Source: Aurantimicrobium minutum (lineage in GTDB: Bacteria > Actinomycetota > Actinomycetes > Actinomycetales > Microbacteriaceae). From it: a DNA stretch of 64,000 nucleotides. The DNA lies in the NCBI RefSeq assembly GCF_002355535.1, contig NZ_AP017457.1:806001-870000 (forward strand). Direction: 5' to 3'. Both the position numbers and the translations under genes were made by a program. The notes under the pieces were generated by a model. The model ran no database searches, was not told the origin of the DNA, and worked only from the letters and a program-made list of their open reading frames with translations. Shown piece by piece: positions 1 through 64,000 of the stretch; within the stretch, counting starts at the first letter, position 1; every line of letters begins with the position of its first letter.

Positions 1-1
1 C

Positions 2-346
2 TGGGACTCGGTCTGGGTTGCAGATGACAAGCCCAACTTGATTGTGCGCGCTACCGGTTTAGGTTTCAACAAAGCTCACAACCTCGACGTGTTGGAGCCG
101 TTCGTCAAGCAATACTTCGACTCAATCGAAAAGATCTGGGCAAGCCGCAGCTATGCAATTGCCGAAGAGCTGGTCGAAAGCTACTACCCCGCTCCGCTGG
201 CCAACGAAGCGCTGGCTGAGGCAACACGTAACTACTTGAACAACAACAACCCACCGGCTCCATTGCGCCGTTTGATAGTTGAAAATCTGGCTGGAACCGA
301 ACGCACGCTTGCTGCGCAAGCTCGTGACACGAAGGAATCTGCATGA
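2..346 (+). CDS. pepN: Aminopeptidase N, C-terminal end (partial)
   Basis: Only the last 114 codons are in the window; the frame is open from base 2, so the gene starts upstream. The residues form a helical repeat (FVKQYFDSIEKIW, then ELVESYYP, then LRRLIVENLAGTERTLAAQ) typical of the ERAP1-like C-terminal domain of actinobacterial M1 zinc aminopeptidases, which trim N-terminal residues from cytosolic peptides. The HExxH active site lies outside the window, so the assignment rests on the tail alone. Its TGA overlaps the ATG of the next gene by 4 nt (ATGA), which implies translational coupling to the channel gene. Confidence 0.8.
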   Translation, partial: WDSVWVADDKPNLIVRATGLGFNKAHNLDVLEPFVKQYFDSIEKIWASRSYAIAEELVESYYPAPLANEALAEATRNYLNNNNPPAPLRRLIVENLAGTERTLAAQARDTKESA

Positions 347-1029
347 ACCTCGCAGAAACATTAGAAGCGATGTATAACTCCGCTTCAATCCCCATCAACA
401 TTGCGGTAACCTTCATCACTGCTGCGATTATTCGCTGGACTCTCTTAGCCCTGAGTCGCCGTGTGATTCGCCGCATGGTCTCCGATGCTCATAACAAGAA
501 CCAAAAGCACCAGCTTGCTGGTGTTCCCGCCAACATTTCTGCATTGCGTCAGGTTCAGCGCACCCAAACCATGGGAACCGTGTTCAGCAATTCCATTTCC
601 TGGATGGTTATTGCTGTTGCAGCCATTGTTGTTCTTCAAGAGCTGGGAGTCTCTGTCACAGCGATTGTGGCATCTGCCGGTATTGGAGCTGCAGCTTTAG
701 GTTTTGGTGCTCAGAACATTGTCAAAGACGTACTCAACGGAATGTTCATGGTCTTTGAAGATCAGTTGGGCGTGGGAGACCGCGTAGATGTCGGTCTGGC
801 CGTGGGCGTCGTCGAATCGGTGGGTGTGCGCATCACCACCATCAAGGGTGATGACGGAACCATCTGGTTTGTTCGCAACGGAGAAATTACACGCGTAGGA
901 AACATGACCTATGGCCAATCTGCCGAGCCTATTGCTGCTTTTGTGAAGCCCACCAAAAATCCAGCTGCAAAAAAATCGGCAGCCAAGAAGCCCGCTCGCG
1001 ACACCTCAGCAATTCAGGCCTCTGAGTAA
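343..1029 (+). CDS. Small-conductance mechanosensitive channel, MscS family (short form)
   Basis: The 228-residue protein has hydrophobic segments at about residues 17-38, 84-103 and 105-135. The third carries the MscS pore-helix signature (GIGAAALGFGAQNIVKDV). A beta domain with GVGDRVDVG and the pattern VRITTIKGDDGTIWFVRNG follows to about residue 190. Such channels release solutes on osmotic downshock. It is shorter than E. coli MscS (286 aa): the C-terminal alpha/beta cage is replaced by a lysine/alanine-rich tail (residues 201-221, PAAKKSAAKKPA). It overlaps pepN by 4 nt and shares one base with the globin start (TAATG), so the three genes probably form an operon. Confidence 0.9.
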   Translation: MNLAETLEAMYNSASIPINIAVTFITAAIIRWTLLALSRRVIRRMVSDAHNKNQKHQLAGVPANISALRQVQRTQTMGTVFSNSISWMVIAVAAIVVLQELGVSVTAIVASAGIGAAALGFGAQNIVKDVLNGMFMVFEDQLGVGDRVDVGLAVGVVESVGVRITTIKGDDGTIWFVRNGEITRVGNMTYGQSAEPIAAFVKPTKNPAAKKSAAKKPARDTSAIQASE

Positions 1030-1418
1030 TGGGCGACGAACTTCTTTCCTTCTACGAGGAGGTTGGTGGCGAAGCTGTGTTTGCCAAACTGGCACATGAG
1101 TTTTACAAAGGCGTAGCCAAAGACCCCGTACTCAAGCCCATGTATCCCGAAGAGGATTTGGGACCTGCCGAAGAGCGCCTCAAGCTTTTTCTGGAACAGT
1201 ACTGGGGTGGCCCCACGACCTACAGCGACACCCGTGGACATCCACGTTTGCGGATGCGCCATATGCCATACAAAATCAACCCTGACGCCAGAGATCGTTG
1301 GTTAGGTCACATGGAACATGCTGTGGACAAACTGAACCTTCCACCTCTGCAAAGAGAAACTCTCTTGGAGTATCTCGAACGTGCCGCCTATGCGATGACA
1401 AACACGTTTGAGGATTAA
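1029..1418 (+). CDS. glbO: Group II truncated haemoglobin (trHbO)
   Basis: The 129-residue protein matches the 2-on-2 haemoglobin fold. Key positions can be read by alignment with the remembered M. tuberculosis trHbO: B10 Tyr26, CD1 Tyr39, proximal F8 His78 in LRMRHMPYKI, and G8 Trp91 in DRWLGHM. The block EERLKLFLEQYWGGP is characteristic. These haem proteins bind O2 and NO and are linked to peroxide or NO chemistry and to respiration. The start ATG overlaps the channel stop as TAATG. The gene ends next to the convergent stop at 1419. Confidence 0.95.
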   Translation: MGDELLSFYEEVGGEAVFAKLAHEFYKGVAKDPVLKPMYPEEDLGPAEERLKLFLEQYWGGPTTYSDTRGHPRLRMRHMPYKINPDARDRWLGHMEHAVDKLNLPPLQRETLLEYLERAAYAMTNTFED

Positions 1419-2048
1419 CTACTTCACCAGTATGTGACCGCGCTGGGTCGAAATACGCTTCCACGCAGCTGAGCTGGTGACGTGAGCTTCTGCAGTACCT
1501 AAGAAACCTAAGCCAAAGGCGGCAAAGGCAACACCAGCAGGGACACTCATTCCGTCTGAGCCGAGAACGTTAAGTGGCCTGCGCCACACCTCTTCGCGCA
1601 CAGCGGTGACAATGTTTGTTCCCAAGCCGTTGGCCTTGGCCACTTCTTCTATTCCAGATTTGGCGGTGAGCTGAAGTTCTATCTCGCTCATACTTCCCAC
1701 CGGAGCCCAATTACCTCGCGGTGGTGCAACTCCTGTCCAGGCAATACCTGCTTGCCCGACCGGAAGTGCAATGGCGAGTTCGTCGCGAGCTAATCGATCG
1801 AGCATGGCACGAACCTGAACAACCATGTCCAGGTGGTCTGTTTCCACCCGTTCGAAGATTCTTAATCCCAAAACAGTCGGAGCAACATCGAGCAACCCTT
1901 GTGGTGTTAACACAGCGACATAAGCGGCTAGAGCGCCACCGGCACCCACTAGCCACACATGTTCACATCCCAGCCGATCCGCTCGTTCTAGATAGGTCTT
2001 CAGATCAGCAGCGTCATGTTCGCTAGCAAGGGTCACCGTATTCGTCAT
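1419..2048 (-). CDS. Conserved hypothetical protein
   Basis: The 209-residue soluble protein has no signal peptide or clear membrane segment. I do not recognise a domain. Two parts can be seen: an N-terminal region of about 130 residues, rich in alpha/beta pattern, with the stretch EHVWLVGAGGALAAYVAVL, and a C-terminal region with WRRPLNVLGSDGMSVPAGVAFAAFGLGFLG that could pack against a membrane or partner. It converges on glbO with no intergenic space and diverges from tesB. The start is the ATG at 2048; upstream lie TAGTTT (10 nt away) and TAGGTT (5 nt away) and no Shine-Dalgarno, so a very short or absent leader is likely. Confidence 0.7.
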   Translation of the reverse strand: MTNTVTLASEHDAADLKTYLERADRLGCEHVWLVGAGGALAAYVAVLTPQGLLDVAPTVLGLRIFERVETDHLDMVVQVRAMLDRLARDELAIALPVGQAGIAWTGVAPPRGNWAPVGSMSEIELQLTAKSGIEEVAKANGLGTNIVTAVREEVWRRPLNVLGSDGMSVPAGVAFAAFGLGFLGTAEAHVTSSAAWKRISTQRGHILVK

Positions 2049-2057
2049 CTCGCAACC

Positions 2058-2064
2058 TAAACTA
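2058..2064. promoter_or_regulatory. Symmetric divergent -10 element (TAAACTA)
   Basis: The heptamer reads TAAACT on the plus strand (2058-2063) and TAGTTT on the minus strand (2059-2064), so one site can give a TANNNT box to each direction. For tesB this predicts a leader of about 30 nt containing GGGGA before the ATG at 2101. For the minus gene it predicts a leader of only a few nucleotides. No convincing -35 was seen on either side. Confidence 0.45.
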
Positions 2065-2100
2065 GCGAATGAATCACTTCTTCACCTCACCGGGGACGAT

Positions 2101-2991
2101 ATGCAGCCAGAACATATGCACGAAAACATCGAAGCACTGCTCGAAACTCTTCATCTCACCCCAGAACCCAGCGTCAACGGTGAAGATGTGTTCTCTGCCC
2201 CCAACCAGTTCATGCCACATGGCCGGGTCTATGGCGGCCAGGTTCTGGCTCAATCACTCACTGCAGCTTCGTTAACTATTCCGACAGATCGTCCGGTTCA
2301 TTCTTTGCACGGATACTTTCTGCGTGCCGGAGATATAACTAAACCGATTACGTTCTCCGTTGACCGCATTCACGATGGGCGCTCTTTTTCAACCCGTCGA
2401 ACCCAGGCCTATCAAGATGGACTTCCCATCTTTTCGATGATTGCCTCTTTCCAGGACGAAGATCCCGGTGTGAATCATCAAATGGGCATGCCCACAGGAC
2501 TACCTGAGCCAGAAAGCTTGCCCACCGCCGGTGAACTCTTAGGCCCAATTGATCATCCAGTGGCACAGTATTGGGCCACTCAACGCCCCTTTGATCTTCG
2601 CCACTGTGAATCACCGATTTACATGAGCGTTGAAGGAGAAAAGGTCGCACACCAGGCAGTGTGGATGAAATCTCTGTCAGCACTCCCGGATGACCCCATG
2701 CTGCACCGTGCGGCTTTGGCTTATGTCAGCGACTACACAATCCTTGAACCTATTTACCGCCGCCACGGCATCCCCTGGGCCACACCCGGCCTGAAGGCAG
2801 CAAGTCTCGACCACGCCATGTGGTTCCATCGCTTTGGCCGGGTAGACGAGTGGATGCTCTACGTACAAGAATCACCCAGTGCTCAGGGAGGTCGTGGTTT
2901 ATCCTTGGGACGTATCTATTCTCGAGATGGAATACTTCTTGCTTCCGTTGCCCAAGAGGGCATGGTTCGCGTTCCTGGATTGGACAAGTAA
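2101..2991 (+). CDS. tesB: Acyl-CoA thioesterase II (TesB, double hotdog)
   Basis: The 296-residue protein has the length and layout of TesB: an N-terminal hotdog (about 15-125, with HGRVYGGQVLAQSL and SLHGYFLRAGD) and a C-terminal hotdog (about 165-290, with KSLSALPDDP, SLDHAMWFHR and GRGLSLGRIYSRDG). It hydrolyses medium- and long-chain acyl-CoA to free fatty acid and CoA in the cytosol. The start at 2101 is preferred because GGGGA lies 5-6 nt upstream; an in-frame ATG at 2116 is the alternative. Its stop overlaps the Rieske gene start (TAATG). Confidence 0.92.
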   Translation: MQPEHMHENIEALLETLHLTPEPSVNGEDVFSAPNQFMPHGRVYGGQVLAQSLTAASLTIPTDRPVHSLHGYFLRAGDITKPITFSVDRIHDGRSFSTRRTQAYQDGLPIFSMIASFQDEDPGVNHQMGMPTGLPEPESLPTAGELLGPIDHPVAQYWATQRPFDLRHCESPIYMSVEGEKVAHQAVWMKSLSALPDDPMLHRAALAYVSDYTILEPIYRRHGIPWATPGLKAASLDHAMWFHRFGRVDEWMLYVQESPSAQGGRGLSLGRIYSRDGILLASVAQEGMVRVPGLDK

Positions 2992-3428
2992 TGGCTGCAC
3001 GTAATCTCACTCCCAAACTTTCCCGCCGTGAAGTACTCGGCCTGGGCGCAATTGGCGCTGCCGGTGTTGCTGTTGCCCTGACAGGGTGCTCCAATGCTGT
3101 CAGCGCTAGTGCCGGTGGAAGCGGAATGCTCCCCAAGGGGCTTGAGATTGGGCCCACATCCGATGTTCCCGTTGGCGCGGGACGCAACTTCGAAGTTGAG
3201 GGAACAAAGCTTGTCGTCACGCAACCTGTTGCCGACGAATTTCACGCTTTCAGCGCCATCTGCACCCACGAGGGATGTGTTGTGGGATGCCGCGAGAAAA
3301 TCATCAAGTGCGACTGCCATGAGGCAACTTTCAATCCGGTAAACGGCGATCCGATGAGCGGCCCTGCAAATTCGCCTCTGCCCAGCTTTGCGATTGAAGT
3401 CAAAGACGGCGTGATCTATACCGCCTAG
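2991..3428 (+). CDS. Rieske [2Fe-2S] lipoprotein with twin-arginine-type signal
   Basis: The 145-residue protein begins at the ATG overlapping the tesB stop. Residues 11-35 look like a Tat lipoprotein signal (SRREVLGLGAIGAAG, ending in LTGC as lipobox). The mature part is a Rieske domain: CTHEGC supplies the C-x-H pair and CDCHEATF the C-x2-H pair that bind the 2Fe-2S cluster, followed by GPANSPLPSFAIEV. It should sit on the outer face of the membrane and carry electrons. The partner is not visible here. It is not the large cytochrome bc Rieske subunit, since the transmembrane anchor helices are absent. Confidence 0.9.
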   Translation: MAARNLTPKLSRREVLGLGAIGAAGVAVALTGCSNAVSASAGGSGMLPKGLEIGPTSDVPVGAGRNFEVEGTKLVVTQPVADEFHAFSAICTHEGCVVGCREKIIKCDCHEATFNPVNGDPMSGPANSPLPSFAIEVKDGVIYTA

Positions 3429-3444
3429 TTGCTAGCTAGCTGTT

Positions 3445-3933
3445 CTAGCTCCGACGCTTGAACTGGATGCCTTCCTCCACATAGGGCGCAATAGCTTCAC
3501 GCTCGTCGTCAGTCATGCGACGAGGTTTGGTTGTTTTCGAATCCACCAAGACGATGGTTGTCGTTGCACGCGCAAACAGCTGTTGTGGATTTTCTTCCGT
3601 GGCAGTTTGTAGCGGGGAATAGATTTCGTAACAGACTTCCAGACTTGCCCCACCGACGTGCCCTAACCACATTTGTAAATCCAATGGTTCGCGCATGTAA
3701 GGAATGGGGGCTAAATACTCAATTTCTTGGTGCGCAATGAGCGTGAAGGTATCGGCATCGGGGCCACCCTCAAGAATTCTGGTGGCCATGTGGTCATTTC
3801 CATGGCCAGAATCTCCTGTCCAGAAAGCATGAATACGAGCTTCTTCAAGTAAGCCAAACATGGCTGCGTTGTTCACATGCCCGTAGGCATCCAGGTCAGA
3901 CCAGCGGATGTTGGTGGGGATGTGTAAACGCAT
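3445..3933 (-). CDS. Acyl-CoA thioesterase, single hotdog (4HBT/FcbC type)
   Basis: The 162-residue protein has the 4-hydroxybenzoyl-CoA thioesterase signature WSDLDAYGHVNNAAMFGLLE, in which the first-turn Asp is the usual catalytic residue. A beta strand region with HQEIEYLAPIPY and LGHVGGASLEVCYEIY follows. It probably hydrolyses short acyl-CoA thioesters in the cytosol; the substrate cannot be read from the sequence. It is downstream of ettA, 9 nt away, with AGGA upstream of the ATG, so the two are probably co-transcribed. It converges on the Rieske gene with a 16-nt gap containing the repetitive GCTAGCTAGC. Confidence 0.88.
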   Translation of the reverse strand: MRLHIPTNIRWSDLDAYGHVNNAAMFGLLEEARIHAFWTGDSGHGNDHMATRILEGGPDADTFTLIAHQEIEYLAPIPYMREPLDLQMWLGHVGGASLEVCYEIYSPLQTATEENPQQLFARATTTIVLVDSKTTKPRRMTDDEREAIAPYVEEGIQFKRRS

Positions 3934-3942
3934 AGTGAAGTC

Positions 3943-5625
3943 CTAGTCGCGCGTGAGCTTGCGGTAGGTGCTGCTATGTGGCTTGGCAGCATCGGGGCCG
4001 AGACGCTCAATCTTGTTAGCTTCGTAGGATTCGAAGTTCCCCTCGAACCAGTGCCAGTAGCTGGGGTTCTCGTCGGTGCCTTCGTAAGCCAAGATGTGGG
4101 TCGCAATACGGTCGAGGAACCACCGGTCGTGGGTGATGACCACAGCACAACCTGGGAATTCCAGTAGAGCGTTCTCGAGGCTTCCGAGAGTTTCCACATC
4201 CAAGTCGTTTGTTGGCTCATCCAGAAGCAACAAGTTTCCACCCTGCTTGAGGGTCAACGCCAAGTTCAGACGGTTACGCTCACCACCGGAGAGCACTCCA
4301 GCCTTCTTCTGCTGGTCTGGACCCTTGAAACCAAAGGTAGATACATACGCACGGCTAGGAATTTCCACGTTTCCAACCTGAATAAAGTCCAGTCCGTCGG
4401 AAACAACTTCCCAAAGGTTGAGGTTGGGGTCGATGCCGCCACGGCTCTGGTCAACATAGGAAATCTTGACGGTTTCACCAATCTTGACTTCACCGCCGTC
4501 TGGCTCTTCGAGACCGACAATGGTCTTGAACAGGGTGGATTTACCCGCACCGTTAGGGCCGATAATTCCGACGATACCGTTGCGAGGCAAGGAGAAGGAC
4601 AGCCCGTCGATCAGGGTGCGATCACCGAAGCCCTTCTTGAGGTCTTTGACCTCTAGAACAACCGAACCAAGACGAGGACCAGCAGGAATGACGATTTCTT
4701 CAAAGTCCAACTTGCGGGTCTTCTCAGCCTCGGCCGCCATTTCTTCATAGCGAGCAAGACGAGCCTTGGATTTAGCCTGACGCCCCTTGGCGTTGGAGCG
4801 AACCCAGTCGAGCTCTTCCGAAAGACGACGAGCAAGCTTGGCGTCCTTCTTACCCTGAACTTCAAGACGCTCACGCTTCTTCTCGAGGTAGGTGGAGTAG
4901 TTGCCCTCGTAGGGGTAAAGGTGTCCGCGGTCAACTTCAGCAATCCACTCAGCTACATGGTCCAGGAAGTAACGGTCGTGGGTCACGGCGAGAACAGCGC
5001 CGGGGTACTTTGCCAAGTGCTGTTCAAGCCAGAGCACAGACTCAGCATCGAGGTGGTTGGTGGGCTCATCGAGAAGCAGAAGGTCAGGCTTCTGAAGCAG
5101 AAGCTTGCACAGTGCCACACGACGCTTCTCACCACCGGAGAGCTTGTCTACAGGCCAGTCACCGGGTGGGCAACGCAGGGCATCCATGGCTTGCTCCAAC
5201 TGGGAGTCCAAATCCCACCCGTTGGCAGCGTCGATTTCTTCCTGCAGGGTGCCCATCTCGGCAAGTAAGGTGTCAAAGTCTGCGTCTGGCTCACCCATGG
5301 CGGCAGAAATTTCGTTGAAGCGGTTGATCTTGCCCATGATCTCGCCCACACCGTCTTGCACGTTCTGCAGGACGGTCTTGTTCTCATCAAGTTCAGGCTC
5401 CTGCATGAGGATGCCGACCGAGTAGCCGGGGCTGAGCTTAGCTTCACCGTTAGACGGAGTGTCAAGACCTGCCATGATCTTGAGAATCGTTGACTTACCA
5501 GCACCGTTGGGGCCAACGACACCAATCTTGGCGCCAGGGAAGAACGACATTGTGACGTCATCAAGAATGAGCTTGTCGCCCACCGCTTTGCGCGCACGAA
5601 CCATGGAATAAATGAACTCAGCCAT
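3943..5625 (-). CDS. ettA: Energy-dependent translational throttle protein EttA (ABC-F)
   Basis: The 560-residue soluble protein has two ABC ATPase domains and no membrane segments. Walker A GPNGAGKST is at residues 38-46 and recurs in the second half; signatures LSGGEKRR and LSGGERNR and Walker B LLLLDEPTNHLD and LLLLDEPTNDLD are intact. The linker between the domains (EELDWVRSNAKGRQAKSKARLARYEEM) matches the EttA P-site tRNA interaction motif. EttA binds the ribosomal E site and gates elongation according to the ATP/ADP ratio. The length agrees with E. coli EttA (555 aa). The ATG lies 6 nt after TAGAAT, so the mRNA is probably leaderless. Confidence 0.97.
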   Translation of the reverse strand: MAEFIYSMVRARKAVGDKLILDDVTMSFFPGAKIGVVGPNGAGKSTILKIMAGLDTPSNGEAKLSPGYSVGILMQEPELDENKTVLQNVQDGVGEIMGKINRFNEISAAMGEPDADFDTLLAEMGTLQEEIDAANGWDLDSQLEQAMDALRCPPGDWPVDKLSGGEKRRVALCKLLLQKPDLLLLDEPTNHLDAESVLWLEQHLAKYPGAVLAVTHDRYFLDHVAEWIAEVDRGHLYPYEGNYSTYLEKKRERLEVQGKKDAKLARRLSEELDWVRSNAKGRQAKSKARLARYEEMAAEAEKTRKLDFEEIVIPAGPRLGSVVLEVKDLKKGFGDRTLIDGLSFSLPRNGIVGIIGPNGAGKSTLFKTIVGLEEPDGGEVKIGETVKISYVDQSRGGIDPNLNLWEVVSDGLDFIQVGNVEIPSRAYVSTFGFKGPDQQKKAGVLSGGERNRLNLALTLKQGGNLLLLDEPTNDLDVETLGSLENALLEFPGCAVVITHDRWFLDRIATHILAYEGTDENPSYWHWFEGNFESYEANKIERLGPDAAKPHSSTYRKLTRD

Positions 5626-5631
5626 GGCTTA

Positions 5632-5637
5632 ATTCTA
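5632..5637 (-). promoter_or_regulatory. -10 box for leaderless ettA (TAGAAT)
   Basis: Read on the minus strand, TAGAAT is followed by six bases and then the ettA ATG at 5625. There is no Shine-Dalgarno in between. This matches the actinobacterial TANNNT-N6/7-start layout that gives mRNAs beginning at the start codon. Confidence 0.6.
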
Positions 5638-5641
5638 GGTG

Positions 5642-6127
5642 TTAGCCCAGGGTTTGAATTCCCGTCCCCAGTAAGCAGCCACCTGAGGCGAGTGCAGGCT
5701 CAACATCTGTCTTTACACCAGAAATCTTGGGGCCAAACTGGCCAACTAAACACTCCCCCGCAAAGGGAACCCCAATAAACATTGAGTCAGAGGCCAGCCC
5801 GACAGCTGTGCGATCCAGGGTGAATTGAATGCCCGCCGCTCCAAAACCTGAATCAGCAATCTTCTGCGCCATCGTGGTGGCATCAGTTGCAGGGTCAGCT
5901 GCAAGAGCTTGTTCCATAACCCACGAGAAGTAGTAGAGGTTATCTTTGGCACTTCCTTCGGGGAGGAATTGTGGTGCTTTCTTAGCCTTCGCGGTTTCAC
6001 TTGCAGCTGGGCTAGAACTGGGTTTAGAGGATGAGGAAGATTCTGAGGCACCACCTGCACAACCACTCAAGATGAGCGCGCTGGCTGCGGCGAGCGCAAA
6101 CGCAGCAAGTGCAATTCTTTTCTTCAC
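5642..6127 (-). CDS. Small secreted lipoprotein, unknown function
   Basis: From the GTG at 6127 the product is 161 residues: KKRI, a hydrophobic stretch and the lipobox LSGC give a clear lipoprotein signal peptide. A low-complexity serine/proline linker (ASESSSSSKPSSSPAASE) follows, then a domain of about 100 residues with two cysteines (AGECLVGQ and SGGCLLGTG) that could form a disulfide. The start is chosen because AAAGGG sits 6 nt before this GTG; in-frame ATG 6133 and GTG 6160 are upstream alternatives. Similar small lipoproteins occur in Microbacteriaceae, but I cannot name the function. Confidence 0.75.
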   Translation of the reverse strand: MKKRIALAAFALAAASALILSGCAGGASESSSSSKPSSSPAASETAKAKKAPQFLPEGSAKDNLYYFSWVMEQALAADPATDATTMAQKIADSGFGAAGIQFTLDRTAVGLASDSMFIGVPFAGECLVGQFGPKISGVKTDVEPALASGGCLLGTGIQTLG

Positions 6128-6160
6128 GGTCATCCCTTTGAGCTTTCTTCTGCACAACAC

Positions 6161-6191
6161 AGAACGCCCCCAAGTCTAAAGGGGGCGTTCT
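6161..6191 (-). terminator. Hairpin downstream of ssb
   Basis: A perfect 11-bp inverted repeat (AGAACGCCCCC / GGGGGCGTTCT) with a 9-nt loop lies between the ssb stop and the lipoprotein start. No U-tract follows on the minus strand, which is common for actinobacterial terminators. Confidence 0.6.
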
Positions 6192-6212
6192 GGGTAGGAG
6201 CTGAGACAGGCG

Positions 6213-6686
6213 TTAGGCGGCAACCTTTTTGCGTGTTTTCGCTGCAAGCGGGAGTTCGTCGTCCTCGTCATTGTCACGGTCTGGCAATCCACCCCAGTCA
6301 TCTTCGGAGATTGTTGTCACATCGGAGGATGTTGAGTTTCGGGTGTAGTGAGAGATTCCCCAGGTCATGTCATGCCCGAGGACATCTGCTTCAACTTCCA
6401 CGGTCGTTCCCGAACGGTCGGTATTTTCCCAATCGCGAATGCGCAGCTTGCCTGAGACCACGACGCGGTCTCCTTTATTGACTGATACTGCAGCGTTTTC
6501 AGCAAGCTGTCGAAAAGCGGAGACGGTGTACCAATTGGTGTCACCATCTACCCAGCGAGAGGATGCCCGGTCAAAGCGTCGCTGGCTCGAGGCCAAACGA
6601 AAACTTGTAATGGCCAAACCTTCACTGGTGGTAAGATGGCGCGGAGTGGTAGCAACCAATCCACTGAGGGTAATCGTGTCAGTCAT
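6213..6686 (-). CDS. ssb: Single-stranded DNA-binding protein
   Basis: The 157-residue protein has an OB-fold region at about residues 3-110 (ITLSGLVATTPRHL, then TNWYTVSAFRQLAENA and KGDRVVVSGKLRIRDW). The C-terminal part is acidic (EDDWGGLPDRDNDEDDELP) but ends in KTRKKVAA rather than the classical DDDIPF tip that recruits partner proteins. It may therefore be a secondary SSB rather than the replication one; the main ssb would be elsewhere, next to rpsF/rpsR. The start at 6686 has GGAAGGAC at good distance; the longer ORF from 6713 has no such site. Confidence 0.85.
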   Translation of the reverse strand: MTDTITLSGLVATTPRHLTTSEGLAITSFRLASSQRRFDRASSRWVDGDTNWYTVSAFRQLAENAAVSVNKGDRVVVSGKLRIRDWENTDRSGTTVEVEADVLGHDMTWGISHYTRNSTSSDVTTISEDDWGGLPDRDNDEDDELPLAAKTRKKVAA

Positions 6687-6801
6687 GATGACGTCCTTCC
6701 TAAGTGTGAACACGTCTAGGAAGGATGCTTGGATAGTGATGCTCAGTGAGCGGTTGATTCGGCTTTCGGGGACGAACCAGAGATCTACCCCCTGTGGAGG
6801 A

Positions 6802-7326
6802 CTAGTCCTTGATGTAGCTGGCGAAAGACGCGCGAACCTTGTTTACCTTGGGAACAGCAACAGCTAGGCAGTAACCCTGTCCAGGGTTTCTGGCAAAGAA
6901 GTTCTGGTGATATTCCTCAGCATTGTAGAAAGCACCCAGTGGCTCTAACGTGGTGACCAGGCCCCCACCCCAATACTCGTTAGCGCGATCAATAGCGGCT
7001 TGGAAGAGTTCTTTTTGTGCTTCGCCGTCATAGAACATCGCCGAACGGTACTGCGTGCCAATGTCATTGCCCTGGCGGTTGAGTTGACGTGGGTCGTGCA
7101 GGGTGAAGAACACATCCAAGATGACCTCGGCAGGAATGACGTTCTCGTCAAAGACAACTTTCACCACTTCAGCGTGACCTGTGGTTCCCGTACATACTTC
7201 TTCATAGCTGGGGTTTTCACTAGTACCACCGGAATAACCGGATATGACATCGGTCACTCCGTTGAGGGTGCGGTACACCGCATCCAAGCACCAAAAGCAT
7301 CCACCGGCTACTACGAAAGTTGTCAT
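6802..7326 (-). CDS. msrA: Peptide methionine-S-sulfoxide reductase MsrA
   Basis: The 174-residue protein contains GCFWC with catalytic Cys10, the Glu-rich segment GHAEVVKVVFDE and the YHQNFFARNPGQGYC block in which the final Cys is a resolving candidate. It repairs S-methionine sulfoxide in oxidised proteins using thioredoxin. The length is usual for the family. The start ATG follows TAATCT by six bases (AGAGGA), so it may be either leaderless or read from that purine stretch. It diverges from the EamA transporter with 21 bp between the starts. Confidence 0.96.
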   Translation of the reverse strand: MTTFVVAGGCFWCLDAVYRTLNGVTDVISGYSGGTSENPSYEEVCTGTTGHAEVVKVVFDENVIPAEVILDVFFTLHDPRQLNRQGNDIGTQYRSAMFYDGEAQKELFQAAIDRANEYWGGGLVTTLEPLGAFYNAEEYHQNFFARNPGQGYCLAVAVPKVNKVRASFASYIKD

Positions 7327-7331
7327 TCCTC

Positions 7332-7338
7332 TAGATTA
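7332..7338. promoter_or_regulatory. Symmetric divergent -10 element (TAGATTA)
   Basis: The heptamer gives TAGATT on the plus strand (10 nt before the EamA ATG) and TAATCT on the minus strand (6 nt before the msrA ATG). With only 21 bp between the two start codons, both promoters must use this DNA. It has the same geometry as the site at 2058-2064. Confidence 0.55.
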
Positions 7339-7347
7339 GTAACTGAC

Positions 7348-8316
7348 ATGGGTTACATCATTGGCTTCCTGGCCGCAATCTTGTTCGGTTCGAACGGAAG
7401 CGTGGTCAAACTCGTACTCTCCGAGGGCGTCACTGCCGCGCAGATGACGTTCTTTCGTGCCACAGCAACCATGATCATTGCCGGCATTGTGCTGTTATTC
7501 ACCGACCGCAGTGCCTTCAAAATAACCTTCAAGCAACTACTCACCATGGCCGCATTAGGTGTTTTTGGTGTGGCGATGCTGCAGTGGTTCTATGCGCTCG
7601 CTATTGCACGGATTCCCGTAGGTATTGCACTGCTGTTTGAATACTTGGCTGTTCTAGCTGTTGCCGTCATTGCACGTTTTGTTTTCAAAGAAAAAGTTCG
7701 TGCACGTTTATGGGCAGCTATTGCTCTTGTACTTGTCGGCCTGGCCGTCGTTGCCGAAGTATGGAATAGCTCAGTAGATGGCTTGGGCATGATCTTTGCC
7801 CTCATCGCAGCCGCTGCGTACACCGTCTACTTCCTCATTGGTGAGCAAGCCCTCAAGGGAATGAACGTCTTAGGGATGACGTTCTGGGCCATGTTGTTTG
7901 CCTCGCTGTTTTGGGCATTCTTCAGCGGTTGGCAAAACATGGACTATTCCGTCTTTGCCCACCAGATTTCCCTCTCAGGATCACTTGCAGCCATCTATGT
8001 TCCGCTGTGGGTGCCCTTCTTGTGGGCCATCACCATGGGTTCCTTCGTGGCGTTCTACCTTTCCTTCAAGGCCTTAAGCCTGCTCAAGGCGACCTCGGCA
8101 GGAATTATTGCGTCCTCCGAGGTGATCTTTGCCTTCATCGTGGCGTGGCTGTGGCTGGGCGAGGCGCTCTCTTTCATTCAGATCATTGGCGCACTGATTG
8201 TGACAGCAGGAATCGTGCTCGCTCAAACATCACGTCAAGGCAAGGTGGTTATGGATCTAGACCTAGCCGCAACAACGGGCACTGTACCTGTCACGAAAAA
8301 CAAATTTCAGCCGTAG
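7348..8316 (+). CDS. EamA/DMT-family transporter
   Basis: The 322-residue protein is almost entirely hydrophobic, with about ten membrane helices in two EamA repeats (about 1-140 and 150-290). The second repeat ends with SSEVIFAFIVAWLWLGE, a motif typical of drug/metabolite transporters. Family members export amino acids or other small metabolites, and the substrate cannot be predicted. The start at 7348 (MGYIIGFLAAILFGSNG) is chosen because the open frame farther upstream runs antisense through msrA. The last 25 residues are a soluble cytoplasmic tail. Confidence 0.88.
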   Translation: MGYIIGFLAAILFGSNGSVVKLVLSEGVTAAQMTFFRATATMIIAGIVLLFTDRSAFKITFKQLLTMAALGVFGVAMLQWFYALAIARIPVGIALLFEYLAVLAVAVIARFVFKEKVRARLWAAIALVLVGLAVVAEVWNSSVDGLGMIFALIAAAAYTVYFLIGEQALKGMNVLGMTFWAMLFASLFWAFFSGWQNMDYSVFAHQISLSGSLAAIYVPLWVPFLWAITMGSFVAFYLSFKALSLLKATSAGIIASSEVIFAFIVAWLWLGEALSFIQIIGALIVTAGIVLAQTSRQGKVVMDLDLAATTGTVPVTKNKFQP

Positions 8317-8481
8317 CGTAGTGATTTTGTGAATATGACAACTCCAATCACACATGAAATTCATTTCCTATATTTCTGAATGTTTACTGTGAAAAACTGG
8401 ATTTCAATACAGACAAGTCCACACTTTTGGGAACATTGACAAAAGCTACCCAAACTCAAAAGGAGTGAGTAAAACACCCTC

Positions 8482-9762
8482 GTGGAACTATTTTTGCTCA
8501 TCGCCCTATTCGTCGTTAACGGACTGTTGGCCATGTCAGAGGTGGCTCTCCTGACGTCTAAGCGATCAAAACTCAATACTTTAGCTAATCGTGGTAACAA
8601 ATCTGCGTCGATAGCGCTTCGCATTAGCGAGGACCCAACTCAATTTCTCTCCACCATTCAAATTGGGATTACCTCAATAGGGCTCTTGAGCGGAATTGTG
8701 GGAGAGACAATTTTTGCCTCGCCACTTTCTAGTTGGCTGCAGTCTCTTGGCCTGCAACAAACTTTTGCTGATGTTTCTGCAACCATTGTTGTTGTCGTTC
8801 TGGTCACCTACCTCTCAATCACAATTGGAGAGCTTGTCCCCAAAAGAATTGGTCAAAGCCAGCCTGAAAAAATTGCCTCCTTGGTAGCAGGCCCGATGCT
8901 CTTCCTCTCAAAAATAACTGCGCCTTTTGTCTACATTTTGAGTATTTCTACAAACGCACTTCTTCGACTTCTTGGCATACGGCCCCACCACTCTTCATAC
9001 GTCACAGAAGATGAAATTGAAGCCATCCTGGAAGAAGGACTAGTTGCCGGGTTGATTGAAAACCAGGAACGCGAATTAGTGAAAAATGTGTTCCGACTTG
9101 ACGACCGCGCTTTAGGTTCGTTGATGGTACCCCGAACAGAAGTGGTCTTTGTCGATATCAACGACTCGGACGAAGAAAGTTTTGATCTGATTTCACAATC
9201 TGTGAGATCAAAGATTCCCGTCTGTGATGGGGATTTGGATTCAATCATTGGAATTCTGAGCGCCAAAACTGCACTCGCCACCGTTGCTCGAGGAGAAAGC
9301 CTGAGTCTACGAGAGAATCTCGAGCCAGCGATGTTCGTCCCAGAGACTCTCACTGGAATGGACCTGTTAGAACGGTTTAAGGAAACCAACACACACATCG
9401 CCTTTGTTGTTGACGAACACGGTGCAGTCACAGGCCTAGTGACTTTGCAAGACATATTTGATTCCTTGGTGGGAGAAATTCCCGCGGAGGGACAGGAGCA
9501 AACTTCTCCTGTTCAACGCGATGATGGCTCCTGGCTCTTTGAGGGCGACACACCAATCCCTGAGTTCAAAGATGCTCTGTCCATAGATGAAGTTCCTGGG
9601 GAAAATAAAGGCAAATATCACACTCTGAGTGGTCTAGTTCTGCTCGTACTTGAACGGATGCCTGAGATTGGGGACAGCGTTGAGGTTGATAGTTGGAAAC
9701 TTGAAGTGATTGATATGGACGGCAAACGCATCGACAAAGTTATGGCTTCGCGGTTGCCCTAG
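8482..9762 (+). CDS. CNNM/CorC family membrane protein (DUF21-CBS-CorC_HlyC)
   Basis: The 426-residue protein has a DUF21 membrane domain (about 1-170, starting MELFLLIALFVVNGLLAMSE and including IGELVPKRIGQ), a CBS pair (about 190-315, with MVPRTEVVFVD and HIAFVVDEHGAVTG) and a C-terminal CorC_HlyC domain. Such proteins act in Mg2+ or other cation homeostasis; the old name haemolysin is misleading. The GTG start at 8482 has AAAGGAGTG rather far upstream (about 16 nt), so the start is moderately secure. Base use is visibly more AT-rich than in neighbours (many AAA, ATT and TCA codons), and the 165-bp upstream gap is also AT-rich, so acquisition by transfer is possible. Confidence 0.9.
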   Translation: MELFLLIALFVVNGLLAMSEVALLTSKRSKLNTLANRGNKSASIALRISEDPTQFLSTIQIGITSIGLLSGIVGETIFASPLSSWLQSLGLQQTFADVSATIVVVVLVTYLSITIGELVPKRIGQSQPEKIASLVAGPMLFLSKITAPFVYILSISTNALLRLLGIRPHHSSYVTEDEIEAILEEGLVAGLIENQERELVKNVFRLDDRALGSLMVPRTEVVFVDINDSDEESFDLISQSVRSKIPVCDGDLDSIIGILSAKTALATVARGESLSLRENLEPAMFVPETLTGMDLLERFKETNTHIAFVVDEHGAVTGLVTLQDIFDSLVGEIPAEGQEQTSPVQRDDGSWLFEGDTPIPEFKDALSIDEVPGENKGKYHTLSGLVLLVLERMPEIGDSVEVDSWKLEVIDMDGKRIDKVMASRLP

Positions 9763-9808
9763 ACCTGAAAATAAGTCCATTGCTTCAAAAGGTAAACTAG
9801 CTATATAA

Positions 9809-9881
9809 CCCTCCGTAGCTCAGTGGATAGAGCAAGAGCCTTCTAATCTCTTGGTCGCAGGTTCGATTCCTGCCGGGGGGA
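9809..9881 (+). tRNA. tRNA-Arg (anticodon TCT)
   Basis: A 73-nt cloverleaf: acceptor CCCTCCG with CGGGGGG, D-arm GCTC-AGTGGATA-GAGC, anticodon loop CTTCTAA giving TCT, T-arm GCAGG-TTCGATT-CCTGC and discriminator A. CCA is not encoded. The closing pair of the anticodon stem (C31 with T39) does not pair; the other stems are sound. Confidence 0.93.
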
Positions 9882-9947
9882 CTTATTTATTCCGTGAATG
9901 CGCCGTGAACAGACACAAATCCCTGTTTCTATTCGTGCCCAAACAGT

Positions 9948-9953
9948 TAGTAT
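9948..9953 (+). promoter_or_regulatory. Probable -10 (TAGTAT) for the downstream dehydrogenase
   Basis: TAGTAT lies in the 107-bp gap after tRNA-Arg and predicts a leader of about 30 nt with AGGAG before the ATG at 9989. No clear -35 is present. The rest of the gap shows nothing recognisable. Confidence 0.4.
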
Positions 9954-9988
9954 CGAATCATCACCATTGACGCCACATAGGAGTGGAT

Positions 9989-11359
9989 ATGAGCAAGTAC
10001 ATCGTTACGAACCCTGCTACCGGAGAAAGCGGCGCACCATATGCGCAGGACTCTGACGCACAGATCAGCGCTGCTATCGAAGCAGCCCACAACACTTACC
10101 AAAACTGGTCTAAGAAGACCCCTGTTGCTCAGCGTGCAGCACTGATTGAAAAGGTTGCTGAACTTCACCGCGAGCGTCGTGAAGAACTCGCAGAAATCAT
10201 CGTTCGCGAGATGGGTAAGCCTCTGGCGCAGGCTCTCGGTGAAGTTGACTTCACCGCTGACATTTATTCCTTCTATGCCACCAACGGTGAGAAATATCTG
10301 GCAGATGAGCCCATCGTGGAATTCGAAGGTGAAGGCGAAGCCTTCATTCGCCGTTCTGCTTTGGGTGTTCTACTCGGCATCATGCCGTGGAACTTCCCTT
10401 ACTACCAGGTTGCACGCTTTGCAGGACCCAACCTTGTCTTAGGTAACACCATCCTGCTCAAGCACGCATCTCAGTGCCCCGAATCTGCAGCAGCGATGGA
10501 GAAGATGTTCCTGGACGCAGGCTTCCCTGCTGGGGCATACCAAAACCTGTATGCCGACAGCAAGCAGATTGAAACTGTTATCGCAGATGACCGCGTGCAG
10601 GGAGTTTCCCTCACCGGTTCTGAGCGTGCAGGTGCTGCTGTTGCCGAGACCGCTGGACGCTACCTCAAGAAGGTTGTTCTTGAGCTAGGCGGTTCAGACC
10701 CCTTCATTCTGCTGAGCACCGACGACATGGACTATGCCGTTGACGCTGCAATTGCTGGTCGTAACGACAACAACGCTCAAGCCTGTAACGCAGCTAAGCG
10801 TTTTGTCGTTATTGAAAGCCTCTACCCAGAGTTCTTGGAGAAGTTCACCGCCAAGATGATGGAGATGGTTCCTAGCAACCCTATGGACGAGGACACCTAC
10901 TTAGGACCTTTGTCTTCTGCAGGTGCTGCAGACGGTCTCGAAGAACAGATCTCTCGTGCCGTGAAGCAGGGTGCAACTGTCCATGCACGTGGCGACCGCA
11001 ACGGAACCTACTTCTCTGGTGTAGTTCTCACTGATGTCAAGCCAGGCATGGACGCTCACCACGAAGAGTTCTTTGGACCTGTTGCCATTGTCTACTCCGT
11101 CAAGGATGAAGCAGAGGCTATTGCTCTAGCTAATGACACTCCCTTCGGTTTGGGCTCCTATCTGTTCTCCACCGACAAGGACCAGGTTCTTCGTGTGGCA
11201 GATCAGATTGAAGCTGGCATGGTTTACGTCAACGGCGTTGGCCTAGATAGTCCTGAACTTCCTTTCGGAGGCATCAAGCGTTCCGGTTTCGGTCGCGAAC
11301 TAGGGCGCTACGGAATTGAAGAGTTCGTCAACCGTAAGCTCATTCGTATTCTGAAGTAG
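9989..11359 (+). CDS. NAD(P)-dependent succinate-semialdehyde dehydrogenase
   Basis: The 456-residue aldehyde dehydrogenase has the NAD-binding core with MPWNFPYYQVARFAGP and LLKHASQCP, the general-base glutamate in VVLELGGSDPF and the catalytic cysteine in NAQACNAAKRF. The order LELGGSDPF plus AAKRF and the length resemble E. coli Sad/YneI (462 aa), which oxidises succinic semialdehyde to succinate, more than classical GabD. The start at 9989 has AGGAG five bases upstream; the GTG at 9983 overlaps that site. It stands alone between a tRNA and orn. Confidence 0.85.
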   Translation: MSKYIVTNPATGESGAPYAQDSDAQISAAIEAAHNTYQNWSKKTPVAQRAALIEKVAELHRERREELAEIIVREMGKPLAQALGEVDFTADIYSFYATNGEKYLADEPIVEFEGEGEAFIRRSALGVLLGIMPWNFPYYQVARFAGPNLVLGNTILLKHASQCPESAAAMEKMFLDAGFPAGAYQNLYADSKQIETVIADDRVQGVSLTGSERAGAAVAETAGRYLKKVVLELGGSDPFILLSTDDMDYAVDAAIAGRNDNNAQACNAAKRFVVIESLYPEFLEKFTAKMMEMVPSNPMDEDTYLGPLSSAGAADGLEEQISRAVKQGATVHARGDRNGTYFSGVVLTDVKPGMDAHHEEFFGPVAIVYSVKDEAEAIALANDTPFGLGSYLFSTDKDQVLRVADQIEAGMVYVNGVGLDSPELPFGGIKRSGFGRELGRYGIEEFVNRKLIRILK

Positions 11360-11427
11360 AGCAGATAACTCATCAACCGATTCCCTGGCCAGCTGATGGC
11401 CAGAGAATCTTTGTCTGTGCTCACACC

Positions 11428-11433
11428 TAGAAT
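11428..11433 (+). promoter_or_regulatory. -10 box for leaderless orn (TAGAAT)
   Basis: TAGAAT, seven bases, then the ATG at 11441. No Shine-Dalgarno is present, so transcription is expected to begin at or next to the start codon. Confidence 0.6.
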
Positions 11434-11440
11434 TGTGAGT

Positions 11441-12052
11441 ATGGGAACACCGAATGAGTACATGGTCTGGATCGACTGTGAAATGACCGGACTCAACCTC
11501 GATGTTGACGAGTTGGTTGAAGTGGCCGTCATCATTACTGACTCGGAACTCAACGCGGTTCATGAGGGCTTTGATGTTGTCATCAACCCAAGCCAGGCAG
11601 CATTGGACAACATGGGTGAATTTGTCACCACCATGCACACCACCTCGGGGCTGATTGACGAAATTCCCAACGGAGTTTCCCTTGCCGATGCCCAGGCTCA
11701 AGTTCTTGCTTACATCAACGAGCACGTTCCTGAAGGCCAGAAGCCCCCGATGTGCGGCAACTCCATTGGCACCGACCGCGCATTTATTGTTCGCTATATG
11801 CCTGAGGTGGATGCTCGCCTGCATTACCGCAACATAGACGTTTCCTCGTTGAAAGAGCTGGCTCGCCGCTGGTTCCCTCGGGTTTACTTCAACTCCCCCA
11901 CGAAAGATGGTGGCCACCGCGCTTTAGCGGATATTCAAGAGTCGATTCGTGAACTTGATTACTACCGTCACGCGCTCTTGATTCCGAGCCCGGGGCCTTC
12001 CAGCGAAGAGGCCGGCAAAATAGCAGCCGAAGTCGTTGCCAAGTACTCGTAA
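11441..12052 (+). CDS. orn: Oligoribonuclease
   Basis: The 203-residue DEDD-family 3'-5' exonuclease starts at MGTPNEYMVWIDCEMTGLN, where Asp and Glu of motif I bind metal. The last motif is GGHRALADIQESI, with the DEDDh histidine and aspartate. Orn degrades 2-5-nt RNAs and, in actinobacteria, the c-di-GMP product pGpG; it acts in the cytosol. The in-frame ATG at 11396 is rejected because it lies upstream of the TAGAAT box. The sequence continues past the usual E. coli end (181 aa) with a short polar tail. Confidence 0.95.
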   Translation: MGTPNEYMVWIDCEMTGLNLDVDELVEVAVIITDSELNAVHEGFDVVINPSQAALDNMGEFVTTMHTTSGLIDEIPNGVSLADAQAQVLAYINEHVPEGQKPPMCGNSIGTDRAFIVRYMPEVDARLHYRNIDVSSLKELARRWFPRVYFNSPTKDGGHRALADIQESIRELDYYRHALLIPSPGPSSEEAGKIAAEVVAKYS

Positions 12053-12120
12053 ACCAAGTTTTTCTCCCTGCGTCAAGCGTGTAAGATTATTGAGTTGACG
12101 GTTCGCCGGAAACACCCTTG

Positions 12121-12193
12121 GTGGGTATAGCTCAGTTGGTAGAGCACCTGATTGTGGTTCAGGGGGTCGCGGGTTCAAGCCCCGTTACTCACC
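12121..12193 (+). tRNA. tRNA-His (anticodon GTG)
   Basis: A 73-nt cloverleaf: acceptor GTGGGTA with TACTCAC, anticodon loop TTGTGGT giving GTG, T-arm GCGGG-TTCAAGC-CCCGT and discriminator C73. The base just before is G (12120), so the G-1 needed for histidine identity is encoded and can face C73. CCA is not encoded. Confidence 0.96.
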
Positions 12194-12200
12194 CCAAAAT

Positions 12201-12237
12201 CGAAGTCCCGGAAAAGATTACATTTTCCGGGACTTCG
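12201..12237 (+). terminator. Terminator hairpin after tRNA-His
   Basis: A perfect 15-bp inverted repeat (CGAAGTCCCGGAAAA and its complement) with loop GATTACA starts 8 bases after the tRNA. No T-run follows. Confidence 0.75.
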
Positions 12238-12263
12238 CTAGTTAACACGTAAAAACCCACTAT

Positions 12264-12335
12264 TTGACAGGATTTATTCCCCAGTTGATAGGTGTTTTCC
12301 CCTATACTTTGAAGTGATTTATCTAGGGGAATAAA
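12264..12335 (+). promoter_or_regulatory. Promoter/operator region with three related CCCC/GGGG arms
   Basis: TTGACA (12264-12269) and TATACT (12303-12308) are promoter-like, but their spacing (33 bp) does not fit one promoter. Two upstream arms, TTTATTCCCC (12273-12282) and TTCCCCTA (12297-12304), are complementary to TAGGGGAATAAA (12324-12335), which contains the ribosome-binding site of the next gene. The arms could be a repressor operator or, if transcribed, an RBS-occluding stem. Confidence 0.4.
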
Positions 12336-12339
12336 CACT

Positions 12340-12846
12340 ATGAATGCATCGCCTTCACCTGCGCCAGACGCACAGGATGCATTTGATGACCTCCTCAACG
12401 ATTTCAAGAACCGCAACAAGGCACGCACCAGCCCGGAGTATGTTCTCGAGACGATGGATACTGAGTCCATCTCGAACAAATACATTCGCCTATTACGCAA
12501 TCCTTCCGCCGTCAACGAAGATCTTGACGTCGGTGAGAATCCCGCTGAGGTCACTGAGACGGTAAGTACCGATACGGACAGCAACAAAGGCCTAGCTCTG
12601 CTATCTGAGAACTACACAAAATCGGCGAGGACCAAAGATAACGTCAGCGCCTTTTCAGGCTTTGCGGCGATAGCGGTATTGATAATTGGTGTTGTTGTTC
12701 TCGCCGTTATGGCACAGGCGCTGCTGATGGGCTTCACCCTTGTGGTGTGTGCTGTGGCGCTGTGGATTGTTCGAGCAGTTACTGCACGTCAAGCCCAGGC
12801 AACTAGAGAGATTGCTTCTGCGTTGGTGGAAACCGAAGAGAGCTAA
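12340..12846 (+). CDS. Hypothetical membrane protein with acidic N-terminal region
   Basis: The 168-residue protein has a soluble, acidic N-terminal region of about 100 residues (short pieces DDLLNDFKNRNK and SISNKYIRLLRN) and two adjacent hydrophobic segments at about residues 106-126 and 127-145, followed by a basic then polar tail. No family is recognised. The ATG at 12340 has AGGGGA nine bases upstream. It lies alone between two hairpins, downstream of tRNA-His, and is probably a single-gene unit with its own regulated promoter. Confidence 0.75.
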   Translation: MNASPSPAPDAQDAFDDLLNDFKNRNKARTSPEYVLETMDTESISNKYIRLLRNPSAVNEDLDVGENPAEVTETVSTDTDSNKGLALLSENYTKSARTKDNVSAFSGFAAIAVLIIGVVVLAVMAQALLMGFTLVVCAVALWIVRAVTARQAQATREIASALVETEES

Positions 12847-12859
12847 CTAAAGCAAAAAA

Positions 12860-12888
12860 TAGCCCCAGAACTTTTTGTCCTGGGGCTA
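12860..12888. terminator. Bidirectional rho-independent terminator
   Basis: The stem TAGCCCCAG/CTGGGGCTA is flanked by an A-run on the left (12854-12859) and a T-run on the right (12890-12895), so it ends both the plus gene at 12846 and the convergent minus gene at 12910. Confidence 0.9.
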
Positions 12889-12909
12889 CTTTTTTAGTTG
12901 GGGGAACGT

Positions 12910-13170
12910 CTATTCGTTCTCGTCTTCTGAGGTGTAGGTGTCGCTCGCTGGCTCGTTGAAGGTGTAGCGAACGTGAAGTTTGCCAGCAACCTCTCGGCTG
13001 TCTACCGCGAAGTAACGGAAGATTGACTCAATACCGTCGACGAGGGCGACCTCGCTGAGCTTCTCGTCGTGAGTGCCACGAACGAGGACACGTTCCTCAG
13101 CGGTACCTGCGAGTGGACCGTCAATGAACTCGGCGGTGAAGTAGACGTCGGTGTGATCTGGTGTAGTCAT
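12910..13170 (-). CDS. Small conserved hypothetical protein
   Basis: The 86-residue acidic soluble protein starts MTTPDHTDVYFTAEFIDGPL and has mostly beta-prone sequence, with YFAVDSREVAGKLHVRYTF near the end and an acidic tail. There is no signal peptide, metal motif or known domain. It lies 9 bp downstream of the P-loop kinase gene, so it may be the last gene of the thiamine-precursor transport transcription unit. The frame is strongly coding-like, but the function is unknown. Confidence 0.65.
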   Translation of the reverse strand: MTTPDHTDVYFTAEFIDGPLAGTAEERVLVRGTHDEKLSEVALVDGIESIFRYFAVDSREVAGKLHVRYTFNEPASDTYTSEDENE

Positions 13171-13179
13171 ACTTCTAGG

Positions 13180-13764
13180 CTACTCGGTTGAGCGCACCTG
13201 AAGTGTCGCAATGGACTGCGGGTTGTGGATACGCACATATTCTTCAAATTGGGCATCCCAGTCACTCCAATGCTCGGCAAAGTTCTCACCCGTTCGAGAA
13301 AGAGCGCGTTCCCTGCGCAGTTCTGTGTCAGCATCGAGCCACAAGCGCACCTGTGAAAGGTTCTGTGCTCCTTGTGGCAGTGCCCCGCAGCCTTCAATAA
13401 GCAGTGGTTCACGGGCATCCACTGAATGCCACTGCGTGAGCTTTTCCTGCGACCAGTCATATTGCTGCCAGTGGGTGTCTTGCCCAGCTGAACGCTCATT
13501 AAGCATGCGGGCTGCTGTGCTAACTCCCTCGAGGAGACCATTCCAGCCTGGATACAAATCATCCATGTGCACAATTTGTAGTTTTACTGCCGAATTCCAG
13601 TGCTTTTCCAGCTCGGCAGAAAGTGTGGTTTTTCCAGCTCCACTAGGACCATCGAGTAGGAACGTGGGTGCCGGAGCACCACGAGTGTGTTTCACACTCT
13701 CGTTGTAGGCCGTGGAGAGCTGATAGATGTGAGCAATAATCTGCTCGATATCAGGAGATAACAA
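13180..13764 (-). CDS. P-loop nucleoside/small-molecule kinase-like protein (uridine kinase-like)
   Basis: The 194-residue protein has Walker A GPSGAGKTTL (about residues 39-48), a uridine-kinase-like acidic segment VHMDDLYPGWNGL and a LID-type region with LRRERALSRTG. This is the layout of the uridine kinase/phosphoribulokinase superfamily, but the substrate is not evident. It starts with TTG at 13764, 14 nt inside the ecfT coding region, and is therefore translationally coupled to the TPP-riboswitch operon. A role in salvage of an imported pyrimidine or thiazole is possible but is inference from position only. Confidence 0.75.
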   Translation of the reverse strand: MLSPDIEQIIAHIYQLSTAYNESVKHTRGAPAPTFLLDGPSGAGKTTLSAELEKHWNSAVKLQIVHMDDLYPGWNGLLEGVSTAARMLNERSAGQDTHWQQYDWSQEKLTQWHSVDAREPLLIEGCGALPQGAQNLSQVRLWLDADTELRRERALSRTGENFAEHWSDWDAQFEEYVRIHNPQSIATLQVRSTE

Positions 13765-14509
13765 AATTCCACGCTCCCGTCATCACAGCAACAGTGACAG
13801 ATATTCCTGCCACAAAGAATGCTCCAGCAATAAACCAACCATCTTGCACCCGCCACTCAGACTGTCTTGCCCAGGTTCTGGCAATCGGTGAATCAAATGC
13901 CCGAGCTTCCATAGCAGTTGCCAGCAGACTACCTCTGCGGATTGCCAAAGTGAGTAACGCCAAAGCCAAGCTCAACAACCGGGCACTTGCCCTGATTGAC
14001 CCAACTCCATCAGCAACTCCCCGAGCACGGCGGGCAAGTCTGAGCATGTTCCAGTCCTGACGCATCAGACCCAACATGCGAATTGCCGCAAGCGCGCCTA
14101 GGACGAACCGAGCAGGAAGCTTCCATAACTGCGCCAGTGCATCAGCTAAATCAGTGGGGTCTGTTGTAGCAAAAAGCACAATTGCTGGAAGTGCCACAGC
14201 CAGAATGCGCAAAGTAATGGTTACTGCCAGAGCAACCTCGCCCTGAGTTATGTTCCATGGACCGATAACAACAAACGTGTTGCCTTCATCACGCCCATAC
14301 AGCAAACCTGATAATCCTGCGAAGGGTGCAGCAATGAGTAACGGCGAGAGAATCTTGATGAGTTTCTTGGCAGGAACCCCAGCAAAAGGTAACAATGCAC
14401 ACTCAAAGATCAAAGCAACAACCGCTGAAACTGGATCGAGCGATAACAGCAGCACCACGCCAAGAATGGCTGCTGCACATAGTTTGGCAATCGGGTTAAT
14501 CGAGGACAT
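13751..14509 (-). CDS. ykoC: ECF transporter transmembrane subunit EcfT (YkoC-like)
   Basis: The 252-residue membrane protein has about six helices and the two Ala-Arg coupling motifs of EcfT proteins: LRLARRARGV in the cytosolic loop and ATAMEARAFD closer to the C-terminus. These short helices contact the ATPase domains. It joins the substrate-binding subunit to the ATPases in an energy-coupling factor transporter. ATG 14509 is chosen over GTG 14518 because AGGTGG lies five bases upstream. It overlaps the ATPase gene by 14 nt and the kinase-like gene by 14 nt. Confidence 0.92.
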   Translation of the reverse strand: MSSINPIAKLCAAAILGVVLLLSLDPVSAVVALIFECALLPFAGVPAKKLIKILSPLLIAAPFAGLSGLLYGRDEGNTFVVIGPWNITQGEVALAVTITLRILAVALPAIVLFATTDPTDLADALAQLWKLPARFVLGALAAIRMLGLMRQDWNMLRLARRARGVADGVGSIRASARLLSLALALLTLAIRRGSLLATAMEARAFDSPIARTWARQSEWRVQDGWFIAGAFFVAGISVTVAVMTGAWNFVIS

Positions 14510-15935
14510 GCTCACCACCTACTCTCACAACCCGATCGGCAAGAGCAGAAACAAGAGCCTCATCATGAGTGATGGTAACGATGGCATGGCCCTCATCACG
14601 AAGCTCACTCAGCAGCTTCACCATCTGTGACCAGGTTGCGGCATCCTGGCCAAAGGTAGGCTCGTCCAAAATCAGCACCGCAGGTTGTGCAGCTAATGCA
14701 GTTCCTACAGATAGTCGTCGCTGTTGCCCACCAGAGAGCGTAAATGGATGCGCATCCGCCAGATCTGAAAGATGTAACCGTTGCATGAGCGAATCGACGA
14801 GAGTAAGGATCTGGGTCTCTGGAAGTTTCAGCGCCCTCGGCCCAGCCGAGAGTTCTTCTCGAACAGTTGCTGCAATAAATTGATGTTCGGGTGCCTGGAA
14901 GACACTGCCAATACGGCTCAAGAGTTCGCGGGAGCGCCATTGAATGGGTTCATCCGATCGTGCAGTTCCACGCAGCTGTGCAGTAGCAACAACCTTGCCT
15001 GATGGCGCGGGTATGAGCCCACCTAAAGTCAAGGCGAGAGCGGTTTTCCCAGCACCATTGGGTCCCATGATGGCCAAGACTTCACCGGCGTGAACATCGA
15101 GGTCCGCAACGGGAAGGGGGGCTGTAGAACCCGGATATCCGACCTCAAGTTGTTGGGTTATGAGGAGTGTTTCCCCTGTTGTACCTCGGCGCGGAACTGG
15201 TTTGGTCACATGCGGGAGCCAAATGCCAGTCTTCTCGAACTCACTAGCTTTCTCCTGGGGTAACTGTGCCGGCGGCCCATCCCACATCACACCGTTTCGC
15301 CCCAGCACAATAATGCGCGTGGCAAAATCCCACCACAGCTCCACACGATGCTCAACCATCACGATGGTTGCACCGGTAGCATCAACGACCTTGGTTAACG
15401 CATTCTTCAATGCGAGAGCTCCTGCAGGATCAAGATTTGCCGTGGGCTCATCTAGGGCAATGATTTCTGGTTGCATTGCCAGTACACCAGCTAATGCCAG
15501 TCTCTGTTTTTGACCGCCGGATAATGCGGAAGTTGAGTGGTTGAGTGGAACATTCAGCCCGACAAGATCACAGGCTGCCTCCACTCTCTGCCAGATTTCT
15601 TCACGAGGAATGCCGAGATTTTCACAACCAAAAGCAACATCGTCACCGACGCGTTCCAAAATGACTTGGTTCTCTGGATCTTGTAACACGAGACCAATGC
15701 GACCACGGGAATTGAGCGGGGGCAGCCCATTGAGTAGGACGGAACCCTGTTCTGTTCCCTCATCCTCACCGAGCACACCCGCGAAGGCCCTGAGTAGGGT
15801 ACTTTTACCCACACCAGAGGCCCCAAGGAGCAGAACCCGCTCGCCCTGAGCAATCTCGCAAGAGATATTGCTCAGCGTAGGGGTAGAGCGGGCAGCGTAC
15901 TGCCAGCCCCACTCCTGCGCTGAAAGAGTTGCCAC
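14496..15935 (-). CDS. ykoD: ECF transporter ATPase with two fused nucleotide-binding domains (YkoD-like)
   Basis: The 479-residue protein is a tandem of two ABC domains. Domain 1 has Walker A GASGVGKST (38-46), signature LSGGQKQRLALAG and IIALDEPTANLD. Domain 2 (from about residue 255) has GPNGAGKTA, signature LSGGQQRRLSVG and VLILDEPTFGQD. It replaces the separate EcfA and EcfA' subunits and powers uptake. The GTG start directly abuts the ykoE stop (TAG-GTG) with only a weak ribosome site, so translation is probably coupled. The order E-D-C is that of B. subtilis ykoFEDC, without ykoF. Confidence 0.94.
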   Translation of the reverse strand: MATLSAQEWGWQYAARSTPTLSNISCEIAQGERVLLLGASGVGKSTLLRAFAGVLGEDEGTEQGSVLLNGLPPLNSRGRIGLVLQDPENQVILERVGDDVAFGCENLGIPREEIWQRVEAACDLVGLNVPLNHSTSALSGGQKQRLALAGVLAMQPEIIALDEPTANLDPAGALALKNALTKVVDATGATIVMVEHRVELWWDFATRIIVLGRNGVMWDGPPAQLPQEKASEFEKTGIWLPHVTKPVPRRGTTGETLLITQQLEVGYPGSTAPLPVADLDVHAGEVLAIMGPNGAGKTALALTLGGLIPAPSGKVVATAQLRGTARSDEPIQWRSRELLSRIGSVFQAPEHQFIAATVREELSAGPRALKLPETQILTLVDSLMQRLHLSDLADAHPFTLSGGQQRRLSVGTALAAQPAVLILDEPTFGQDAATWSQMVKLLSELRDEGHAIVTITHDEALVSALADRVVRVGGEHVLD

Positions 15936-16520
15936 CTAGCTGATACGCCCTGCAGCGAATCTGCTCAGTGCCCCAGCCCTGGCTAAACCTCGAACAATAA
16001 ACCAGGACATCAATCCGCCGATGACGGCACCAGAAATCACCCCACAGATGACATAAGTGACCTGGAATCCGAAGTCGACACCGGGGTACCAAACAACTAA
16101 GTCATTGATACTCATCGCGACACCCGCTCCAGCACCAGCAAACACAGCTGTAAAAACAGACCAGTTGGCGTAGAGGAATAGGGCAAAGACAATCTCAGCA
16201 CCGAGGCCTTGAACAAGACCTGAGATGAGCGTTCCAAAGCCCCACTGGCTACCCAACAGCGCTGAAACGGTTGCTGCAATGAGTTCGGTATAGATTGCGG
16301 CGCCAGGCTTGCGGATGATCAAACCACCCAGGACAGCGGCGAACAGCCACCCACCACCGAGTAGTGCAGTGAAGCCTGGTGTTGCAGACAGTGCTGCCGA
16401 GAGTGGCCCATAGGCCAAACCCCAGGCCCAGAAAATGATGCCGGATGCGACACCAATCACACTTGCGACGACGATATCGACAACGCGCCAGCGGTACTTA
16501 CTTACAGTTGTTGCGTGCAC
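15936..16520 (-). CDS. ykoE: ECF substrate-binding subunit for a thiamine precursor (YkoE-like)
   Basis: The 194-residue membrane protein has about six helices and matches YkoE in length and pattern (GVASGIIFWAWG, then QWGFGTLISGLVQGLGAE). YkoE is the specificity subunit predicted for hydroxymethylpyrimidine or a related thiamine moiety. The TPP riboswitch directly upstream fits this role. The GTG at 16520 has AAAGGGG eight bases before it, and this site lies inside a predicted sequestering stem of the riboswitch. It is the first gene of the E-D-C-kinase operon. Confidence 0.92.
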   Translation of the reverse strand: MHATTVSKYRWRVVDIVVASVIGVASGIIFWAWGLAYGPLSAALSATPGFTALLGGGWLFAAVLGGLIIRKPGAAIYTELIAATVSALLGSQWGFGTLISGLVQGLGAEIVFALFLYANWSVFTAVFAGAGAGVAMSINDLVVWYPGVDFGFQVTYVICGVISGAVIGGLMSWFIVRGLARAGALSRFAAGRIS

Positions 16521-16668
16521 TTGCGTGCCCCTTTCGGTTGAAATGAGGGCACGGGATTATTCGTTGAGAATGCCTCCCTGCGCTGGCATGATCCAGATCA
16601 GGTTCGACGGTCGAAAGTTACGAAACTTTCCTCTCAGCCCGGTGTACCGGACTCCCGTGTTCGTTCAA
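16521..16668 (-). promoter_or_regulatory. TPP riboswitch (THI element) with RBS-sequestering expression platform
   Basis: Read on the minus strand, the aptamer (about 16566-16664) has CGGGAGTCC, the P3 stem CCGG-TACA-CCGG, conserved CTGAGAGG, then GAACCTGATCTGG, ATCATGCCAGCG and CAGGGAGG, all hallmarks of the TPP class. Downstream, CGTGCCC (16547-16553) can pair with GGGCACG (16524-16530), covering the ykoE Shine-Dalgarno. CACGGG at the aptamer 5' end (16654-16659) is complementary to CCCGTG (16550-16555) and would compete with that stem. TPP binding is expected to repress translation. The aptamer overlaps the dinB 3' end, and the dinB TGA lies in CTGAGA. Confidence 0.95.
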
Positions 16669-17863
16669 TCTTACGCAAGAACGAGGCGGGACGAACACTA
16701 TCGGGGCCAAACTTTTCTCCCACCTGATCCATCACAATCTCTGCTTCTTTCCAGGCGTCAGCCTCGTCGCCCCACAACGAGAGTTGTTGCGTACCTGCAT
16801 CCACCAAGGATGCAGCGCGAACACCAATGAGACGAATCGCTCTGCCGCCGGTTTTGAGCTCGTCGAGAAGTTCACACACCACCTTGTGTATTTCTCGTCC
16901 GACACTGGTTGCTTCTGGCAGTGTGCGACTGCGGGTGAGCGATTCAAAGTCTGAGAACGTGACCTTCAAGCCGATTGTTCGAGCCTCGAGCTGCGCTTTG
17001 CGCAGCTGGGCTCCAACATGGTCGGCTTGGAACAACAGTGTGGCTTTGAGCTTCACAGCGTCCGTGACGTCCTCATTGAAGGTGTGTTCTTTGCCAATGC
17101 TTTTTTCTGCCCGCTGGGTTGATACTGGGCGCGGGTCCCGCGCCCACGACAATTCATAGAGGTGGGTCCCTGCGGCCTGGCCTAGTGCTGAAATCAAACT
17201 AGCTGGAGGCGACTGGGCAATATCTGCAACAGTGTGTAACCCTCGCTTGTGCAACACCTCAGCTGTTTTCTTGCCCACACCCCAGATTGCTTCAATTGGG
17301 AGGGGATGCAAAAAAGCCAACGTTTCTTCTTCTGGAATAACCAGCAAGCCGTTAGGTTTCGACTTTGTTGAGGCAAGCTTTGCCACAAACTTTGTACTCG
17401 CTACTCCCACAGAGCAGGGCAATCCCGTCTCATCACGAACACGATCTTTTATTTGCTGGGCAATCTGTTCTGGAGTGCCAAAAATTTTCTGTGCACCTGA
17501 GACATCCAAAAAAGCTTCGTCGATAGAAAGCTGTTCAACGACGGGCGTGAAGTCATAAAAGATAGACATCACTTTCTTGGAATACGCCCGATACTTCTCA
17601 AAGTGGGGTTCTAAAACAATGACATCTGGGCACAGCCGCTTGGCAGTGACTAACGGCATCGCCGAACGAATACCTAAAGCCCTAGCTTCATAGGTTGCAC
17701 TCGTGACAACAGAGCGCGGCGAATCGTGTGCAACAACTGCAGGTTTGCCGGCAACTTCGGGTCGATCCAATACCTCCACGGACGCGAAGAACGCGTCCAT
17801 GTCGATGTGAAGAATGTTAGGCGCGGTTCCACCTAGAAGCGAGACCGAATGCGAGGGTTGCAC
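16634..17863 (-). CDS. dinB: DNA polymerase IV (Y-family)
   Basis: The 409-residue translesion polymerase has metal-binding motif HIDMDAFFASVE near the start, SIDEAFLDVSG with the catalytic Asp-Glu, helix-hairpin-helix IWGVGKKTAEVL and a little-finger domain. It bypasses damaged bases at the cost of fidelity. GTG 17863 is preferred because GGAG lies six bases upstream; the longer ORF from TTG 17941 has no such site. The start is 47 nt inside a small membrane protein gene. The last about 10 codons (ending ERTRESGTPG) are also the 5' strand of the TPP riboswitch. No SOS box was recognised. Confidence 0.93.
   Translation of the reverse strand: MQPSHSVSLLGGTAPNILHIDMDAFFASVEVLDRPEVAGKPAVVAHDSPRSVVTSATYEARALGIRSAMPLVTAKRLCPDVIVLEPHFEKYRAYSKKVMSIFYDFTPVVEQLSIDEAFLDVSGAQKIFGTPEQIAQQIKDRVRDETGLPCSVGVASTKFVAKLASTKSKPNGLLVIPEEETLAFLHPLPIEAIWGVGKKTAEVLHKRGLHTVADIAQSPPASLISALGQAAGTHLYELSWARDPRPVSTQRAEKSIGKEHTFNEDVTDAVKLKATLLFQADHVGAQLRKAQLEARTIGLKVTFSDFESLTRSRTLPEATSVGREIHKVVCELLDELKTGGRAIRLIGVRAASLVDAGTQQLSLWGDEADAWKEAEIVMDQVGEKFGPDSVRPASFLRKIERTRESGTPG
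16668..16673 (-). promoter_or_regulatory. Candidate -10 for the riboswitch transcript, inside dinB
   Basis: TAAGAT on the minus strand would place the transcript start near 16661, just before the aptamer 5' strand CACGGG. The -35 region (GTTCGT-like) is poor. The operon may instead be read through from dinB. Confidence 0.35.
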
Positions 17864-17981
17864 CGAGAACTCCAGCGGCGAAGATCCATGCGCCGTATTC
17901 GGGGTAAGCGAATGCCTGTCCCATGGTCCAGCAGGAGCCAACAGAAAGTGCCATCACGACGATAAACAAGAGAACTCGCAT
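17817..17981 (-). CDS. Small membrane protein (54 aa) overlapping the dinB start
   Basis: Reading the minus strand from ATG 17981 gives 54 residues (MRVLLFIVVMALSVGSC..., ending ASRWNRA) and a TAA. Hydrophobic segments at about 3-24 and 31-50 are separated by a short loop with AYPEYGAW, and a positive C-terminus follows: a two-helix hairpin or a signal plus one helix. AAGGAG is five bases before the ATG, which supports real translation. It overlaps dinB by 47 nt in another frame, so translation of the two is probably coupled. No function is known. Confidence 0.65.
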   Translation of the reverse strand: MRVLLFIVVMALSVGSCWTMGQAFAYPEYGAWIFAAGVLGATLAFGLASRWNRA

Positions 17982-18000
17982 GGAAGCTCCTTCATATCAG

Positions 18001-18016
18001 GGCGTGTGCTCACGCC
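18001..18016 (-). terminator. Short hairpin after gatB
   Basis: GGCGTG/CACGCC with a 4-base loop lies between the gatB stop and the small membrane protein gene. It has no U-tract, so it is weak as a terminator and could equally be part of the leader of the next unit, for which TAAACT at 18029-18034 is a -10 candidate. Confidence 0.35.
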
Positions 18017-18031
18017 AACCACACATTTAGT

Positions 18032-19534
18032 TTAGAGCGCTTCGGCCCGTTCAAGCACGAGTTCACGAACGCGTGCCGCGTCCGCCTTACCCTGCATAGC
18101 CTTCATGACAGCACCAATAACAGCACCAGCTGCCTGAACCTTGCCGTCCTTGATCTTCTCGAGGACATCCGGCTGAGCGGAAAGAGCTTCGTCGATCGCG
18201 GCAATCAGTGCGCCGTCATCACTGACCACAGCAAGACCCTTGGTCTCCACGATCTCACGTGGCGAACCTTCGCCGGCAGCAACTGCTTCAAGGACCTGAC
18301 GAGCCAAACGGTCCGTCAGAGTGCCCTCGTCCACGAGCTGCTGGAGTTCAGCAACCTGCGCAGGTGTGATGTCGATACCGGCATCTCCCTCAGCTGCGTT
18401 AGCCAAACGAGCAATCTCACCCGTCCACCACTTACGTGCTGCCTGAGGAGTAGCACCCGCAGCAACAGTCTCCGTAATCTCGTTAAGCAGACCAGAGTTC
18501 ACCACATCCTGGAATTCCAGGTCGGTGAAACCCCACTCAGCTTTGAGGCGACGACGGCGCTCAGCTGGCTTCTCGGGAAGTGCTGCACGCAACTCTTCAA
18601 TCAAAGCTGGGTCTGGCACTACAGGAAGCAGGTCAGGCTCTGGGAAGTAGCGGTAGTCATCAGCATCAGACTTGGGACGACCGGCGCTGGTTGCTCCGGT
18701 GTCTTCGTGCCAGTGGCGGGTTTCCTGAATGATGGTTCCACCATCAGCAAGGATCTGCGCCTGGCGCTGAATTTCGTAGCGCACTGCCCGCTCAACCGAA
18801 CGCAGGGAGTTCACGTTCTTTGTTTCGGTGCGGGTGCCGAGCTTGTCGGATCCACGAGGACGCAGTGACACGTTTGCGTCACAGCGCAGGTTTCCGCGTT
18901 CCATCTTTGCGTCAGAGATACCGAGAGCCAGGACGATGTCACGAATGGTCGCAACATACGCCTTGGCCAGTTCGGGGGCGTCGTGTTCGGCGCCCTCAAT
19001 CATGCGGGTCACAATCTCCACCAGGGGAACACCAGCACGGTTGTAGTCCACGAGGGAGTATTCCGCGCCCTGAATACGACCGGTGGAACCACCTACGTGG
19101 GTGAGCTTTCCCGCGTCTTCTTCCATGTGAGCACGCTCAATGTCGACCTGGATGATTCGACCGTTAGGCAGCTCTACTTCCACGTTTCCGTTAATCGCGA
19201 TGGGCTCATCAAACTGAGAGATCTGGTAGTTCTTCGCGAGGTCAGGGTAGAAGTAGTTCTTGCGCGCGAAGGAAGAAGATTCTGCAATCTCACAGCCCAG
19301 GGCAAGGCCCAAGCTGATGGAGTAGCGCACAGCTTCTTCGTTCACGACAGGAAGTGAACCAGGCAAACCTAAGCAGGTGGGAGTGATGTTGGTGTTGGGC
19401 TCGCTACCAAAGTTGTTGGGTGCTGCTGAGAACATCTTGGTCTTTGTCGAAAGTTCAACGTGAACTTCAAAACCGAGCACGGGCTCGAACAGTTCGAGCG
19501 CCTTGTCATAGTCCATGAGCTTTGCCTGAGCCAT
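18032..19534 (-). CDS. gatB: Asp-tRNA(Asn)/Glu-tRNA(Gln) amidotransferase subunit B
   Basis: The 500-residue protein has GatB hallmarks: [34 protein letters not shown], then [27 protein letters not shown] and [12 protein letters not shown], and a C-terminal YqeY-like tail domain. GatB binds and phosphorylates the misacylated tRNA in the GatCAB complex, which converts Glu-tRNA(Gln) to Gln-tRNA(Gln). The ATG at 19534 shares a base with the gatA stop (TAATG); the upstream extension of the open frame runs back into gatA and is rejected. Confidence 0.97.
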
Positions 19535-21042
19535 TAGAGCGCCCCTCCCTTGAGTTCTGGTGCTTGGCTGATCAACGTGTGACCCCACTTCTGTTCCAGC
19601 AGAGCTTCGAGTGCGCCACCAACGTTATACAGGCGTGCATCTTCACGAGCGGGGGCAAGGAATTGGATGCCGACAGGTAATCCGTCCTCGTCCGCGAGAC
19701 CAGCAGGAATGCTGATGCCAGGAATACCTGCCATGTTGGCAGGAATGGTCGCAACATCTCCACGCCACATTGCAACGGGGTCGTCGAGCTGTTCACCGAG
19801 CTTCCACGCCGTGGTGGGTGCAGTGGGCGAAGCCAGAACGTCAACCTTGCTAAACGCATCTGCAAAGTCGCGCTGCACGAGCGTGCGCACCTTCTGAGCA
19901 GAGCCGTAGTACGCGTCGTAGTACCCAGCAGAAAGTGCATAGGTACCCAAGATGATGCGTCGCTTTACTTCAGCACCGAAACCAGCTTCACGGGTTGCAG
20001 ACATCACCTGCTCCACGGTTCCACCGCCTTCAGGGGTTACACGCAGGCCAAAGCGAACGGAGTCAAACTTGGCCAAGTTGCTGGATGCTTCCGCAGGAAG
20101 GATCAAGTAATACGCAGCAACCGCATATTCCAGGCTGGGCAAAGAAACAGGAACAATTTCTGCACCATTTTCTTTGAGAAGTTCCAGAGCATCGTGGAAA
20201 CGAGCAAGAACACCAGGCTGGAAGCCCTCACCGTCGAGCTGTTCGATAACACCAATCTTGAGGCCTGCAACGTTGGCATTCTTGACTGCTTCCACAAAGG
20301 AAGGCCATTCGTCCTTCAGTGAGGTGCTGTCATGCACATCGTGACCCTTGATCACATCGTGCAGCAAGGCAGAGTCCATTACGGTTCGGGTAACGGGACC
20401 AATCTGGTCCAGGCTGGATGCCAGAGCAATAGCACCGTAACGAGAAACACCACCGTAGGTAGGCTTCACGCCCACAGTTCCCGTGATGTGTGCGGGCTGG
20501 CGAATAGAACCACCCGTGTCTGAACCTAAAGCGAGAGGAGCTTCATACGCGGCCACTGCTGCAGCAGAACCACCACCGGAACCGCCAGGAATACGGTCCA
20601 AATCCCACGGGTTACGTGTTGGACCATATGCGGAGTGTTCGGTGGAAGACCCCATAGCGAACTCATCCATGTTGGTCTTACCCAGAGGCACCAACCCTGC
20701 TTCACGGACTTTGGTCACCACGGTGGCGTCATAAGGTGACATCCACCCTTCAAGAATCTTGGAACCCGAGGTGGAGGGCATATCGGTAGTTACGAGAACA
20801 TCTTTAATGGCGATGGGAACACCATCGAGAGAACTCAGTGGTGCTCCAGCAGCACGGCGTGCATCTGAAGCTTTCGCTGCTTCTAACGACACCTCAGCGT
20901 TGACATGCAAGAAAGCATTGAGGTCGCCATCAACTTCAGCAATACGGTCGAGGTGTGCCTGGGTGATCTCAACAGAAGTTGTGGTTCCCGCCGCGAGCAT
21001 TTCTGCGAGCTCGGCAGCAGTTTTGTGAATGAGGTCAGACAT
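19534..21042 (-). CDS. gatA: Asp/Glu-tRNA amidotransferase subunit A
   Basis: The 502-residue amidase-signature enzyme has the catalytic Lys in [10 protein letters not shown], the glycine/serine block [13 protein letters not shown] and the Ser-cisSer region [12 protein letters not shown] with the nucleophilic Ser. It releases ammonia from glutamine and passes it to GatB. The length is typical. It follows gatC by 2 nt and precedes gatB with one shared base, giving the full gatC-gatA-gatB operon. This indicates that the organism lacks a glutaminyl- or asparaginyl-tRNA synthetase, or uses the indirect route for at least one. Confidence 0.98.
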
Positions 21043-21044
21043 GA

Positions 21045-21344
21045 TTACTGCTCCTCCCCCAAAATTGCCGACACCTTGAAGCGCGAACCATCGTGCTCGG
21101 GTGCAGAGGCCAATGCCTTGTCGGTAGCAATCACATCAGCGACAACATCGGGACGGTAAACGTTCTTGAGGGGAATGGGGTGGCTGGTTGCAGGCACATC
21201 GGGAGTAGCAACAGCCTGCACAGAAGCAACAGCTTCCATGATCTGGCCCAACTCAGTGGTCATCGTCGCGATTTCCGCGTCGGAAAGGTCAATACGAGCC
21301 AAGTTTGCCAGGTGGCGCACTTGCTCGGCAGAAATGTCAGACAT
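21045..21344 (-). CDS. gatC: Asp/Glu-tRNA amidotransferase subunit C
   Basis: The 99-residue protein has the GatC pattern [17 protein letters not shown] near the N-terminus and RPDVV in the middle. GatC wraps around and stabilises the GatA-GatB pair. The ATG at 21344 has CGGAGA a few bases upstream. It is the first gene of the gat operon, with 49 bp to the ligA stop upstream, so it could be co-transcribed with ligA. Confidence 0.95.
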
Positions 21345-21393
21345 GATTCTCCGTGCACTACAAACGAACCTGAAAGTTCGGGTGATTGAGTAT

Positions 21394-24650
<3,257 letters not shown>

Positions 24651-24656
24651 AAACCA

Positions 24657-24662
24657 AGTTTA
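24657..24662 (-). promoter_or_regulatory. -10 box for leaderless mnmA (TAAACT)
   Basis: On the minus strand TAAACT is followed by TGGTTT and the mnmA ATG. No ribosome-binding site lies between them. Confidence 0.6.
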
Positions 24663-24694
24663 AGCCGTGACCGGGTGCCCCAGCTGACCAAAGC

Positions 24695-25891
24695 CTAGGA
24701 AGTTGTGCCGGCCCTTCGTGCACGCTCATATGCCTCAGGCAGTGCGGCAAAGAATTCTTCAAGTTCTTCTTCGGTTGTGCTGTGACCTAGTGAGACGCGG
24801 ATAGCAGAAGATGCTCCCTTTTCGTCATAGCCCATCGCCAGTAATACGTGGGAAGGCTGCGCCACGCCAGCCTGACATGCTGAACCGGTGGAGACTGAGA
24901 CCCCCATGGCATCAAGCAAGAAGAGTAGGGAATCACTCTGGCAGCCCGGGAAGGTGAAGTTGACGTTGTTATCGAGGCGGTTGACGCGATCACCACTGAG
25001 AACAGCCTCAGGAACCAACTCTTGGATTTTCGAGATTGTGAGATCACGCAGTGTGCTCAATCGCCGAGTTTGCTCAGCAAACCCTTTATCTGTCATCAAC
25101 GCGGCAATAGCCATAGAAGAGATGGCTGGAGCATCGAGTGTTCCACTGCGCAGGCCACGTTGCTGTCCCCCACCATGAATGAGGGGTTCCAGCTGGGCGT
25201 GCCTGCTGGCGATGAGCAGACCGACACCGGGCACGGAACCGAACTTGTGGCCAGAAAGACTCATAGCAACAAGACCAGTTGCTCCTTCTGCACCTGTTTC
25301 TTCGCGCAGCTGGGCAAAGTTGATGGGGATATGGCCAAATGCAGAAACCGCATCGATATGGAGAGGAACCTTGTATTGTGCGGCGAGCGCGGCAACTTCC
25401 GCCGCAGGCTGGATGGTGCCCACCTCGTTATTGGCCCACAACATGGTCATCAGAGCTACAGCACTACCGGCACGCTCGAGCGTCTCTTTAAGTTCAGTGA
25501 CATCTATGCGTCCCAGGCTGTCGACGGGAATCCACTCAAGTACTGCACCCTCGTGCTCTTGCAACCACAACACGGTGTCTAAGGTGGCGTGGTGTTCTGC
25601 TTCAGGAACAATAATGCGGTTGCGCTTAGCGTCTTTCTCAACAGATGCCCGAAAGAGCCCGACGAGGGCGAGGTTGATGGATTCGGTGCCACCGGAGGTA
25701 AAGATGATTTCAATGGGTTCACACCCGAGCACGGTGGCCAGATATTCTCTGGCGTCTTCAACAAGTGCTCGAGCCGCTTGACCGTGGCGGTGAACAGAAG
25801 AGGGGTTTCCTGCCAGGTGGAGGGCATCTGTGAATGCTTGAGCTGCTTCGGGGCGCACTGGAGTGGAGGCGGCATGGTCGAGATAGGCCAC
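24695..25891 (-). CDS. Cysteine desulfurase (NifS/IscS-type)
   Basis: The 398-residue PLP enzyme begins VAYLDHAASTPVRPEA and has the pyridoxal lysine in SLSGHKFGSVPG, the substrate region FTSGGTESINLAL and the active cysteine in SVSTGSACQAG. It takes sulfur from cysteine as a persulfide for tRNA thiolation and possibly Fe-S assembly. GTG 25891 is chosen because GAAGGAGAGGAG lies just upstream, while the ORF extension from 25966 has no such site. The adjacency to mnmA suggests that it supplies 2-thiouridine synthesis. It diverges from glgX. Confidence 0.95.
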   Translation of the reverse strand: MAYLDHAASTPVRPEAAQAFTDALHLAGNPSSVHRHGQAARALVEDAREYLATVLGCEPIEIIFTSGGTESINLALVGLFRASVEKDAKRNRIIVPEAEHHATLDTVLWLQEHEGAVLEWIPVDSLGRIDVTELKETLERAGSAVALMTMLWANNEVGTIQPAAEVAALAAQYKVPLHIDAVSAFGHIPINFAQLREETGAEGATGLVAMSLSGHKFGSVPGVGLLIASRHAQLEPLIHGGGQQRGLRSGTLDAPAISSMAIAALMTDKGFAEQTRRLSTLRDLTISKIQELVPEAVLSGDRVNRLDNNVNFTFPGCQSDSLLFLLDAMGVSVSTGSACQAGVAQPSHVLLAMGYDEKGASSAIRVSLGHSTTEEELEEFFAALPEAYERARRAGTTS

Positions 25892-25976
25892 GGGTGTTCT
25901 CCTCTCCTTCAAGCTGTTGTTGAACCAATTTTCTGCCAGGTCACCGCGTTCGAAACATACTGGCAATGTATCTGGA

Positions 25977-25982
25977 TAGTCT
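25977..25982 (+). promoter_or_regulatory. -10 box for leaderless glgX (TAGTCT)
   Basis: TAGTCT, seven bases, then GTG 25990. The box lies within the longer open frame that begins at ATG 25966, which argues for the shorter start. Confidence 0.55.
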
Positions 25983-25989
25983 ATTTCGA

Positions 25990-28038
25990 GTGACTATCCC
26001 TCCTGCACTGAACAACCTTGGCGTGCGCCAAACCGGAAACGGTGGCGAGCTCAAGGTTTTTAGTGCGCATGCTGAGGGAATTGACCTACTGGTCTATGAG
26101 GCTCCCGGCAGCAACCACATAGCTGAACGCCACTCGTTGAAAAAGGGAAAGGCAGGGGTGTGGAGCACCACATCCTCCAAGCTCATTCCTGGTGCTGAGT
26201 ATTCGCTGCAAGCATGGGGCCCTGCAGGTCCGCAAGATTCCTTCTCGGTTGAAGAACTCCTCATTGATCCCTACGCCAAAGGTTTGAGCAAGGTTGGTAA
26301 CCAGTGGCGCAATGTCGTAGTAGACACCAGCTTTGATTGGGAAGACTCGACCAAACCACAGACCCCACTGGATCAATCCGTCATTTATGAGGCACATGTT
26401 CGAGGTCTAACCAAGATGCATCCGAGTGTTCCGCTCGAACTGCGCGGAACATATGCCGGTCTTGGTCACGAAGCGATGACGACCTACCTCACCGAGCTGG
26501 GCGTGACCGCAGTTGAGCTACTGCCGGTGCACACCTTTGTCTCCGAAGAACACCTTCTTCGACAGGGCCTGACCAACTACTGGGGTTACAACACCCTTAA
26601 TTTCTTCACTCCCCACGAGGCGTATGCCACCCATGAATCTCGCGCAGAGGGACCATCTGCGGTGCTTCGCGAATTCAAACAGATGGTCAAGGACCTCCAC
26701 GCTGCTGGATTAGAGGTCATTCTTGATGTGGTGTACAACCACACTGCTGAGGAAGGTAAGTTCGGCCCACGTCTGAGCTTCCGAGGCTTAGACAACGCGA
26801 GCTACTACCGCCAAACACCCGATGGTGAATATATCGACACCACAGGGTGCGGCAATTCTTTGAATGCCTCTGAGCCTGTTGTCCAAAAACTGATTCTTGA
26901 TTCGCTGCGTTACTGGGCCGAAGAGGTTCAGGTTGACGGGTTCCGTTTTGACCTTGCTGTGACCTTGGGTCGCAATGAGGATGCAGAGTACGAAAAAGAC
27001 CACCCACTGCTCGAGGCAATACGAACTGATCCTGTGCTCTCCAACACCAAGCTCATCGCGGAGCCGTGGGATGTTGGCTTAGGCGGCTGGCAGACCGGAA
27101 ACTTTGCAGATGGCTGGCACGAATGGAACGACCGCTACCGCGATCGCATCCGTAACTTCTGGCTTCCTGATATTGCACAGGCTCGAGAGACCGGCATTGC
27201 ACCCACCGGTGTGGGCGGTTTCGCCACCCGTCTGGCAGGATCAAGCAACACATTCTCTGCTGAGCGCGGCCCGGTCGCCTCCGTGAACTTCATCACCGCA
27301 CATGATGGCTTTACGTTGAACGATTTGACGATGTACAACTACAAGCACAACATCGGTAACGGTGAAGATAACCGTGATGGAACGGATAACAACCGCTCCT
27401 TCAATCATGGTGTGGAAGGCCCCACAGATAATCCAGATGTGATTGCTGCACGCCGGCGCACGATGCGTAATTTGATGGGCACATTGCTTCTGTCCGCAGG
27501 TATCCCCATGATTACCGCCGGCGATGAATTCGGTCGCACCCAGCACGGAAACAACAACGCTTATTGTCACGACTCCCCCTTGACCTGGGTGAACTGGGAG
27601 CTCCAGGAGTGGCAGCAAGACATGCTCGCCACCACCAAACACCTTACAAAGATGCGCCAGGAACATCCGGCACTGCGTCCAACAAAGTTTGGTGTCTTCG
27701 GCGAGCGCATTCCCAGTGCCAGTCAGGTTGATTGGTACAACACCCAGGGCGAAATGATGGAGTTGGAGGATTGGGAAGATCCTCACAACCGCACGCTGCA
27801 ATATGTTGCCGCGAGCACCCCAGAATCTGGTGATTTCAACCGTATTTTGATGATCATTCACGGAACCGAACAACCCACTTCTGTGGTGGTCCCCAAACAT
27901 GAGGGGGTTCTCTTCTACGAGCCACTGTGGTTTAGTCCCCACCACACTCCTCGAGATGTTCCCGGCGTGCTTCGCCCAGGTGAGACGTTCAAACTCACGG
28001 GAACATCCATTTTGTTGTTCAACGCTGCAAACTCGTAG
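25990..28038 (+). CDS. glgX: Glycogen debranching enzyme GlgX (isoamylase type)
   Basis: The 682-residue GH13 enzyme has an N-terminal early-set domain (GELKVFSAHAEGIDLLVYE), then the barrel motifs VIYEAHVRGLTK, ILDVVYNHTAE, the nucleophile Asp in VDGFRFDLAVTLGR, the acid Glu in TKLIAEPWDVG and FITAHDGFTLNDL. It cleaves alpha-1,6 branches of partly degraded glycogen. The start is GTG 25990 (TIPPALNNLG follows), set by the TAGTCT box and agreeing with family N-termini. It heads a cluster with glgE and glgB. Confidence 0.95.
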   Translation: MTIPPALNNLGVRQTGNGGELKVFSAHAEGIDLLVYEAPGSNHIAERHSLKKGKAGVWSTTSSKLIPGAEYSLQAWGPAGPQDSFSVEELLIDPYAKGLSKVGNQWRNVVVDTSFDWEDSTKPQTPLDQSVIYEAHVRGLTKMHPSVPLELRGTYAGLGHEAMTTYLTELGVTAVELLPVHTFVSEEHLLRQGLTNYWGYNTLNFFTPHEAYATHESRAEGPSAVLREFKQMVKDLHAAGLEVILDVVYNHTAEEGKFGPRLSFRGLDNASYYRQTPDGEYIDTTGCGNSLNASEPVVQKLILDSLRYWAEEVQVDGFRFDLAVTLGRNEDAEYEKDHPLLEAIRTDPVLSNTKLIAEPWDVGLGGWQTGNFADGWHEWNDRYRDRIRNFWLPDIAQARETGIAPTGVGGFATRLAGSSNTFSAERGPVASVNFITAHDGFTLNDLTMYNYKHNIGNGEDNRDGTDNNRSFNHGVEGPTDNPDVIAARRRTMRNLMGTLLLSAGIPMITAGDEFGRTQHGNNNAYCHDSPLTWVNWELQEWQQDMLATTKHLTKMRQEHPALRPTKFGVFGERIPSASQVDWYNTQGEMMELEDWEDPHNRTLQYVAASTPESGDFNRILMIIHGTEQPTSVVVPKHEGVLFYEPLWFSPHHTPRDVPGVLRPGETFKLTGTSILLFNAANS

Positions 28039-28062
28039 TTTCCAGAACACACTGCAAGAGAG

Positions 28063-28068
28063 TAGTTT
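28063..28068 (+). promoter_or_regulatory. -10 box for leaderless glgE (TAGTTT)
   Basis: TAGTTT, six bases, then the ATG at 28075, within the 36-bp gap after glgX. This would give glgE its own leaderless transcript in addition to read-through. Confidence 0.5.
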
Positions 28069-28074
28069 TCGATT

Positions 28075-30075
28075 ATGGAACCCTCATCCATCGGCCGCAT
28101 TCCCATTCTCGACGTTCGCCCTGATCTGGGGGTGCCTGAGCTTTCTGCGAAATCGTTTGTCGGAGAAGTTGTCCCTTTCAGCGCGACATGTTTCCGTGAA
28201 GGTCACGACCTGATCGGTGTTGCACTGCATTTACGCAACCCCGAAGGAAAGTCTTCGAGGCTTCAGATGCACTCTGCAGGTCCTGGCACCGACAGGTGGA
28301 TTGTTCAAGCACAGCCAGATAAGCCTGGTGCGTGGACTTTCACCGTTGAGGCCTACTCGGATGACTATGCAACATGGCATCACAACGCTGAGGTTAAGAT
28401 TCCTCTAGGAATTGATGTGGAGTTGATGCTGACCATCGGCTCCGAGCTGTTCACTCGAGCTTCCAAGGAGCCCTCGAGGACCGCTACCCACCGCAAAAAA
28501 CTGGCGGCTGTTGCAACCGCATTGGCAGATACAACTATTGACCCACTGATTCGTTTTGAAAAAGCCAGTGGCGAAGAAGTTGATGCCCTGCTTTCACACG
28601 CCCCGATTTCTAGCTTGGAAACCTTCTCCGCTGAATACCCACTTCGTGTAGAGCGCGTGCGTGCCGGGTTTGCTAACTGGTATGAATTCTTCCCCCGCTC
28701 CGAGGGGGCCAAGCTCAATGCAGATGGTTCCTGGACGTCGGGTACCTTCCGCACGGCAGCCAAACGTTTAACGGCTGTGGCAAAAATGGGCTTCAACGTT
28801 TTATACATGCCCCCCATTCACCCCATCGGCACCATCAACCGTAAAGGCCCCAACAACACCTTGGTCACAAACCCAGGTGACCCAGGCTCTCCGTGGGCTA
28901 TTGGTTCTGCAGACGGCGGCCATGATGCTATCCATCCCGACCTGGGTGACTTTTCTGACTTTGCCTTTTTCCTCAAAGAAGCAAAAAAGAACGGGCTCGA
29001 GGTTGCATTAGATCTTGCCCTGCAAGCAGCTCCTGATCACCCGTGGGTAAAAACAAACCCTGAATGGTTTACCACCCTGCCCGATGGCAGCATTGCCTTC
29101 GCAGAAAACCCACCCAAGAAGTATCAAGACATCTACCCCATCAATTTTGATAACGACCCTGAAGGCATTCGTGCTGAGGTTCTGCGGGTGGTTTTGTTCT
29201 GGATTTCTCAGGGAATCACCACATTCAGGGTTGACAACCCACACACCAAACCAGTCGATTTCTGGGAATGGCTGATTGCTGAAGTTAACAGCAAACATCC
29301 CGAAGTTGTTTTTTTAGCTGAAGCGTTTACTCGCCCAGCCATGATGCAAACTCTTGCCAAAGTGGGATTCCAGCAGTCATATTCTTATTTCACCTGGCGC
29401 AACACGAAGTGGGAGTTGGAAGAATTCTTCCGCTCGATTTCGAATGACACGGCAGATTTCATGCGGCCTAACCTTTTTGTGAACACGCCAGATATTCTCA
29501 CCGAATACTTGCAATTCGGGGGGCCTGCCGCCTTCACTATTCGCGCCACGCTCGCGGCAACAGCCGCACCACTGTGGGGTGTGTACACCGGTTTTGAGCT
29601 CTATGAATCTGTTGCCCGCCCAGGTGCAGAGGAATATATCGATAACGAAAAGTTCGAATATAAATTCCGCGATTGGGCTGCCATCGACAAGGCCGGGACC
29701 TCCCTAGCTCCCTATCTGACACAGTTGAACACAATCCGTGCAGAACACCCTGCTTTGGGACAACTGCGCAACATCACCATTCAGCGCACTGACGATGATG
29801 CAATCCTGTGTTACAGCAAACACTTGGATGCCCAATTTACGGGAACCGGAAGCTCCGACACCCTCATCATCGTGGTGAACACTGACCCTCACTCAGTGCG
29901 TGAAACCACCGTGCATTTGGATCTCACCACGCTCGGCGCCACACACGGTGACACCCTCACCGTAACCAACCTCATCACCGGCACAGAATGGACTTGGGGT
30001 GCAGATAACTACGTACGCTTGGATCCTTTCACTGAGCCAGTCCATATTTTGCATGTGAGCGGAGTGAACTCGTGA
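28075..30075 (+). CDS. glgE: Alpha-1,4-glucan:maltose-1-phosphate maltosyltransferase
   Basis: The 666-residue GH13_3 enzyme has an N-terminal domain with RIPILDVRPDLG, then MGFNVLYMPPIHPIGTINRK, the nucleophile Asp in ITTFRVDNPHTKP and the acid/base Glu in VVFLAEAFTRP. These positions match Streptomyces GlgE. It lengthens alpha-1,4-glucan chains with maltosyl units from maltose-1-phosphate, an actinobacterial route to glycogen-like glucan. The partner branching enzyme glgB overlaps its stop (GTGA). The genes for making maltose-1-phosphate (treS-pep2 or glgM) are not in the window. Confidence 0.97.
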   Translation: MEPSSIGRIPILDVRPDLGVPELSAKSFVGEVVPFSATCFREGHDLIGVALHLRNPEGKSSRLQMHSAGPGTDRWIVQAQPDKPGAWTFTVEAYSDDYATWHHNAEVKIPLGIDVELMLTIGSELFTRASKEPSRTATHRKKLAAVATALADTTIDPLIRFEKASGEEVDALLSHAPISSLETFSAEYPLRVERVRAGFANWYEFFPRSEGAKLNADGSWTSGTFRTAAKRLTAVAKMGFNVLYMPPIHPIGTINRKGPNNTLVTNPGDPGSPWAIGSADGGHDAIHPDLGDFSDFAFFLKEAKKNGLEVALDLALQAAPDHPWVKTNPEWFTTLPDGSIAFAENPPKKYQDIYPINFDNDPEGIRAEVLRVVLFWISQGITTFRVDNPHTKPVDFWEWLIAEVNSKHPEVVFLAEAFTRPAMMQTLAKVGFQQSYSYFTWRNTKWELEEFFRSISNDTADFMRPNLFVNTPDILTEYLQFGGPAAFTIRATLAATAAPLWGVYTGFELYESVARPGAEEYIDNEKFEYKFRDWAAIDKAGTSLAPYLTQLNTIRAEHPALGQLRNITIQRTDDDAILCYSKHLDAQFTGTGSSDTLIIVVNTDPHSVRETTVHLDLTTLGATHGDTLTVTNLITGTEWTWGADNYVRLDPFTEPVHILHVSGVNS

Positions 30076-32339
30076 CCGAGAAAAAGCCAGCCGTGAAAAG
30101 AGCTGCAGCCAAAAAAACTACTACGAAGAAAACTGCCCTCTCGGATTGGCACACACCCCAGCTCGATGACGGCCTGCTTGCGTGGGTTGCTCAGGGAAGC
30201 CATTACGACCCGCACAGTGTGTTGGGACAGCACCTGATTGCTGTCGAGGGCTCAACAGATCACGTCACGATTATTCGCACTCGACGCCCCTTGGCTTCTG
30301 AGGTCATCGCCATATTGGGCAGCAAAGCCCGTATCGAGCTCAGTCACGCCGGTCACGGCATCTGGGAGGGTGCACACACTCTCGGTTTGCAGGATTACAA
30401 AATTGAAACCCGTTACCCCGACGGCTCGGAGTGGATTGCAGAAGACGGCTACCGCTTTGCCCCCACCGTTGGTGAGCTAGACCTGCACTTGATTCGTGAA
30501 GGAAGACACGAGCGGCTCTGGGAAGTACTCGGTGCTCGCTATATCGGCCATGGCGGAGTCAAGGGGACAGTTCAAGGAACCGCATTTAGTGTGTGGGCTC
30601 CTAACGCTCAAGCCCTGCGTGTGAAAGGAACATTCAACAACTGGAACGGCGAAGGCCACTCGATGCGTTCACTGGGCTCGAGTGGCGTCTGGGAACTGTT
30701 TGTGCCCGATGTGCACCCCGGTGAGGTCTACAAGTTTGAAATACTCACCAAAGCAGGCCACTGGGTTGAACGTGCCGATCCAATGGCGCGCCAAACTGAG
30801 TGCCCACCACTGACGGGCTCCATCATTGCTCACTCCACCTACAAGTGGGGCGATAAGAAGTGGCTGACCAAGCGAGCAAAAACTGCTCAACATGCTGCCC
30901 CCATGAGTATTTATGAACTGCATGTGGGTTCATGGCGCCAAGGATTGTCTTACCGCCAGCTAGCAGATGACCTCATTGGTCACGTTCTTGAAACTGGCTT
31001 TACCCACGTTGAGTTTATGCCGTTGGCAGAACACCCTTATGGGCCTTCCTGGGGATACCAAGTCACTGGCTACTACGCTCCAACTGCACGCTTTGGCGAC
31101 CCAGATGATCTGAAGTATCTCATTGACCGCCTGCACGATGCGGGAATCGGAGTGCTCCTGGACTGGGTTCCCGGCCACTTCCCCAAGGACGAATGGGCTT
31201 TGGCACGTTTTGATGGTCAGCCTCTCTACGAACATGCTGATCCTCGCAAGGGTGAGCATCCCGACTGGGGAACCTACATCTTTGACTTTGGTCGCAATGA
31301 GGTGCGCAACTTCCTCGTGGCCAACGCACTGTATTGGATCGAAGAGTTCCACATTGATGGTTTACGCGTCGACGCCGTCGCATCCATGTTGTACCTGGAT
31401 TACAGTCGCGAAGATGGCCAGTGGCTGCCCAACCAATACGGCGGACGCGAAAACCTCGAAGCAATCAACTTCCTGCAAGAAGCCAACGCCACCGTTTATA
31501 AACACCACCCTGGTGTCATCATGGCAGCCGAGGAGTCAACTTCCTGGGGTGGTGTCACCGCCCCAACCGAAGGTGGCGGTTTGGGCTTTGGTTTCAAATG
31601 GAACATGGGCTGGATGCACGACAGCCTCGAATACATCCACACCGATCCGATGTATCGGGAGTATCACCACTGGGATATCACTTTCTCATTCCAGTATGCG
31701 TTTAGTGAAAACTTCATCCTGCCGATCTCTCATGACGAGGTCGTTCACGGTAAGGGATCACTTCTAGCCAAAATGCCAGGCGACCACTGGCAAAAGCTGG
31801 CAAATATGCGCGCATATTTGGCATTCATGTGGGGCCATCCTGGCAAGCAACTTCTCTTTATGGGGCAAGAGTTCGGTCAGCCCTCAGAGTGGAGCCAGGA
31901 ACGCTCCCTGGATTGGTGGATTTTGGACCAGCCTGCCCACCAAGGTTTGCAGCGGATGGTGAAGCAGCTCAATAAGGTCTATCAGGACACCCCCGCACTG
32001 TGGCAGCGCGATAGCGAGCCTGAAGCCTTCCAGTGGATTGATGGTGCAGATAACGGCCGTAATGTTGTCTCATTTGTTCGCTATGACTCCAAGGGCAACG
32101 CGTTAGCTGTGGTATCGAACTTTGCGGGAAACCCTCACCATGATTTCCAGCTTGGTTTGCCCTCAGGTGGAGTCTGGACTGAGCTGTTCAACTCTGATGC
32201 TCAGGACTTTGGTGGTTCCGGTGTGGGCAACATGGGCAAGGTGACTGCAACCAAGGACCAGTGGAACAATTTCGAACACTCCGCTCGAATTACCCTGCCA
32301 CCTTTGGGTGTTCTCTTCTTCTACAAGCCTGCGAAGTAG
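30072..32339 (+). CDS. glgB: 1,4-alpha-glucan branching enzyme
   Basis: The 755-residue GH13_9 enzyme has two N-terminal beta domains (N1 and a CBM48 with AFSVWAPNAQALRVKG), the barrel with WGYQVTGYYAPTARFG, nucleophile Asp in GLRVDAVASMLYLD, acid Glu in IMAAEESTSWGG and LPISHDEVVHGKGS. It makes alpha-1,6 branches in the glucan extended by GlgE. The first 25 residues are a basic, alanine-lysine-rich extension (KKPAVKRAAAKKTTTKK) not needed for the fold. The GTG start overlaps the glgE stop by 4 nt. Confidence 0.97.
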   Translation: MTEKKPAVKRAAAKKTTTKKTALSDWHTPQLDDGLLAWVAQGSHYDPHSVLGQHLIAVEGSTDHVTIIRTRRPLASEVIAILGSKARIELSHAGHGIWEGAHTLGLQDYKIETRYPDGSEWIAEDGYRFAPTVGELDLHLIREGRHERLWEVLGARYIGHGGVKGTVQGTAFSVWAPNAQALRVKGTFNNWNGEGHSMRSLGSSGVWELFVPDVHPGEVYKFEILTKAGHWVERADPMARQTECPPLTGSIIAHSTYKWGDKKWLTKRAKTAQHAAPMSIYELHVGSWRQGLSYRQLADDLIGHVLETGFTHVEFMPLAEHPYGPSWGYQVTGYYAPTARFGDPDDLKYLIDRLHDAGIGVLLDWVPGHFPKDEWALARFDGQPLYEHADPRKGEHPDWGTYIFDFGRNEVRNFLVANALYWIEEFHIDGLRVDAVASMLYLDYSREDGQWLPNQYGGRENLEAINFLQEANATVYKHHPGVIMAAEESTSWGGVTAPTEGGGLGFGFKWNMGWMHDSLEYIHTDPMYREYHHWDITFSFQYAFSENFILPISHDEVVHGKGSLLAKMPGDHWQKLANMRAYLAFMWGHPGKQLLFMGQEFGQPSEWSQERSLDWWILDQPAHQGLQRMVKQLNKVYQDTPALWQRDSEPEAFQWIDGADNGRNVVSFVRYDSKGNALAVVSNFAGNPHHDFQLGLPSGGVWTELFNSDAQDFGGSGVGNMGKVTATKDQWNNFEHSARITLPPLGVLFFYKPAK

Positions 32340-33326
32340 CTAGTACAGTAGGTTCGTCAGTCGCATCCGTGCGGCATTGACGACAGGGTCAGTCACACCG
32401 ACAACCTCAAAAAGCTCAAGCAACCTGGCACGAACGACGTTCTTACCATCTTGATCCAAGGTGGGAAAAAGCACGAGAAGACGATCAAAAGCGTCCTCGA
32501 TGTGACCGCCGGAGACGTCGAGATCTGCAACATCGAGCTGCTGCGCTAACCCCTGAGGGTTAGCTGCAGCTGCAGCACGAATATCTGCCATCGCTTTGCC
32601 TTGCAGACGGTGCAATAAGGAAATCTGGGCAAGCCCCGCCTTCGCATCTGCGTCGTTAGGGTTTTGCTTCAGAGCCTTCTCCCACGCCACGATTGCAGCT
32701 GGATAGTCTCCTCGCTCTGCAGCATCAAAAGCTTCTTGGTGCAATGGTGGCAGAGCAGGTGCTGGTGGCTCAACTGGAGCACCTGCTTCACCGGCAGGAG
32801 CTCCTGCAGGTTTGGCAATGCCCACAACACCGTTTTGTGCAGCAAGTTCCAGAACTTGTTCAAACAGGTTCTGAATGTCCGCTTCTGCGGCAACCCCAGC
32901 AAAGAGTGGAAGAGGTCTACCAGCAAGCACTGCAGCAGTCGTTGGAACGGTTTGTGCTTGGAAAGCTTGCGCCAGTTGAGGGTTCTCGACGGCGTTCACA
33001 CGAACCAAGATCAGGCGCCCCTCAAATGCCAGTACAACCTTTTCCAGAATCGGAGAAAGTTCAGCACACTGGGGGGCTTCGTCTGCCCACAGGTCAACAA
33101 TGACGGGTACTTGGTTCGACAGATCCAAGATGGCAGTGAAGTTGGTGTCTGTTCCTTCGAGAACCAATTGTGGAACTGGAACCGATGTTCCCGCAGAAAC
33201 TGGAGCAGAGGGTTCGCCCGGTGCTCGAGTTCCACCAGCGGTGTTCACCGATCCAGGCGCTGGGCGGTTTACCAGTGAACTGAGGTCAACCGCGCCACGT
33301 AGGTTAGGAAGTGACGGCATCGACAT
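32340..33326 (-). CDS. Thioredoxin-TPR protein, CnoX/YbbN-like
   Basis: The 328-residue protein has a disordered Pro/Ala/Gly-rich N-terminus (to about residue 50), a thioredoxin-like domain (about 52-160) and C-terminal TPR-like repeats (from about 190, with EAFDAAERGDYPAAIVAWEKAL). The active-site motif is APQC in place of CGPC: the first cysteine is lost and the second kept, as in E. coli CnoX (SxxC). CnoX-type proteins are holdases that pass clients to chaperones under oxidative stress. It starts with one base overlap with the upstream membrane protein (TAATG) and abuts glgB convergently. Confidence 0.85.
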   Translation of the reverse strand: MSMPSLPNLRGAVDLSSLVNRPAPGSVNTAGGTRAPGEPSAPVSAGTSVPVPQLVLEGTDTNFTAILDLSNQVPVIVDLWADEAPQCAELSPILEKVVLAFEGRLILVRVNAVENPQLAQAFQAQTVPTTAAVLAGRPLPLFAGVAAEADIQNLFEQVLELAAQNGVVGIAKPAGAPAGEAGAPVEPPAPALPPLHQEAFDAAERGDYPAAIVAWEKALKQNPNDADAKAGLAQISLLHRLQGKAMADIRAAAAANPQGLAQQLDVADLDVSGGHIEDAFDRLLVLFPTLDQDGKNVVRARLLELFEVVGVTDPVVNAARMRLTNLLY

Positions 33327-35116
33327 TAGAGTCCCTTTGCTGCAATCAGGCCCTGGGTGTATCCCAGGAGGCGAATCTTTTCTGTGCTGCCCAATGGCGG
33401 AACGTAGAAGGCAAGTTGCAAGCCATAGGTGGATTCCACACCTGTAGGAGAAGAGGAAATACCGCTTAGTGTTTTAGCTTGGCCTTCAAGGCTGACCGAT
33501 GCTCCTGCTTCGGTGGGCTTGACGGTTTCAACCTCGTTCAAACCGACGGTCACTATGGCACCAGAGTCGAGTGTTGCCAAGCCCATGGGAACTCCAGTTC
33601 CCGGTGACTGACTGAATTCAACCGATGCACGACCAGAGAGTGAACCAATCTTTTGGTCTTTGTATGTCTTACCCACCTGCGTTACGAGGGTGTCTGCAGT
33701 AAGGTCGAACAAACCGTAATAGGGGCTTGCTTCACCTTGCATCAGGACTGAACCATATGCGGCAGAAAGCTGGTCAGGTGAAATCATGAGCAGTTTGGAA
33801 TCTGGCATGACCAAAGCGGAACCAACATTTGCTGGCGCAACGGTTGGTACGGAGGCATTTGGTTCCAGCGTGACCAAATACTCAATGTGGTAATTATCCC
33901 GAGGAGAATTCTGGATCATCATCAGCCCCATGGTGGGAACGGAAGGATCTTTCTCGTTTTGCACAACAGCGATGACCTGGCGGGGCCATGCGTTAGTTGC
34001 CTGAGGCATAACAAATGTAATGGGCGATGCTGCCAGAGCAGGCAATGCGGGAACACCGCCGTCAACCTTGCGGATGGCATAGTTAGCCGCGCGAATTTCC
34101 TGAGCAGGTCCAATCAATCGCGTTGCCGACAGGTTTGCATCGAGTGTGGAATCTGCCGAAGAAACGACGGTAGAAATCTTCTCCAGAATCACACCAAGCT
34201 GGCGTTCAGTCACAGCTGGGGGTTCACCTTCGATACCAGGAGTTGGCGTCGCTGAAGGAGTTGCTTGCTCAGCTGGTGCCTGTGGAGCTTGGAAAGGACT
34301 GCACGAGCTCAATCCCACCGTCAGCACACCTGCGAGGCCCAGAGCCACGAAGCTAGAGCCCCGTGGCAGTGCACGGCGGCCCTTGGCCGCGGCACTTACC
34401 AAAGATTTAGGTTTCGGCATGCTCAAGCTACGAGGCTTAGGTGGCTTAGGACCTGATCCCCGACGCCTGGGGCCTTGAGAGTTGCGGTCATGGCGCAATG
34501 CCCACAAATACAAAATCAAGCCCACCAGTGCCAACACACCACCGATGATGATGAATCCCGTGGCAAACGGAACAGCGCTCGGCAGTGGCCATGAAATTGT
34601 CACGTCACCTGGAGCATTAGCTGTCCCATCCGAAGCGATGATGACAGACATGCTCTTGTCCAGTTCGGTAGGCACGGTCGCAGCCTTTTGAGCGTTTGCT
34701 TCTCCAAGCCAGAGATCACTGCCAGCAGGAGAGATAACAGTCTGCTCAGGAAGTTCTGTCAAAGCAGGGTTTTCTGGATCCTCGACTAGGGGCTTGCCTT
34801 CAGCGAGAACAAACTTGCTCTGGTTTGTGGAGTACCCCAAGGCGTCAAAGTCATCTGAGCCGATCCAGGCTTTAACGTCATCTGTGCGACCGTAGCCAAC
34901 AAAGTTTCCTTTACTGGCTCCAGAAACTGTGATGTAGGGGGTGTTTCCGTGGAGGGTAAGAGTCTTACCGTCGATGACCATGTAGGGAGTATTTGGATTT
35001 ACTTCCGCACTGAGGGTGATCATTTCGGGGCCGGAGAAAAAAAGTTTCTGGGTTACACCGATGCCAAGCAGAATGGCCGCTACGACGAACACGCCAATAG
35101 CAATAATGAACCGCAC
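33326..35116 (-). CDS. Bipartite membrane protein with internal lipobox-like site, unknown function
   Basis: The 596-residue protein has an N-terminal signal or anchor (about 1-22), an extracytoplasmic region, a strong helix at about 188-210 (IIIGGVLALVGLILYLWAL), a basic cytoplasmic linker (PRRRGSGPKPPKPRS) and a third hydrophobic segment ending in VGLSSCSPF that looks like a lipoprotein signal. A Thr/Pro-rich spacer and a C-terminal domain of about 280 residues follow. It looks like a fusion of a membrane protein and a lipoprotein. GTG 35116 has AGGAG upstream. No named family is recognised with confidence. Confidence 0.75.
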   Translation of the reverse strand: MRFIIAIGVFVVAAILLGIGVTQKLFFSGPEMITLSAEVNPNTPYMVIDGKTLTLHGNTPYITVSGASKGNFVGYGRTDDVKAWIGSDDFDALGYSTNQSKFVLAEGKPLVEDPENPALTELPEQTVISPAGSDLWLGEANAQKAATVPTELDKSMSVIIASDGTANAPGDVTISWPLPSAVPFATGFIIIGGVLALVGLILYLWALRHDRNSQGPRRRGSGPKPPKPRSLSMPKPKSLVSAAAKGRRALPRGSSFVALGLAGVLTVGLSSCSPFQAPQAPAEQATPSATPTPGIEGEPPAVTERQLGVILEKISTVVSSADSTLDANLSATRLIGPAQEIRAANYAIRKVDGGVPALPALAASPITFVMPQATNAWPRQVIAVVQNEKDPSVPTMGLMMIQNSPRDNYHIEYLVTLEPNASVPTVAPANVGSALVMPDSKLLMISPDQLSAAYGSVLMQGEASPYYGLFDLTADTLVTQVGKTYKDQKIGSLSGRASVEFSQSPGTGVPMGLATLDSGAIVTVGLNEVETVKPTEAGASVSLEGQAKTLSGISSSPTGVESTYGLQLAFYVPPLGSTEKIRLLGYTQGLIAAKGL

Positions 35117-35220
35117 GATTTGTCTCCTAGTACGTATGCACGTTCATGACACCAGATTCGGTCACCAACGTCACGTTAAGTCCTAATAAAGATACCCGAA
35201 ACACGTGAGGGAAACCTGTG

Positions 35221-35305
35221 AGGGGCTTTTTCCCCTTATCCGGCGCAGATTATGGCTTCACACCTAGGTAGACTCACAGGGTTGCTTTCTCCCGAAAGTC
35301 GGGAG
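35221..35305 (+). promoter_or_regulatory. Divergent intergenic region: -10 box and two hairpins
   Basis: This lies in the 203-bp gap between two divergent genes. TAGACT (35269-35274) is a likely -10 for the plus gene; AGGGG-CTTTTT-CCCCT (35221-35236) is a small hairpin upstream; CTCCCGA-AAG-TCGGGAG (35289-35305) is a 7-bp hairpin in the predicted leader just before GGAAGGGAACA and the GTG at 35320. Confidence 0.4.
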
Positions 35306-35319
35306 TATGGAAGGGAACA

Positions 35320-36429
35320 GTGTCTTCTGAATCCTCGTTTTCTCGCGTCTTGCGTGGATACGATCCTCAGCAAGTAGACGCGTTAGTGCAGAAACTTCGC
35401 CGCGAACTGCTCGCCGCCAAAACGCTGCACGATGACACTCTCAATCAACTGAAAGCCCTAGAAGAGCGGGTAGCTGAGCTCGAACTAGAACTCAACAATC
35501 AGGCAAGCCCCACGCCAGCCGGACTCACAGCACAACTGGCCAAGAAATTCGCTCAAGCAGACAAACAAGCACGCCAGATTATTCTCAACGCGGAAAGTGA
35601 TGCCCTGCTGATTCGATCAGCGGCTGAGAAAACCTCAAGCCAATTCATAGAATCTGCGCGCGAAGGGTATGAGCAGGTTCGAGCTGAAGCTCTTCAGAAT
35701 GCTCACGAACTTCGCGAGGAAGCAACTGCTGAAGCTGAAGAAATTATTTCTTCCGCACAAGCTGAAGCAGATCGCATCATTGCCGAGGCCCAGGCTGAAG
35801 CAAAGAAAATTCATGGTGACAGTTCAACGCTGAGCGCAAAAATGCGTGCTGAGTCACGCAATGAAGCAAGTCGGATCATTGCTGATGCCCAGCGTGAAGC
35901 TGCCGAGTTGCGTTTGGTCCTCGTAGCTGGCCGAGACAAAGGAGTCACGGTCAGCGACGAGATTATGCAGATTCTCAAGCTCAACGCTGATGGCGCTGCT
36001 GTTCGCGCTCAGATGGAACACGATATTGAACAACGACACCAAGAATCTGTTTTGCAGACAGATAAGTACCTCGCCTCTGCAGAGGCACAGCTAGCGATTT
36101 CGAGAACCGCACAGCGCGAACTGGAAGCACAGTTAGCTGCACAAGAAAACACTGCTGATAAAGATGCACAGCACATTATTGAGCAGGCACGCAAGAAGGC
36201 AGCTGCTACCGAGGATGCGGCCACTACTCACGCCCGCAAAATCATTGCTGATGCCGAAAAGTATGTTGCTGCTGTTCTTGCCTCGATTTATACCCAGCTT
36301 GAAGACATACGTCTTGAGCGTGAATCCGTCGCTTCATTCTTTGACGCGCTACGGTTGGAGTTAGAGAAAACACTTCCGGTGGCACCGCGCCCCACGAAGC
36401 GTGCCACGAAAAAGGAGCTTTCCCAGTGA
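35320..36429 (+). CDS. DivIVA-domain coiled-coil protein
   Basis: The 369-residue protein starts with a DivIVA-type N-terminal motif (SRVLRGYDPQQVDALVQKL), then is almost wholly alpha-helical coiled coil with repeats of the type EADRIIAEAQAEAKKI and EASRIIADAQREAAEL, up to a basic C-terminus (RPTKRATKKELSQ). Such proteins bind curved membrane and organise cell-wall growth or division in actinobacteria. It is not the main Wag31, which sits in the dcw cluster. GTG 35320 follows GGAAGGGAACA. It overlaps the AI-2E family gene by 4 nt (GTGA). Confidence 0.85.
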   Translation: MSSESSFSRVLRGYDPQQVDALVQKLRRELLAAKTLHDDTLNQLKALEERVAELELELNNQASPTPAGLTAQLAKKFAQADKQARQIILNAESDALLIRSAAEKTSSQFIESAREGYEQVRAEALQNAHELREEATAEAEEIISSAQAEADRIIAEAQAEAKKIHGDSSTLSAKMRAESRNEASRIIADAQREAAELRLVLVAGRDKGVTVSDEIMQILKLNADGAAVRAQMEHDIEQRHQESVLQTDKYLASAEAQLAISRTAQRELEAQLAAQENTADKDAQHIIEQARKKAAATEDAATTHARKIIADAEKYVAAVLASIYTQLEDIRLERESVASFFDALRLELEKTLPVAPRPTKRATKKELSQ

Positions 36430-37475
36430 AAATTCAAAACGCATTCCGCGCCGGTCTGATCGGTAGCTTGGGCGTTGGTCTAGGAATCATCCTGATGACT
36501 GCAGTGCAGTCCTTGGCAACAGTTCTCACCTACATCTTTATTGCCATGTTCTTATCTTTGGGTCTTGACCCTGCAGTGAAGTGGCTTGAAACCAAGAAAT
36601 TCCCTAAGTGGGCCGCAATTGCCACCGTAGTCGTGGGAGTTCTGGGCGTTTTCGTCGGTGTCTTATTCGCCATTGTTCCCGCGATGATTGACCAAATGGT
36701 CTCATTGTGGACCCATTTGCCAGCAGAAATAACTCAACTGCGAACTCAGGATTGGATTGCTTTCCTCGATAAGCAGTTTGGCGATGTTGTCGACATCAAT
36801 GCGGTAATTGCTGAAATAGGGAAATTCTTTAGTGACCCAGCAAACATCAGCAAGATTGCCGGTGGTGCATTAGCTGTAGGAGTTGGCGTAGCTAACGCAA
36901 TCAGCGGAACGCTGATTGTGGTTATTTTGACCTTGTACTTCACCGCTTCACTGCAGCTGGTGAAGGACACCGTTTACAAGTTTGTTCCTAAGAGCCGTCG
37001 CGACAACTTCATTCGCATGAGCGAGGAAATTACCGGCGGTGTCGGTAAATATGTTGTGGGACAGATTTCGTTGGCTGTCCTCAACGGTTTCCTCGCATTC
37101 TTGGTGTTGACACTCATCGGTGGAAAGCAAGCCCTGCTCTTTGGTTTCCTTGCGTTCTTGTTCGCACTGATTCCTCTCGTTGGTACAGTGCTTTCCTGGA
37201 TCTTGGTGACCTCCGGTCAGCTTCTTTTGGCCGGACCTGAAACAGCCTTGATTATCTGTATCTACTTCTTGATTTACATGCAGATTGAGGCCTACGTGCT
37301 CAGCCCACGCATCATGAACAAGGCCATTTCTATCCCTGGTTCCATCGTCGTTATTGCCGCACTGGCTGGTGGAACATTGATGGGAGTTCTTGGAGCACTT
37401 GTTGCGATTCCTATCGCAGCGTCAATTGTGCTGGTGGTCAAACAGGTCGTTTACCCAGCACAAGACCAGATCTAA
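36426..37475 (+). CDS. AI-2E family transporter (PF01594-like)
   Basis: The 349-residue membrane protein has about seven or eight helices; typical pieces are FLSLGLDPAVKWLETKKFPKWAA (shown here in part), VGKYVVGQISLAVLNG and VLSPRIMNKAISIPG, the last being a conserved family motif. Members export small molecules or act as Na+/H+ antiporters; the autoinducer-2 role applies only to a few. The GTG at 36426 overlaps the DivIVA-type gene stop. Co-expression with a coiled-coil protein suggests an envelope-related role (inference). Confidence 0.87.
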   Translation: MKIQNAFRAGLIGSLGVGLGIILMTAVQSLATVLTYIFIAMFLSLGLDPAVKWLETKKFPKWAAIATVVVGVLGVFVGVLFAIVPAMIDQMVSLWTHLPAEITQLRTQDWIAFLDKQFGDVVDINAVIAEIGKFFSDPANISKIAGGALAVGVGVANAISGTLIVVILTLYFTASLQLVKDTVYKFVPKSRRDNFIRMSEEITGGVGKYVVGQISLAVLNGFLAFLVLTLIGGKQALLFGFLAFLFALIPLVGTVLSWILVTSGQLLLAGPETALIICIYFLIYMQIEAYVLSPRIMNKAISIPGSIVVIAALAGGTLMGVLGALVAIPIAASIVLVVKQVVYPAQDQI

Positions 37476-37480
37476 CCTCT

Positions 37481-38218
37481 TTATTTCGCTGAGCCTTCGA
37501 ACTCGCCTTCCCAGAACTCTGGCAAAGGCGCGGCAGAGGGGTTGACTCTTTCGACGATTTCGTTGAGGACACGCTTTGTTTGGTTCTCGCCCACCCACAG
37601 GTGCTTTCCGCCTTCAACCTCAACGATGTCAATGTGAGAGACCGTAGAGAAGCGCTCACGCGCTTCAGGTCCCTGCAAATAGTCATCATGCTCGGGGACG
37701 AGGGCAACAAGCTGACGGTGGTCGTTATTCCATGCAGCTACTTCCTCTGCTGTAGCACGATGCAATGGCGGGGACAGCAAAATGGCGCCATCGATAGCGT
37801 GCTCCCGGCCATATTTCAACGCCAGCTCAGTTCCAAAAGACCAGCCGACAAGCCAAGGGTGTGGAAGTCCTCGCTGGTGAACAAAATCCATTGCGGCAGC
37901 GACATCAGCGCGTTCATCAACGCCGTGGCCAAATTCGCCGTGGCTGTGTCCGCGAGCAGACTTCGTGCCACGGGTGTTGAATCTCAATACGGCTAACTGC
38001 GCTAGCGCGGGCAGTCTGCCAGCAGCTTTACGCAGGATATGGGAGTCCATGAAGCCACCTGCGGTAGGCAGAGGGTGCAAGGTCACCAAAGTTGCAACCG
38101 GGTCACCTTCGAGAGGGAGCGCTAACTCCCCCACCAAGGTCAGCCCATCACTGGTGTGCAGTTCAATGTCTTCTCGACGTGCGGGCAGGTTGATCCCGCC
38201 ACGAATTTCAACAGCCAT
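37481..38218 (-). CDS. Alpha/beta hydrolase
   Basis: The 245-residue protein has the alpha/beta hydrolase pattern: VTLHPLPTAGGFMDSHIL for the oxyanion region, nucleophile elbow GWSFGTELALKYG with Ser, an aspartate in LVPEHDDYLQGP and a late histidine in VEGGKHLWVGE. This is close to dienelactone hydrolase/CocE-like esterases of about 220-250 residues; the substrate is unknown. ATG 38218, two bases after the upstream stop, is preferred to the overlapping ATG 38239. It converges on the AI-2E gene with a 5-nt gap. Confidence 0.82.
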   Translation of the reverse strand: MAVEIRGGINLPARREDIELHTSDGLTLVGELALPLEGDPVATLVTLHPLPTAGGFMDSHILRKAAGRLPALAQLAVLRFNTRGTKSARGHSHGEFGHGVDERADVAAAMDFVHQRGLPHPWLVGWSFGTELALKYGREHAIDGAILLSPPLHRATAEEVAAWNNDHRQLVALVPEHDDYLQGPEARERFSTVSHIDIVEVEGGKHLWVGENQTKRVLNEIVERVNPSAAPLPEFWEGEFEGSAK

Positions 38219-38220
38219 AA

Positions 38221-38511
38221 CTAACTCATCTTCCAACATGCCTGGTGCCAGTGGCGCCGTGCTTCCACATCTGCTTTGTCACCCAAGATTCCATCGTTAC
38301 GCCACGCAACGAGGTGGGCTACGCCCTCCTGGATCATTAGCGAGCATCCTGGGCAGGTATAGGTCTTGTTTGCATTGAGGGCTGAAATAGGCTGTACGGT
38401 CCATTCACGCCCGTTACGCACCTCTGTACGACGAAATCCCGTTGTGAGACGTTCAACGTCTAAGGGCTCATACTCCGCATCCCGTTTGCGGGAACGGTTG
38501 TTCTTGGCCAT
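38221..38511 (-). CDS. Small zinc-binding-type conserved protein
   Basis: The 96-residue protein has a basic N-terminus (AKNNRSRKRD) and a probable zinc site: CPGC at residues 53-56 and a C-terminal RRHWHQACWKM with His and Cys ligands. The central WTVQPISALNANKTYTC is well ordered. Such proteins recur in actinobacteria, often annotated without real basis as ATP/GTP-binding. The start shares a base with the upstream stop (TAATG), so it is coupled to the transglycosylase-like gene. Confidence 0.75.
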   Translation of the reverse strand: MAKNNRSRKRDAEYEPLDVERLTTGFRRTEVRNGREWTVQPISALNANKTYTCPGCSLMIQEGVAHLVAWRNDGILGDKADVEARRHWHQACWKMS

Positions 38512-39212
38512 TAGTACCAGTGAACGGCTTCAGAGTGAGCCCACGCACCGCAGGGTGAACCGTAACGACCCTGGATGTATCGAAGTCCCCACTCAATCTG
38601 TGTTGCCGGATTGGTTTGCCAGTCATCTGCCACGGTTGCCATTTTTTCGCCCGGCAGAGACTGTGGGATGCCGTAGGCGCCACTGCTCTTGTTGTGTGCG
38701 TAAACATTCCAGTGGGATTCGCGGTTCCACAGTGCAACGAGGCAATCAAACTGTTCCATACCCCAGCCACGTGCCAACACGGCCTGGAGACCAATCGCCT
38801 GTGCCGTATCAGGATCAGGAATTCCAGCTGCAGGTGCAGAAGCAGAAGCAGCCTTGGCGGCAACTCTGGCACTGATACTCACACCATCACGGCCTGCGGC
38901 AGTGGTGTAGGTGCCGTCGACATCAATATCTTGACCATCTGGAGCCACGATGGTTGCCGGAATGTAATATGGCGAAGCCACAGCACCAGAATAAGGATCA
39001 ACTACGTTGACCAGCAGCAAACCGATGGTGACAAGAAAGGCTGAAGAGAACAGCTTGAATGAACGCTGAGATGGGAACAGCTGTGGGCCTGAGAAGCGTG
39101 GCAGGGCAAGCGAAAAACCTCTGCGCGCCGATGAAGCTGAGGCTGCAGAGTCACCCGTGGCGCGTGGAACCGAACGGTTCGACGCGCGAGTTACTTCTGA
39201 ATGTCTACCCAC
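38511..39212 (-). CDS. Lytic-transglycosylase-like exported protein
   Basis: The 233-residue protein has a long polar N-terminus, one membrane segment at about residues 53-72 (LFSSAFLVTIGLLLVNVV), a spacer, and a C-terminal SLT-like domain (about 135-233): LVALWNRESHWNVYAHN with the catalytic Glu, SSGAYGIPQSLPG, and GLRYIQGRYGSPCGAW. It should face the cell wall and cut glycan strands. GTG 39212 has GGAG five bases upstream and TAAAAT before that. It begins a three-gene unit with the zinc protein and the hydrolase. Confidence 0.87.
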   Translation of the reverse strand: MGRHSEVTRASNRSVPRATGDSAASASSARRGFSLALPRFSGPQLFPSQRSFKLFSSAFLVTIGLLLVNVVDPYSGAVASPYYIPATIVAPDGQDIDVDGTYTTAAGRDGVSISARVAAKAASASAPAAGIPDPDTAQAIGLQAVLARGWGMEQFDCLVALWNRESHWNVYAHNKSSGAYGIPQSLPGEKMATVADDWQTNPATQIEWGLRYIQGRYGSPCGAWAHSEAVHWY

Positions 39213-39235
39213 AGTGCTCCAATTTTAGCCCAGAA

Positions 39236-39250
39236 GGCTGAGAATCAGCC
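39236..39250 (-). terminator. Small hairpin after the DivIVA-repeat gene
   Basis: GGCTGA-GAA-TCAGCC lies in the gap between two minus-strand genes. The 6-bp stem without U-tract makes it only a possible terminator. Confidence 0.3.
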
Positions 39251-39275
39251 AATAGAGAGCCTCTGAACAGGGGTT

Positions 39276-39833
39276 TTAGTTGTTTCCGAGGGCTAACAGC
39301 AGCTCAACAAGAGCATCAAGGACAGCATCAACCTGTGCCTCGTCGTATCCCCCACGACCAGGTCGGAAGGTAACCGAACGCACATCAGCAACACTCAGAG
39401 GTTCGCCAGTTGTCAAGAATGCATTGACCCGCTCGGCAAACGCATCCACGTCCTTGACCTTGTAACCCTGGGCAAGGAATTTAGCTTTGTTAAATCGCTG
39501 TCCAGGCTTGCGTGCAAAACGTGACGTGAGGGCAGCAGAAAGCTCGCTGGTTTGTTGAAGCCATGCAGCTTCACCCATCGTGGCCAATGCAACCGCTCGT
39601 TCACGCTCTGCAAAGGCTGTTTCTAGTCTCTCTAGAGCACCATCAACATGACGGGTGGAGTACCCGCCCTTTTGCAACGAGAAAGCAGTGTTGCGAATAT
39701 CTGTTGAGGTCAGAGTCACCGCCCCAGCAATGTTGCTGTCATAGGCAACGCGTGCTTGCGCAATAAATGCATCGACTTGCTCTGCGTTGTATCCGCGGGC
39801 GCCGCGCTTGACGCGGGGAAATGACATACTCAC
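39276..39833 (-). CDS. DivIVA-domain repeat protein
   Basis: The 185-residue protein contains four copies of a short DivIVA-type motif: GYNAEQVDAFI, GYSTRHVDGAL, GYKVKDVDAFA and GYDEAQVDAVL. They form two pairs, each with a DI/DV-R-x3-F segment between (TDIRNTAFSL and ADVRSVTFRP), so the gene arose by internal duplication. This agrees with the actinobacterial family known as DivIVA domain repeat protein. The function is unknown, but a role at membranes or division sites is likely. The start may be GTG 39833 or ATG 39827. It is 30 bp downstream of cdsA. Confidence 0.85.
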   Translation of the reverse strand: MSMSFPRVKRGARGYNAEQVDAFIAQARVAYDSNIAGAVTLTSTDIRNTAFSLQKGGYSTRHVDGALERLETAFAERERAVALATMGEAAWLQQTSELSAALTSRFARKPGQRFNKAKFLAQGYKVKDVDAFAERVNAFLTTGEPLSVADVRSVTFRPGRGGYDEAQVDAVLDALVELLLALGNN

Positions 39834-39863
39834 AAGACTTATTGTTTCAGAGAATTATGTGCC

Positions 39864-40838
39864 TTAGTGCACAACCAGGACATAGATCACATATGTCACC
39901 AGCGCTGAAGGCAAAATCGAGTCCAAACGATCGAGAAAACCACCGTGGCCCGCAAGCCAGGAACTCATGTCCTTCACGCCGATCGTGCGCTTGATGTGAG
40001 ATTCTCCCAAATCACCCAAGGTTGCAGTCACGAGCAGGATGGGGCCCAGAATCAAACCAAACCACCACGGCTGTCCGAGCATAAAAATACTCAGCAGCAC
40101 TGCAGCAATAATCGCTGCTACACCAGCACCAGCAAAACCTTCCCAAGTTTTCTTGGGACTAATCTTGGGCGCCATGGGGTGCTTGCCAAAGTTCAAACCG
40201 CTGACATAAGCACCAGTGTCCACCGAGACAACAATAATCAAGAAGGCGAGGGTCCACCATTGACCGTTAGGTTGTGACACCAATGCCACGGCAAAGCTTC
40301 CCAACACGGTGACGTAGGCCTGAACAAAAGCAGCAGCCTTGAAGTCCCTAAATAAGCTCACATCCGCTATGGCGTGAACCCCACGCTTGATTTCGAGAGC
40401 TCTCCAGGCAGATACAAAAACCACGCCGATGATTGCCACCCCAATGGCAGCGAAAACACCGAAGTAATAGGCGACAGGAACGGCAACAACTGCGGTCACT
40501 GCGGTTGGAATGCGGGGAACCCGACGGCCCATCGCGCGAAGCGCAGTAGAAAGTTCGACCGAAGAAATCCCCAACAAAACTGCCGCAAAGAGCATGAACA
40601 AATCTTTGTTGACCAACAGGCTCAACAGCAGAATTGCTCCTAGAGCAACACCGATTCCAATAGCACCTAGGAGATTACGGCCGGATTTTTGCTTGATTTT
40701 TTCGTTCGTTTTTTCGAACTGGAGACGCCGAGCTTCAAGTTGGCGCTCAAAATCTGCCCGGGTAGCCCTTAATTGGGCATGTAATTCTCCAGCAGGATTT
40801 CTCTTGCTGTGTTCATCGCGATGTGGATTCTCGTTCAT
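39864..40838 (-). CDS. cdsA: Phosphatidate cytidylyltransferase
   Basis: The 324-residue membrane enzyme has about eight helices and the CdsA signature near the C-terminal half: KISPKKTWEGFAGAG, then LGDLGESHIKRTIGVKDM and GHGGFLDRLDSI with metal-binding Asp residues. It makes CDP-diacylglycerol, the precursor of all phospholipids. A charged N-terminal extension of about 50 residues (with RATRADFERQLEARRLQFE) precedes the first helix and may form a coiled coil. It follows frr, as is usual in actinobacteria. Confidence 0.96.
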   Translation of the reverse strand: MNENPHRDEHSKRNPAGELHAQLRATRADFERQLEARRLQFEKTNEKIKQKSGRNLLGAIGIGVALGAILLLSLLVNKDLFMLFAAVLLGISSVELSTALRAMGRRVPRIPTAVTAVVAVPVAYYFGVFAAIGVAIIGVVFVSAWRALEIKRGVHAIADVSLFRDFKAAAFVQAYVTVLGSFAVALVSQPNGQWWTLAFLIIVVSVDTGAYVSGLNFGKHPMAPKISPKKTWEGFAGAGVAAIIAAVLLSIFMLGQPWWFGLILGPILLVTATLGDLGESHIKRTIGVKDMSSWLAGHGGFLDRLDSILPSALVTYVIYVLVVH

Positions 40839-40856
40839 GGCAGGAACCAGAGCTCA

Positions 40857-41411
40857 CTAAACCTTGAGTAGTTCAGCTTCCTTGTGCTTGAGAGCCTCAT
40901 CGATAGCGTCAACGTACTTCTTAGTGAGCGCTTCGAGTTCCTTCTCGCCACGAGCACGCTCGTCATCGCCGAGTTCACCCTTGAACGCATCAATGCCGTC
41001 CTTGGCACTGCGTCGGATGTTCCGCAGAGAAACTTTGGCGTCTTCAGCTTTAGCCTTCACAATCTTGACGTATTCCTTACGTCGCTCTTCAGTGAGCTCC
41101 GGCATGGTCACACGAATGACATTGCCGTCATTGGTGGGGTTAGCATCCAGGTTTGGTACGTCGCGAATGGCCTGCTCGATGTCACGCAGTGCGCCCTTAT
41201 CAAACGGGGTGATCAGGAGCGTGCGTGCTTCAGGGTTCTGCATAGAAGCCAGCTGAGCTAGAGGCGTAGGGCTTCCGTAGTAGGTCACCATGACCTTTTG
41301 AAACATGGCTGGGTTAGCGCGGCCAGTGCGAACGCTCGAGAAATCTTCCTTGGCTACTTCAACAGCCTTGGCCATACGCTCTGAAGCATCTGACAATACA
41401 TCCGCAATCAC
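40857..41411 (-). CDS. frr: Ribosome recycling factor
   Basis: The 184-residue protein matches RRF in length and motifs: [42 protein letters not shown] and [14 protein letters not shown]. With EF-G it splits the post-termination ribosome. GTG 41411 has AAGGAG five bases upstream. It lies 35 bp after pyrH in the standard order. Confidence 0.98.
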
Positions 41412-41446
41412 GGTAACTCCTTGAAATTTGGTGCGAGAATGCCAGT

Positions 41447-42160
41447 CTAGTTGGTGACCAGCGTGCCGATCTTTTCTCCCAGGATTGCCTTGGTGACATT
41501 TCCGGAAGGTTCCATACCAAATACTCGCATGGGCATCTTGTTATCCATGCACAGGCTGAAGGCGGTGGAGTCAACCACTTTGAGTCCACGCTTGAGTGCA
41601 TCCCTAAAGGTGACTGTCTCGAGTTTTTCAGCACTGGGGTCTGTTTTGGGATCTGCAGTGTAGACACCATCGACGCCGTTCTTTGCTACGAGTACCTCAT
41701 CAGCGTGAATTTCGAGTGCACGCTGGGCCGAGACGGTATCGGTAGAGAAGAAAGGTAAACCAGCACCGGCACCGAAGACGACAACGCGTCCCTTTTCCAG
41801 GTGGCGAATAGCTCGCAAGGGCAGGTAGGGTTCAGCAACCTGACTCATTGCGATAGCAGATTGCACGCGGGTAGCAGCACCTGCTTGCTCTAGGAAGTCT
41901 TGCAGCGCGAGGGCATTCATAACTGTTCCGAGCATTCCCATGTAGTCAGCTCGCGCACGATCCATACCTCGCTGAGACAGCTCAGCTCCGCGGAAGAAGT
42001 TTCCACCACCGACGACAACCGCAACATCTACCTTTTCTGAGGCAACGGCAATCTCTCTGGCAATGGCGCTGACAACGTCAGGGTTGACGCCAAGTCCACC
42101 GCCACCAAAGGCCTCACCCGAAAGCTTGAGAAGTACTCGACGGCGGGTGTTTGTCGGCAT
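41447..42160 (-). CDS. pyrH: UMP kinase
   Basis: The 237-residue amino-acid-kinase-fold enzyme has [13 protein letters not shown] at the start, [15 protein letters not shown] for phosphate binding, and [17 protein letters not shown] and [11 protein letters not shown]-like (here [11 protein letters not shown]) for UMP and ATP. It phosphorylates UMP to UDP for pyrimidine nucleotide synthesis. ATG 42160 has AAGGA six bases upstream. It is separated from tsf by a strong hairpin, so it probably has its own promoter in the 127-bp gap. Confidence 0.98.
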
Positions 42161-42236
42161 GAGAATCCTTATCTAGTGAAGTAGCGCTGGTACTAATTTA
42201 CTCTGGTGCAAGGTGGTGCCCACCACGGCACACATG

Positions 42237-42270
42237 AAAGAAGCCCAATCCAATGGGATTGGGCTTCTTT
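42237..42270 (-). terminator. Terminator between tsf and pyrH
   Basis: A perfect 15-bp stem (AAAGAAGCCCAATCC with its complement) and a 4-base loop, A-rich before and T-rich after the GC core. It ends the rpsB-tsf transcript. Confidence 0.9.
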
Positions 42271-42287
42271 ACGAATAGTGCGTGTGA

Positions 42288-43115
42288 CTATGCGCCAACC
42301 TTGAAACGTGCAAAGCCGGTGATGGTCAGGCCAGCGTTGTCAACGACCTGCTGAACCTTGAACTTGTTGTCGCGAGAGTATTCCTGCTCGAGCAAAGCAA
42401 TCTGCTTGATGTAGGCGGTGATACGACCGTCAACGATCTTCTCCAGCTGCGCTTCGGGCTTGCCCTCGTTGCGGCTGATTTCGGTAACGATTGCACGCTC
42501 CTTCTCGATGTCCTCTGCAGGAACATCTGCGCGGCTGAGGTACACAGGGTCAGCGAAGGAGATGTGCTGTGCAATTGCACGAGCAGTTTCTGCGTCATCA
42601 CCGGTGTAGGCAACAACAACACCAACCTGTGGAGGAAGGTCCTGGCTGGTCTGGTGCAGGTAGATAGAGAACTTGTCGCCGCTGAATGATGCGAGACGAC
42701 GAAGTTCAATTTTTTCACCAAGAATTGCTGCTTCATCTGCGATGAGTTCAGCAACAGTCTGTGAACCGGCAGGAGCTGCCAGTGCTGCTTCAACACTGGT
42801 TGCGCCAGCTGCGGAAACTGCGTCAAGAACCTTCTCAGACAGAGCAACGAACTTGTCACCCTTGGCCACGAAGTCGGTCTCGCAGGCGAGCTCGATCATG
42901 GTTGCGGTGCCATTTTCTTCCTTGGCAGCAACGAGACCTTCGCTGGTGGAGCGGTCGGCGCGCTTAGCGTTACCCTTTGCTCCCTTGAGGCGAAGAATTT
43001 CGGTTGCCTTTTCCAAGTCACCGTTTGCTTCGGTGAGGGCATTCTTGGTGTCGACCATGCCGGTGCCGAGGCGCTCGCGCAGGGTCTTGAGGTCTTCCAT
43101 GCTGAAAGATGCCAT
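42288..43115 (-). CDS. tsf: Elongation factor Ts
   Basis: The 275-residue protein has the EF-Ts N-terminal UBA-like domain (LKTLRERLGTGMVDTKNAL) and the core with ELACETDFVAKGDKF, where the Thr-Asp-Phe-Val segment contacts EF-Tu, and IAQHISFADPVYL. It exchanges GDP for GTP on EF-Tu. TAGGAGATAAAACT precedes the ATG. It lies 36 bp after rpsB and ends at the terminator at 42237-42270. Confidence 0.98.
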   Translation of the reverse strand: MASFSMEDLKTLRERLGTGMVDTKNALTEANGDLEKATEILRLKGAKGNAKRADRSTSEGLVAAKEENGTATMIELACETDFVAKGDKFVALSEKVLDAVSAAGATSVEAALAAPAGSQTVAELIADEAAILGEKIELRRLASFSGDKFSIYLHQTSQDLPPQVGVVVAYTGDDAETARAIAQHISFADPVYLSRADVPAEDIEKERAIVTEISRNEGKPEAQLEKIVDGRITAYIKQIALLEQEYSRDNKFKVQQVVDNAGLTITGFARFKVGA

Positions 43116-43151
43116 AGTTTTATCTCCTATTTAAGGATTGAGTGTCGGAAA

Positions 43152-44099
43152 TTATTCGGCAGCTGGCTTCTTGGCAGCTGGCTTCTTAGCGGCAGGCTTC
43201 TTTTCTGCAGCGTCAGCCTTGGGAGCAGCAGCCTTCTTTGCAGCAGGCTTCTTCTCTTCTGCAGCTACTTCAGCTGCAACTTCTGCTGCAACCTCTTCTG
43301 CCACAGCTTCAACAACTGCTGCTTCAACTACTGCCTCAGCGCTTGCTTCGAGGAGTTCGCGCTCCCACTCAGCCAGTGGCTCAGCAGATTCGCCCTCAGC
43401 AGGTTTCTGGTGACGCTGAATCAGACCCTCAGCAACTGCATCTGCAATCACACGAGTGAGCAGACCAACAGAGCGGATTGCATCATCGTTACCAGGGATG
43501 GGGTATGTCATCTCATCTGGGTCACAGTTGGTGTCGAGGATACCGATAACAGGGATACCAAGCTTCTTAGCTTCCTGAATAGCCAGGTGCTCTTTCTTGG
43601 TGTCAACAACCCAGATAGCGGAAGGGGTCTTGGTCAGGTTGCGGATACCACCGAGGCTCTTGTGGAGCTTGTCGAGTTCACGCTTCTTGATCAGAAGTTC
43701 CTTCTTGGTGAAGCCACTCTTTGTGGTGTCTTCGAAGTCGAGCTCTTCGAGCTCCTTCATGCGAGCAAGGCGCTTACCAACGGTGTTGAAGTTGGTGAGG
43801 AGGCCACCGAGCCAACGCTGGTTGACATAAGGCTGACCTACGCGAGTTGCCTGCTCGAGGATTGCTTCCTGAGCCTGCTTCTTGGTTCCTACGAAGAGGA
43901 TAGTGCCGCCGTGTGCGACAGTTTCCTTGACGAAGTCGTAGGCGTTGTCAATGTGTGCCAAAGACTGCTGCAGGTCGATGATGTGGATACCGGAGCGCTC
44001 TGCGAGAACGAAACGCTTTACTTTAGGGTTCCAACGACGGGTTTGGTGTCCGAAGTGAACACCGCTGTCAAGCAGCTGGCGGATAGTTACGACGGCCAT
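43152..44099 (-). CDS. rpsB: 30S ribosomal protein S2
   Basis: The 315-residue protein starts [20 protein letters not shown] and has [23 protein letters not shown] and [12 protein letters not shown], all typical for S2. The C-terminal about 65 residues are an acidic then lysine-alanine-proline-rich tail ending [11 protein letters not shown], an actinobacterial type of extension. ATG 44099 is six bases after AAGGAG; the ATG at 44105 would be directly on it and the farther open frame is rejected. It is the first gene of the rpsB-tsf unit. Confidence 0.97.
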
Positions 44100-44314
44100 G
44101 GCCATCTCCTTTTCTTGGCATGTTTTGTGCACAGCACAACACACCGCTTGCGGTTTTGTCGCAGATAACCGGTTGGTTTCTGCCCTAGTGCCCGATGCAA
44201 TTCCCGCGAATCTGATTGCTCAGTTTCGACCGAAGGGTTTTGTCATACGTGGTGGGCACGCGAAGTCACCCCATAAATGGAGTGCTACCCAAGCATAACA
44301 GGCACAATAGGGGT

Positions 44315-45910
44315 ATGGCATCTTCAGCTCCCGTTACACTACCCACCAGCACTTCCCCAAAGAATGCTGCCCTCATCCTCACCGCCCTCATTTTGGGTGC
44401 TGGCGTTGCCAACATGAACTTGTCGGTAGCTAACGTTGGGCTTCCCGACATTGGTCGTGACCTGGGAGCATCTCAGGCCGGACTTAACATCGTTGCTGTC
44501 GGCTTTTCTTTGGGTCTTGCTGCCACAGTTCTGTATTTAGGTGCTCTCGGTGACCGCTACGGCCGCAAGGGAATGCTGTTACTGGGTTTAATCATTGGCA
44601 TTCCGGCCGCGTTAATGTCGTCCCTGTCCCCCACGATTGAGATGTTGGCACTTTCTCGCCTCATCGGTGGTTTTGCTGCAGGTATGGCATATCCCACGAC
44701 TTTGGCTTTGATTACAGCATTGTGGTCTGGTCCGGCCAGAACGAGGGCTATTGCACTGTGGTCTGCCATAGGCGCAGCAATGTCCGCCTCATCCACACTG
44801 CTTGCAGGCGCTGTTCTGCTCGTTCTCCCCTGGGGATACAGCTTCCTCATTGCAGTTCCCTTTGCCGTTGTGGCTATCTTCATGGTGTGGCGCTTAGTGC
44901 CTGCCCACGTCAATGAGACCGACGACAAAGTCGATCACCTTGGCGGTGTGCTTTCTGCTTTGTTTATTGGTTCATTGGTGCTGGGAATCAATTACCTCGC
45001 CCTGGATTCTCAAGAAGGCATTGCCCTGGGCATGCTCGGTTTTGCTGCGGTGATGGGAGTTCTCTTCTTCTGGCGACAAAAACGTGCTAGCGAACCCCTC
45101 TTTGACCTGCACTATGCCGCAAGGCCACCTTTCTGGGTTGCGGCGGTGTCCGGAATTATCGTCTTTGGTTCACTGATGGGCGCAATGTTTGTTGGACAGC
45201 AGTTTCTCCAAAACGTTTTGGGATACAACACGCTAGAAGCCGGTGCTGCGATCTTGCCCTGTGCAATTTCGATGGTCATGGTGGCTCCATTTTCAAGCCG
45301 CATGATTGAGCGCTATGGATCACGCACAACTCTTCTCATTGGTTTTGTTGTGTGCATGCTTGGCTTCGTCAGCATGCTCCTCTTGTGGAATATCCACACC
45401 CCAGTTTCCTTTGTCATGCTCAGCTACATACTTGTCGGCATAGGAGTGGGCTTTGCCGGAACACCCGCATCTCACGCACTCACCGATTCTGTTCCGGTTA
45501 CCAAAGTGGGTATGGCATCGGGTACCGGTGATCTACAACGCGATCTCGGTGGCTCAATCATGCAGTCGTTATTGGGCGCGATTTTGGGTGCTGGCTACGC
45601 TTCAGCTATTTCCACAGCAATCGCTGATGCTCCAGAAGCAACAAAGTCACTCATCACCTCGGATGTCAGTCAGGCATTACAGAAATCTTTTGGAAGTGCC
45701 GAGGATGTTGCGAAGCAATATCCCGACTATGCCACTGCAATTGTGGATGCAGCTCAAGCATCTTTCCTCGCAGGTGCTAACTGGGCTTATGCCACAGGCA
45801 TTTTCGTCATGATTATTGGCATGTTCATCACGTTCTTCTTCTTCCCCCGCAAGAACCAGGAACGTGAACTGTATGCCGAATACGCCAAGCAGTCCTCAAC
45901 AACCAACTAA
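44315..45910 (+). CDS. MFS transporter, DHA2 (EmrB/QacA) type
   Basis: The 531-residue protein has about 14 predicted helices. MFS motif A is GALGDRYGRKG, and the family's motif C-like region (GGSIMQSLLGAILG) follows later. DHA2 members export drugs or metabolites with proton exchange; no substrate can be named. The ATG at 44315 has AGGGG very close and CACAAT before it; the extended frame from 44216 lies in the rpsB promoter region and is rejected. The 215-bp divergent gap between rpsB and this gene contains no other clear element. Confidence 0.88.
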   Translation: MASSAPVTLPTSTSPKNAALILTALILGAGVANMNLSVANVGLPDIGRDLGASQAGLNIVAVGFSLGLAATVLYLGALGDRYGRKGMLLLGLIIGIPAALMSSLSPTIEMLALSRLIGGFAAGMAYPTTLALITALWSGPARTRAIALWSAIGAAMSASSTLLAGAVLLVLPWGYSFLIAVPFAVVAIFMVWRLVPAHVNETDDKVDHLGGVLSALFIGSLVLGINYLALDSQEGIALGMLGFAAVMGVLFFWRQKRASEPLFDLHYAARPPFWVAAVSGIIVFGSLMGAMFVGQQFLQNVLGYNTLEAGAAILPCAISMVMVAPFSSRMIERYGSRTTLLIGFVVCMLGFVSMLLLWNIHTPVSFVMLSYILVGIGVGFAGTPASHALTDSVPVTKVGMASGTGDLQRDLGGSIMQSLLGAILGAGYASAISTAIADAPEATKSLITSDVSQALQKSFGSAEDVAKQYPDYATAIVDAAQASFLAGANWAYATGIFVMIIGMFITFFFFPRKNQERELYAEYAKQSSTTN

Positions 45911-45947
45911 ATGTGATGTTGTGCTCAAAGAATGCTGAGCACCACCT

Positions 45948-45953
45948 TATAAT
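45948..45953 (+). promoter_or_regulatory. Consensus -10 (TATAAT) before the M23-type gene
   Basis: A perfect TATAAT in the 57-bp gap, 14 nt before ATG 45968. There is no matching -35 at 17 bp. The short distance suggests a start a few bases before the coding region. Confidence 0.45.
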
Positions 45954-45967
45954 GTCGACATTCCCGC

Positions 45968-46480
45968 ATGCTCGTGCGCATGTGGAATGTCAAAGCAATT
46001 CGTTTACTCGCAACAAGCCTGTTAGCTATCACTGTTGCGGTGAGCTTCAATGCACAAAGCGCACAAGCCTTACTATCAGGAACGTGGTCGTGGCCACTGT
46101 CTGGTCAGCGCTCAGTACTGCGACACTACGAGGCGCCTGAGCGCTTTTATGCACCTGGTCATCGCGGCATTGACCTACCTGCAGTCACAGGCCAAGAAGT
46201 TGTAGCCCCAGCAGACGGCGTTGTGCACTTTGTGGGACATGTGGTCAACCGCGATGTCATCTCTGTTCAACACGGGCAGTATCTCTCCAGTTTTGAACCG
46301 GTCAGCTCAGGGTTGAAAAAGGGAGACCTGGTAGAACGCGGTCAGGTTATTGGGACGGTTTCAGCAGGGTCTCACTGTGAGTGCCTGCATATGAGTGCCC
46401 GTAAAGGTGAGAACTATCTCTCGCCCCTCGCTCTTTTGGCAACCATTCCACCCGCCGTGTCACTTCCCTGGGATGACTAG
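45968..46480 (+). CDS. Secreted M23/LytM-fold protein with altered active site
   Basis: The 170-residue protein has a signal peptide (about 1-34, ending AQSAQA) and a LytM-like domain: WSWPLSG, GHRGIDLPA (first His and Asp ligands), VVAPADGVVHFVG and SVQHGQYL. The final HxH motif is replaced by CLHMSAR, so one metal/catalytic His is Cys; HCEC adds two further cysteines just before it. It may bind or regulate rather than cut peptidoglycan. Its start is not certain (ATG 45968, GTG 45974 or ATG 45980). A M23 gene near rpsB is a familiar actinobacterial arrangement. Confidence 0.82.
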   Translation: MLVRMWNVKAIRLLATSLLAITVAVSFNAQSAQALLSGTWSWPLSGQRSVLRHYEAPERFYAPGHRGIDLPAVTGQEVVAPADGVVHFVGHVVNRDVISVQHGQYLSSFEPVSSGLKKGDLVERGQVIGTVSAGSHCECLHMSARKGENYLSPLALLATIPPAVSLPWDD

Positions 46481-46927
46481 CTACGCAGGATTGGCTTTGT
46501 GGAGAGAGATTGCAGTTCGAATAGCATGACGAGCTCGCTTGCGATCACCCGAAGCGTCATAAGCCATTCCCAGTTCAAACCAGGCGCGCCAGCTTTCTGG
46601 ATCCTTCTCCACCGCCGCCGCATAGCGAGGAAACTCCTTATCGGCATCCTCGCGAAGAGGCCGCCCACTGGGGCGGTGACGAATTACTTCTCCGGGGAGA
46701 GAACCTTCAGCCTGCAAGATTTTGACGAGTTTGCTTGTGGTAAACCCAAATGCAAGTTCTCGCCACAAACCCCAGGCACCCACCAAAGGCAACACAATGA
46801 GGGCATACCCCATCACGACTGCCACAGGCACTCCGGTGGAAATCAAGATGATGCCTTGGTAGAACGCAGCCCATAAATACAGCACCAGCAGCGCTGCCAT
46901 CAGGAGTACTCCGAGGAAAGTGCGCAC
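46481..46927 (-). CDS. TPR-like membrane protein
   Basis: From GTG 46927 the product is 148 residues with two helices (about 4-26 and 30-50), a basic/polar linker and a C-terminal TPR-like pair (YAAAVEKDPESWRAWFELG and YDASGDRKRARHAIRTA). It probably scaffolds at the membrane; no enzyme motif is present. The start is uncertain: GTG 46927 lies just after the dapB stop, while the open frame continues to ATG 47017 inside dapB. It converges on the M23-type gene with no gap. Confidence 0.7.
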   Translation of the reverse strand: MRTFLGVLLMAALLVLYLWAAFYQGIILISTGVPVAVVMGYALIVLPLVGAWGLWRELAFGFTTSKLVKILQAEGSLPGEVIRHRPSGRPLREDADKEFPRYAAAVEKDPESWRAWFELGMAYDASGDRKRARHAIRTAISLHKANPA

Positions 46928-46931
46928 GTTA

Positions 46932-47654
46932 TTAGAGAGAAATGACGCGGTCGAGGCCGACGATTTTTCCAGAAAGCCCAGGAAGTGCTCGGATTGCGGC
47001 CATGATGCCCGCCTCATAGGAACGGTCCGAAAGCGTGGTGTGCGTGATGGTTACCGTTTCACCGTTGCCACCAAAGATCACATCCTGCTTGGCAACAACA
47101 CCCTCCATGCGCAGAGAGTGCACAGGAACACCGGCAACGAGCTGGCCACGGGCACGCTGGTCAGCATGAGGAGCTTGGATGTCCTGGTCTCGAACCTTGC
47201 CGATTCGCTCGGCGGTGCTCACTGCGGTGCCCGAAGGGGAATCAACCTTGTGAATACCGTGGGCTTCGATAATTTCAATGGAATCAAAGTGCTTGGCTGC
47301 AAGGGTTGCCAGGTGAGCAGAAAGAGCTGAGCCGAGGGAGAAATTGGAGATAAAGATCACGCCAACCTCTGGGTGCTGATCAATCAACGGCTCAACCTGG
47401 TTGATCCGCTCGGCAGACCACCCTGAAGTTCCGATCAGAATTGACTTCCCGTTCTCCACAGCGAATTCGAGAACCTTACGGCTAATGGAAGGAAGTGACA
47501 CATCCACCACGATGTCTGCAACAAGCATCTCGGACAGATCACTGGAGGAACCCAGCTGAGCTGCAAGTTCAAAATCTTCTGACTCAGTGATCAGACGGCA
47601 TACCAAAGACCCCAGTTTGCCTGAGGCGCCAACAACAGCAACAGAAGTAGTCAC
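46932..47654 (-). CDS. dapB: 4-hydroxy-tetrahydrodipicolinate reductase
   Basis: The 240-residue enzyme has the NAD(P) loop VVGASGKLGSLV, GTSGWSAERI, and the catalytic region EAHGIHKVDSPSGTA with the key His and Lys. The usual second His of the HH pair is Gly here, a tolerated change. It makes tetrahydrodipicolinate for lysine and diaminopimelate. GTG 47654 is six bases after TAGACT and lacks a Shine-Dalgarno, suggesting a leaderless mRNA. It lies in the pnp-peptidase-dapB neighbourhood usual for actinobacteria. Confidence 0.97.
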   Translation of the reverse strand: MTTSVAVVGASGKLGSLVCRLITESEDFELAAQLGSSSDLSEMLVADIVVDVSLPSISRKVLEFAVENGKSILIGTSGWSAERINQVEPLIDQHPEVGVIFISNFSLGSALSAHLATLAAKHFDSIEIIEAHGIHKVDSPSGTAVSTAERIGKVRDQDIQAPHADQRARGQLVAGVPVHSLRMEGVVAKQDVIFGGNGETVTITHTTLSDRSYEAGIMAAIRALPGLSGKIVGLDRVISL

Positions 47655-47660
47655 GAGATA

Positions 47661-47666
47661 AGTCTA
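47661..47666 (-). promoter_or_regulatory. -10 box for leaderless dapB (TAGACT)
   Basis: On the minus strand TAGACT, six bases, then the dapB GTG. The box overlaps the stop codon of the histidine phosphatase gene. Confidence 0.55.
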
Positions 47667-48266
47667 GATTGTGTAGGCGTCTGGAATACCCGAACGCAAT
47701 TCCACAGGCAAGTGACCGAGGTCATTGTGCGAGACAAGCGCCCAGGGGCGACCTGGCCGCTGCTGCAGAACAGTAATGCCGCAGTAGGCCTGGTTCAAGG
47801 TGACCCACTTCCAGGCAGGTGCTCCTAGTGCTTCGAGAACAAACCACGCAATGACGTTGTTGTGTGTCACGAGAAGATCTGTTTCACCCTGTCGGCCAGG
47901 AGCAAGGAACTCGGCAACAGCATCCGCCATTTGAGCAGAGCCTGCTTCAATATCTGCTTCGGTGACAGACCCAAAAAAGGGATCAAACACCGAGGGCGTT
48001 TCCTCGCTCTTGCCTGCCGGAATGCAGTCCATGAGAAGTGCTGAAGGTTCTGTGGTGACGCCCTGCATCTGTTCGCTCATGACGCGCACGGTTTCCCATG
48101 CACGCTCCAAAGGTGAGTGCCATACGTGGGAGAACTCAACGTCAGCAAGGCGACGCCCCACTGCTTCTGCCTGTGCGATACCGCGAGGTGAGAGCGGACC
48201 GTCAATAACGCCGTGTTCGGCGTCGAGTTGTTCGCCGTGACGAACCAAGATGATGTTATGTGCCAT
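47664..48266 (-). CDS. Histidine phosphatase family protein
   Basis: The 200-residue protein has the phosphoglycerate-mutase-like signature LVRHGEQLDAEHG with the phosphorylated His, LSPRGIAQAEAVGRRL, and a later conserved His in LLVTHNNVIAW. Family members remove phosphate from varied small molecules; the true substrate is not clear. It begins 3 bp after the M16 peptidase stop and has GGGG seven bases before ATG 48266, so it is in one unit with the peptidase. Confidence 0.88.
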   Translation of the reverse strand: MAHNIILVRHGEQLDAEHGVIDGPLSPRGIAQAEAVGRRLADVEFSHVWHSPLERAWETVRVMSEQMQGVTTEPSALLMDCIPAGKSEETPSVFDPFFGSVTEADIEAGSAQMADAVAEFLAPGRQGETDLLVTHNNVIAWFVLEALGAPAWKWVTLNQAYCGITVLQQRPGRPWALVSHNDLGHLPVELRSGIPDAYTI

Positions 48267-48269
48267 GAA

Positions 48270-49652
48270 TTACCCCTGAGCAAGGATACGCGATAACGCG
48301 GCCTCATCAGCGTGCCCAACAGAAACCACAGAGAGCCTTCCTGCTGCGAGTTCCTGTGCAAGTTCTTGAACTCGCTCAACAGTGACGGCATCAAGGAGTT
48401 CGAGGGCCGCGTCGTAATCGACGAACTCTCCAGAAGAAATTTCAGACTTACCTAGGCGTGACATCCGGGTGTCCGTGTCTTCGAGTGCCAAGGCTGAACC
48501 CCCGGCAAGTTGTCCTCGAGCCCTGGAAAGCTCATCCGCAGTAACACCATGCTCTGCAAGCTTGTGGAATTCACCAATCAACAGCTCGGCGACCTCGGGT
48601 GCTTTCTTTGGTGACGTTCCAGCAAACAGCCCAAAGGCTCCAGCATCTGAATAGGACGATGCAAAAGAGAAGACCGAGTAAGCCAGGCCACGTTTTTCGC
48701 GGATTTCCTGGAAAAGACGCGAGGACATTCCACCACCGAGAATGGAATTCATGACCGTTTGCACGACACGACGTTCGTCCGTGGCAACAATACCCGGGAC
48801 ACCGACCATGATGTTTGCTTGCTCAATGGGGCGTTCGATCACCTGCAGCGGTTTTCCCTGTGTAATCAGAGCGGGGGTAGTAGAACGACGAGGAACAGGG
48901 GTTGCCTCCACACTCAAGTCCCAGCCAGCTGCCTCAAGAGTGCGTTGCACCTGTGCGACAAGTTCATCATGATCAAGCGAACCTGCAGCCGTAATCACAA
49001 GGTCATTGGGGCGATAGTTGGCTCGGTAATGAGCTACAACTGCTTCTCTGGTTGCAGAGCGAATAGTCTCGGGATTTCCACCGATTGGACGCCCAAGCGG
49101 GTGATCTCCGAGCACTCCTTCAAAGAATCTTTCCTGAGCAACATCCGAAGGATCATCTTCTGCCATGGCGAGCTCTTCGAGGATTACACCACGCTCAGTT
49201 TCAAACTCGTCTGGATCAATCACGCTCGAGGTGAGCATGTCGCTCATCACATCAATAGCCATGGGAAGATCCTGATCGCGCACCTTGGCGTAGTAGCAGG
49301 TGTACTCCTTGGCGGTCGCGGCGTTGTGTTCACCGCCAACGGAGTCGAAAGCAATCGCAATATCTAAAGCAGAACGAGTGGGGGTTCCCTTGAAGAGCAG
49401 GTGTTCCAGAAAGTGAGTGGAGCCCAAGCTGGCAGGGTGAGCGGCAACACCATCGTGTGCTGATTCTGCAGGCACCTCATCGCGTGAGCCGACGGCAACC
49501 CAATACCCCAGGGTCACACTGCGTGCACCGGGAACACGTTCGGTCAAAATACGGACACCGGAGGGTAAAACGCTACGGCGAACTAAGGCATCACCGGAAG
49601 CAACGAAGCTCAGTTCTGATTGGTCTAAAGGAAAAGCAATGGGTTTATTCAT
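48270..49652 (-). CDS. M16 family zinc peptidase (PepR-like)
   Basis: The 460-residue protein has the inverted zinc motif HFLEHLLFKGTPTR (HxxEH), the downstream Glu in ERGVILEELAMAEDDP and, in the second half, the typical EIREKRGLAYSVFSF. It belongs to the processing-peptidase-like family that in actinobacteria follows pnp and precedes dapB. It degrades or processes peptides. ATG 49652 is chosen over the in-frame start at 49679; no Shine-Dalgarno is seen, and TAGGCT lies 10 nt upstream. Confidence 0.93.
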   Translation of the reverse strand: MNKPIAFPLDQSELSFVASGDALVRRSVLPSGVRILTERVPGARSVTLGYWVAVGSRDEVPAESAHDGVAAHPASLGSTHFLEHLLFKGTPTRSALDIAIAFDSVGGEHNAATAKEYTCYYAKVRDQDLPMAIDVMSDMLTSSVIDPDEFETERGVILEELAMAEDDPSDVAQERFFEGVLGDHPLGRPIGGNPETIRSATREAVVAHYRANYRPNDLVITAAGSLDHDELVAQVQRTLEAAGWDLSVEATPVPRRSTTPALITQGKPLQVIERPIEQANIMVGVPGIVATDERRVVQTVMNSILGGGMSSRLFQEIREKRGLAYSVFSFASSYSDAGAFGLFAGTSPKKAPEVAELLIGEFHKLAEHGVTADELSRARGQLAGGSALALEDTDTRMSRLGKSEISSGEFVDYDAALELLDAVTVERVQELAQELAAGRLSVVSVGHADEAALSRILAQG

Positions 49653-49697
49653 ACGGTGCTCAAGCCTAGAGCACAGCACTGACTTTGTGCCGGCCTA

Positions 49698-50711
49698 TTA
49701 CGAACGAGTGAGGGAAGGAAGCCAGTTCCGCCCCTGCTCAACAGAAGCACGATCAAGGTCAGCAATCTGCTGACGAGAAAGCTGAAGATGTGGTGCATGC
49801 ATGAGTGCCTCGAGCTCACGAATAGATTCAGCACCGATTGTGGGAATTCCCACCGCTGATCTGCCCAAAACCCAGGCGACCGCGACAGTAGAAATATCAA
49901 CTCCCTGAGCCATAGCAACGTTGTCTAAAACTCTGAGCACGTGAGTGCCGTGTCGACCACCGTGTTGGGCAGCACGACGTGAGCGGGTGTCATTTGGGTT
50001 AAACGATTTAATATTGCGGTGTCGCCCTAAGAAACCATTTGCCAAAATGAAATAGGGCATGATTGACATCTGCTGTGCAATAGCCATCATGGTGATGTTG
50101 CCTTCCACGATGTCTCGTCGAAGCAGTGAATATTCCAAAGCAACTGCTTCAAAACGCGGTAAGCCGCTTGCCGCAATGATGCGGGCCTCGAGCAAACGAT
50201 CGGCAGAAAAGTTGGAAGCGCCTAAAGCTCTCACCTTGCCGGCTTGGATGAGGTTCTCTACTGCAGAAAGGCTTTCTTCCATCGACACGTCAGGATCTTC
50301 AGCATGGAAATACAGAAGATCGATGTAATCGGTCTGTAGTCGCTCCAACGAAGCATTGACTGCCTCCACGATGTTGGACGCAGACAAGCCAGAAAAATCG
50401 GGGTGGCGTCCCACTTTTGTTGCCACAACAACATCAGAACGGTTGCCTCGCTCGCGCATCCATTTTCCAATGATCTGCTCGGACATCCCGGAAGAATACG
50501 AGTCAGAGGTGTCCACCATCTGGCCGCCCAGCTCGACAAAACGGTCAAGAAGATCAACGGAGCGACCGCTAGGAAGTGTCCAGCCAAATACGGCACCCCC
50601 AAGAGCGAGAGGGAACACACTCATATCGGTTTGGCCGATGGTACGAGAGACATCTGGGGCATCAGCGGCAGGGGTTACTCCCCCCGGTGTACCGATGTTT
50701 TCCCCACTCAT
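49698..50711 (-). CDS. Aldo/keto reductase
   Basis: The 337-residue protein has the AKR barrel with VDTSDSYSSGMSE (Asp and Tyr of the tetrad), VVVATKVG (Lys), LLYFHAEDPDV (His) and late cofactor-binding VGIPTIGAESIREL. It reduces a carbonyl compound with NADPH; the substrate is not known. It is inserted between pnp and the M16 peptidase. ATG 50711 is seven bases after TAATGT, without ribosome site, so it has a probable leaderless promoter of its own. Confidence 0.88.
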   Translation of the reverse strand: MSGENIGTPGGVTPAADAPDVSRTIGQTDMSVFPLALGGAVFGWTLPSGRSVDLLDRFVELGGQMVDTSDSYSSGMSEQIIGKWMRERGNRSDVVVATKVGRHPDFSGLSASNIVEAVNASLERLQTDYIDLLYFHAEDPDVSMEESLSAVENLIQAGKVRALGASNFSADRLLEARIIAASGLPRFEAVALEYSLLRRDIVEGNITMMAIAQQMSIMPYFILANGFLGRHRNIKSFNPNDTRSRRAAQHGGRHGTHVLRVLDNVAMAQGVDISTVAVAWVLGRSAVGIPTIGAESIRELEALMHAPHLQLSRQQIADLDRASVEQGRNWLPSLTRS

Positions 50712-50718
50712 AAATCTG

Positions 50719-50724
50719 ACATTA
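50719..50724 (-). promoter_or_regulatory. -10 box for leaderless aldo/keto reductase (TAATGT)
   Basis: On the minus strand TAATGT, seven bases (CAGATTT), then ATG 50711. Confidence 0.55.
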
Positions 50725-50840
50725 GAGCAGAAATGTCACAGCAATGTTACGACAGACCTTAAGTCCAGCAATATGTAAAAACTGTCCCCCGCACTCTCTA
50801 AAAACGTCCCCCAAAAACAGGAATAAATCCCTACAACGCA

Positions 50841-50874
50841 GTAATGCCCGCCCACTTATGTGGGCGGGCATTAC
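50841..50874 (-). terminator. Terminator after pnp
   Basis: A perfect 15-bp GC-rich inverted repeat (GTAATGCCCGCCCAC with its complement) and loop TTAT starts 15 nt after the pnp stop. No U-tract follows. Confidence 0.8.
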
Positions 50875-50888
50875 GTGAGGAGTTGAGG

Positions 50889-53138
50889 TTACTCAGCGTC
50901 GCTTTCAGCAGCTGCTTCGCCCTCTTCACCCTCGAGAACGGGCTCAAGCGAAAGCTTGCCACGGTCATCAATCTTGGTGATCTTGACGAGAACCTTCTGG
51001 CCAACAGAGAGAACGTCTTCAACGTTCTCAACACGCTTGCCACCTGCAAGCTTGCGCACCTCAGAGATGTGCAGCAGGCCGTCCTTGCCAGGAAGCAAGG
51101 AGACAAACGCACCAAAGGTTGCGAGCTTGACGACCGTACCGAGGAACTGCTCGCCAACCTCAGGGTTGGTGGGGTTCGCAATGGCGTTAACCTGTGCGCG
51201 AGCTGCCTCAGCCGAAGGACCATCGGTTGCACCGATGTAGACGGTTCCATCATCCTCAATCGAGATGGTTGCACCAGTCTCGTCCTGGATGGTGTTGATT
51301 GTCTTACCCTTAGGGCCGATGAGTTCACCGATCTTGTCGACAGGAATCTGAACGCTGATCACGCGAGGAGCAGTAGGCGCCATCTCGTCAGGACCATCGA
51401 TTGCTGCGTTGATGACAGCGAGGATTGCGGTACGAGCTTCCTTCGCCTGAGTCAGCGCACCGGTCAGCACTGAGGCAGGGATGCCGTCGAGCTTGGTGTC
51501 GAGCTGAATCGCGGTGATGAATTCGGAAGTACCAGCAACCTTGAAGTCCATGTCGCCGAGAGCATCTTCTGCACCGAGGATGTCAGTCAGAGCTGCATAG
51601 CGAGTCTCACCGTTGACCTCGTCAGAGACGAGACCCATAGCGATACCTGCAACGGGCGCACGCAGTGGCACACCAGCGTTGAGCAGCGACAGAGTCGATG
51701 CACAAACCGAACCCATCGAGGTCGAACCGTTGGAGCCCAGAGCCTCAGATACCTGACGGATGGCGTAAGGGAACTCTTCACGACCTGGAAGTACGGGCAC
51801 AAGTGCACGCTCTGCCAAGAATCCGTGACCGATTTCGCGGCGCTTAGGCGTTCCCACACGACCGGTTTCACCGGTGGAATATGGAGGGAAGTTGTAGTGG
51901 TGCATGTAGCGCTTCGAGGTGATTGGAGACAGCGAGTCAATCTGCTGTTCCATCTTCAGCATGTTCAAAGTGGTGACACCCATAATCTGGGTCTCTCCAC
52001 GCTGGAAGATAGCTGAACCGTGAACGCGAGGGATGACCTGAACTTCAGCATCCAGCGCACGGATGTCGCGCAAACCACGGCCGTCCATACGAACACCCTC
52101 AGTGAGGATACGTCCGCGAACTACCCTCTTGGTGACCGACTTGTAGGCAGCACCGAACTGGTTGAGAGCAACCTCTTCGAGCTCGCCTGCTTCAACCTTG
52201 GCAACGATTGCTTCCTTGACGCGTGCCTTGACCTCGTCGTCAGCGTTCTGACGCTCGATCTTGTCAGCGATGAGGTAAACCTTCTCCAGGTCAGCCAGAG
52301 CAAGTTCGCTCACTGCTGCATAAAGCTCGTCAGAGTAAGGCAGGAATACGGGGTAGTCCTGAACTTCCTTAGCCGACTGACGTGCGAGCTCTTCCTGAGC
52401 CTTGATCAGTGCGGTGAGGAAAGGCTTCGAAGCTTCGAGGCCCTGAGAGACGATTGCCTCGTCAGGCTTGATGCCACCAGCCTTGATGAGGTCCCAGCTA
52501 CCTTCGGTAGCTTCTGCCTCAACCATCATGATGGCGACGTCTTCCTTGCCATCCTTGTCCACAACGATGCGACCAGCAACGACGAGGTCGAAGACGGCGT
52601 CCTTGAGCTGGTCAACGTTGGGGAATGCAACCCACTGGCCGTCAATCAGGGCCATACGGATACCACCGATAGGGCCAGAGAAAGGCAGACCGGAGATCTG
52701 GGTTGATGCGGAAGAAGCGTTGATGGCCAGTGCGTCATAGAACTCACCAGGAGCAATAGACAAAACGGTCACAACGATCTGAACCTCGTTACGCAGACCA
52801 TCAACGAAAGATGGGCGCAGTGGGCGGTCAATCAGACGGCAGACCAGGATGGCCTCAGTCGAGGGACGGCCTTCACGACGGAAGAACGAACCGGGGATCT
52901 TGCCTGCTGCGTAGCTACGCTCTTCTACATCCACAGTCAGTGGGAAGAAGTCGAAATTATCCTTGGGCTGCTTGCTGACAGAAGTAGCTGAAAGCAGCAT
53001 AGTTTCGTCATCCAGGTAGGCCGCAACTGCGCCCTGAGCCTGCTGTGCGAGACGACCGGTTTCAAAGCGGACGACGCGCTTACCGAACTTACCGTTGTCA
53101 ATTACGGCTTCGGCGAATTTGATTTCTGGACCTTCCAT
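50889..53138 (-). CDS. pnp: Polyribonucleotide nucleotidyltransferase
   Basis: The 749-residue PNPase has two RNase-PH domains (first with [18 protein letters not shown], second with [19 protein letters not shown] and catalytic-region [16 protein letters not shown]), a KH domain ([17 protein letters not shown]) and an S1 domain ([20 protein letters not shown]) with an acidic tail. It degrades RNA 3' to 5' with phosphate. ATG 53138 ([14 protein letters not shown]) has AAAGGAG ten bases upstream; the 58-codon ORF extension upstream is leader. It is downstream of rpsO. Confidence 0.98.
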
Positions 53139-53462
53139 TAAGGTCTTTCTCCTTTGTTTATCGTCGTTACCCCGTGTGGGTACCGACTCATACATCCGGA
53201 GCGAAGCATGGCAGAACGAAGTGCGTTCAAACACGAACATACGTTGCACGAGTATCAGACTTCGTGCTGGCCACCAGTAGAAATCCACCAACATCTGTTG
53301 GTAAACCACCACCGAAGACCAGCGAACTGCCTGCCTGCTCTACCTCAAGAGTACCCCAAAACCCTCAATAAGCCCATGAAGGCTGGAATCAGAGGGTGAA
53401 TGTCGGCTTAAATGCCAGATGCCACCGCGAACGGTGGCATCTGGTGAAGAACGAAAAGTCGA
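53139..53462 (-). other. rpsO-pnp intergenic region with terminator and leader hairpin
   Basis: This 324-bp stretch has no convincing gene; its open frame is only an N-terminal continuation of pnp. Near the rpsO side, CCAGATGCCACCG/CGGTGGCATCTGG (53415-53444) is a 13-bp terminator hairpin with loop CGAA. ACCAACA-TC-TGTTGGT (53287-53302) is a 7-bp palindrome that could be a processing or protein-binding site in the pnp leader. The pnp promoter was not identified with confidence. Confidence 0.6.
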
Positions 53463-53732
53463 CTATCGACGCAGTCCGAGACGCTCGATGAGCTTACGGT
53501 AGCGGTTGATGTCTACGTCAGCTAGGTAGCCGAGAAGACGACGACGCTGACCAACGAGCAATAGCAGTCCACGACGTGAGTGGTGGTCGTGCTTGTGCTC
53601 CTTGAGGTGCTCGGTCAAGTCCTTGATGCGCTTGGTGAGAAGAGCAACCTGAACTTCAGGAGATCCAGTGTCACCGGGGTGAGTTGCGTATTCGTCGATG
53701 ATCGCCTTTTTGACATCTGCTTCAAGTGCCAT
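53463..53732 (-). CDS. rpsO: 30S ribosomal protein S15
   Basis: The 89-residue protein matches S15 exactly in length and motifs ([17 protein letters not shown], then [20 protein letters not shown], then [12 protein letters not shown]). It binds the central domain of 16S rRNA. AAAGGGG precedes the ATG. The 189-bp gap upstream is shared with the divergent DUF805 gene. Confidence 0.98.
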
Positions 53733-53921
53733 AGTGGGATCCCCTTTCTTAGTACCTCGTTGCGCGGCGCCCCATGCCTTGTGCCTGGAGCTCTCTGTAT
53801 CCGCGGCCGTTAGACGGCAACCTCACAAGATTAGCAGAGAAATAGCTGACCATTTGACGCCCGAGGAGTACTCTGTGTGGCAAGGAAACACTCACCTTCA
53901 TCTCGAGGTAAGGGGAAAGAA

Positions 53922-54335
53922 ATGAATTTCACAGAATCAATCAAAAGTGTCTTTTCGAAATATGCCACATTTAGTGGCCGCGCCAGCAGATCAGAATTTT
54001 GGTGGTGGTACCTCTTTGTCTCCCTGGTGAACATCGTGATGAGTTTCATTTGGAACATGAGCACCATGGGCATGTTGAACAGCGCAACCAGTGTTGAGGC
54101 CATGCTCGCAGGAATGTTTAACTGGGCTTATTACCTGTGGATCGTTGTCTCACTTGCGCTTCTGCTTCCAACCCTCGGAGTGATCTGGCGTCGCCTTCAT
54201 GACACCAACCGCTCAGGTGGTTTCTATTTCCTGGGCTTGATTCCCATTGTGGGAATTATCGTTTTGCTCGTTTTCTGGGTTCAGGATTCAACCCCCGGAG
54301 CAAACAGGTTCGGTGAAAACCCCAAAACTTCCTAA
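53922..54335 (+). CDS. DUF805 membrane protein, copy 1
   Basis: The 137-residue protein starts MNFTESIKSVFSKYATFSGR, then four helices beginning RSEFWWWYLFVSLVN; the conserved WRRLHDTNRSG loop and PGANRFGENP end mark DUF805. The role is unknown. It is the first of three tandem paralogues. ATG 53922 has AGGGGAAAG upstream; the open frame from 53877 is rejected. Hairpin 54352-54385 follows. Confidence 0.93.
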   Translation: MNFTESIKSVFSKYATFSGRASRSEFWWWYLFVSLVNIVMSFIWNMSTMGMLNSATSVEAMLAGMFNWAYYLWIVVSLALLLPTLGVIWRRLHDTNRSGGFYFLGLIPIVGIIVLLVFWVQDSTPGANRFGENPKTS

Positions 54336-54351
54336 GTTCCCTCAAACGATT

Positions 54352-54385
54352 CACTGCTGCCTCCGATTATTCGGGGGCAGCAGTG
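54352..54385 (+). terminator. Terminator after DUF805 copy 1
   Basis: CACTGCTGCCTCCGA pairs with TCGGGGGCAGCAGTG (one G-T wobble) around loop TTAT, then TCTTTA. Its core ACTGCTGCCTCC recurs in the hairpin after copy 2. Confidence 0.85.
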
Positions 54386-54469
54386 TCTTTACCGAAACAC
54401 GTTCACGGCGCAGATACTCTGAATGTCGAGGTTGTGACCGACGCAACCGAATTAATAAGGAGATTCATC

Positions 54470-54832
54470 ATGAATTTCGTTGAATCCATCAAGTTTGGTT
54501 TTAGCAACTACGTCAACTTCCAGGGACGAAGCCGTCGTTCGGGTTTCTGGTACTGGTACCTTTTCACCGTCCTTGTGTCACTCGTGTTCAATGTCCTATC
54601 TGGAGGTAAGTCAGAGAGCTTCTTTGGCTTCTTGGGAGGACTGGCTGCTCTAGCAATCTTCTTGCCATCGCTGGCTTATTCTGTCCGTCGCCTGCACGAC
54701 ATCAACAAATCAGGATGGTTCATTCTCTTTGCTTTGATCCCACTAGTTGGCTGGATCTTCCTGCTGGTGTGGTACGTCAAGGACAGTGACCCCGCTGACA
54801 ACCGTTTTGGGCCCAACCCAAAAGCCGCATAA
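54470..54832 (+). CDS. DUF805 membrane protein, copy 2
   Basis: The 120-residue protein (MNFVESIKFGFSNYVNFQGR) has four helices, RRLHDINKSGWF and the PADNRFGPNP tail. It is closest in layout to copy 1 but about 17 residues shorter in the first loop. ATG 54470 has AAGGAG seven bases upstream; the longer frame from 54383 is rejected because it starts inside the preceding hairpin. Confidence 0.93.
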   Translation: MNFVESIKFGFSNYVNFQGRSRRSGFWYWYLFTVLVSLVFNVLSGGKSESFFGFLGGLAALAIFLPSLAYSVRRLHDINKSGWFILFALIPLVGWIFLLVWYVKDSDPADNRFGPNPKAA

Positions 54833-54847
54833 ACATCTCTCACTGTC

Positions 54848-54880
54848 ACTGCTGCCTCCCACAATGTGGGAGGCAGCAGT
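54848..54880 (+). terminator. Terminator after DUF805 copy 2
   Basis: ACTGCTGCCTCCCAC and its exact complement form a 15-bp stem with loop AAT. The arm shares 12 bases with the hairpin at 54352-54385. Confidence 0.85.
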
Positions 54881-54904
54881 CGCTTAATGCGAGAAGATGG
54901 AAGC

Positions 54905-55297
54905 ATGAGTTTTGCAGAAGCTATTCAGTCTGTCTTTTCCAAGTTTAATAAGCTCCAGGGCCGCTCCCCTCGCTCAGAGTATTGGTACTGGAGATTGTTC
55001 GTTTTCATCGTCTCTTTAGTAGCAGTTATCCCCGTTGTCCTTGTCGCCATGATGGTGCGCCAGGGTGATGTCTGGGCATTGTTCCCTTTCCTCATTGCAG
55101 CGGGTGCTATTGCCGTTTTCTTGTGGCTACTGACCATCACTGTGACCGTGCGTAGACTTCACGACCAGGGCGTTAGCGGTTGGTTCTTCCTGCTCTTTCT
55201 CATTCCCAGTGTGGGCTGGATTATCGAGCTGGTGTTCATGTTGCAGCCCAGCCACCCTGGCTCAAACAAGTACGGCGCCCCCTACCTCGCCAAGTAA
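54905..55297 (+). CDS. DUF805 membrane protein, copy 3
   Basis: The 130-residue protein (MSFAEAIQSVFSKFNKLQGR) has four helices, the loop VRRLHDQGVSGWF and the tail HPGSNKYGAP, somewhat diverged from copies 1 and 2. GGAAGC is near ATG 54905. There is no hairpin after it; the DUF167 gene begins 5 bp later, so these two are co-transcribed. Confidence 0.92.
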   Translation: MSFAEAIQSVFSKFNKLQGRSPRSEYWYWRLFVFIVSLVAVIPVVLVAMMVRQGDVWALFPFLIAAGAIAVFLWLLTITVTVRRLHDQGVSGWFFLLFLIPSVGWIIELVFMLQPSHPGSNKYGAPYLAK

Positions 55298-55302
55298 TTT
55301 CC

Positions 55303-55524
55303 ATGCGCATTGTTGTTCGGGTTAAACCCGGCAGCAGCAAAGGACCTCTCATTGAAGAGGATGCCGAAGGACTTTTTGTCTTTGTGAGAGAAAAAGCAAT
55401 CGATGGCGGCGCCAATGAGGCTGTTGTGAAATTGATTGCTGAGCACTACAGCACTGCCAAGTCTCGCGTTCGAGTGGTGCGTGGTCACACGTCACGCATC
55501 AAACAGATTGAAATTGACGACTAA
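55303..55524 (+). CDS. DUF167 (YggU) family protein
   Basis: The 73-residue protein has the YggU pattern: VRVKPGSSKGPLIEE, then AIDGGANEAVVKLIAEH and the basic SRVRVVRGHTSRIKQIEI. It is a small conserved alpha/beta protein of unknown role. ATG 55303 is chosen because the longer frame runs through the DUF805 gene. Its stop overlaps the convergent hydrolase stop by 3 bases (55522-55524 with 55521-55523). Confidence 0.92.
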   Translation: MRIVVRVKPGSSKGPLIEEDAEGLFVFVREKAIDGGANEAVVKLIAEHYSTAKSRVRVVRGHTSRIKQIEIDD

Positions 55525-56207
55525 AGCCCAACGTGCTTTCTGAGGAAGGCGGTAGCGTCTTCAATTTCTTCAAGGGATAGCCCGTGCCCCACGTGAGCAT
55601 AAAGCTGTGCGTCAACGTCAAAATGCGCCGGAAGCCAACGACGAGTGAAATCAATGAGGTCGGGGGTAATCACCGGATCTTGTGGATCTCTGCCCCAAAA
55701 AATGGGTGGCTTAACCTCAGCGAGCGCAGCATCCCGCTCGAGGCCACCTGCTGTTGTGTCATCGACGGCGAAGCTAGCTAGAAATACTCCAGCGCCATAT
55801 CGCTCGGGCTGATGGCGGAAGAGCTGCGTGAGCATAACCCCACCCTGGGAGAAGCCCAGAAGGGCAACATCTTGAAAACCGCCAACTTCGTCCTCGAGTT
55901 CATTGATCCAGGAAATAAGTTGGTGCGTGGAGCGCGTAACCTCGTTCACGTCACGTCGAAGAGTCGCATTCTCGGCGTCGTAGTCAATCTGGAACCAGGC
56001 AAAACCTGGTCCAGCGCTCAACGGAGCGCGTAGAGAAGCAATCACAAATTCTTCGGGCATGTATTGCCCCAACGAGAAGAGGTCGCCCTCGTTCGAGCCG
56101 TAGCCGTGCAACATCAGAAGCAGGGGGCGTTCGGCCAGAGCGGAGGCGACCTTTTCGCGTGGTACTGACCAGCGCACAGCGGTGCTGTCGATGGCAGGGA
56201 AGGTCAT
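55521..56207 (-). CDS. Alpha/beta hydrolase, carboxylesterase/phospholipase type
   Basis: The 228-residue protein has LLMLHGYGSNEGDLFSLG, the nucleophile elbow LGFSQGGVMLTQ (Ser), an Asp in RDPQDPVITP and His in HVGHGLSLEEI. This is the layout of the lysophospholipase-like carboxylesterases (about 220 aa, PF02230 type). The substrate is not known. It follows the FKBP gene by 2 bp and is probably co-transcribed. Confidence 0.9.
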   Translation of the reverse strand: MTFPAIDSTAVRWSVPREKVASALAERPLLLMLHGYGSNEGDLFSLGQYMPEEFVIASLRAPLSAGPGFAWFQIDYDAENATLRRDVNEVTRSTHQLISWINELEDEVGGFQDVALLGFSQGGVMLTQLFRHQPERYGAGVFLASFAVDDTTAGGLERDAALAEVKPPIFWGRDPQDPVITPDLIDFTRRWLPAHFDVDAQLYAHVGHGLSLEEIEDATAFLRKHVGL

Positions 56208-56209
56208 GC

Positions 56210-56584
56210 TTAGCTAACGCCTAGCAGGTCGATAACAAAGATAAGTGTCTTGCCAGAGAGGCGGTGTCCGCCACCAGCAGGACCATAAGCCTTCGCAGGA
56301 GGGCACACGAGCATACGACGTCCGCCCACCTTCATTCCTGGGATACCTTCTTGCCATCCGGAGATGAGGGCTTGCAGGGGAAAGTTGATGGATTCGCCAC
56401 GGTTCCAGGAAGCGTCGAACTCTTCACCGGTTTCGTATTCAACACCGACGTAGTGAACGTCAACGGTGGCTCCGGGAGTTGCTTCAGCACCGTCACCCAC
56501 GACGATGTCGGTGATCACGAGCTCTGAGGGAGCTGGCTCCATAGGAGCGTCGATTTCTGGCTTTGTGAGGTTGTGTTCAGTCAT
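56210..56584 (-). CDS. FKBP-type peptidyl-prolyl cis-trans isomerase
   Basis: The 124-residue cytosolic protein has the FKBP core from about residue 22: VDVHYVGVEYETGEEFDASW, then FPLQALISGWQEGIPGMKVG and RRMLVCPPAKAYG. It speeds prolyl isomerisation in folding proteins. There is no signal peptide. It lies just upstream of the esterase gene and 65 bp from the permease stop, which has a terminator between. Confidence 0.95.
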   Translation of the reverse strand: MTEHNLTKPEIDAPMEPAPSELVITDIVVGDGAEATPGATVDVHYVGVEYETGEEFDASWNRGESINFPLQALISGWQEGIPGMKVGGRRMLVCPPAKAYGPAGGGHRLSGKTLIFVIDLLGVS

Positions 56585-56606
56585 ACGTCAATACTGTCAG
56601 AGAAAA

Positions 56607-56636
56607 GGGGGCCGGTTCCTTTAGGAACCGGCCCCC
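56607..56636 (-). terminator. Rho-independent terminator after the permease gene
   Basis: GGGGGCCGGTTCC-TTTA-GGAACCGGCCCCC, a 13-bp perfect stem, is followed on the minus strand by TTTTCTC. It is the clearest classical terminator in the window. Confidence 0.93.
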
Positions 56637-56649
56637 GACTGCGTTGTGG

Positions 56650-58194
56650 TTATTTCTTGTCGTCGTCTACGCCGTCCATGGCGAGGAGTTCTTCCTCAAC
56701 CTTGCCGCCGTAGCCTTCCTTTTGTGGGTCACCGTGAAGACCACCGGAGACTGCGTACTCCTCTTCGGGAGAAAGAATCAGGTTCTTTCGACCGTAGATT
56801 GCGAAGCTCAGCAGCATGATGGCGTAGATCACTGCGATGGCAATGATTGCTGGTCGTGCGGGTTCGTTGATAAAGAACCCGAAGAAGATTGCAATCGATA
56901 CCACTGCTGCGATAACAGCACCTGGAATACCCCAGGGGCTCTTGTAGGGGCGGTTTGCCTTGGGGAACTTCTTGCGCAGAACGATGAAGGAGATCATCTG
57001 CAGCACGTAGGCAATCACAGCACCCCATACAGCGATGTTCAGCACGATTGCTCCAGCAACACCACCGGCACCACCCAAGCTGTCAACAGTGACCAAGGCA
57101 ACAAAACCGATAATGGCACCCACGGTCAATGCAACATAAGGGGTCTGGCGCTTTCCAGTGAGAGAGAACACCTTGGGGTAGTAACCAGCACGAGACAGGG
57201 AGTACATGTTACGTCCGTAGGCGAACATGATTCCTTGCAGTGAAGCTAGTAGACCAATGAGTGCGAACAATGCGAGAACTGCCGCAGCACCGTCACCAAC
57301 CATGGCGCGGAAGCCGTCGAGCAGTGGCTCACCTGCGGCACTGATTTCTTCAGCACCAACCAGTGCAGTGTTGAGGAAGAGTACCAAGAGACCGGTGATG
57401 ATCAGTGTTGTGCGAGCAATCAAACCAGCACGTGGGATATCACGAACGGGGTTGTGAGATTCTTCTGCTGCCAGAGGAAGCTCTTCAATACCAAGGAAGA
57501 ACCACATTGCGTAGGGAAGAGCGAAGAGGATTGGCAACCAACCATATGGCAGGAATGCGGTCTGTCCTTCTTCAGGAGCGATGTTCCACAGCGAGTTGAA
57601 GTCGAGCTTGCCGGAGAACATCGCCATTGCTGAGAAGACCAGCAAGATAGCAATCGAGATGATGGACACCACAATTGCAAACTTGAACGAGATAGCGGAA
57701 CCCGCAGCATTCAATAGAACGAACACCGCGTACAAAATGATGTACCAGACGAACATGGGCAAGGACAGTCCCAGGAGTTCTGCGGTAATGCTGTTCGCAT
57801 AGGAAGCAGAGAAGAACACGATAACGGCCGTGGTTGCCACGTACTCGATCGTTTCCGCAAGCCCAGTAGCCAGACCACCCCAGGGACCAAGGGCAGAACG
57901 GGCAAAGGAGTAAGCACCGCCGGAGTGAGGCATCGCAGCGGCCATTTCACCGATGCTGAACATCATTCCGTAGTACATGAAGATCAAAACGGCGAATGCG
58001 ATCAGCATTCCACCAAAGCCAGCGAAGCCAATTCCGAAGTTCCATCCGGAGAAGTCGCCAGAAATAACTGCTGCGACGGCGAGACCCCAGAGGCCCCACA
58101 ATCCAGCAGAACGCTTGAGCGTCCGTTTCTTGAAATAGTTGGCGTCTGCGGTTGTGTACGTCACACCCGAGACGTTCAAGGTGTCTTTGGACAT
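56650..58194 (-). CDS. APC-family permease, ethanolamine-permease type
   Basis: The 514-residue protein has about 12 helices. The N-terminal pattern GLWGLWGLAVAAVISGDFSG followed by NFGIGFAGFGGML, and EMAAAMPHSGGAYSFARSA, recalls the ethanolamine permease group of the APC superfamily (TIGR00908 type) rather than amino-acid antiporters. A charged C-terminal tail (GVDDDKK) follows. It should import ethanolamine or a related amino alcohol. It diverges from the ligase gene with a 225-bp shared promoter region, which links it to the gamma-glutamyl catabolic genes. A terminator follows. Confidence 0.85.
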   Translation of the reverse strand: MSKDTLNVSGVTYTTADANYFKKRTLKRSAGLWGLWGLAVAAVISGDFSGWNFGIGFAGFGGMLIAFAVLIFMYYGMMFSIGEMAAAMPHSGGAYSFARSALGPWGGLATGLAETIEYVATTAVIVFFSASYANSITAELLGLSLPMFVWYIILYAVFVLLNAAGSAISFKFAIVVSIISIAILLVFSAMAMFSGKLDFNSLWNIAPEEGQTAFLPYGWLPILFALPYAMWFFLGIEELPLAAEESHNPVRDIPRAGLIARTTLIITGLLVLFLNTALVGAEEISAAGEPLLDGFRAMVGDGAAAVLALFALIGLLASLQGIMFAYGRNMYSLSRAGYYPKVFSLTGKRQTPYVALTVGAIIGFVALVTVDSLGGAGGVAGAIVLNIAVWGAVIAYVLQMISFIVLRKKFPKANRPYKSPWGIPGAVIAAVVSIAIFFGFFINEPARPAIIAIAVIYAIMLLSFAIYGRKNLILSPEEEYAVSGGLHGDPQKEGYGGKVEEELLAMDGVDDDKK

Positions 58195-58271
58195 TTACAA
58201 TTTCCTTCTGCTCGGGTTGAGCACCTCAATACGAGGCGAGGCACACAACGCTGTGAGATTCCTTGGAGATG

Positions 58272-58312
58272 ACTATATGCCTCAAATTGGTTCTTGTAAC
58301 TACCTTTAACAA
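58272..58312 (-). promoter_or_regulatory. Permease promoter with overlapping partial palindrome
   Basis: On the minus strand TTACAA (58294-58299) and TATAGT (58272-58277) with a 16-bp spacer form a plausible promoter. A partial palindrome with TTGT and ACAA ends (58294-58312) overlaps the -35, so it is a candidate site for the nearby FadR/GntR regulator. Confidence 0.4.
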
Positions 58313-58353
58313 AAATTTTTTCAAAAATAAATCTGTTATTTACCCGATAACAC

Positions 58354-58378
58354 TTGACAGTAATCACCCAATAGGGTG
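58354..58378 (+). promoter_or_regulatory. Ligase-side promoter element with CACCC-AATA-GGGTG repeat
   Basis: TTGACA (58354-58359) is a good -35. The -10 is unclear: TGGTCT lies at 17 bp and TAGGGT closer. The inverted repeat CACCC/GGGTG (58365-58378) sits where a -10 would be, a possible repressor site. Confidence 0.35.
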
Positions 58379-58419
58379 GTCTAATGGTTGAAATACCTAC
58401 CTCAAGGAAGAGAGTGACG

Positions 58420-59787
58420 ATGTCTAGTGCCGCAGGAAACCTCACCCCTGAAGGGCTCAAAGCCCTCGTCGAGGACGGAAGCATCGACACTGTCATCGTG
58501 TCGTTTACTGACATGCAAGGCCGCTTGGTAGGTAAACGAGTTTCTGCGCGTTTGTTTGTGGAAGACGTGATGGCACACGGAGCCGAGTGCTGCAACTACC
58601 TGTTTGCTGTCGACGTGGAAAACAACACCGTCGACGGTTATTCGATCTCCAGCTGGGAACGCGGTTATGGCGATATGGCCATGATTCCCGACATGAGCAC
58701 CCTCAGAACTGCACCCTGGCTTGAAGGAACTGCCATGGTGATGGCAGACATGCAATGGCTGGACCACACCCCCGTGAAGCAGTCCCCTCGTGAAATTCTG
58801 CGCACCCAGATCAATCGTCTAGCTGAGCTGGGACTGGTCCCCTATGTTGGAACAGAACTTGAATTCATTGTTTTTGATGACACATACCGTGAGGCTTGGG
58901 CCAAGGGCTATGACAACCTTCGCCCCTCCACTGACTACAACGTGGACTACGACCTCCTTGCCTCGACCCGAGTAGAGCCTCTCCTGCGAGACATTCGTAA
59001 CTCGATGGATGCTGCAGGAATGTATTGCGAAGGCGTCAAGGGCGAATGCAACCTGGGACAGCAAGAAATAGCTTTCCGCTACGACCACGCTCTTGTTACC
59101 TGCGATAACCACTCTGTTTACAAAAGCGGAGCAAAAGTCATCGCTGACAAGCACGGCAAATCATTGACCTTTATGGCTAAGTTCAATGAGCGCGAAGGAA
59201 ACTCGTGCCACATCCACATCAGCCTGCGTGACAAGGACGGCAACCCTGTCTTTGCCGATAAGAGCCAAGATCACGGAATGAGCAAACTGTTCCGCCACTT
59301 CCTAGCAGGGCAAATTGCTGCCATGCGTGAACTGTCCTTGTTCTTTGCCCCCAACATTAACTCCTACAAGCGTTACGTTGACGGCAGCTTTGCCCCCACC
59401 GCAGTTGCCTGGGGTCTAGACAACCGCACGTGTTCATTGCGCGTGGTGGGCCAAGGCCACGCGATGCGTGTGGAGCAGCGAGTTCCTGGTGGAGATGTGA
59501 ACCAGTACCTCGCGGTTGCCGCATTGATTGCAGCAGGACTGCACGGCATCGAAAATGAACTGGAACTTGAACCCATCACAACCGGAAACGCCTACACCGG
59601 CGGCGCTCCCCGTGTTCCTTCGACCCTCCGCGAAGCCGCTGAACTCTTCGCGCAGTCAGAGATTGCCAAGCAAGCCTTTGGCCAAGAAGTAGTGGATCAC
59701 TATCTCAACTACGCCCGTATTGAAGTTGCTGCCTACGACGCGGCTATCACCGACTGGGAGCGTGTCCGTGGCTTCGAACGACTCTAA
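58420..59787 (+). CDS. Glutamine-synthetase-like gamma-glutamyl-amine ligase (GlnA4/PuuA type)
   Basis: The 455-residue protein has glutamine synthetase motifs: beta-Grasp domain start LTPEGLKALVEDGSIDTVIV, ELEFIVFDD for metal binding, KGECNLGQQEIAFRY, NSCHIHISLRD for ATP, and NRTCSLRVVGQG. It lacks the NLYDLP adenylylation motif of true GlnA. Relatives join glutamate by its side chain to putrescine (PuuA), ethanolamine (Streptomyces GlnA4) or other amines. The ethanolamine-type permease next door favours an amino-alcohol. ATG 58420 has GGAAGAG upstream. The gatase gene overlaps its end by 20 nt. Confidence 0.9.
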   Translation: MSSAAGNLTPEGLKALVEDGSIDTVIVSFTDMQGRLVGKRVSARLFVEDVMAHGAECCNYLFAVDVENNTVDGYSISSWERGYGDMAMIPDMSTLRTAPWLEGTAMVMADMQWLDHTPVKQSPREILRTQINRLAELGLVPYVGTELEFIVFDDTYREAWAKGYDNLRPSTDYNVDYDLLASTRVEPLLRDIRNSMDAAGMYCEGVKGECNLGQQEIAFRYDHALVTCDNHSVYKSGAKVIADKHGKSLTFMAKFNEREGNSCHIHISLRDKDGNPVFADKSQDHGMSKLFRHFLAGQIAAMRELSLFFAPNINSYKRYVDGSFAPTAVAWGLDNRTCSLRVVGQGHAMRVEQRVPGGDVNQYLAVAALIAAGLHGIENELELEPITTGNAYTGGAPRVPSTLREAAELFAQSEIAKQAFGQEVVDHYLNYARIEVAAYDAAITDWERVRGFERL

Positions 59788-60547
59788 ACCACAGCCTGTT
59801 ATCGGGCTCACTACCTATCTCGAACAAGCCAAGTCGGGCGTGTGGGACGTTCAGGCTGCCTTCCTGCCGAAGGTGTACTTTGACGCAGTCAATAAAGCTG
59901 GCGGCATAGCTGTTCTCATCCCGCCACAGGCCGTCAACGCAGAGATTGCCAATACCATTCTTGACGGCCTCGATGGCTTGATTATTTGTGGTGGAAAAGA
60001 CGTGGACCCAGCTCGTTATGGTCAAACACCCCACCCACTCACTGATGAACCGCGCCCAGATCGTGACAGCCTCGAGGACGAACTCCTCACCGCCGCTATT
60101 GAACGAGAGCTCCCCTTCCTTGGCATCTGCCGTGGTGCACAAATGCTCAACGTGATTCGTGGTGGAGATCTCATTCAACACTTACCCGAGGTTGTTGGGG
60201 ATGATCGATATCAAAAAGGTCAGGGAAACTTCAGCCACATCCCCGTCAACGTCAAAGAAGACTCACTTTTGGCAAACGTATTGAACAATGACTCCCCTGT
60301 GGGTGCGATGTACCACCACCAAGCCATCGGGGAAGTCGGCGAAGGCCTTTCTGTCGTTGCCACAACCGAAGACGGTGTGATTGAGGCATTGCAGCTTGAT
60401 GACGTTCCGTTTGGGCTAGCTGTGCAGTGGCACCCCGAACAAACTCCAGAAGATATTGGCCTATTCCAAGGCCTTGTTGAGGCAGCTCGAGAGTATGCCC
60501 TCACCCACCGTCGCAGTCTTTCCTCATCACAAAGGAGCTCATCGTGA
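59768..60547 (+). CDS. Gamma-glutamyl-amine hydrolase, class I glutamine amidotransferase-like (PuuD/C26)
   Basis: The 259-residue protein has the C26 peptidase pattern: PVIGLTTYLEQ, GLIICGGKDVDPARYG, nucleophile Cys in FLGICRGAQMLNVIRGG and catalytic His in AVQWHPEQTPE. Such enzymes split gamma-glutamyl amide bonds, for example gamma-glutamyl-GABA in the Puu pathway. GTG 59768 has GGGAG seven bases upstream. It overlaps the ligase (20 nt) and the aldehyde dehydrogenase (4 nt, GTGA), so the three are tightly coupled. Confidence 0.92.
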   Translation: MASNDSKPQPVIGLTTYLEQAKSGVWDVQAAFLPKVYFDAVNKAGGIAVLIPPQAVNAEIANTILDGLDGLIICGGKDVDPARYGQTPHPLTDEPRPDRDSLEDELLTAAIERELPFLGICRGAQMLNVIRGGDLIQHLPEVVGDDRYQKGQGNFSHIPVNVKEDSLLANVLNNDSPVGAMYHHQAIGEVGEGLSVVATTEDGVIEALQLDDVPFGLAVQWHPEQTPEDIGLFQGLVEAAREYALTHRRSLSSSQRSSS

Positions 60548-61902
60548 GTTACACCATCATCAATCCCGCAACGGAAGAAGCCGGGGAAACAATTGAGCAC
60601 CTCAGTCTGGAACAAACCGATGAGGCCATCAATAAGGCCCAGAAAGCACAAAAAGAGTGGGCAGCACGCAACCCAGCAGACCGCGCAGCAGCGCTGCGTT
60701 TATTCGCTGATGCGGTTGATGCAGATGTAGAAAATCTGGCACAACTCGAAGTTCGAAACTCAGGCCACCCCATTGGTCAAGCACGGTGGGAAGCAGAACA
60801 CGTGCGCAACGTCCTGGAGTACTACTCAGCAACGCCTGAGCGTCTGTTTGGCAAACAGATCCCAGTCGCCGGCGGCCTCGATGTCACCTTCCAAGAACCT
60901 CTTGGGGTTGTCGGCGTGATTACGCCCTGGAACTTCCCGATGACCATTGCTTCGTGGGGTTTTGCTCCCGCATTGGCGGCAGGAAATGCAGTCGTTCTCA
61001 AACCAGCCGAGTGGACTCCCCTCACCAGCATTCGCTTAGGGGAACTCGCGCTTCAGGCTGGATTACCCGAAGGGCTCTTCCAAGTCTTGCCCGGTAAGGG
61101 TTCTGTGGTCGGCGAGCGCTTTGTTACAAACCCGACTGTACGCAAAGTAGTGTTTACCGGCTCAACTGAGGTAGGCAAGCGGATCATGGCAGGCGCTGCA
61201 GACCAAATTAAGCGCGTCACGCTGGAACTGGGCGGTAAGAGTGCCAACATCGTCTTTGCTGATGCTGACATCGAAAAAGCGGCGGCAACTGCTCCCTACG
61301 GAGTTTTTGAAAACGCTGGGCAGGATTGCTGCGCTCGCAGTCGCATCTTGGTTCAGCGAAGTGTGTATGAAAAGTTTATGGAATACCTCGAACCAGCAGT
61401 CAAGGGTGTGAAGGTTGGTGACCCGCGTGATGAGGCAACCGAAATGGGGCCTCTGGTTCACAAGAACCACTTCGAGAGTGTTTCTCGCTATGTCCCCAGT
61501 GACGCACCCGTGGCATTCCGTGGCACCGCACCCGAGGGTGCTGGTTATTGGTTTGCTCCCACCGTTCTTACTCCAGGATCTCGTGACCACGTCAGTGCGA
61601 CCGAGGAAATCTTTGGTCCTGTTGTCACAGTGCTTCCTTTCGATGATGATGCAGACGCTATTGAGCTCGCTAACGCGACAGAGTATGGCCTGTCTGGTTC
61701 CATCTGGACTCGAGACGTGGGGCGCGCAATACGCATTTCACGCGGTGTGGAATCAGGAAACTTGTCCGTGAATTCGCACTCGTCTGTGCGATACAACACT
61801 CCCTTTGGCGGCTTCAAGCAATCCGGTTTGGGTCGTGAGCTGGGCCCCGATGCGGCTTTGGCATTTACGGAGACGAAAAACGTCTTCATCCCCGCTGACT
61901 AA
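60544..61902 (+). CDS. NAD(P)-dependent aldehyde dehydrogenase
   Basis: The 452-residue ALDH has VITPWNFPMTIASWGFAPAL, VFTGSTEVGKRI for NAD, the general-base Glu in VTLELGGKSANIV and catalytic Cys in NAGQDCCARSRI, and ends with PFGGFKQSGLGRELGP. It resembles betaine/aminobutyraldehyde dehydrogenases. In this operon it is placed to oxidise a gamma-glutamyl-amino-aldehyde to the acid. A second cysteine directly follows the nucleophile (DCC). An intact ribosome site follows for the SDR gene. Confidence 0.93.
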   Translation: MSYTIINPATEEAGETIEHLSLEQTDEAINKAQKAQKEWAARNPADRAAALRLFADAVDADVENLAQLEVRNSGHPIGQARWEAEHVRNVLEYYSATPERLFGKQIPVAGGLDVTFQEPLGVVGVITPWNFPMTIASWGFAPALAAGNAVVLKPAEWTPLTSIRLGELALQAGLPEGLFQVLPGKGSVVGERFVTNPTVRKVVFTGSTEVGKRIMAGAADQIKRVTLELGGKSANIVFADADIEKAAATAPYGVFENAGQDCCARSRILVQRSVYEKFMEYLEPAVKGVKVGDPRDEATEMGPLVHKNHFESVSRYVPSDAPVAFRGTAPEGAGYWFAPTVLTPGSRDHVSATEEIFGPVVTVLPFDDDADAIELANATEYGLSGSIWTRDVGRAIRISRGVESGNLSVNSHSSVRYNTPFGGFKQSGLGRELGPDAALAFTETKNVFIPAD

Positions 61903-61935
61903 ATATTTTTCATAAACCTCACAAAGGAGAAAACA

Positions 61936-62727
61936 ATGAGTATCGAAAAAATTGACCTCACCCAGCGTCTCGCTGGCAAGGTTGCTGTCATTACCGGTGG
62001 TGCAAGTGGTATCGGTTTTGCCACCGCAAAGCGCTTTGCAGCTGAAGGCGCAACAGTTGTCATCGGCGACATGGATCCCGTATCTGGCGAGAAAGCGGCA
62101 GCTGAAGTTGGTGGCCTGTTTGTTCTCGTAAACGTTACAGACGAGGATCAGGTTAACAACCTCTTCGATACTGCATTCAAGGTTTATGGCTCGGTCGATA
62201 TTGCCTTCAACAACGCAGGCATTTCTCCTCCCGACGATGACTCCATCGAAACAACCGAACTTCCTGCTTGGAACAAGGTTCAGGATGTCAACCTCAAGTC
62301 TGTGTACCTGTGTTCTCGTGCTGCACTGCGCCATATGGTCAAGCAGCAAAGCGGATCAATCATCAACACCGCATCCTTTGTTGCCGTGATGGGTTCTGCA
62401 ACCTCTCAGATCTCCTACACCGCGTCCAAGGGTGGTGTCCTTGCAATGAGTCGTGAACTGGGTGTCCAGTTTGCTCGCCAGGGAATCCGCGTTAACGCAC
62501 TGTGCCCTGGGCCGGTGAACACTCCCCTGCTTCAGGAACTCTTTGCTAAGGACCCCGAGCGGGCACAGCGTCGTCTGGTTCACATCCCTATCGGCCGCTT
62601 CGCCAAGCCGGAAGAACTGGCTGCAGCCGTCGCATTCTTGGCAAGTGATGACTCCTCCTTCATCACAGGATCAACATTCCTGGTTGATGGCGGAATTTCA
62701 TCTGCTTACGTCACTCCTCTGGACTAA
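61936..62727 (+). CDS. Short-chain dehydrogenase/reductase
   Basis: The 263-residue classical SDR has the NAD site ITGGASGIGFATAKRF (TGxxxGIG), an Asp (GDMDP) after beta-2 that favours NAD+, NNAG, catalytic SYTASK with Tyr and Lys, and the C-terminal GSTFLVDGG. CAAAGGAGAAAACA precedes the ATG. In context it is a candidate alcohol dehydrogenase that oxidises the hydroxyl of a gamma-glutamyl-amino-alcohol to the aldehyde used by the upstream ALDH. This role is inference from position. Confidence 0.92.
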   Translation: MSIEKIDLTQRLAGKVAVITGGASGIGFATAKRFAAEGATVVIGDMDPVSGEKAAAEVGGLFVLVNVTDEDQVNNLFDTAFKVYGSVDIAFNNAGISPPDDDSIETTELPAWNKVQDVNLKSVYLCSRAALRHMVKQQSGSIINTASFVAVMGSATSQISYTASKGGVLAMSRELGVQFARQGIRVNALCPGPVNTPLLQELFAKDPERAQRRLVHIPIGRFAKPEELAAAVAFLASDDSSFITGSTFLVDGGISSAYVTPLD

Positions 62728-62737
62728 ACCACCTCCA

Positions 62738-63508
62738 ATGTCTCCAGAGCTTCACTCCGAACAGGCCGTCGCAGCAAATCCTCTCAACGGGGATTTGTTA
62801 CTACGGCCTGTTCGTGGTGGAAACACCTATGAAGAAACTGTGGAGCGACTTCTTCAAACTATTCGCTTAGGTCTTGCACTTCCCGGGGCACAGTTTCCTC
62901 CCGAGCGAGAACTTGCCGCGATGCTTGAGGTCAGCCGTGACACCGTTCGCTTAGCGATCTCTGCGCTGGTTGATGCTGGTTATCTTTTCGTCAAACGCGG
63001 TCGTTATGGCGGAACTTTCGTGGCGGAAAATCTGCCCAGCCAACCCCTTCGAATGGGTCGTGATGGTGAGCTCACCCATAATGTCGAGTTCACACACGAT
63101 GAACTCGAGGATGCCCTCATCTTGCGTGAAATTTTGGAGTGTGGCGCCGCCGAGTTCGCTGCTGTTCGAAGCTTGACCTCGGTTGAAAGAGAACAGCTCT
63201 GGGCAGTGTTAAAGGAAACTTCTCTGTCTACGGCAGAGAACTACCGCATGCTCGATTCCAGACTGCATTTGCTCATTGCAGAGCTCACTGGCTCACCCTC
63301 GTTACTCTCCGAGGTTGCCTCCTCACGCATGCGGATCAACGAATTGCTCGATGGTATTCCTTTGCTGGCACCAAACATCTCCCACTCCAACGAACAGCAC
63401 GAGGCAATCGTGTTGGCCATTTTGACGGGTGATTCGGAAAAGGCACGTGCTGCGATGGCTGATCACGTTTCAGGTTCCGCTGCGCTTCTTCGCGGCTTCC
63501 TCGGTTAG
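62738..63508 (+). CDS. FadR-type GntR transcriptional regulator
   Basis: The 256-residue protein has a winged-helix domain (about 30-100, with PPERELAAMLEVSRDTVRLA and KRGRYGGTFVAE) and a C-terminal helical FCD ligand domain from about residue 115 (DALILREILECGAAEFA, later HLLIAELTG and HEAIVLAILTGD). Such regulators are usually repressors released by a pathway intermediate. It follows the SDR by 10 bp and is the likely regulator of the whole locus. ATG 62738 starts after the SDR stop; the longer frame lies inside it and is rejected. Confidence 0.93.
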   Translation: MSPELHSEQAVAANPLNGDLLLRPVRGGNTYEETVERLLQTIRLGLALPGAQFPPERELAAMLEVSRDTVRLAISALVDAGYLFVKRGRYGGTFVAENLPSQPLRMGRDGELTHNVEFTHDELEDALILREILECGAAEFAAVRSLTSVEREQLWAVLKETSLSTAENYRMLDSRLHLLIAELTGSPSLLSEVASSRMRINELLDGIPLLAPNISHSNEQHEAIVLAILTGDSEKARAAMADHVSGSAALLRGFLG

Positions 63509-63580
63509 CTCCGTATGAGATGTCGCATGTGCGGGCTCGAAAAGTCCTGGCAGCACCTGTTTTCATGGCAGAGTGAGTAA

Positions 63581-64000
63581 GTGAGCGAACACAAAGGCAC
63601 CTTAGGTATTGCGCAAGGAACCGCTCTCTACATTGCCAGCGTTCTCGGCACCGGAATTTTGGTTTTGCCTGGTTTGGCCGCACAGGTTGCAGGACCCGCC
63701 TCAATTCTTTCGGTTGCCATCATCTTCTTTCTTTCCATCCCCCTGGCTGGAACCTTTGCCGCTTTAGCTGCTCGCTATCCAGACTCTGGTGGTGTTGCCA
63801 GTTATGTGCGCAAATCGATGGGTAACACCTGGGCACGCGTAGCTGGGTATCTTTTCTACTTCGGTGTTGCTGCTGGCGAGCCGGTGGTCGCGGTGATGGG
63901 TGCTGAATATGTCATTGCTATTACTGGCGCTGACCGTGCTCTACTGCCATTAGTTGCCGGGGTGTTGTTCTTAGTTCCTTTCACCCTCAACCTGTTCGGA
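63581..64000 (+). CDS. APC superfamily carrier, N-terminal part (cut by window end)
   Basis: The frame from GTG 63581 (SEHKGTLGIAQGTALYIASV) is open to the window end, 140 codons. Helices begin with LGTGILVLPGLAAQVAGPAS and the family motif ARYPDSGGVASYVRKSMG. It resembles the YjeH-like amino-acid efflux branch of APC carriers more than the ethanolamine permease at 56650. It lies 72 bp downstream of the regulator on the same strand and may belong to the same locus, possibly exporting an amino acid end product. No ribosome site is clear, so the start is provisional. Confidence 0.8.
   Translation, partial: MSEHKGTLGIAQGTALYIASVLGTGILVLPGLAAQVAGPASILSVAIIFFLSIPLAGTFAALAARYPDSGGVASYVRKSMGNTWARVAGYLFYFGVAAGEPVVAVMGAEYVIAITGADRALLPLVAGVLFLVPFTLNLFG

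Follow-up and report, generated by a model that had tools for sequence, protein, structure and literature searches.

Which of two overlapping features dictates a sequence when a protein gene ends inside a regulatory RNA, and how could such an arrangement arise and still allow regulation? The question is raised by a locus in the window, that is, the whole stretch of 64,000 nucleotides of the small freshwater bacterium Aurantimicrobium minutum analysed here, in which the gene for DNA polymerase IV (dinB), a polymerase of DNA repair, runs into a TPP riboswitch. The reading that we favour, and consider very probable, is that a TPP riboswitch unit with its own promoter represses the downstream operon ykoEDC, and that dinB overran this unit as the spacer between them was lost. 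The features of the locus are as follows; the evidence for each is given in brackets.

13751 to 14518, minus strand: ECF T component, YkoC-like, PF02361 (frame, Pfam)
14496 to 15935, minus strand: duplicated ECF ATPase, YkoD-like (frame, profile matches)
15936 to 16520, minus strand: ykoE-like ECF S component, PF09819, with a GTG start, presumably the regulated gene (Pfam)
16524 to 16553, minus strand: sequestor hairpin, CGUGCCC (16553-16547) with GGGCACG (16530-16524) (fold)
16535 to 16528, minus strand: probable ykoE ribosome site GAAAGGGG, hidden in the sequestor (fold)
16550 to 16556, minus strand: UCCCGUG, complement of CACGGGA, overlapping the 5' arm of the sequestor (conservation, fold)
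16558 to 16668, minus strand: TPP riboswitch aptamer, RF00059 (covariance model)
16610 to 16607, minus strand: CCGU, pairing in P2 with the ACGG of CACGGGA (fold)
16632 to 16637, minus strand: CTGAGA of the aptamer, whose TGA is the dinB stop (sequence, alignment)
16636 to 16634, minus strand: stop codon TGA of dinB (sequence, frame)
16637 to 16660, minus strand: last 8 codons of dinB (TRESGTPG), at the same time the aptamer 5' strand with the P2 5' strand, P3 and its loop (sequence, alignment)
16653 to 16659, minus strand: CACGGGA, proposed switching strand (pairing in P2 or with UCCCGUG)
16668 to 16673, minus strand: TAAGAT, a -10-like hexamer within the dinB codons CGT AAG ATT (8 nt before CACGGGAG)
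16634 to 17941, minus strand: open frame of dinB from the first TTG (Pfam IMS, IMS_HHH, IMS_C)

The product of dinB carries the domains IMS, IMS_HHH and IMS_C and exceeds the cut-off of the NCBIfam model for Pol IV; its true start is probably located further downstream than the first TTG listed. The 3' end of the gene reads ACA CGG GAG TCC GGT ACA CCG GGC TGA, such that the protein ends in RTRESGTPG. A further reading frame of 54 amino acids (MRVLLFIVVMALSVGSC...) at 17817-17981 on the minus strand overlaps the listed start of dinB, and the gene may therefore be overlapped at both ends. The ECF operon downstream is taken here to be YkoEDC, involved in the uptake of thiamine or HMP, while the Pfam name for PF09819 refers to cobalt. 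No match to ThiC was found in the genome (the control matched in 13 of 14), which would fit an organism that depends on the uptake of thiamine or HMP.

Identification of the aptamer

The RF00059 model was matched by cmscan at 16668-16558 of the minus strand (56.1 bits, E = 2.6e-8, model positions 1-105). The match is full-length, lies 1.8 bits above the curated Rfam gathering score of 54.3 bits, and is the sole TPP match with E <= 0.001 in the genome of 1.62 Mb. The aptamer contains the conserved core elements CTGAGA, ACCTGAT and GCG-AGGGA as well as the helices P2, P3, P4 and P5 (alignment; the pairs of P2 and P4 are also listed in the computed fold), and it precedes an ECF S/A/T operon with PF09819, assigned by Pfam, whose link to thiamine is our assumption. 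The call by the covariance model, together with the position of TGA within CTGAGA, confirms the original prediction of a TPP riboswitch nested in the 3' end of dinB with the stop codon inside the conserved aptamer; no correction of the dinB frame moves the stop upstream.

One helix departs from the model: in P1, 4 of 5 pairs are non-standard. P1 does not contribute to the ligand pocket of TPP riboswitches and is for this reason not counted as defining for the class. We regard the aptamer as an ordinary member of the known TPP riboswitch class, of which its placement and the missing P1 constitute a variant, and predict from its sequence that it binds TPP. A decayed or accidental TPP-like element, or a misread frame of dinB, might be suspected from the narrow margin of 1.8 bits and from the unformed P1 helix. 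This suspicion is already contradicted, and hardly credible, given that the 7 other members of the genus score between 57.3 and 57.8 bits and that the family sites sampled share a conserved promoter and platform.

Conservation of the overlap and selection on the dinB tail

All 8 sampled genomes of Aurantimicrobium (g1) use the TGA of CTGAGA as the stop codon of dinB. Two g1 genomes agree in their coordinates with A. minutum MWH-Bo1 and MWH-Mo2, and one g83 genome agrees with Alpinimonas psychrophila DSM 23737. The same overlap is found in both sampled genomes of the Alpinimonas group (g83), as well as in 5 of the 6 genomes of a third genus (g13) that are among the matches listed, a count beside which additional g13 genomes without dinB are possible. 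For the sixth g13 genome (G019, 82% complete) no match to TPP, ykoE or dinB was found. Named isolates (L160-L163) and two MAGs (L159, L164) likewise carry the overlap, and this recurrence in isolates and independent assemblies rules out chance or an artefact of annotation or sequencing. We note that one Aurantimicrobium assembly with 6% contamination (G007) contains a second dinB match (G007:C43:35287-35682), whose alignment ends 3 residues short of the end of the query.

A distant genus represented by one genome (g28) shows the same arrangement in a different context. Here dinB, confirmed by Pfam, also ends at the TGA of CTGAGA, and the next gene is not ykoE: it encodes a lipoprotein that resembles ThiB on visual inspection, and its ATG is located 68 nt downstream of the C of CTGAGA. 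At this locus (L108, 1325-1400) the aptamer is squeezed between dinB and the ThiB-like gene, with its 5' end inside dinB, and a stretch resembling a ribosome site (AGGAAG) is located at its 3' end.

Since the aptamer begins inside the end of dinB, the RNA would dictate the last amino acids of the protein as well as its stop, as had been predicted. The claim is supported by a comparison of codons across 15 distinct dinB genes that carry the overlap (8 from g1, 2 from g83 and 5 from g13). Among degenerate codons with an invariant amino acid, 7 of 7 in the tail are without any synonymous change, compared to 1 of 92 elsewhere in dinB. The corresponding Fisher p of 5e-10 overstates independence because the 15 genes are related; nevertheless, the contrast between tail and body within one alignment is extreme. 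In the body of dinB, the longest stretch of fully invariant codons is 1.

Selection of the tail RESG[TIE]PG as a protein sequence, merely tolerated by the RNA, would be consistent with the conservation of these amino acids in three genera. We consider it very improbable: the synonymous freeze is a feature of the tail, the sole variable residue (T, I or E) maps to a loop, that of the aptamer's first hairpin, and the other DinB proteins compared carry different tails. In addition, the CACGGGAG strand and CTGAGA are also present in relatives whose dinB stops short of them, that is, beyond the reach of the gene. The evidence from codon usage thus supports selection on the RNA, not on the protein. 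The locus is a clear natural example in which an RNA element writes a protein's C-terminus, and the codons demonstrate directly which of the two is selected.

A probable internal promoter for the riboswitch

According to the original prediction, an internal promoter with the hexamer TAAGAT would produce the riboswitch alone. The hexamer is indeed located at 16673-16668 of the minus strand, and a -10-like box at a fixed place argues in favour of such a promoter. We compared 88 distinct ykoE-TPP sites, collected with regular expressions in which CACGGGAG is obligatory; duplicates as well as L153, L156 and L166, which have ykoE without the aptamer pattern, were left out before this count. The underlying ykoE loci comprise the 30 best matches and others picked from among the matches listed, including named isolates. 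A TANNNT hexamer ends 5-12 nt before CACGGGAG in 84 of the 88 sites, namely in 69 of 73 sites without and in 15 of 15 sites with an overlap.

The background is low. Windows slid 40-200 nt upstream contain the hexamer in a mean of 0.2 (non-overlapping) and 0.1 (overlapping) sites, which corresponds in a recount to 4 of 1168 and 1 of 240 windows, respectively. Upstream of the 73 non-overlapping sites, TANNNT occurs at 6 of 11680 positions, in DNA with a G+C content of 67.5%. In the overlapping genomes the hexamer varies (TAAGAT, TACAAT, TAGAGT, TAGTGT and TAACAT) with T, A and T constant, and its changes go together with changes of the dinB residues encoded there. No convincing match to a -35 hexamer was found upstream of the box at the ykoE-TPP sites. 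Judged by its spacing from the hexamer, a putative transcript start is expected near 16661-16660; a start about 7 nt past the box would lie no more than one or two bases from the beginning of the P2 strand.

A likely switch without P1

The absence of P1 is shared by the sampled sites. In the 73 non-overlapping sites, a mean of 2.00 of 5 pairs is formed, compared to 1.91 when partners are shuffled between genomes; in the 15 overlapping sites the mean is 1.47 of 5, compared to 1.47 when shuffled. Only the innermost C-G pair is steady (72 of 73 and 15 of 15 sites, respectively). The sampled ykoE TPP riboswitches of the family thus appear to lack P1, with transcription starting at P2, and point to a form of the TPP riboswitch whose transcript apparently begins at this helix.

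The role of a switching strand would then fall to the 5' strand of P2. The segment CCCGTG, complementary to CACGGG, occurs downstream of the aptamer, ahead of the start of the ykoE alignment, in 81 of the 88 distinct sites. In 78 of these 81 it belongs to an inverted repeat of at least 5 bp, and in 3 of 81 there is no such repeat. CCCGTG is missing in 7 of 88 sites, 4 of which (L139, L141, L146 and L155) have an ATG within approximately 15 nt of the aptamer. For the window, TCCCGTG was obtained in 22 of 20000 shuffles of its own 55-nt stretch.

We propose the following mechanism. The unit would consist of its own -10 box, an aptamer that forms the extreme 5' end of the transcript and a sequestor of the ribosome site, and plentiful TPP would result in repression of the thiamine/HMP uptake operon ykoEDC. 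With TPP bound, P2 would hold CACGGGA and leave UCCCGUG free, such that the hairpin CGUGCCC:GGGCACG can form and hide the ribosome site of ykoE (OFF). Without TPP, CACGGGA would pair with UCCCGUG, thereby breaking both P2 and the sequestor (ON). In computed folds, the ON state has -56.4 kcal/mol, compared to -50.3 kcal/mol for the OFF state (aptamer and sequestor, without ligand), a difference that binding of the ligand could compensate. The sequestor itself has -15.1 kcal/mol; the minimal hairpin left in its place has -5.6 kcal/mol, or -10.8 kcal/mol if the second hairpin, newly formed downstream, is included. Even in the computed ON state, a weak hairpin contains the ribosome site, with an unpaired probability of at most 0.11 per base, so its opening would be relative and not full. 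The switching segments are nearly invariant and therefore offer conservation but little covariation. On the basis of these models, the likely switch is the pairing of CACGGGA, a segment that at the same time encodes dinB residues, with UCCCGUG; this pairing excludes P2 and the sequestor.

Possible coupling to dinB translation

A scan for sites resembling intrinsic terminators found none between dinB and the aptamer (Rho-dependent ends are outside such a scan), so that, unless it is terminated by other means, a dinB mRNA includes the riboswitch. It follows from the geometry that ribosomes on such a read-through transcript would cover the aptamer. The overlap might then be regulatory: ribosomes translating dinB would unfold P2 and P3 and cover CUGAGA, such that dinB expression overrides the sensing of TPP. 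When the 5' part is masked in the fold, corresponding to a ribosome at UGA that would occupy the switching strand, the sequestor is retained, and dinB translation would therefore keep ykoE off on that mRNA. The lack of a terminator-like site and this fold speak for a regulatory role, as do the conservation of the overlap in three genera and its probably independent origin in g28.

We nonetheless regard it as unlikely. The conserved promoter would yield riboswitch RNA without dinB, related genera retain the synteny without the overlap, and the aptamer alone explains the conservation. A strong induction of dinB is also not evident, because no LexA-like palindrome (SOS box) with up to 1 mismatch was found in the window. 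Coupling of ykoE to dinB translation is possible in terms of these folds but improbable, since a passive overlap is suggested both by the conservation of the promoter and by the related genera in which the overlap is missing. A more elaborate version is similarly doubtful: a three-layer overlap, in which the same bases serve as -10 box, aptamer and protein tail and dinB translation physically resets the riboswitch, thereby tying vitamin uptake to dinB expression. Such an arrangement would have evolved at least twice because a stop codon is already present in CTGAGA. Compared to either version, a riboswitch unit that acts from its own promoter is preferred. The locus also provides a simple setting in which to test the disturbance of an aptamer by ribosomes during translation.

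Rarity and relation to known riboswitches

The frequency of such overlaps was estimated for 120 other actinobacterial TPP loci (the 30 best of a family sample and 90 among the matches listed of a phylum sample). CTGAG is found at the expected place in 117 of 120 loci, and an open frame of at least 80 codons ends at its TGA in 13 of 120. No Pfam domain was found in these 13 frames, all of which were scanned, or in 13 further picked long frames that end elsewhere near the aptamer. Genes without a domain can be missed and the loci are among the best-scoring, hence the result indicates rarity and not absence. Likewise, the titles and beginnings of abstracts of open-licence literature, among the matches listed, contain no description of a riboswitch aptamer that holds the stop codon of an upstream enzyme gene. 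Searches for riboswitches that are restricted to intergenic regions could miss or truncate elements of this kind.

The sensor represents a familiar type. Its overlap with dinB is unusual and conserved, and probably evolved on two occasions. According to PMC2258182, attenuation of translation is the most common mode outside Firmicutes. The window element resembles RF00059 THI elements with translational control in its covariance match, CTGAGA, helices P2-P5, presumed thiamine transporter downstream and hiding of the ribosome site. It differs from them in that the aptamer has its 5' end within the preceding gene and provides the stop codon of that gene, in the lack of P1, and in a switching strand that looks like the 5' strand of P2 instead of P1. 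The nearest known case is the translated frame within the metE B12 aptamer of Mycobacterium tuberculosis (PMC11260477). This paper reports B12 riboswitches with uORFs whose translation alters the expression of the downstream gene, and shares with the window a translated frame in or next to an aptamer of an actinobacterium. However, the frames in M. tuberculosis are short uORFs (PMC11260477), whereas in the window the 3' end of a full enzyme gene is involved, with its stop in the aptamer core.

Origin of the overlap

The history of the overlap was traced in a dinB tree without the tail, based on 34 of 35 chosen loci (L072 was too short and was dropped; 3 of the 8 genus members are included). 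The genera g1, g83, g13, g39 and g47 group together at 99/99. A single origin for g1, g83 and g13 is compatible with the AU test (p = 0.111), which neither demonstrates nor rejects one clade. One origin for all four genera is rejected when g28 is added (p = 0.003), with the caveat that g28 is a long branch with odd composition. Since only the clade with g28 is rejected, two origins of the overlap are likely, albeit not proven, with g28 probably independent.

Among the loci read, dinB is also located upstream of the TPP-ykoE unit in g3, g26, g34, g39, g45, g47, g63 and g78; a small reading frame is seen by eye between dinB and TPP-ykoE in g3 and g78. The stop of dinB is found approximately 60 nt before CTGAGA in L066 (g45) and L089 (g39), and 37-40 nt before CTGAGA, at the -10-like box itself, in g47 (L099-L101) and L102 (g39). 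The neighbouring genera may therefore show intermediate stages of dinB approaching the aptamer. We infer a passive origin, in which dinB overran the riboswitch as the spacer vanished. Loss of spacer DNA, followed by a change of frame (the order is our suggestion), would let dinB run on to the next in-frame stop, which is supplied by the aptamer; the conserved UGA of CTGAGA would thereby have become the dinB stop, and the aptamer 5' strand its last 8 codons.

At seven loci (L099, L100, L101, L102, L107, L110 and L113) the stop codon of the upstream gene, TAG or TAA, coincides with the first three bases of the TANNNT box. In three of these (L107, L110 and L113) the gene upstream of the aptamer gave no match to dinB.
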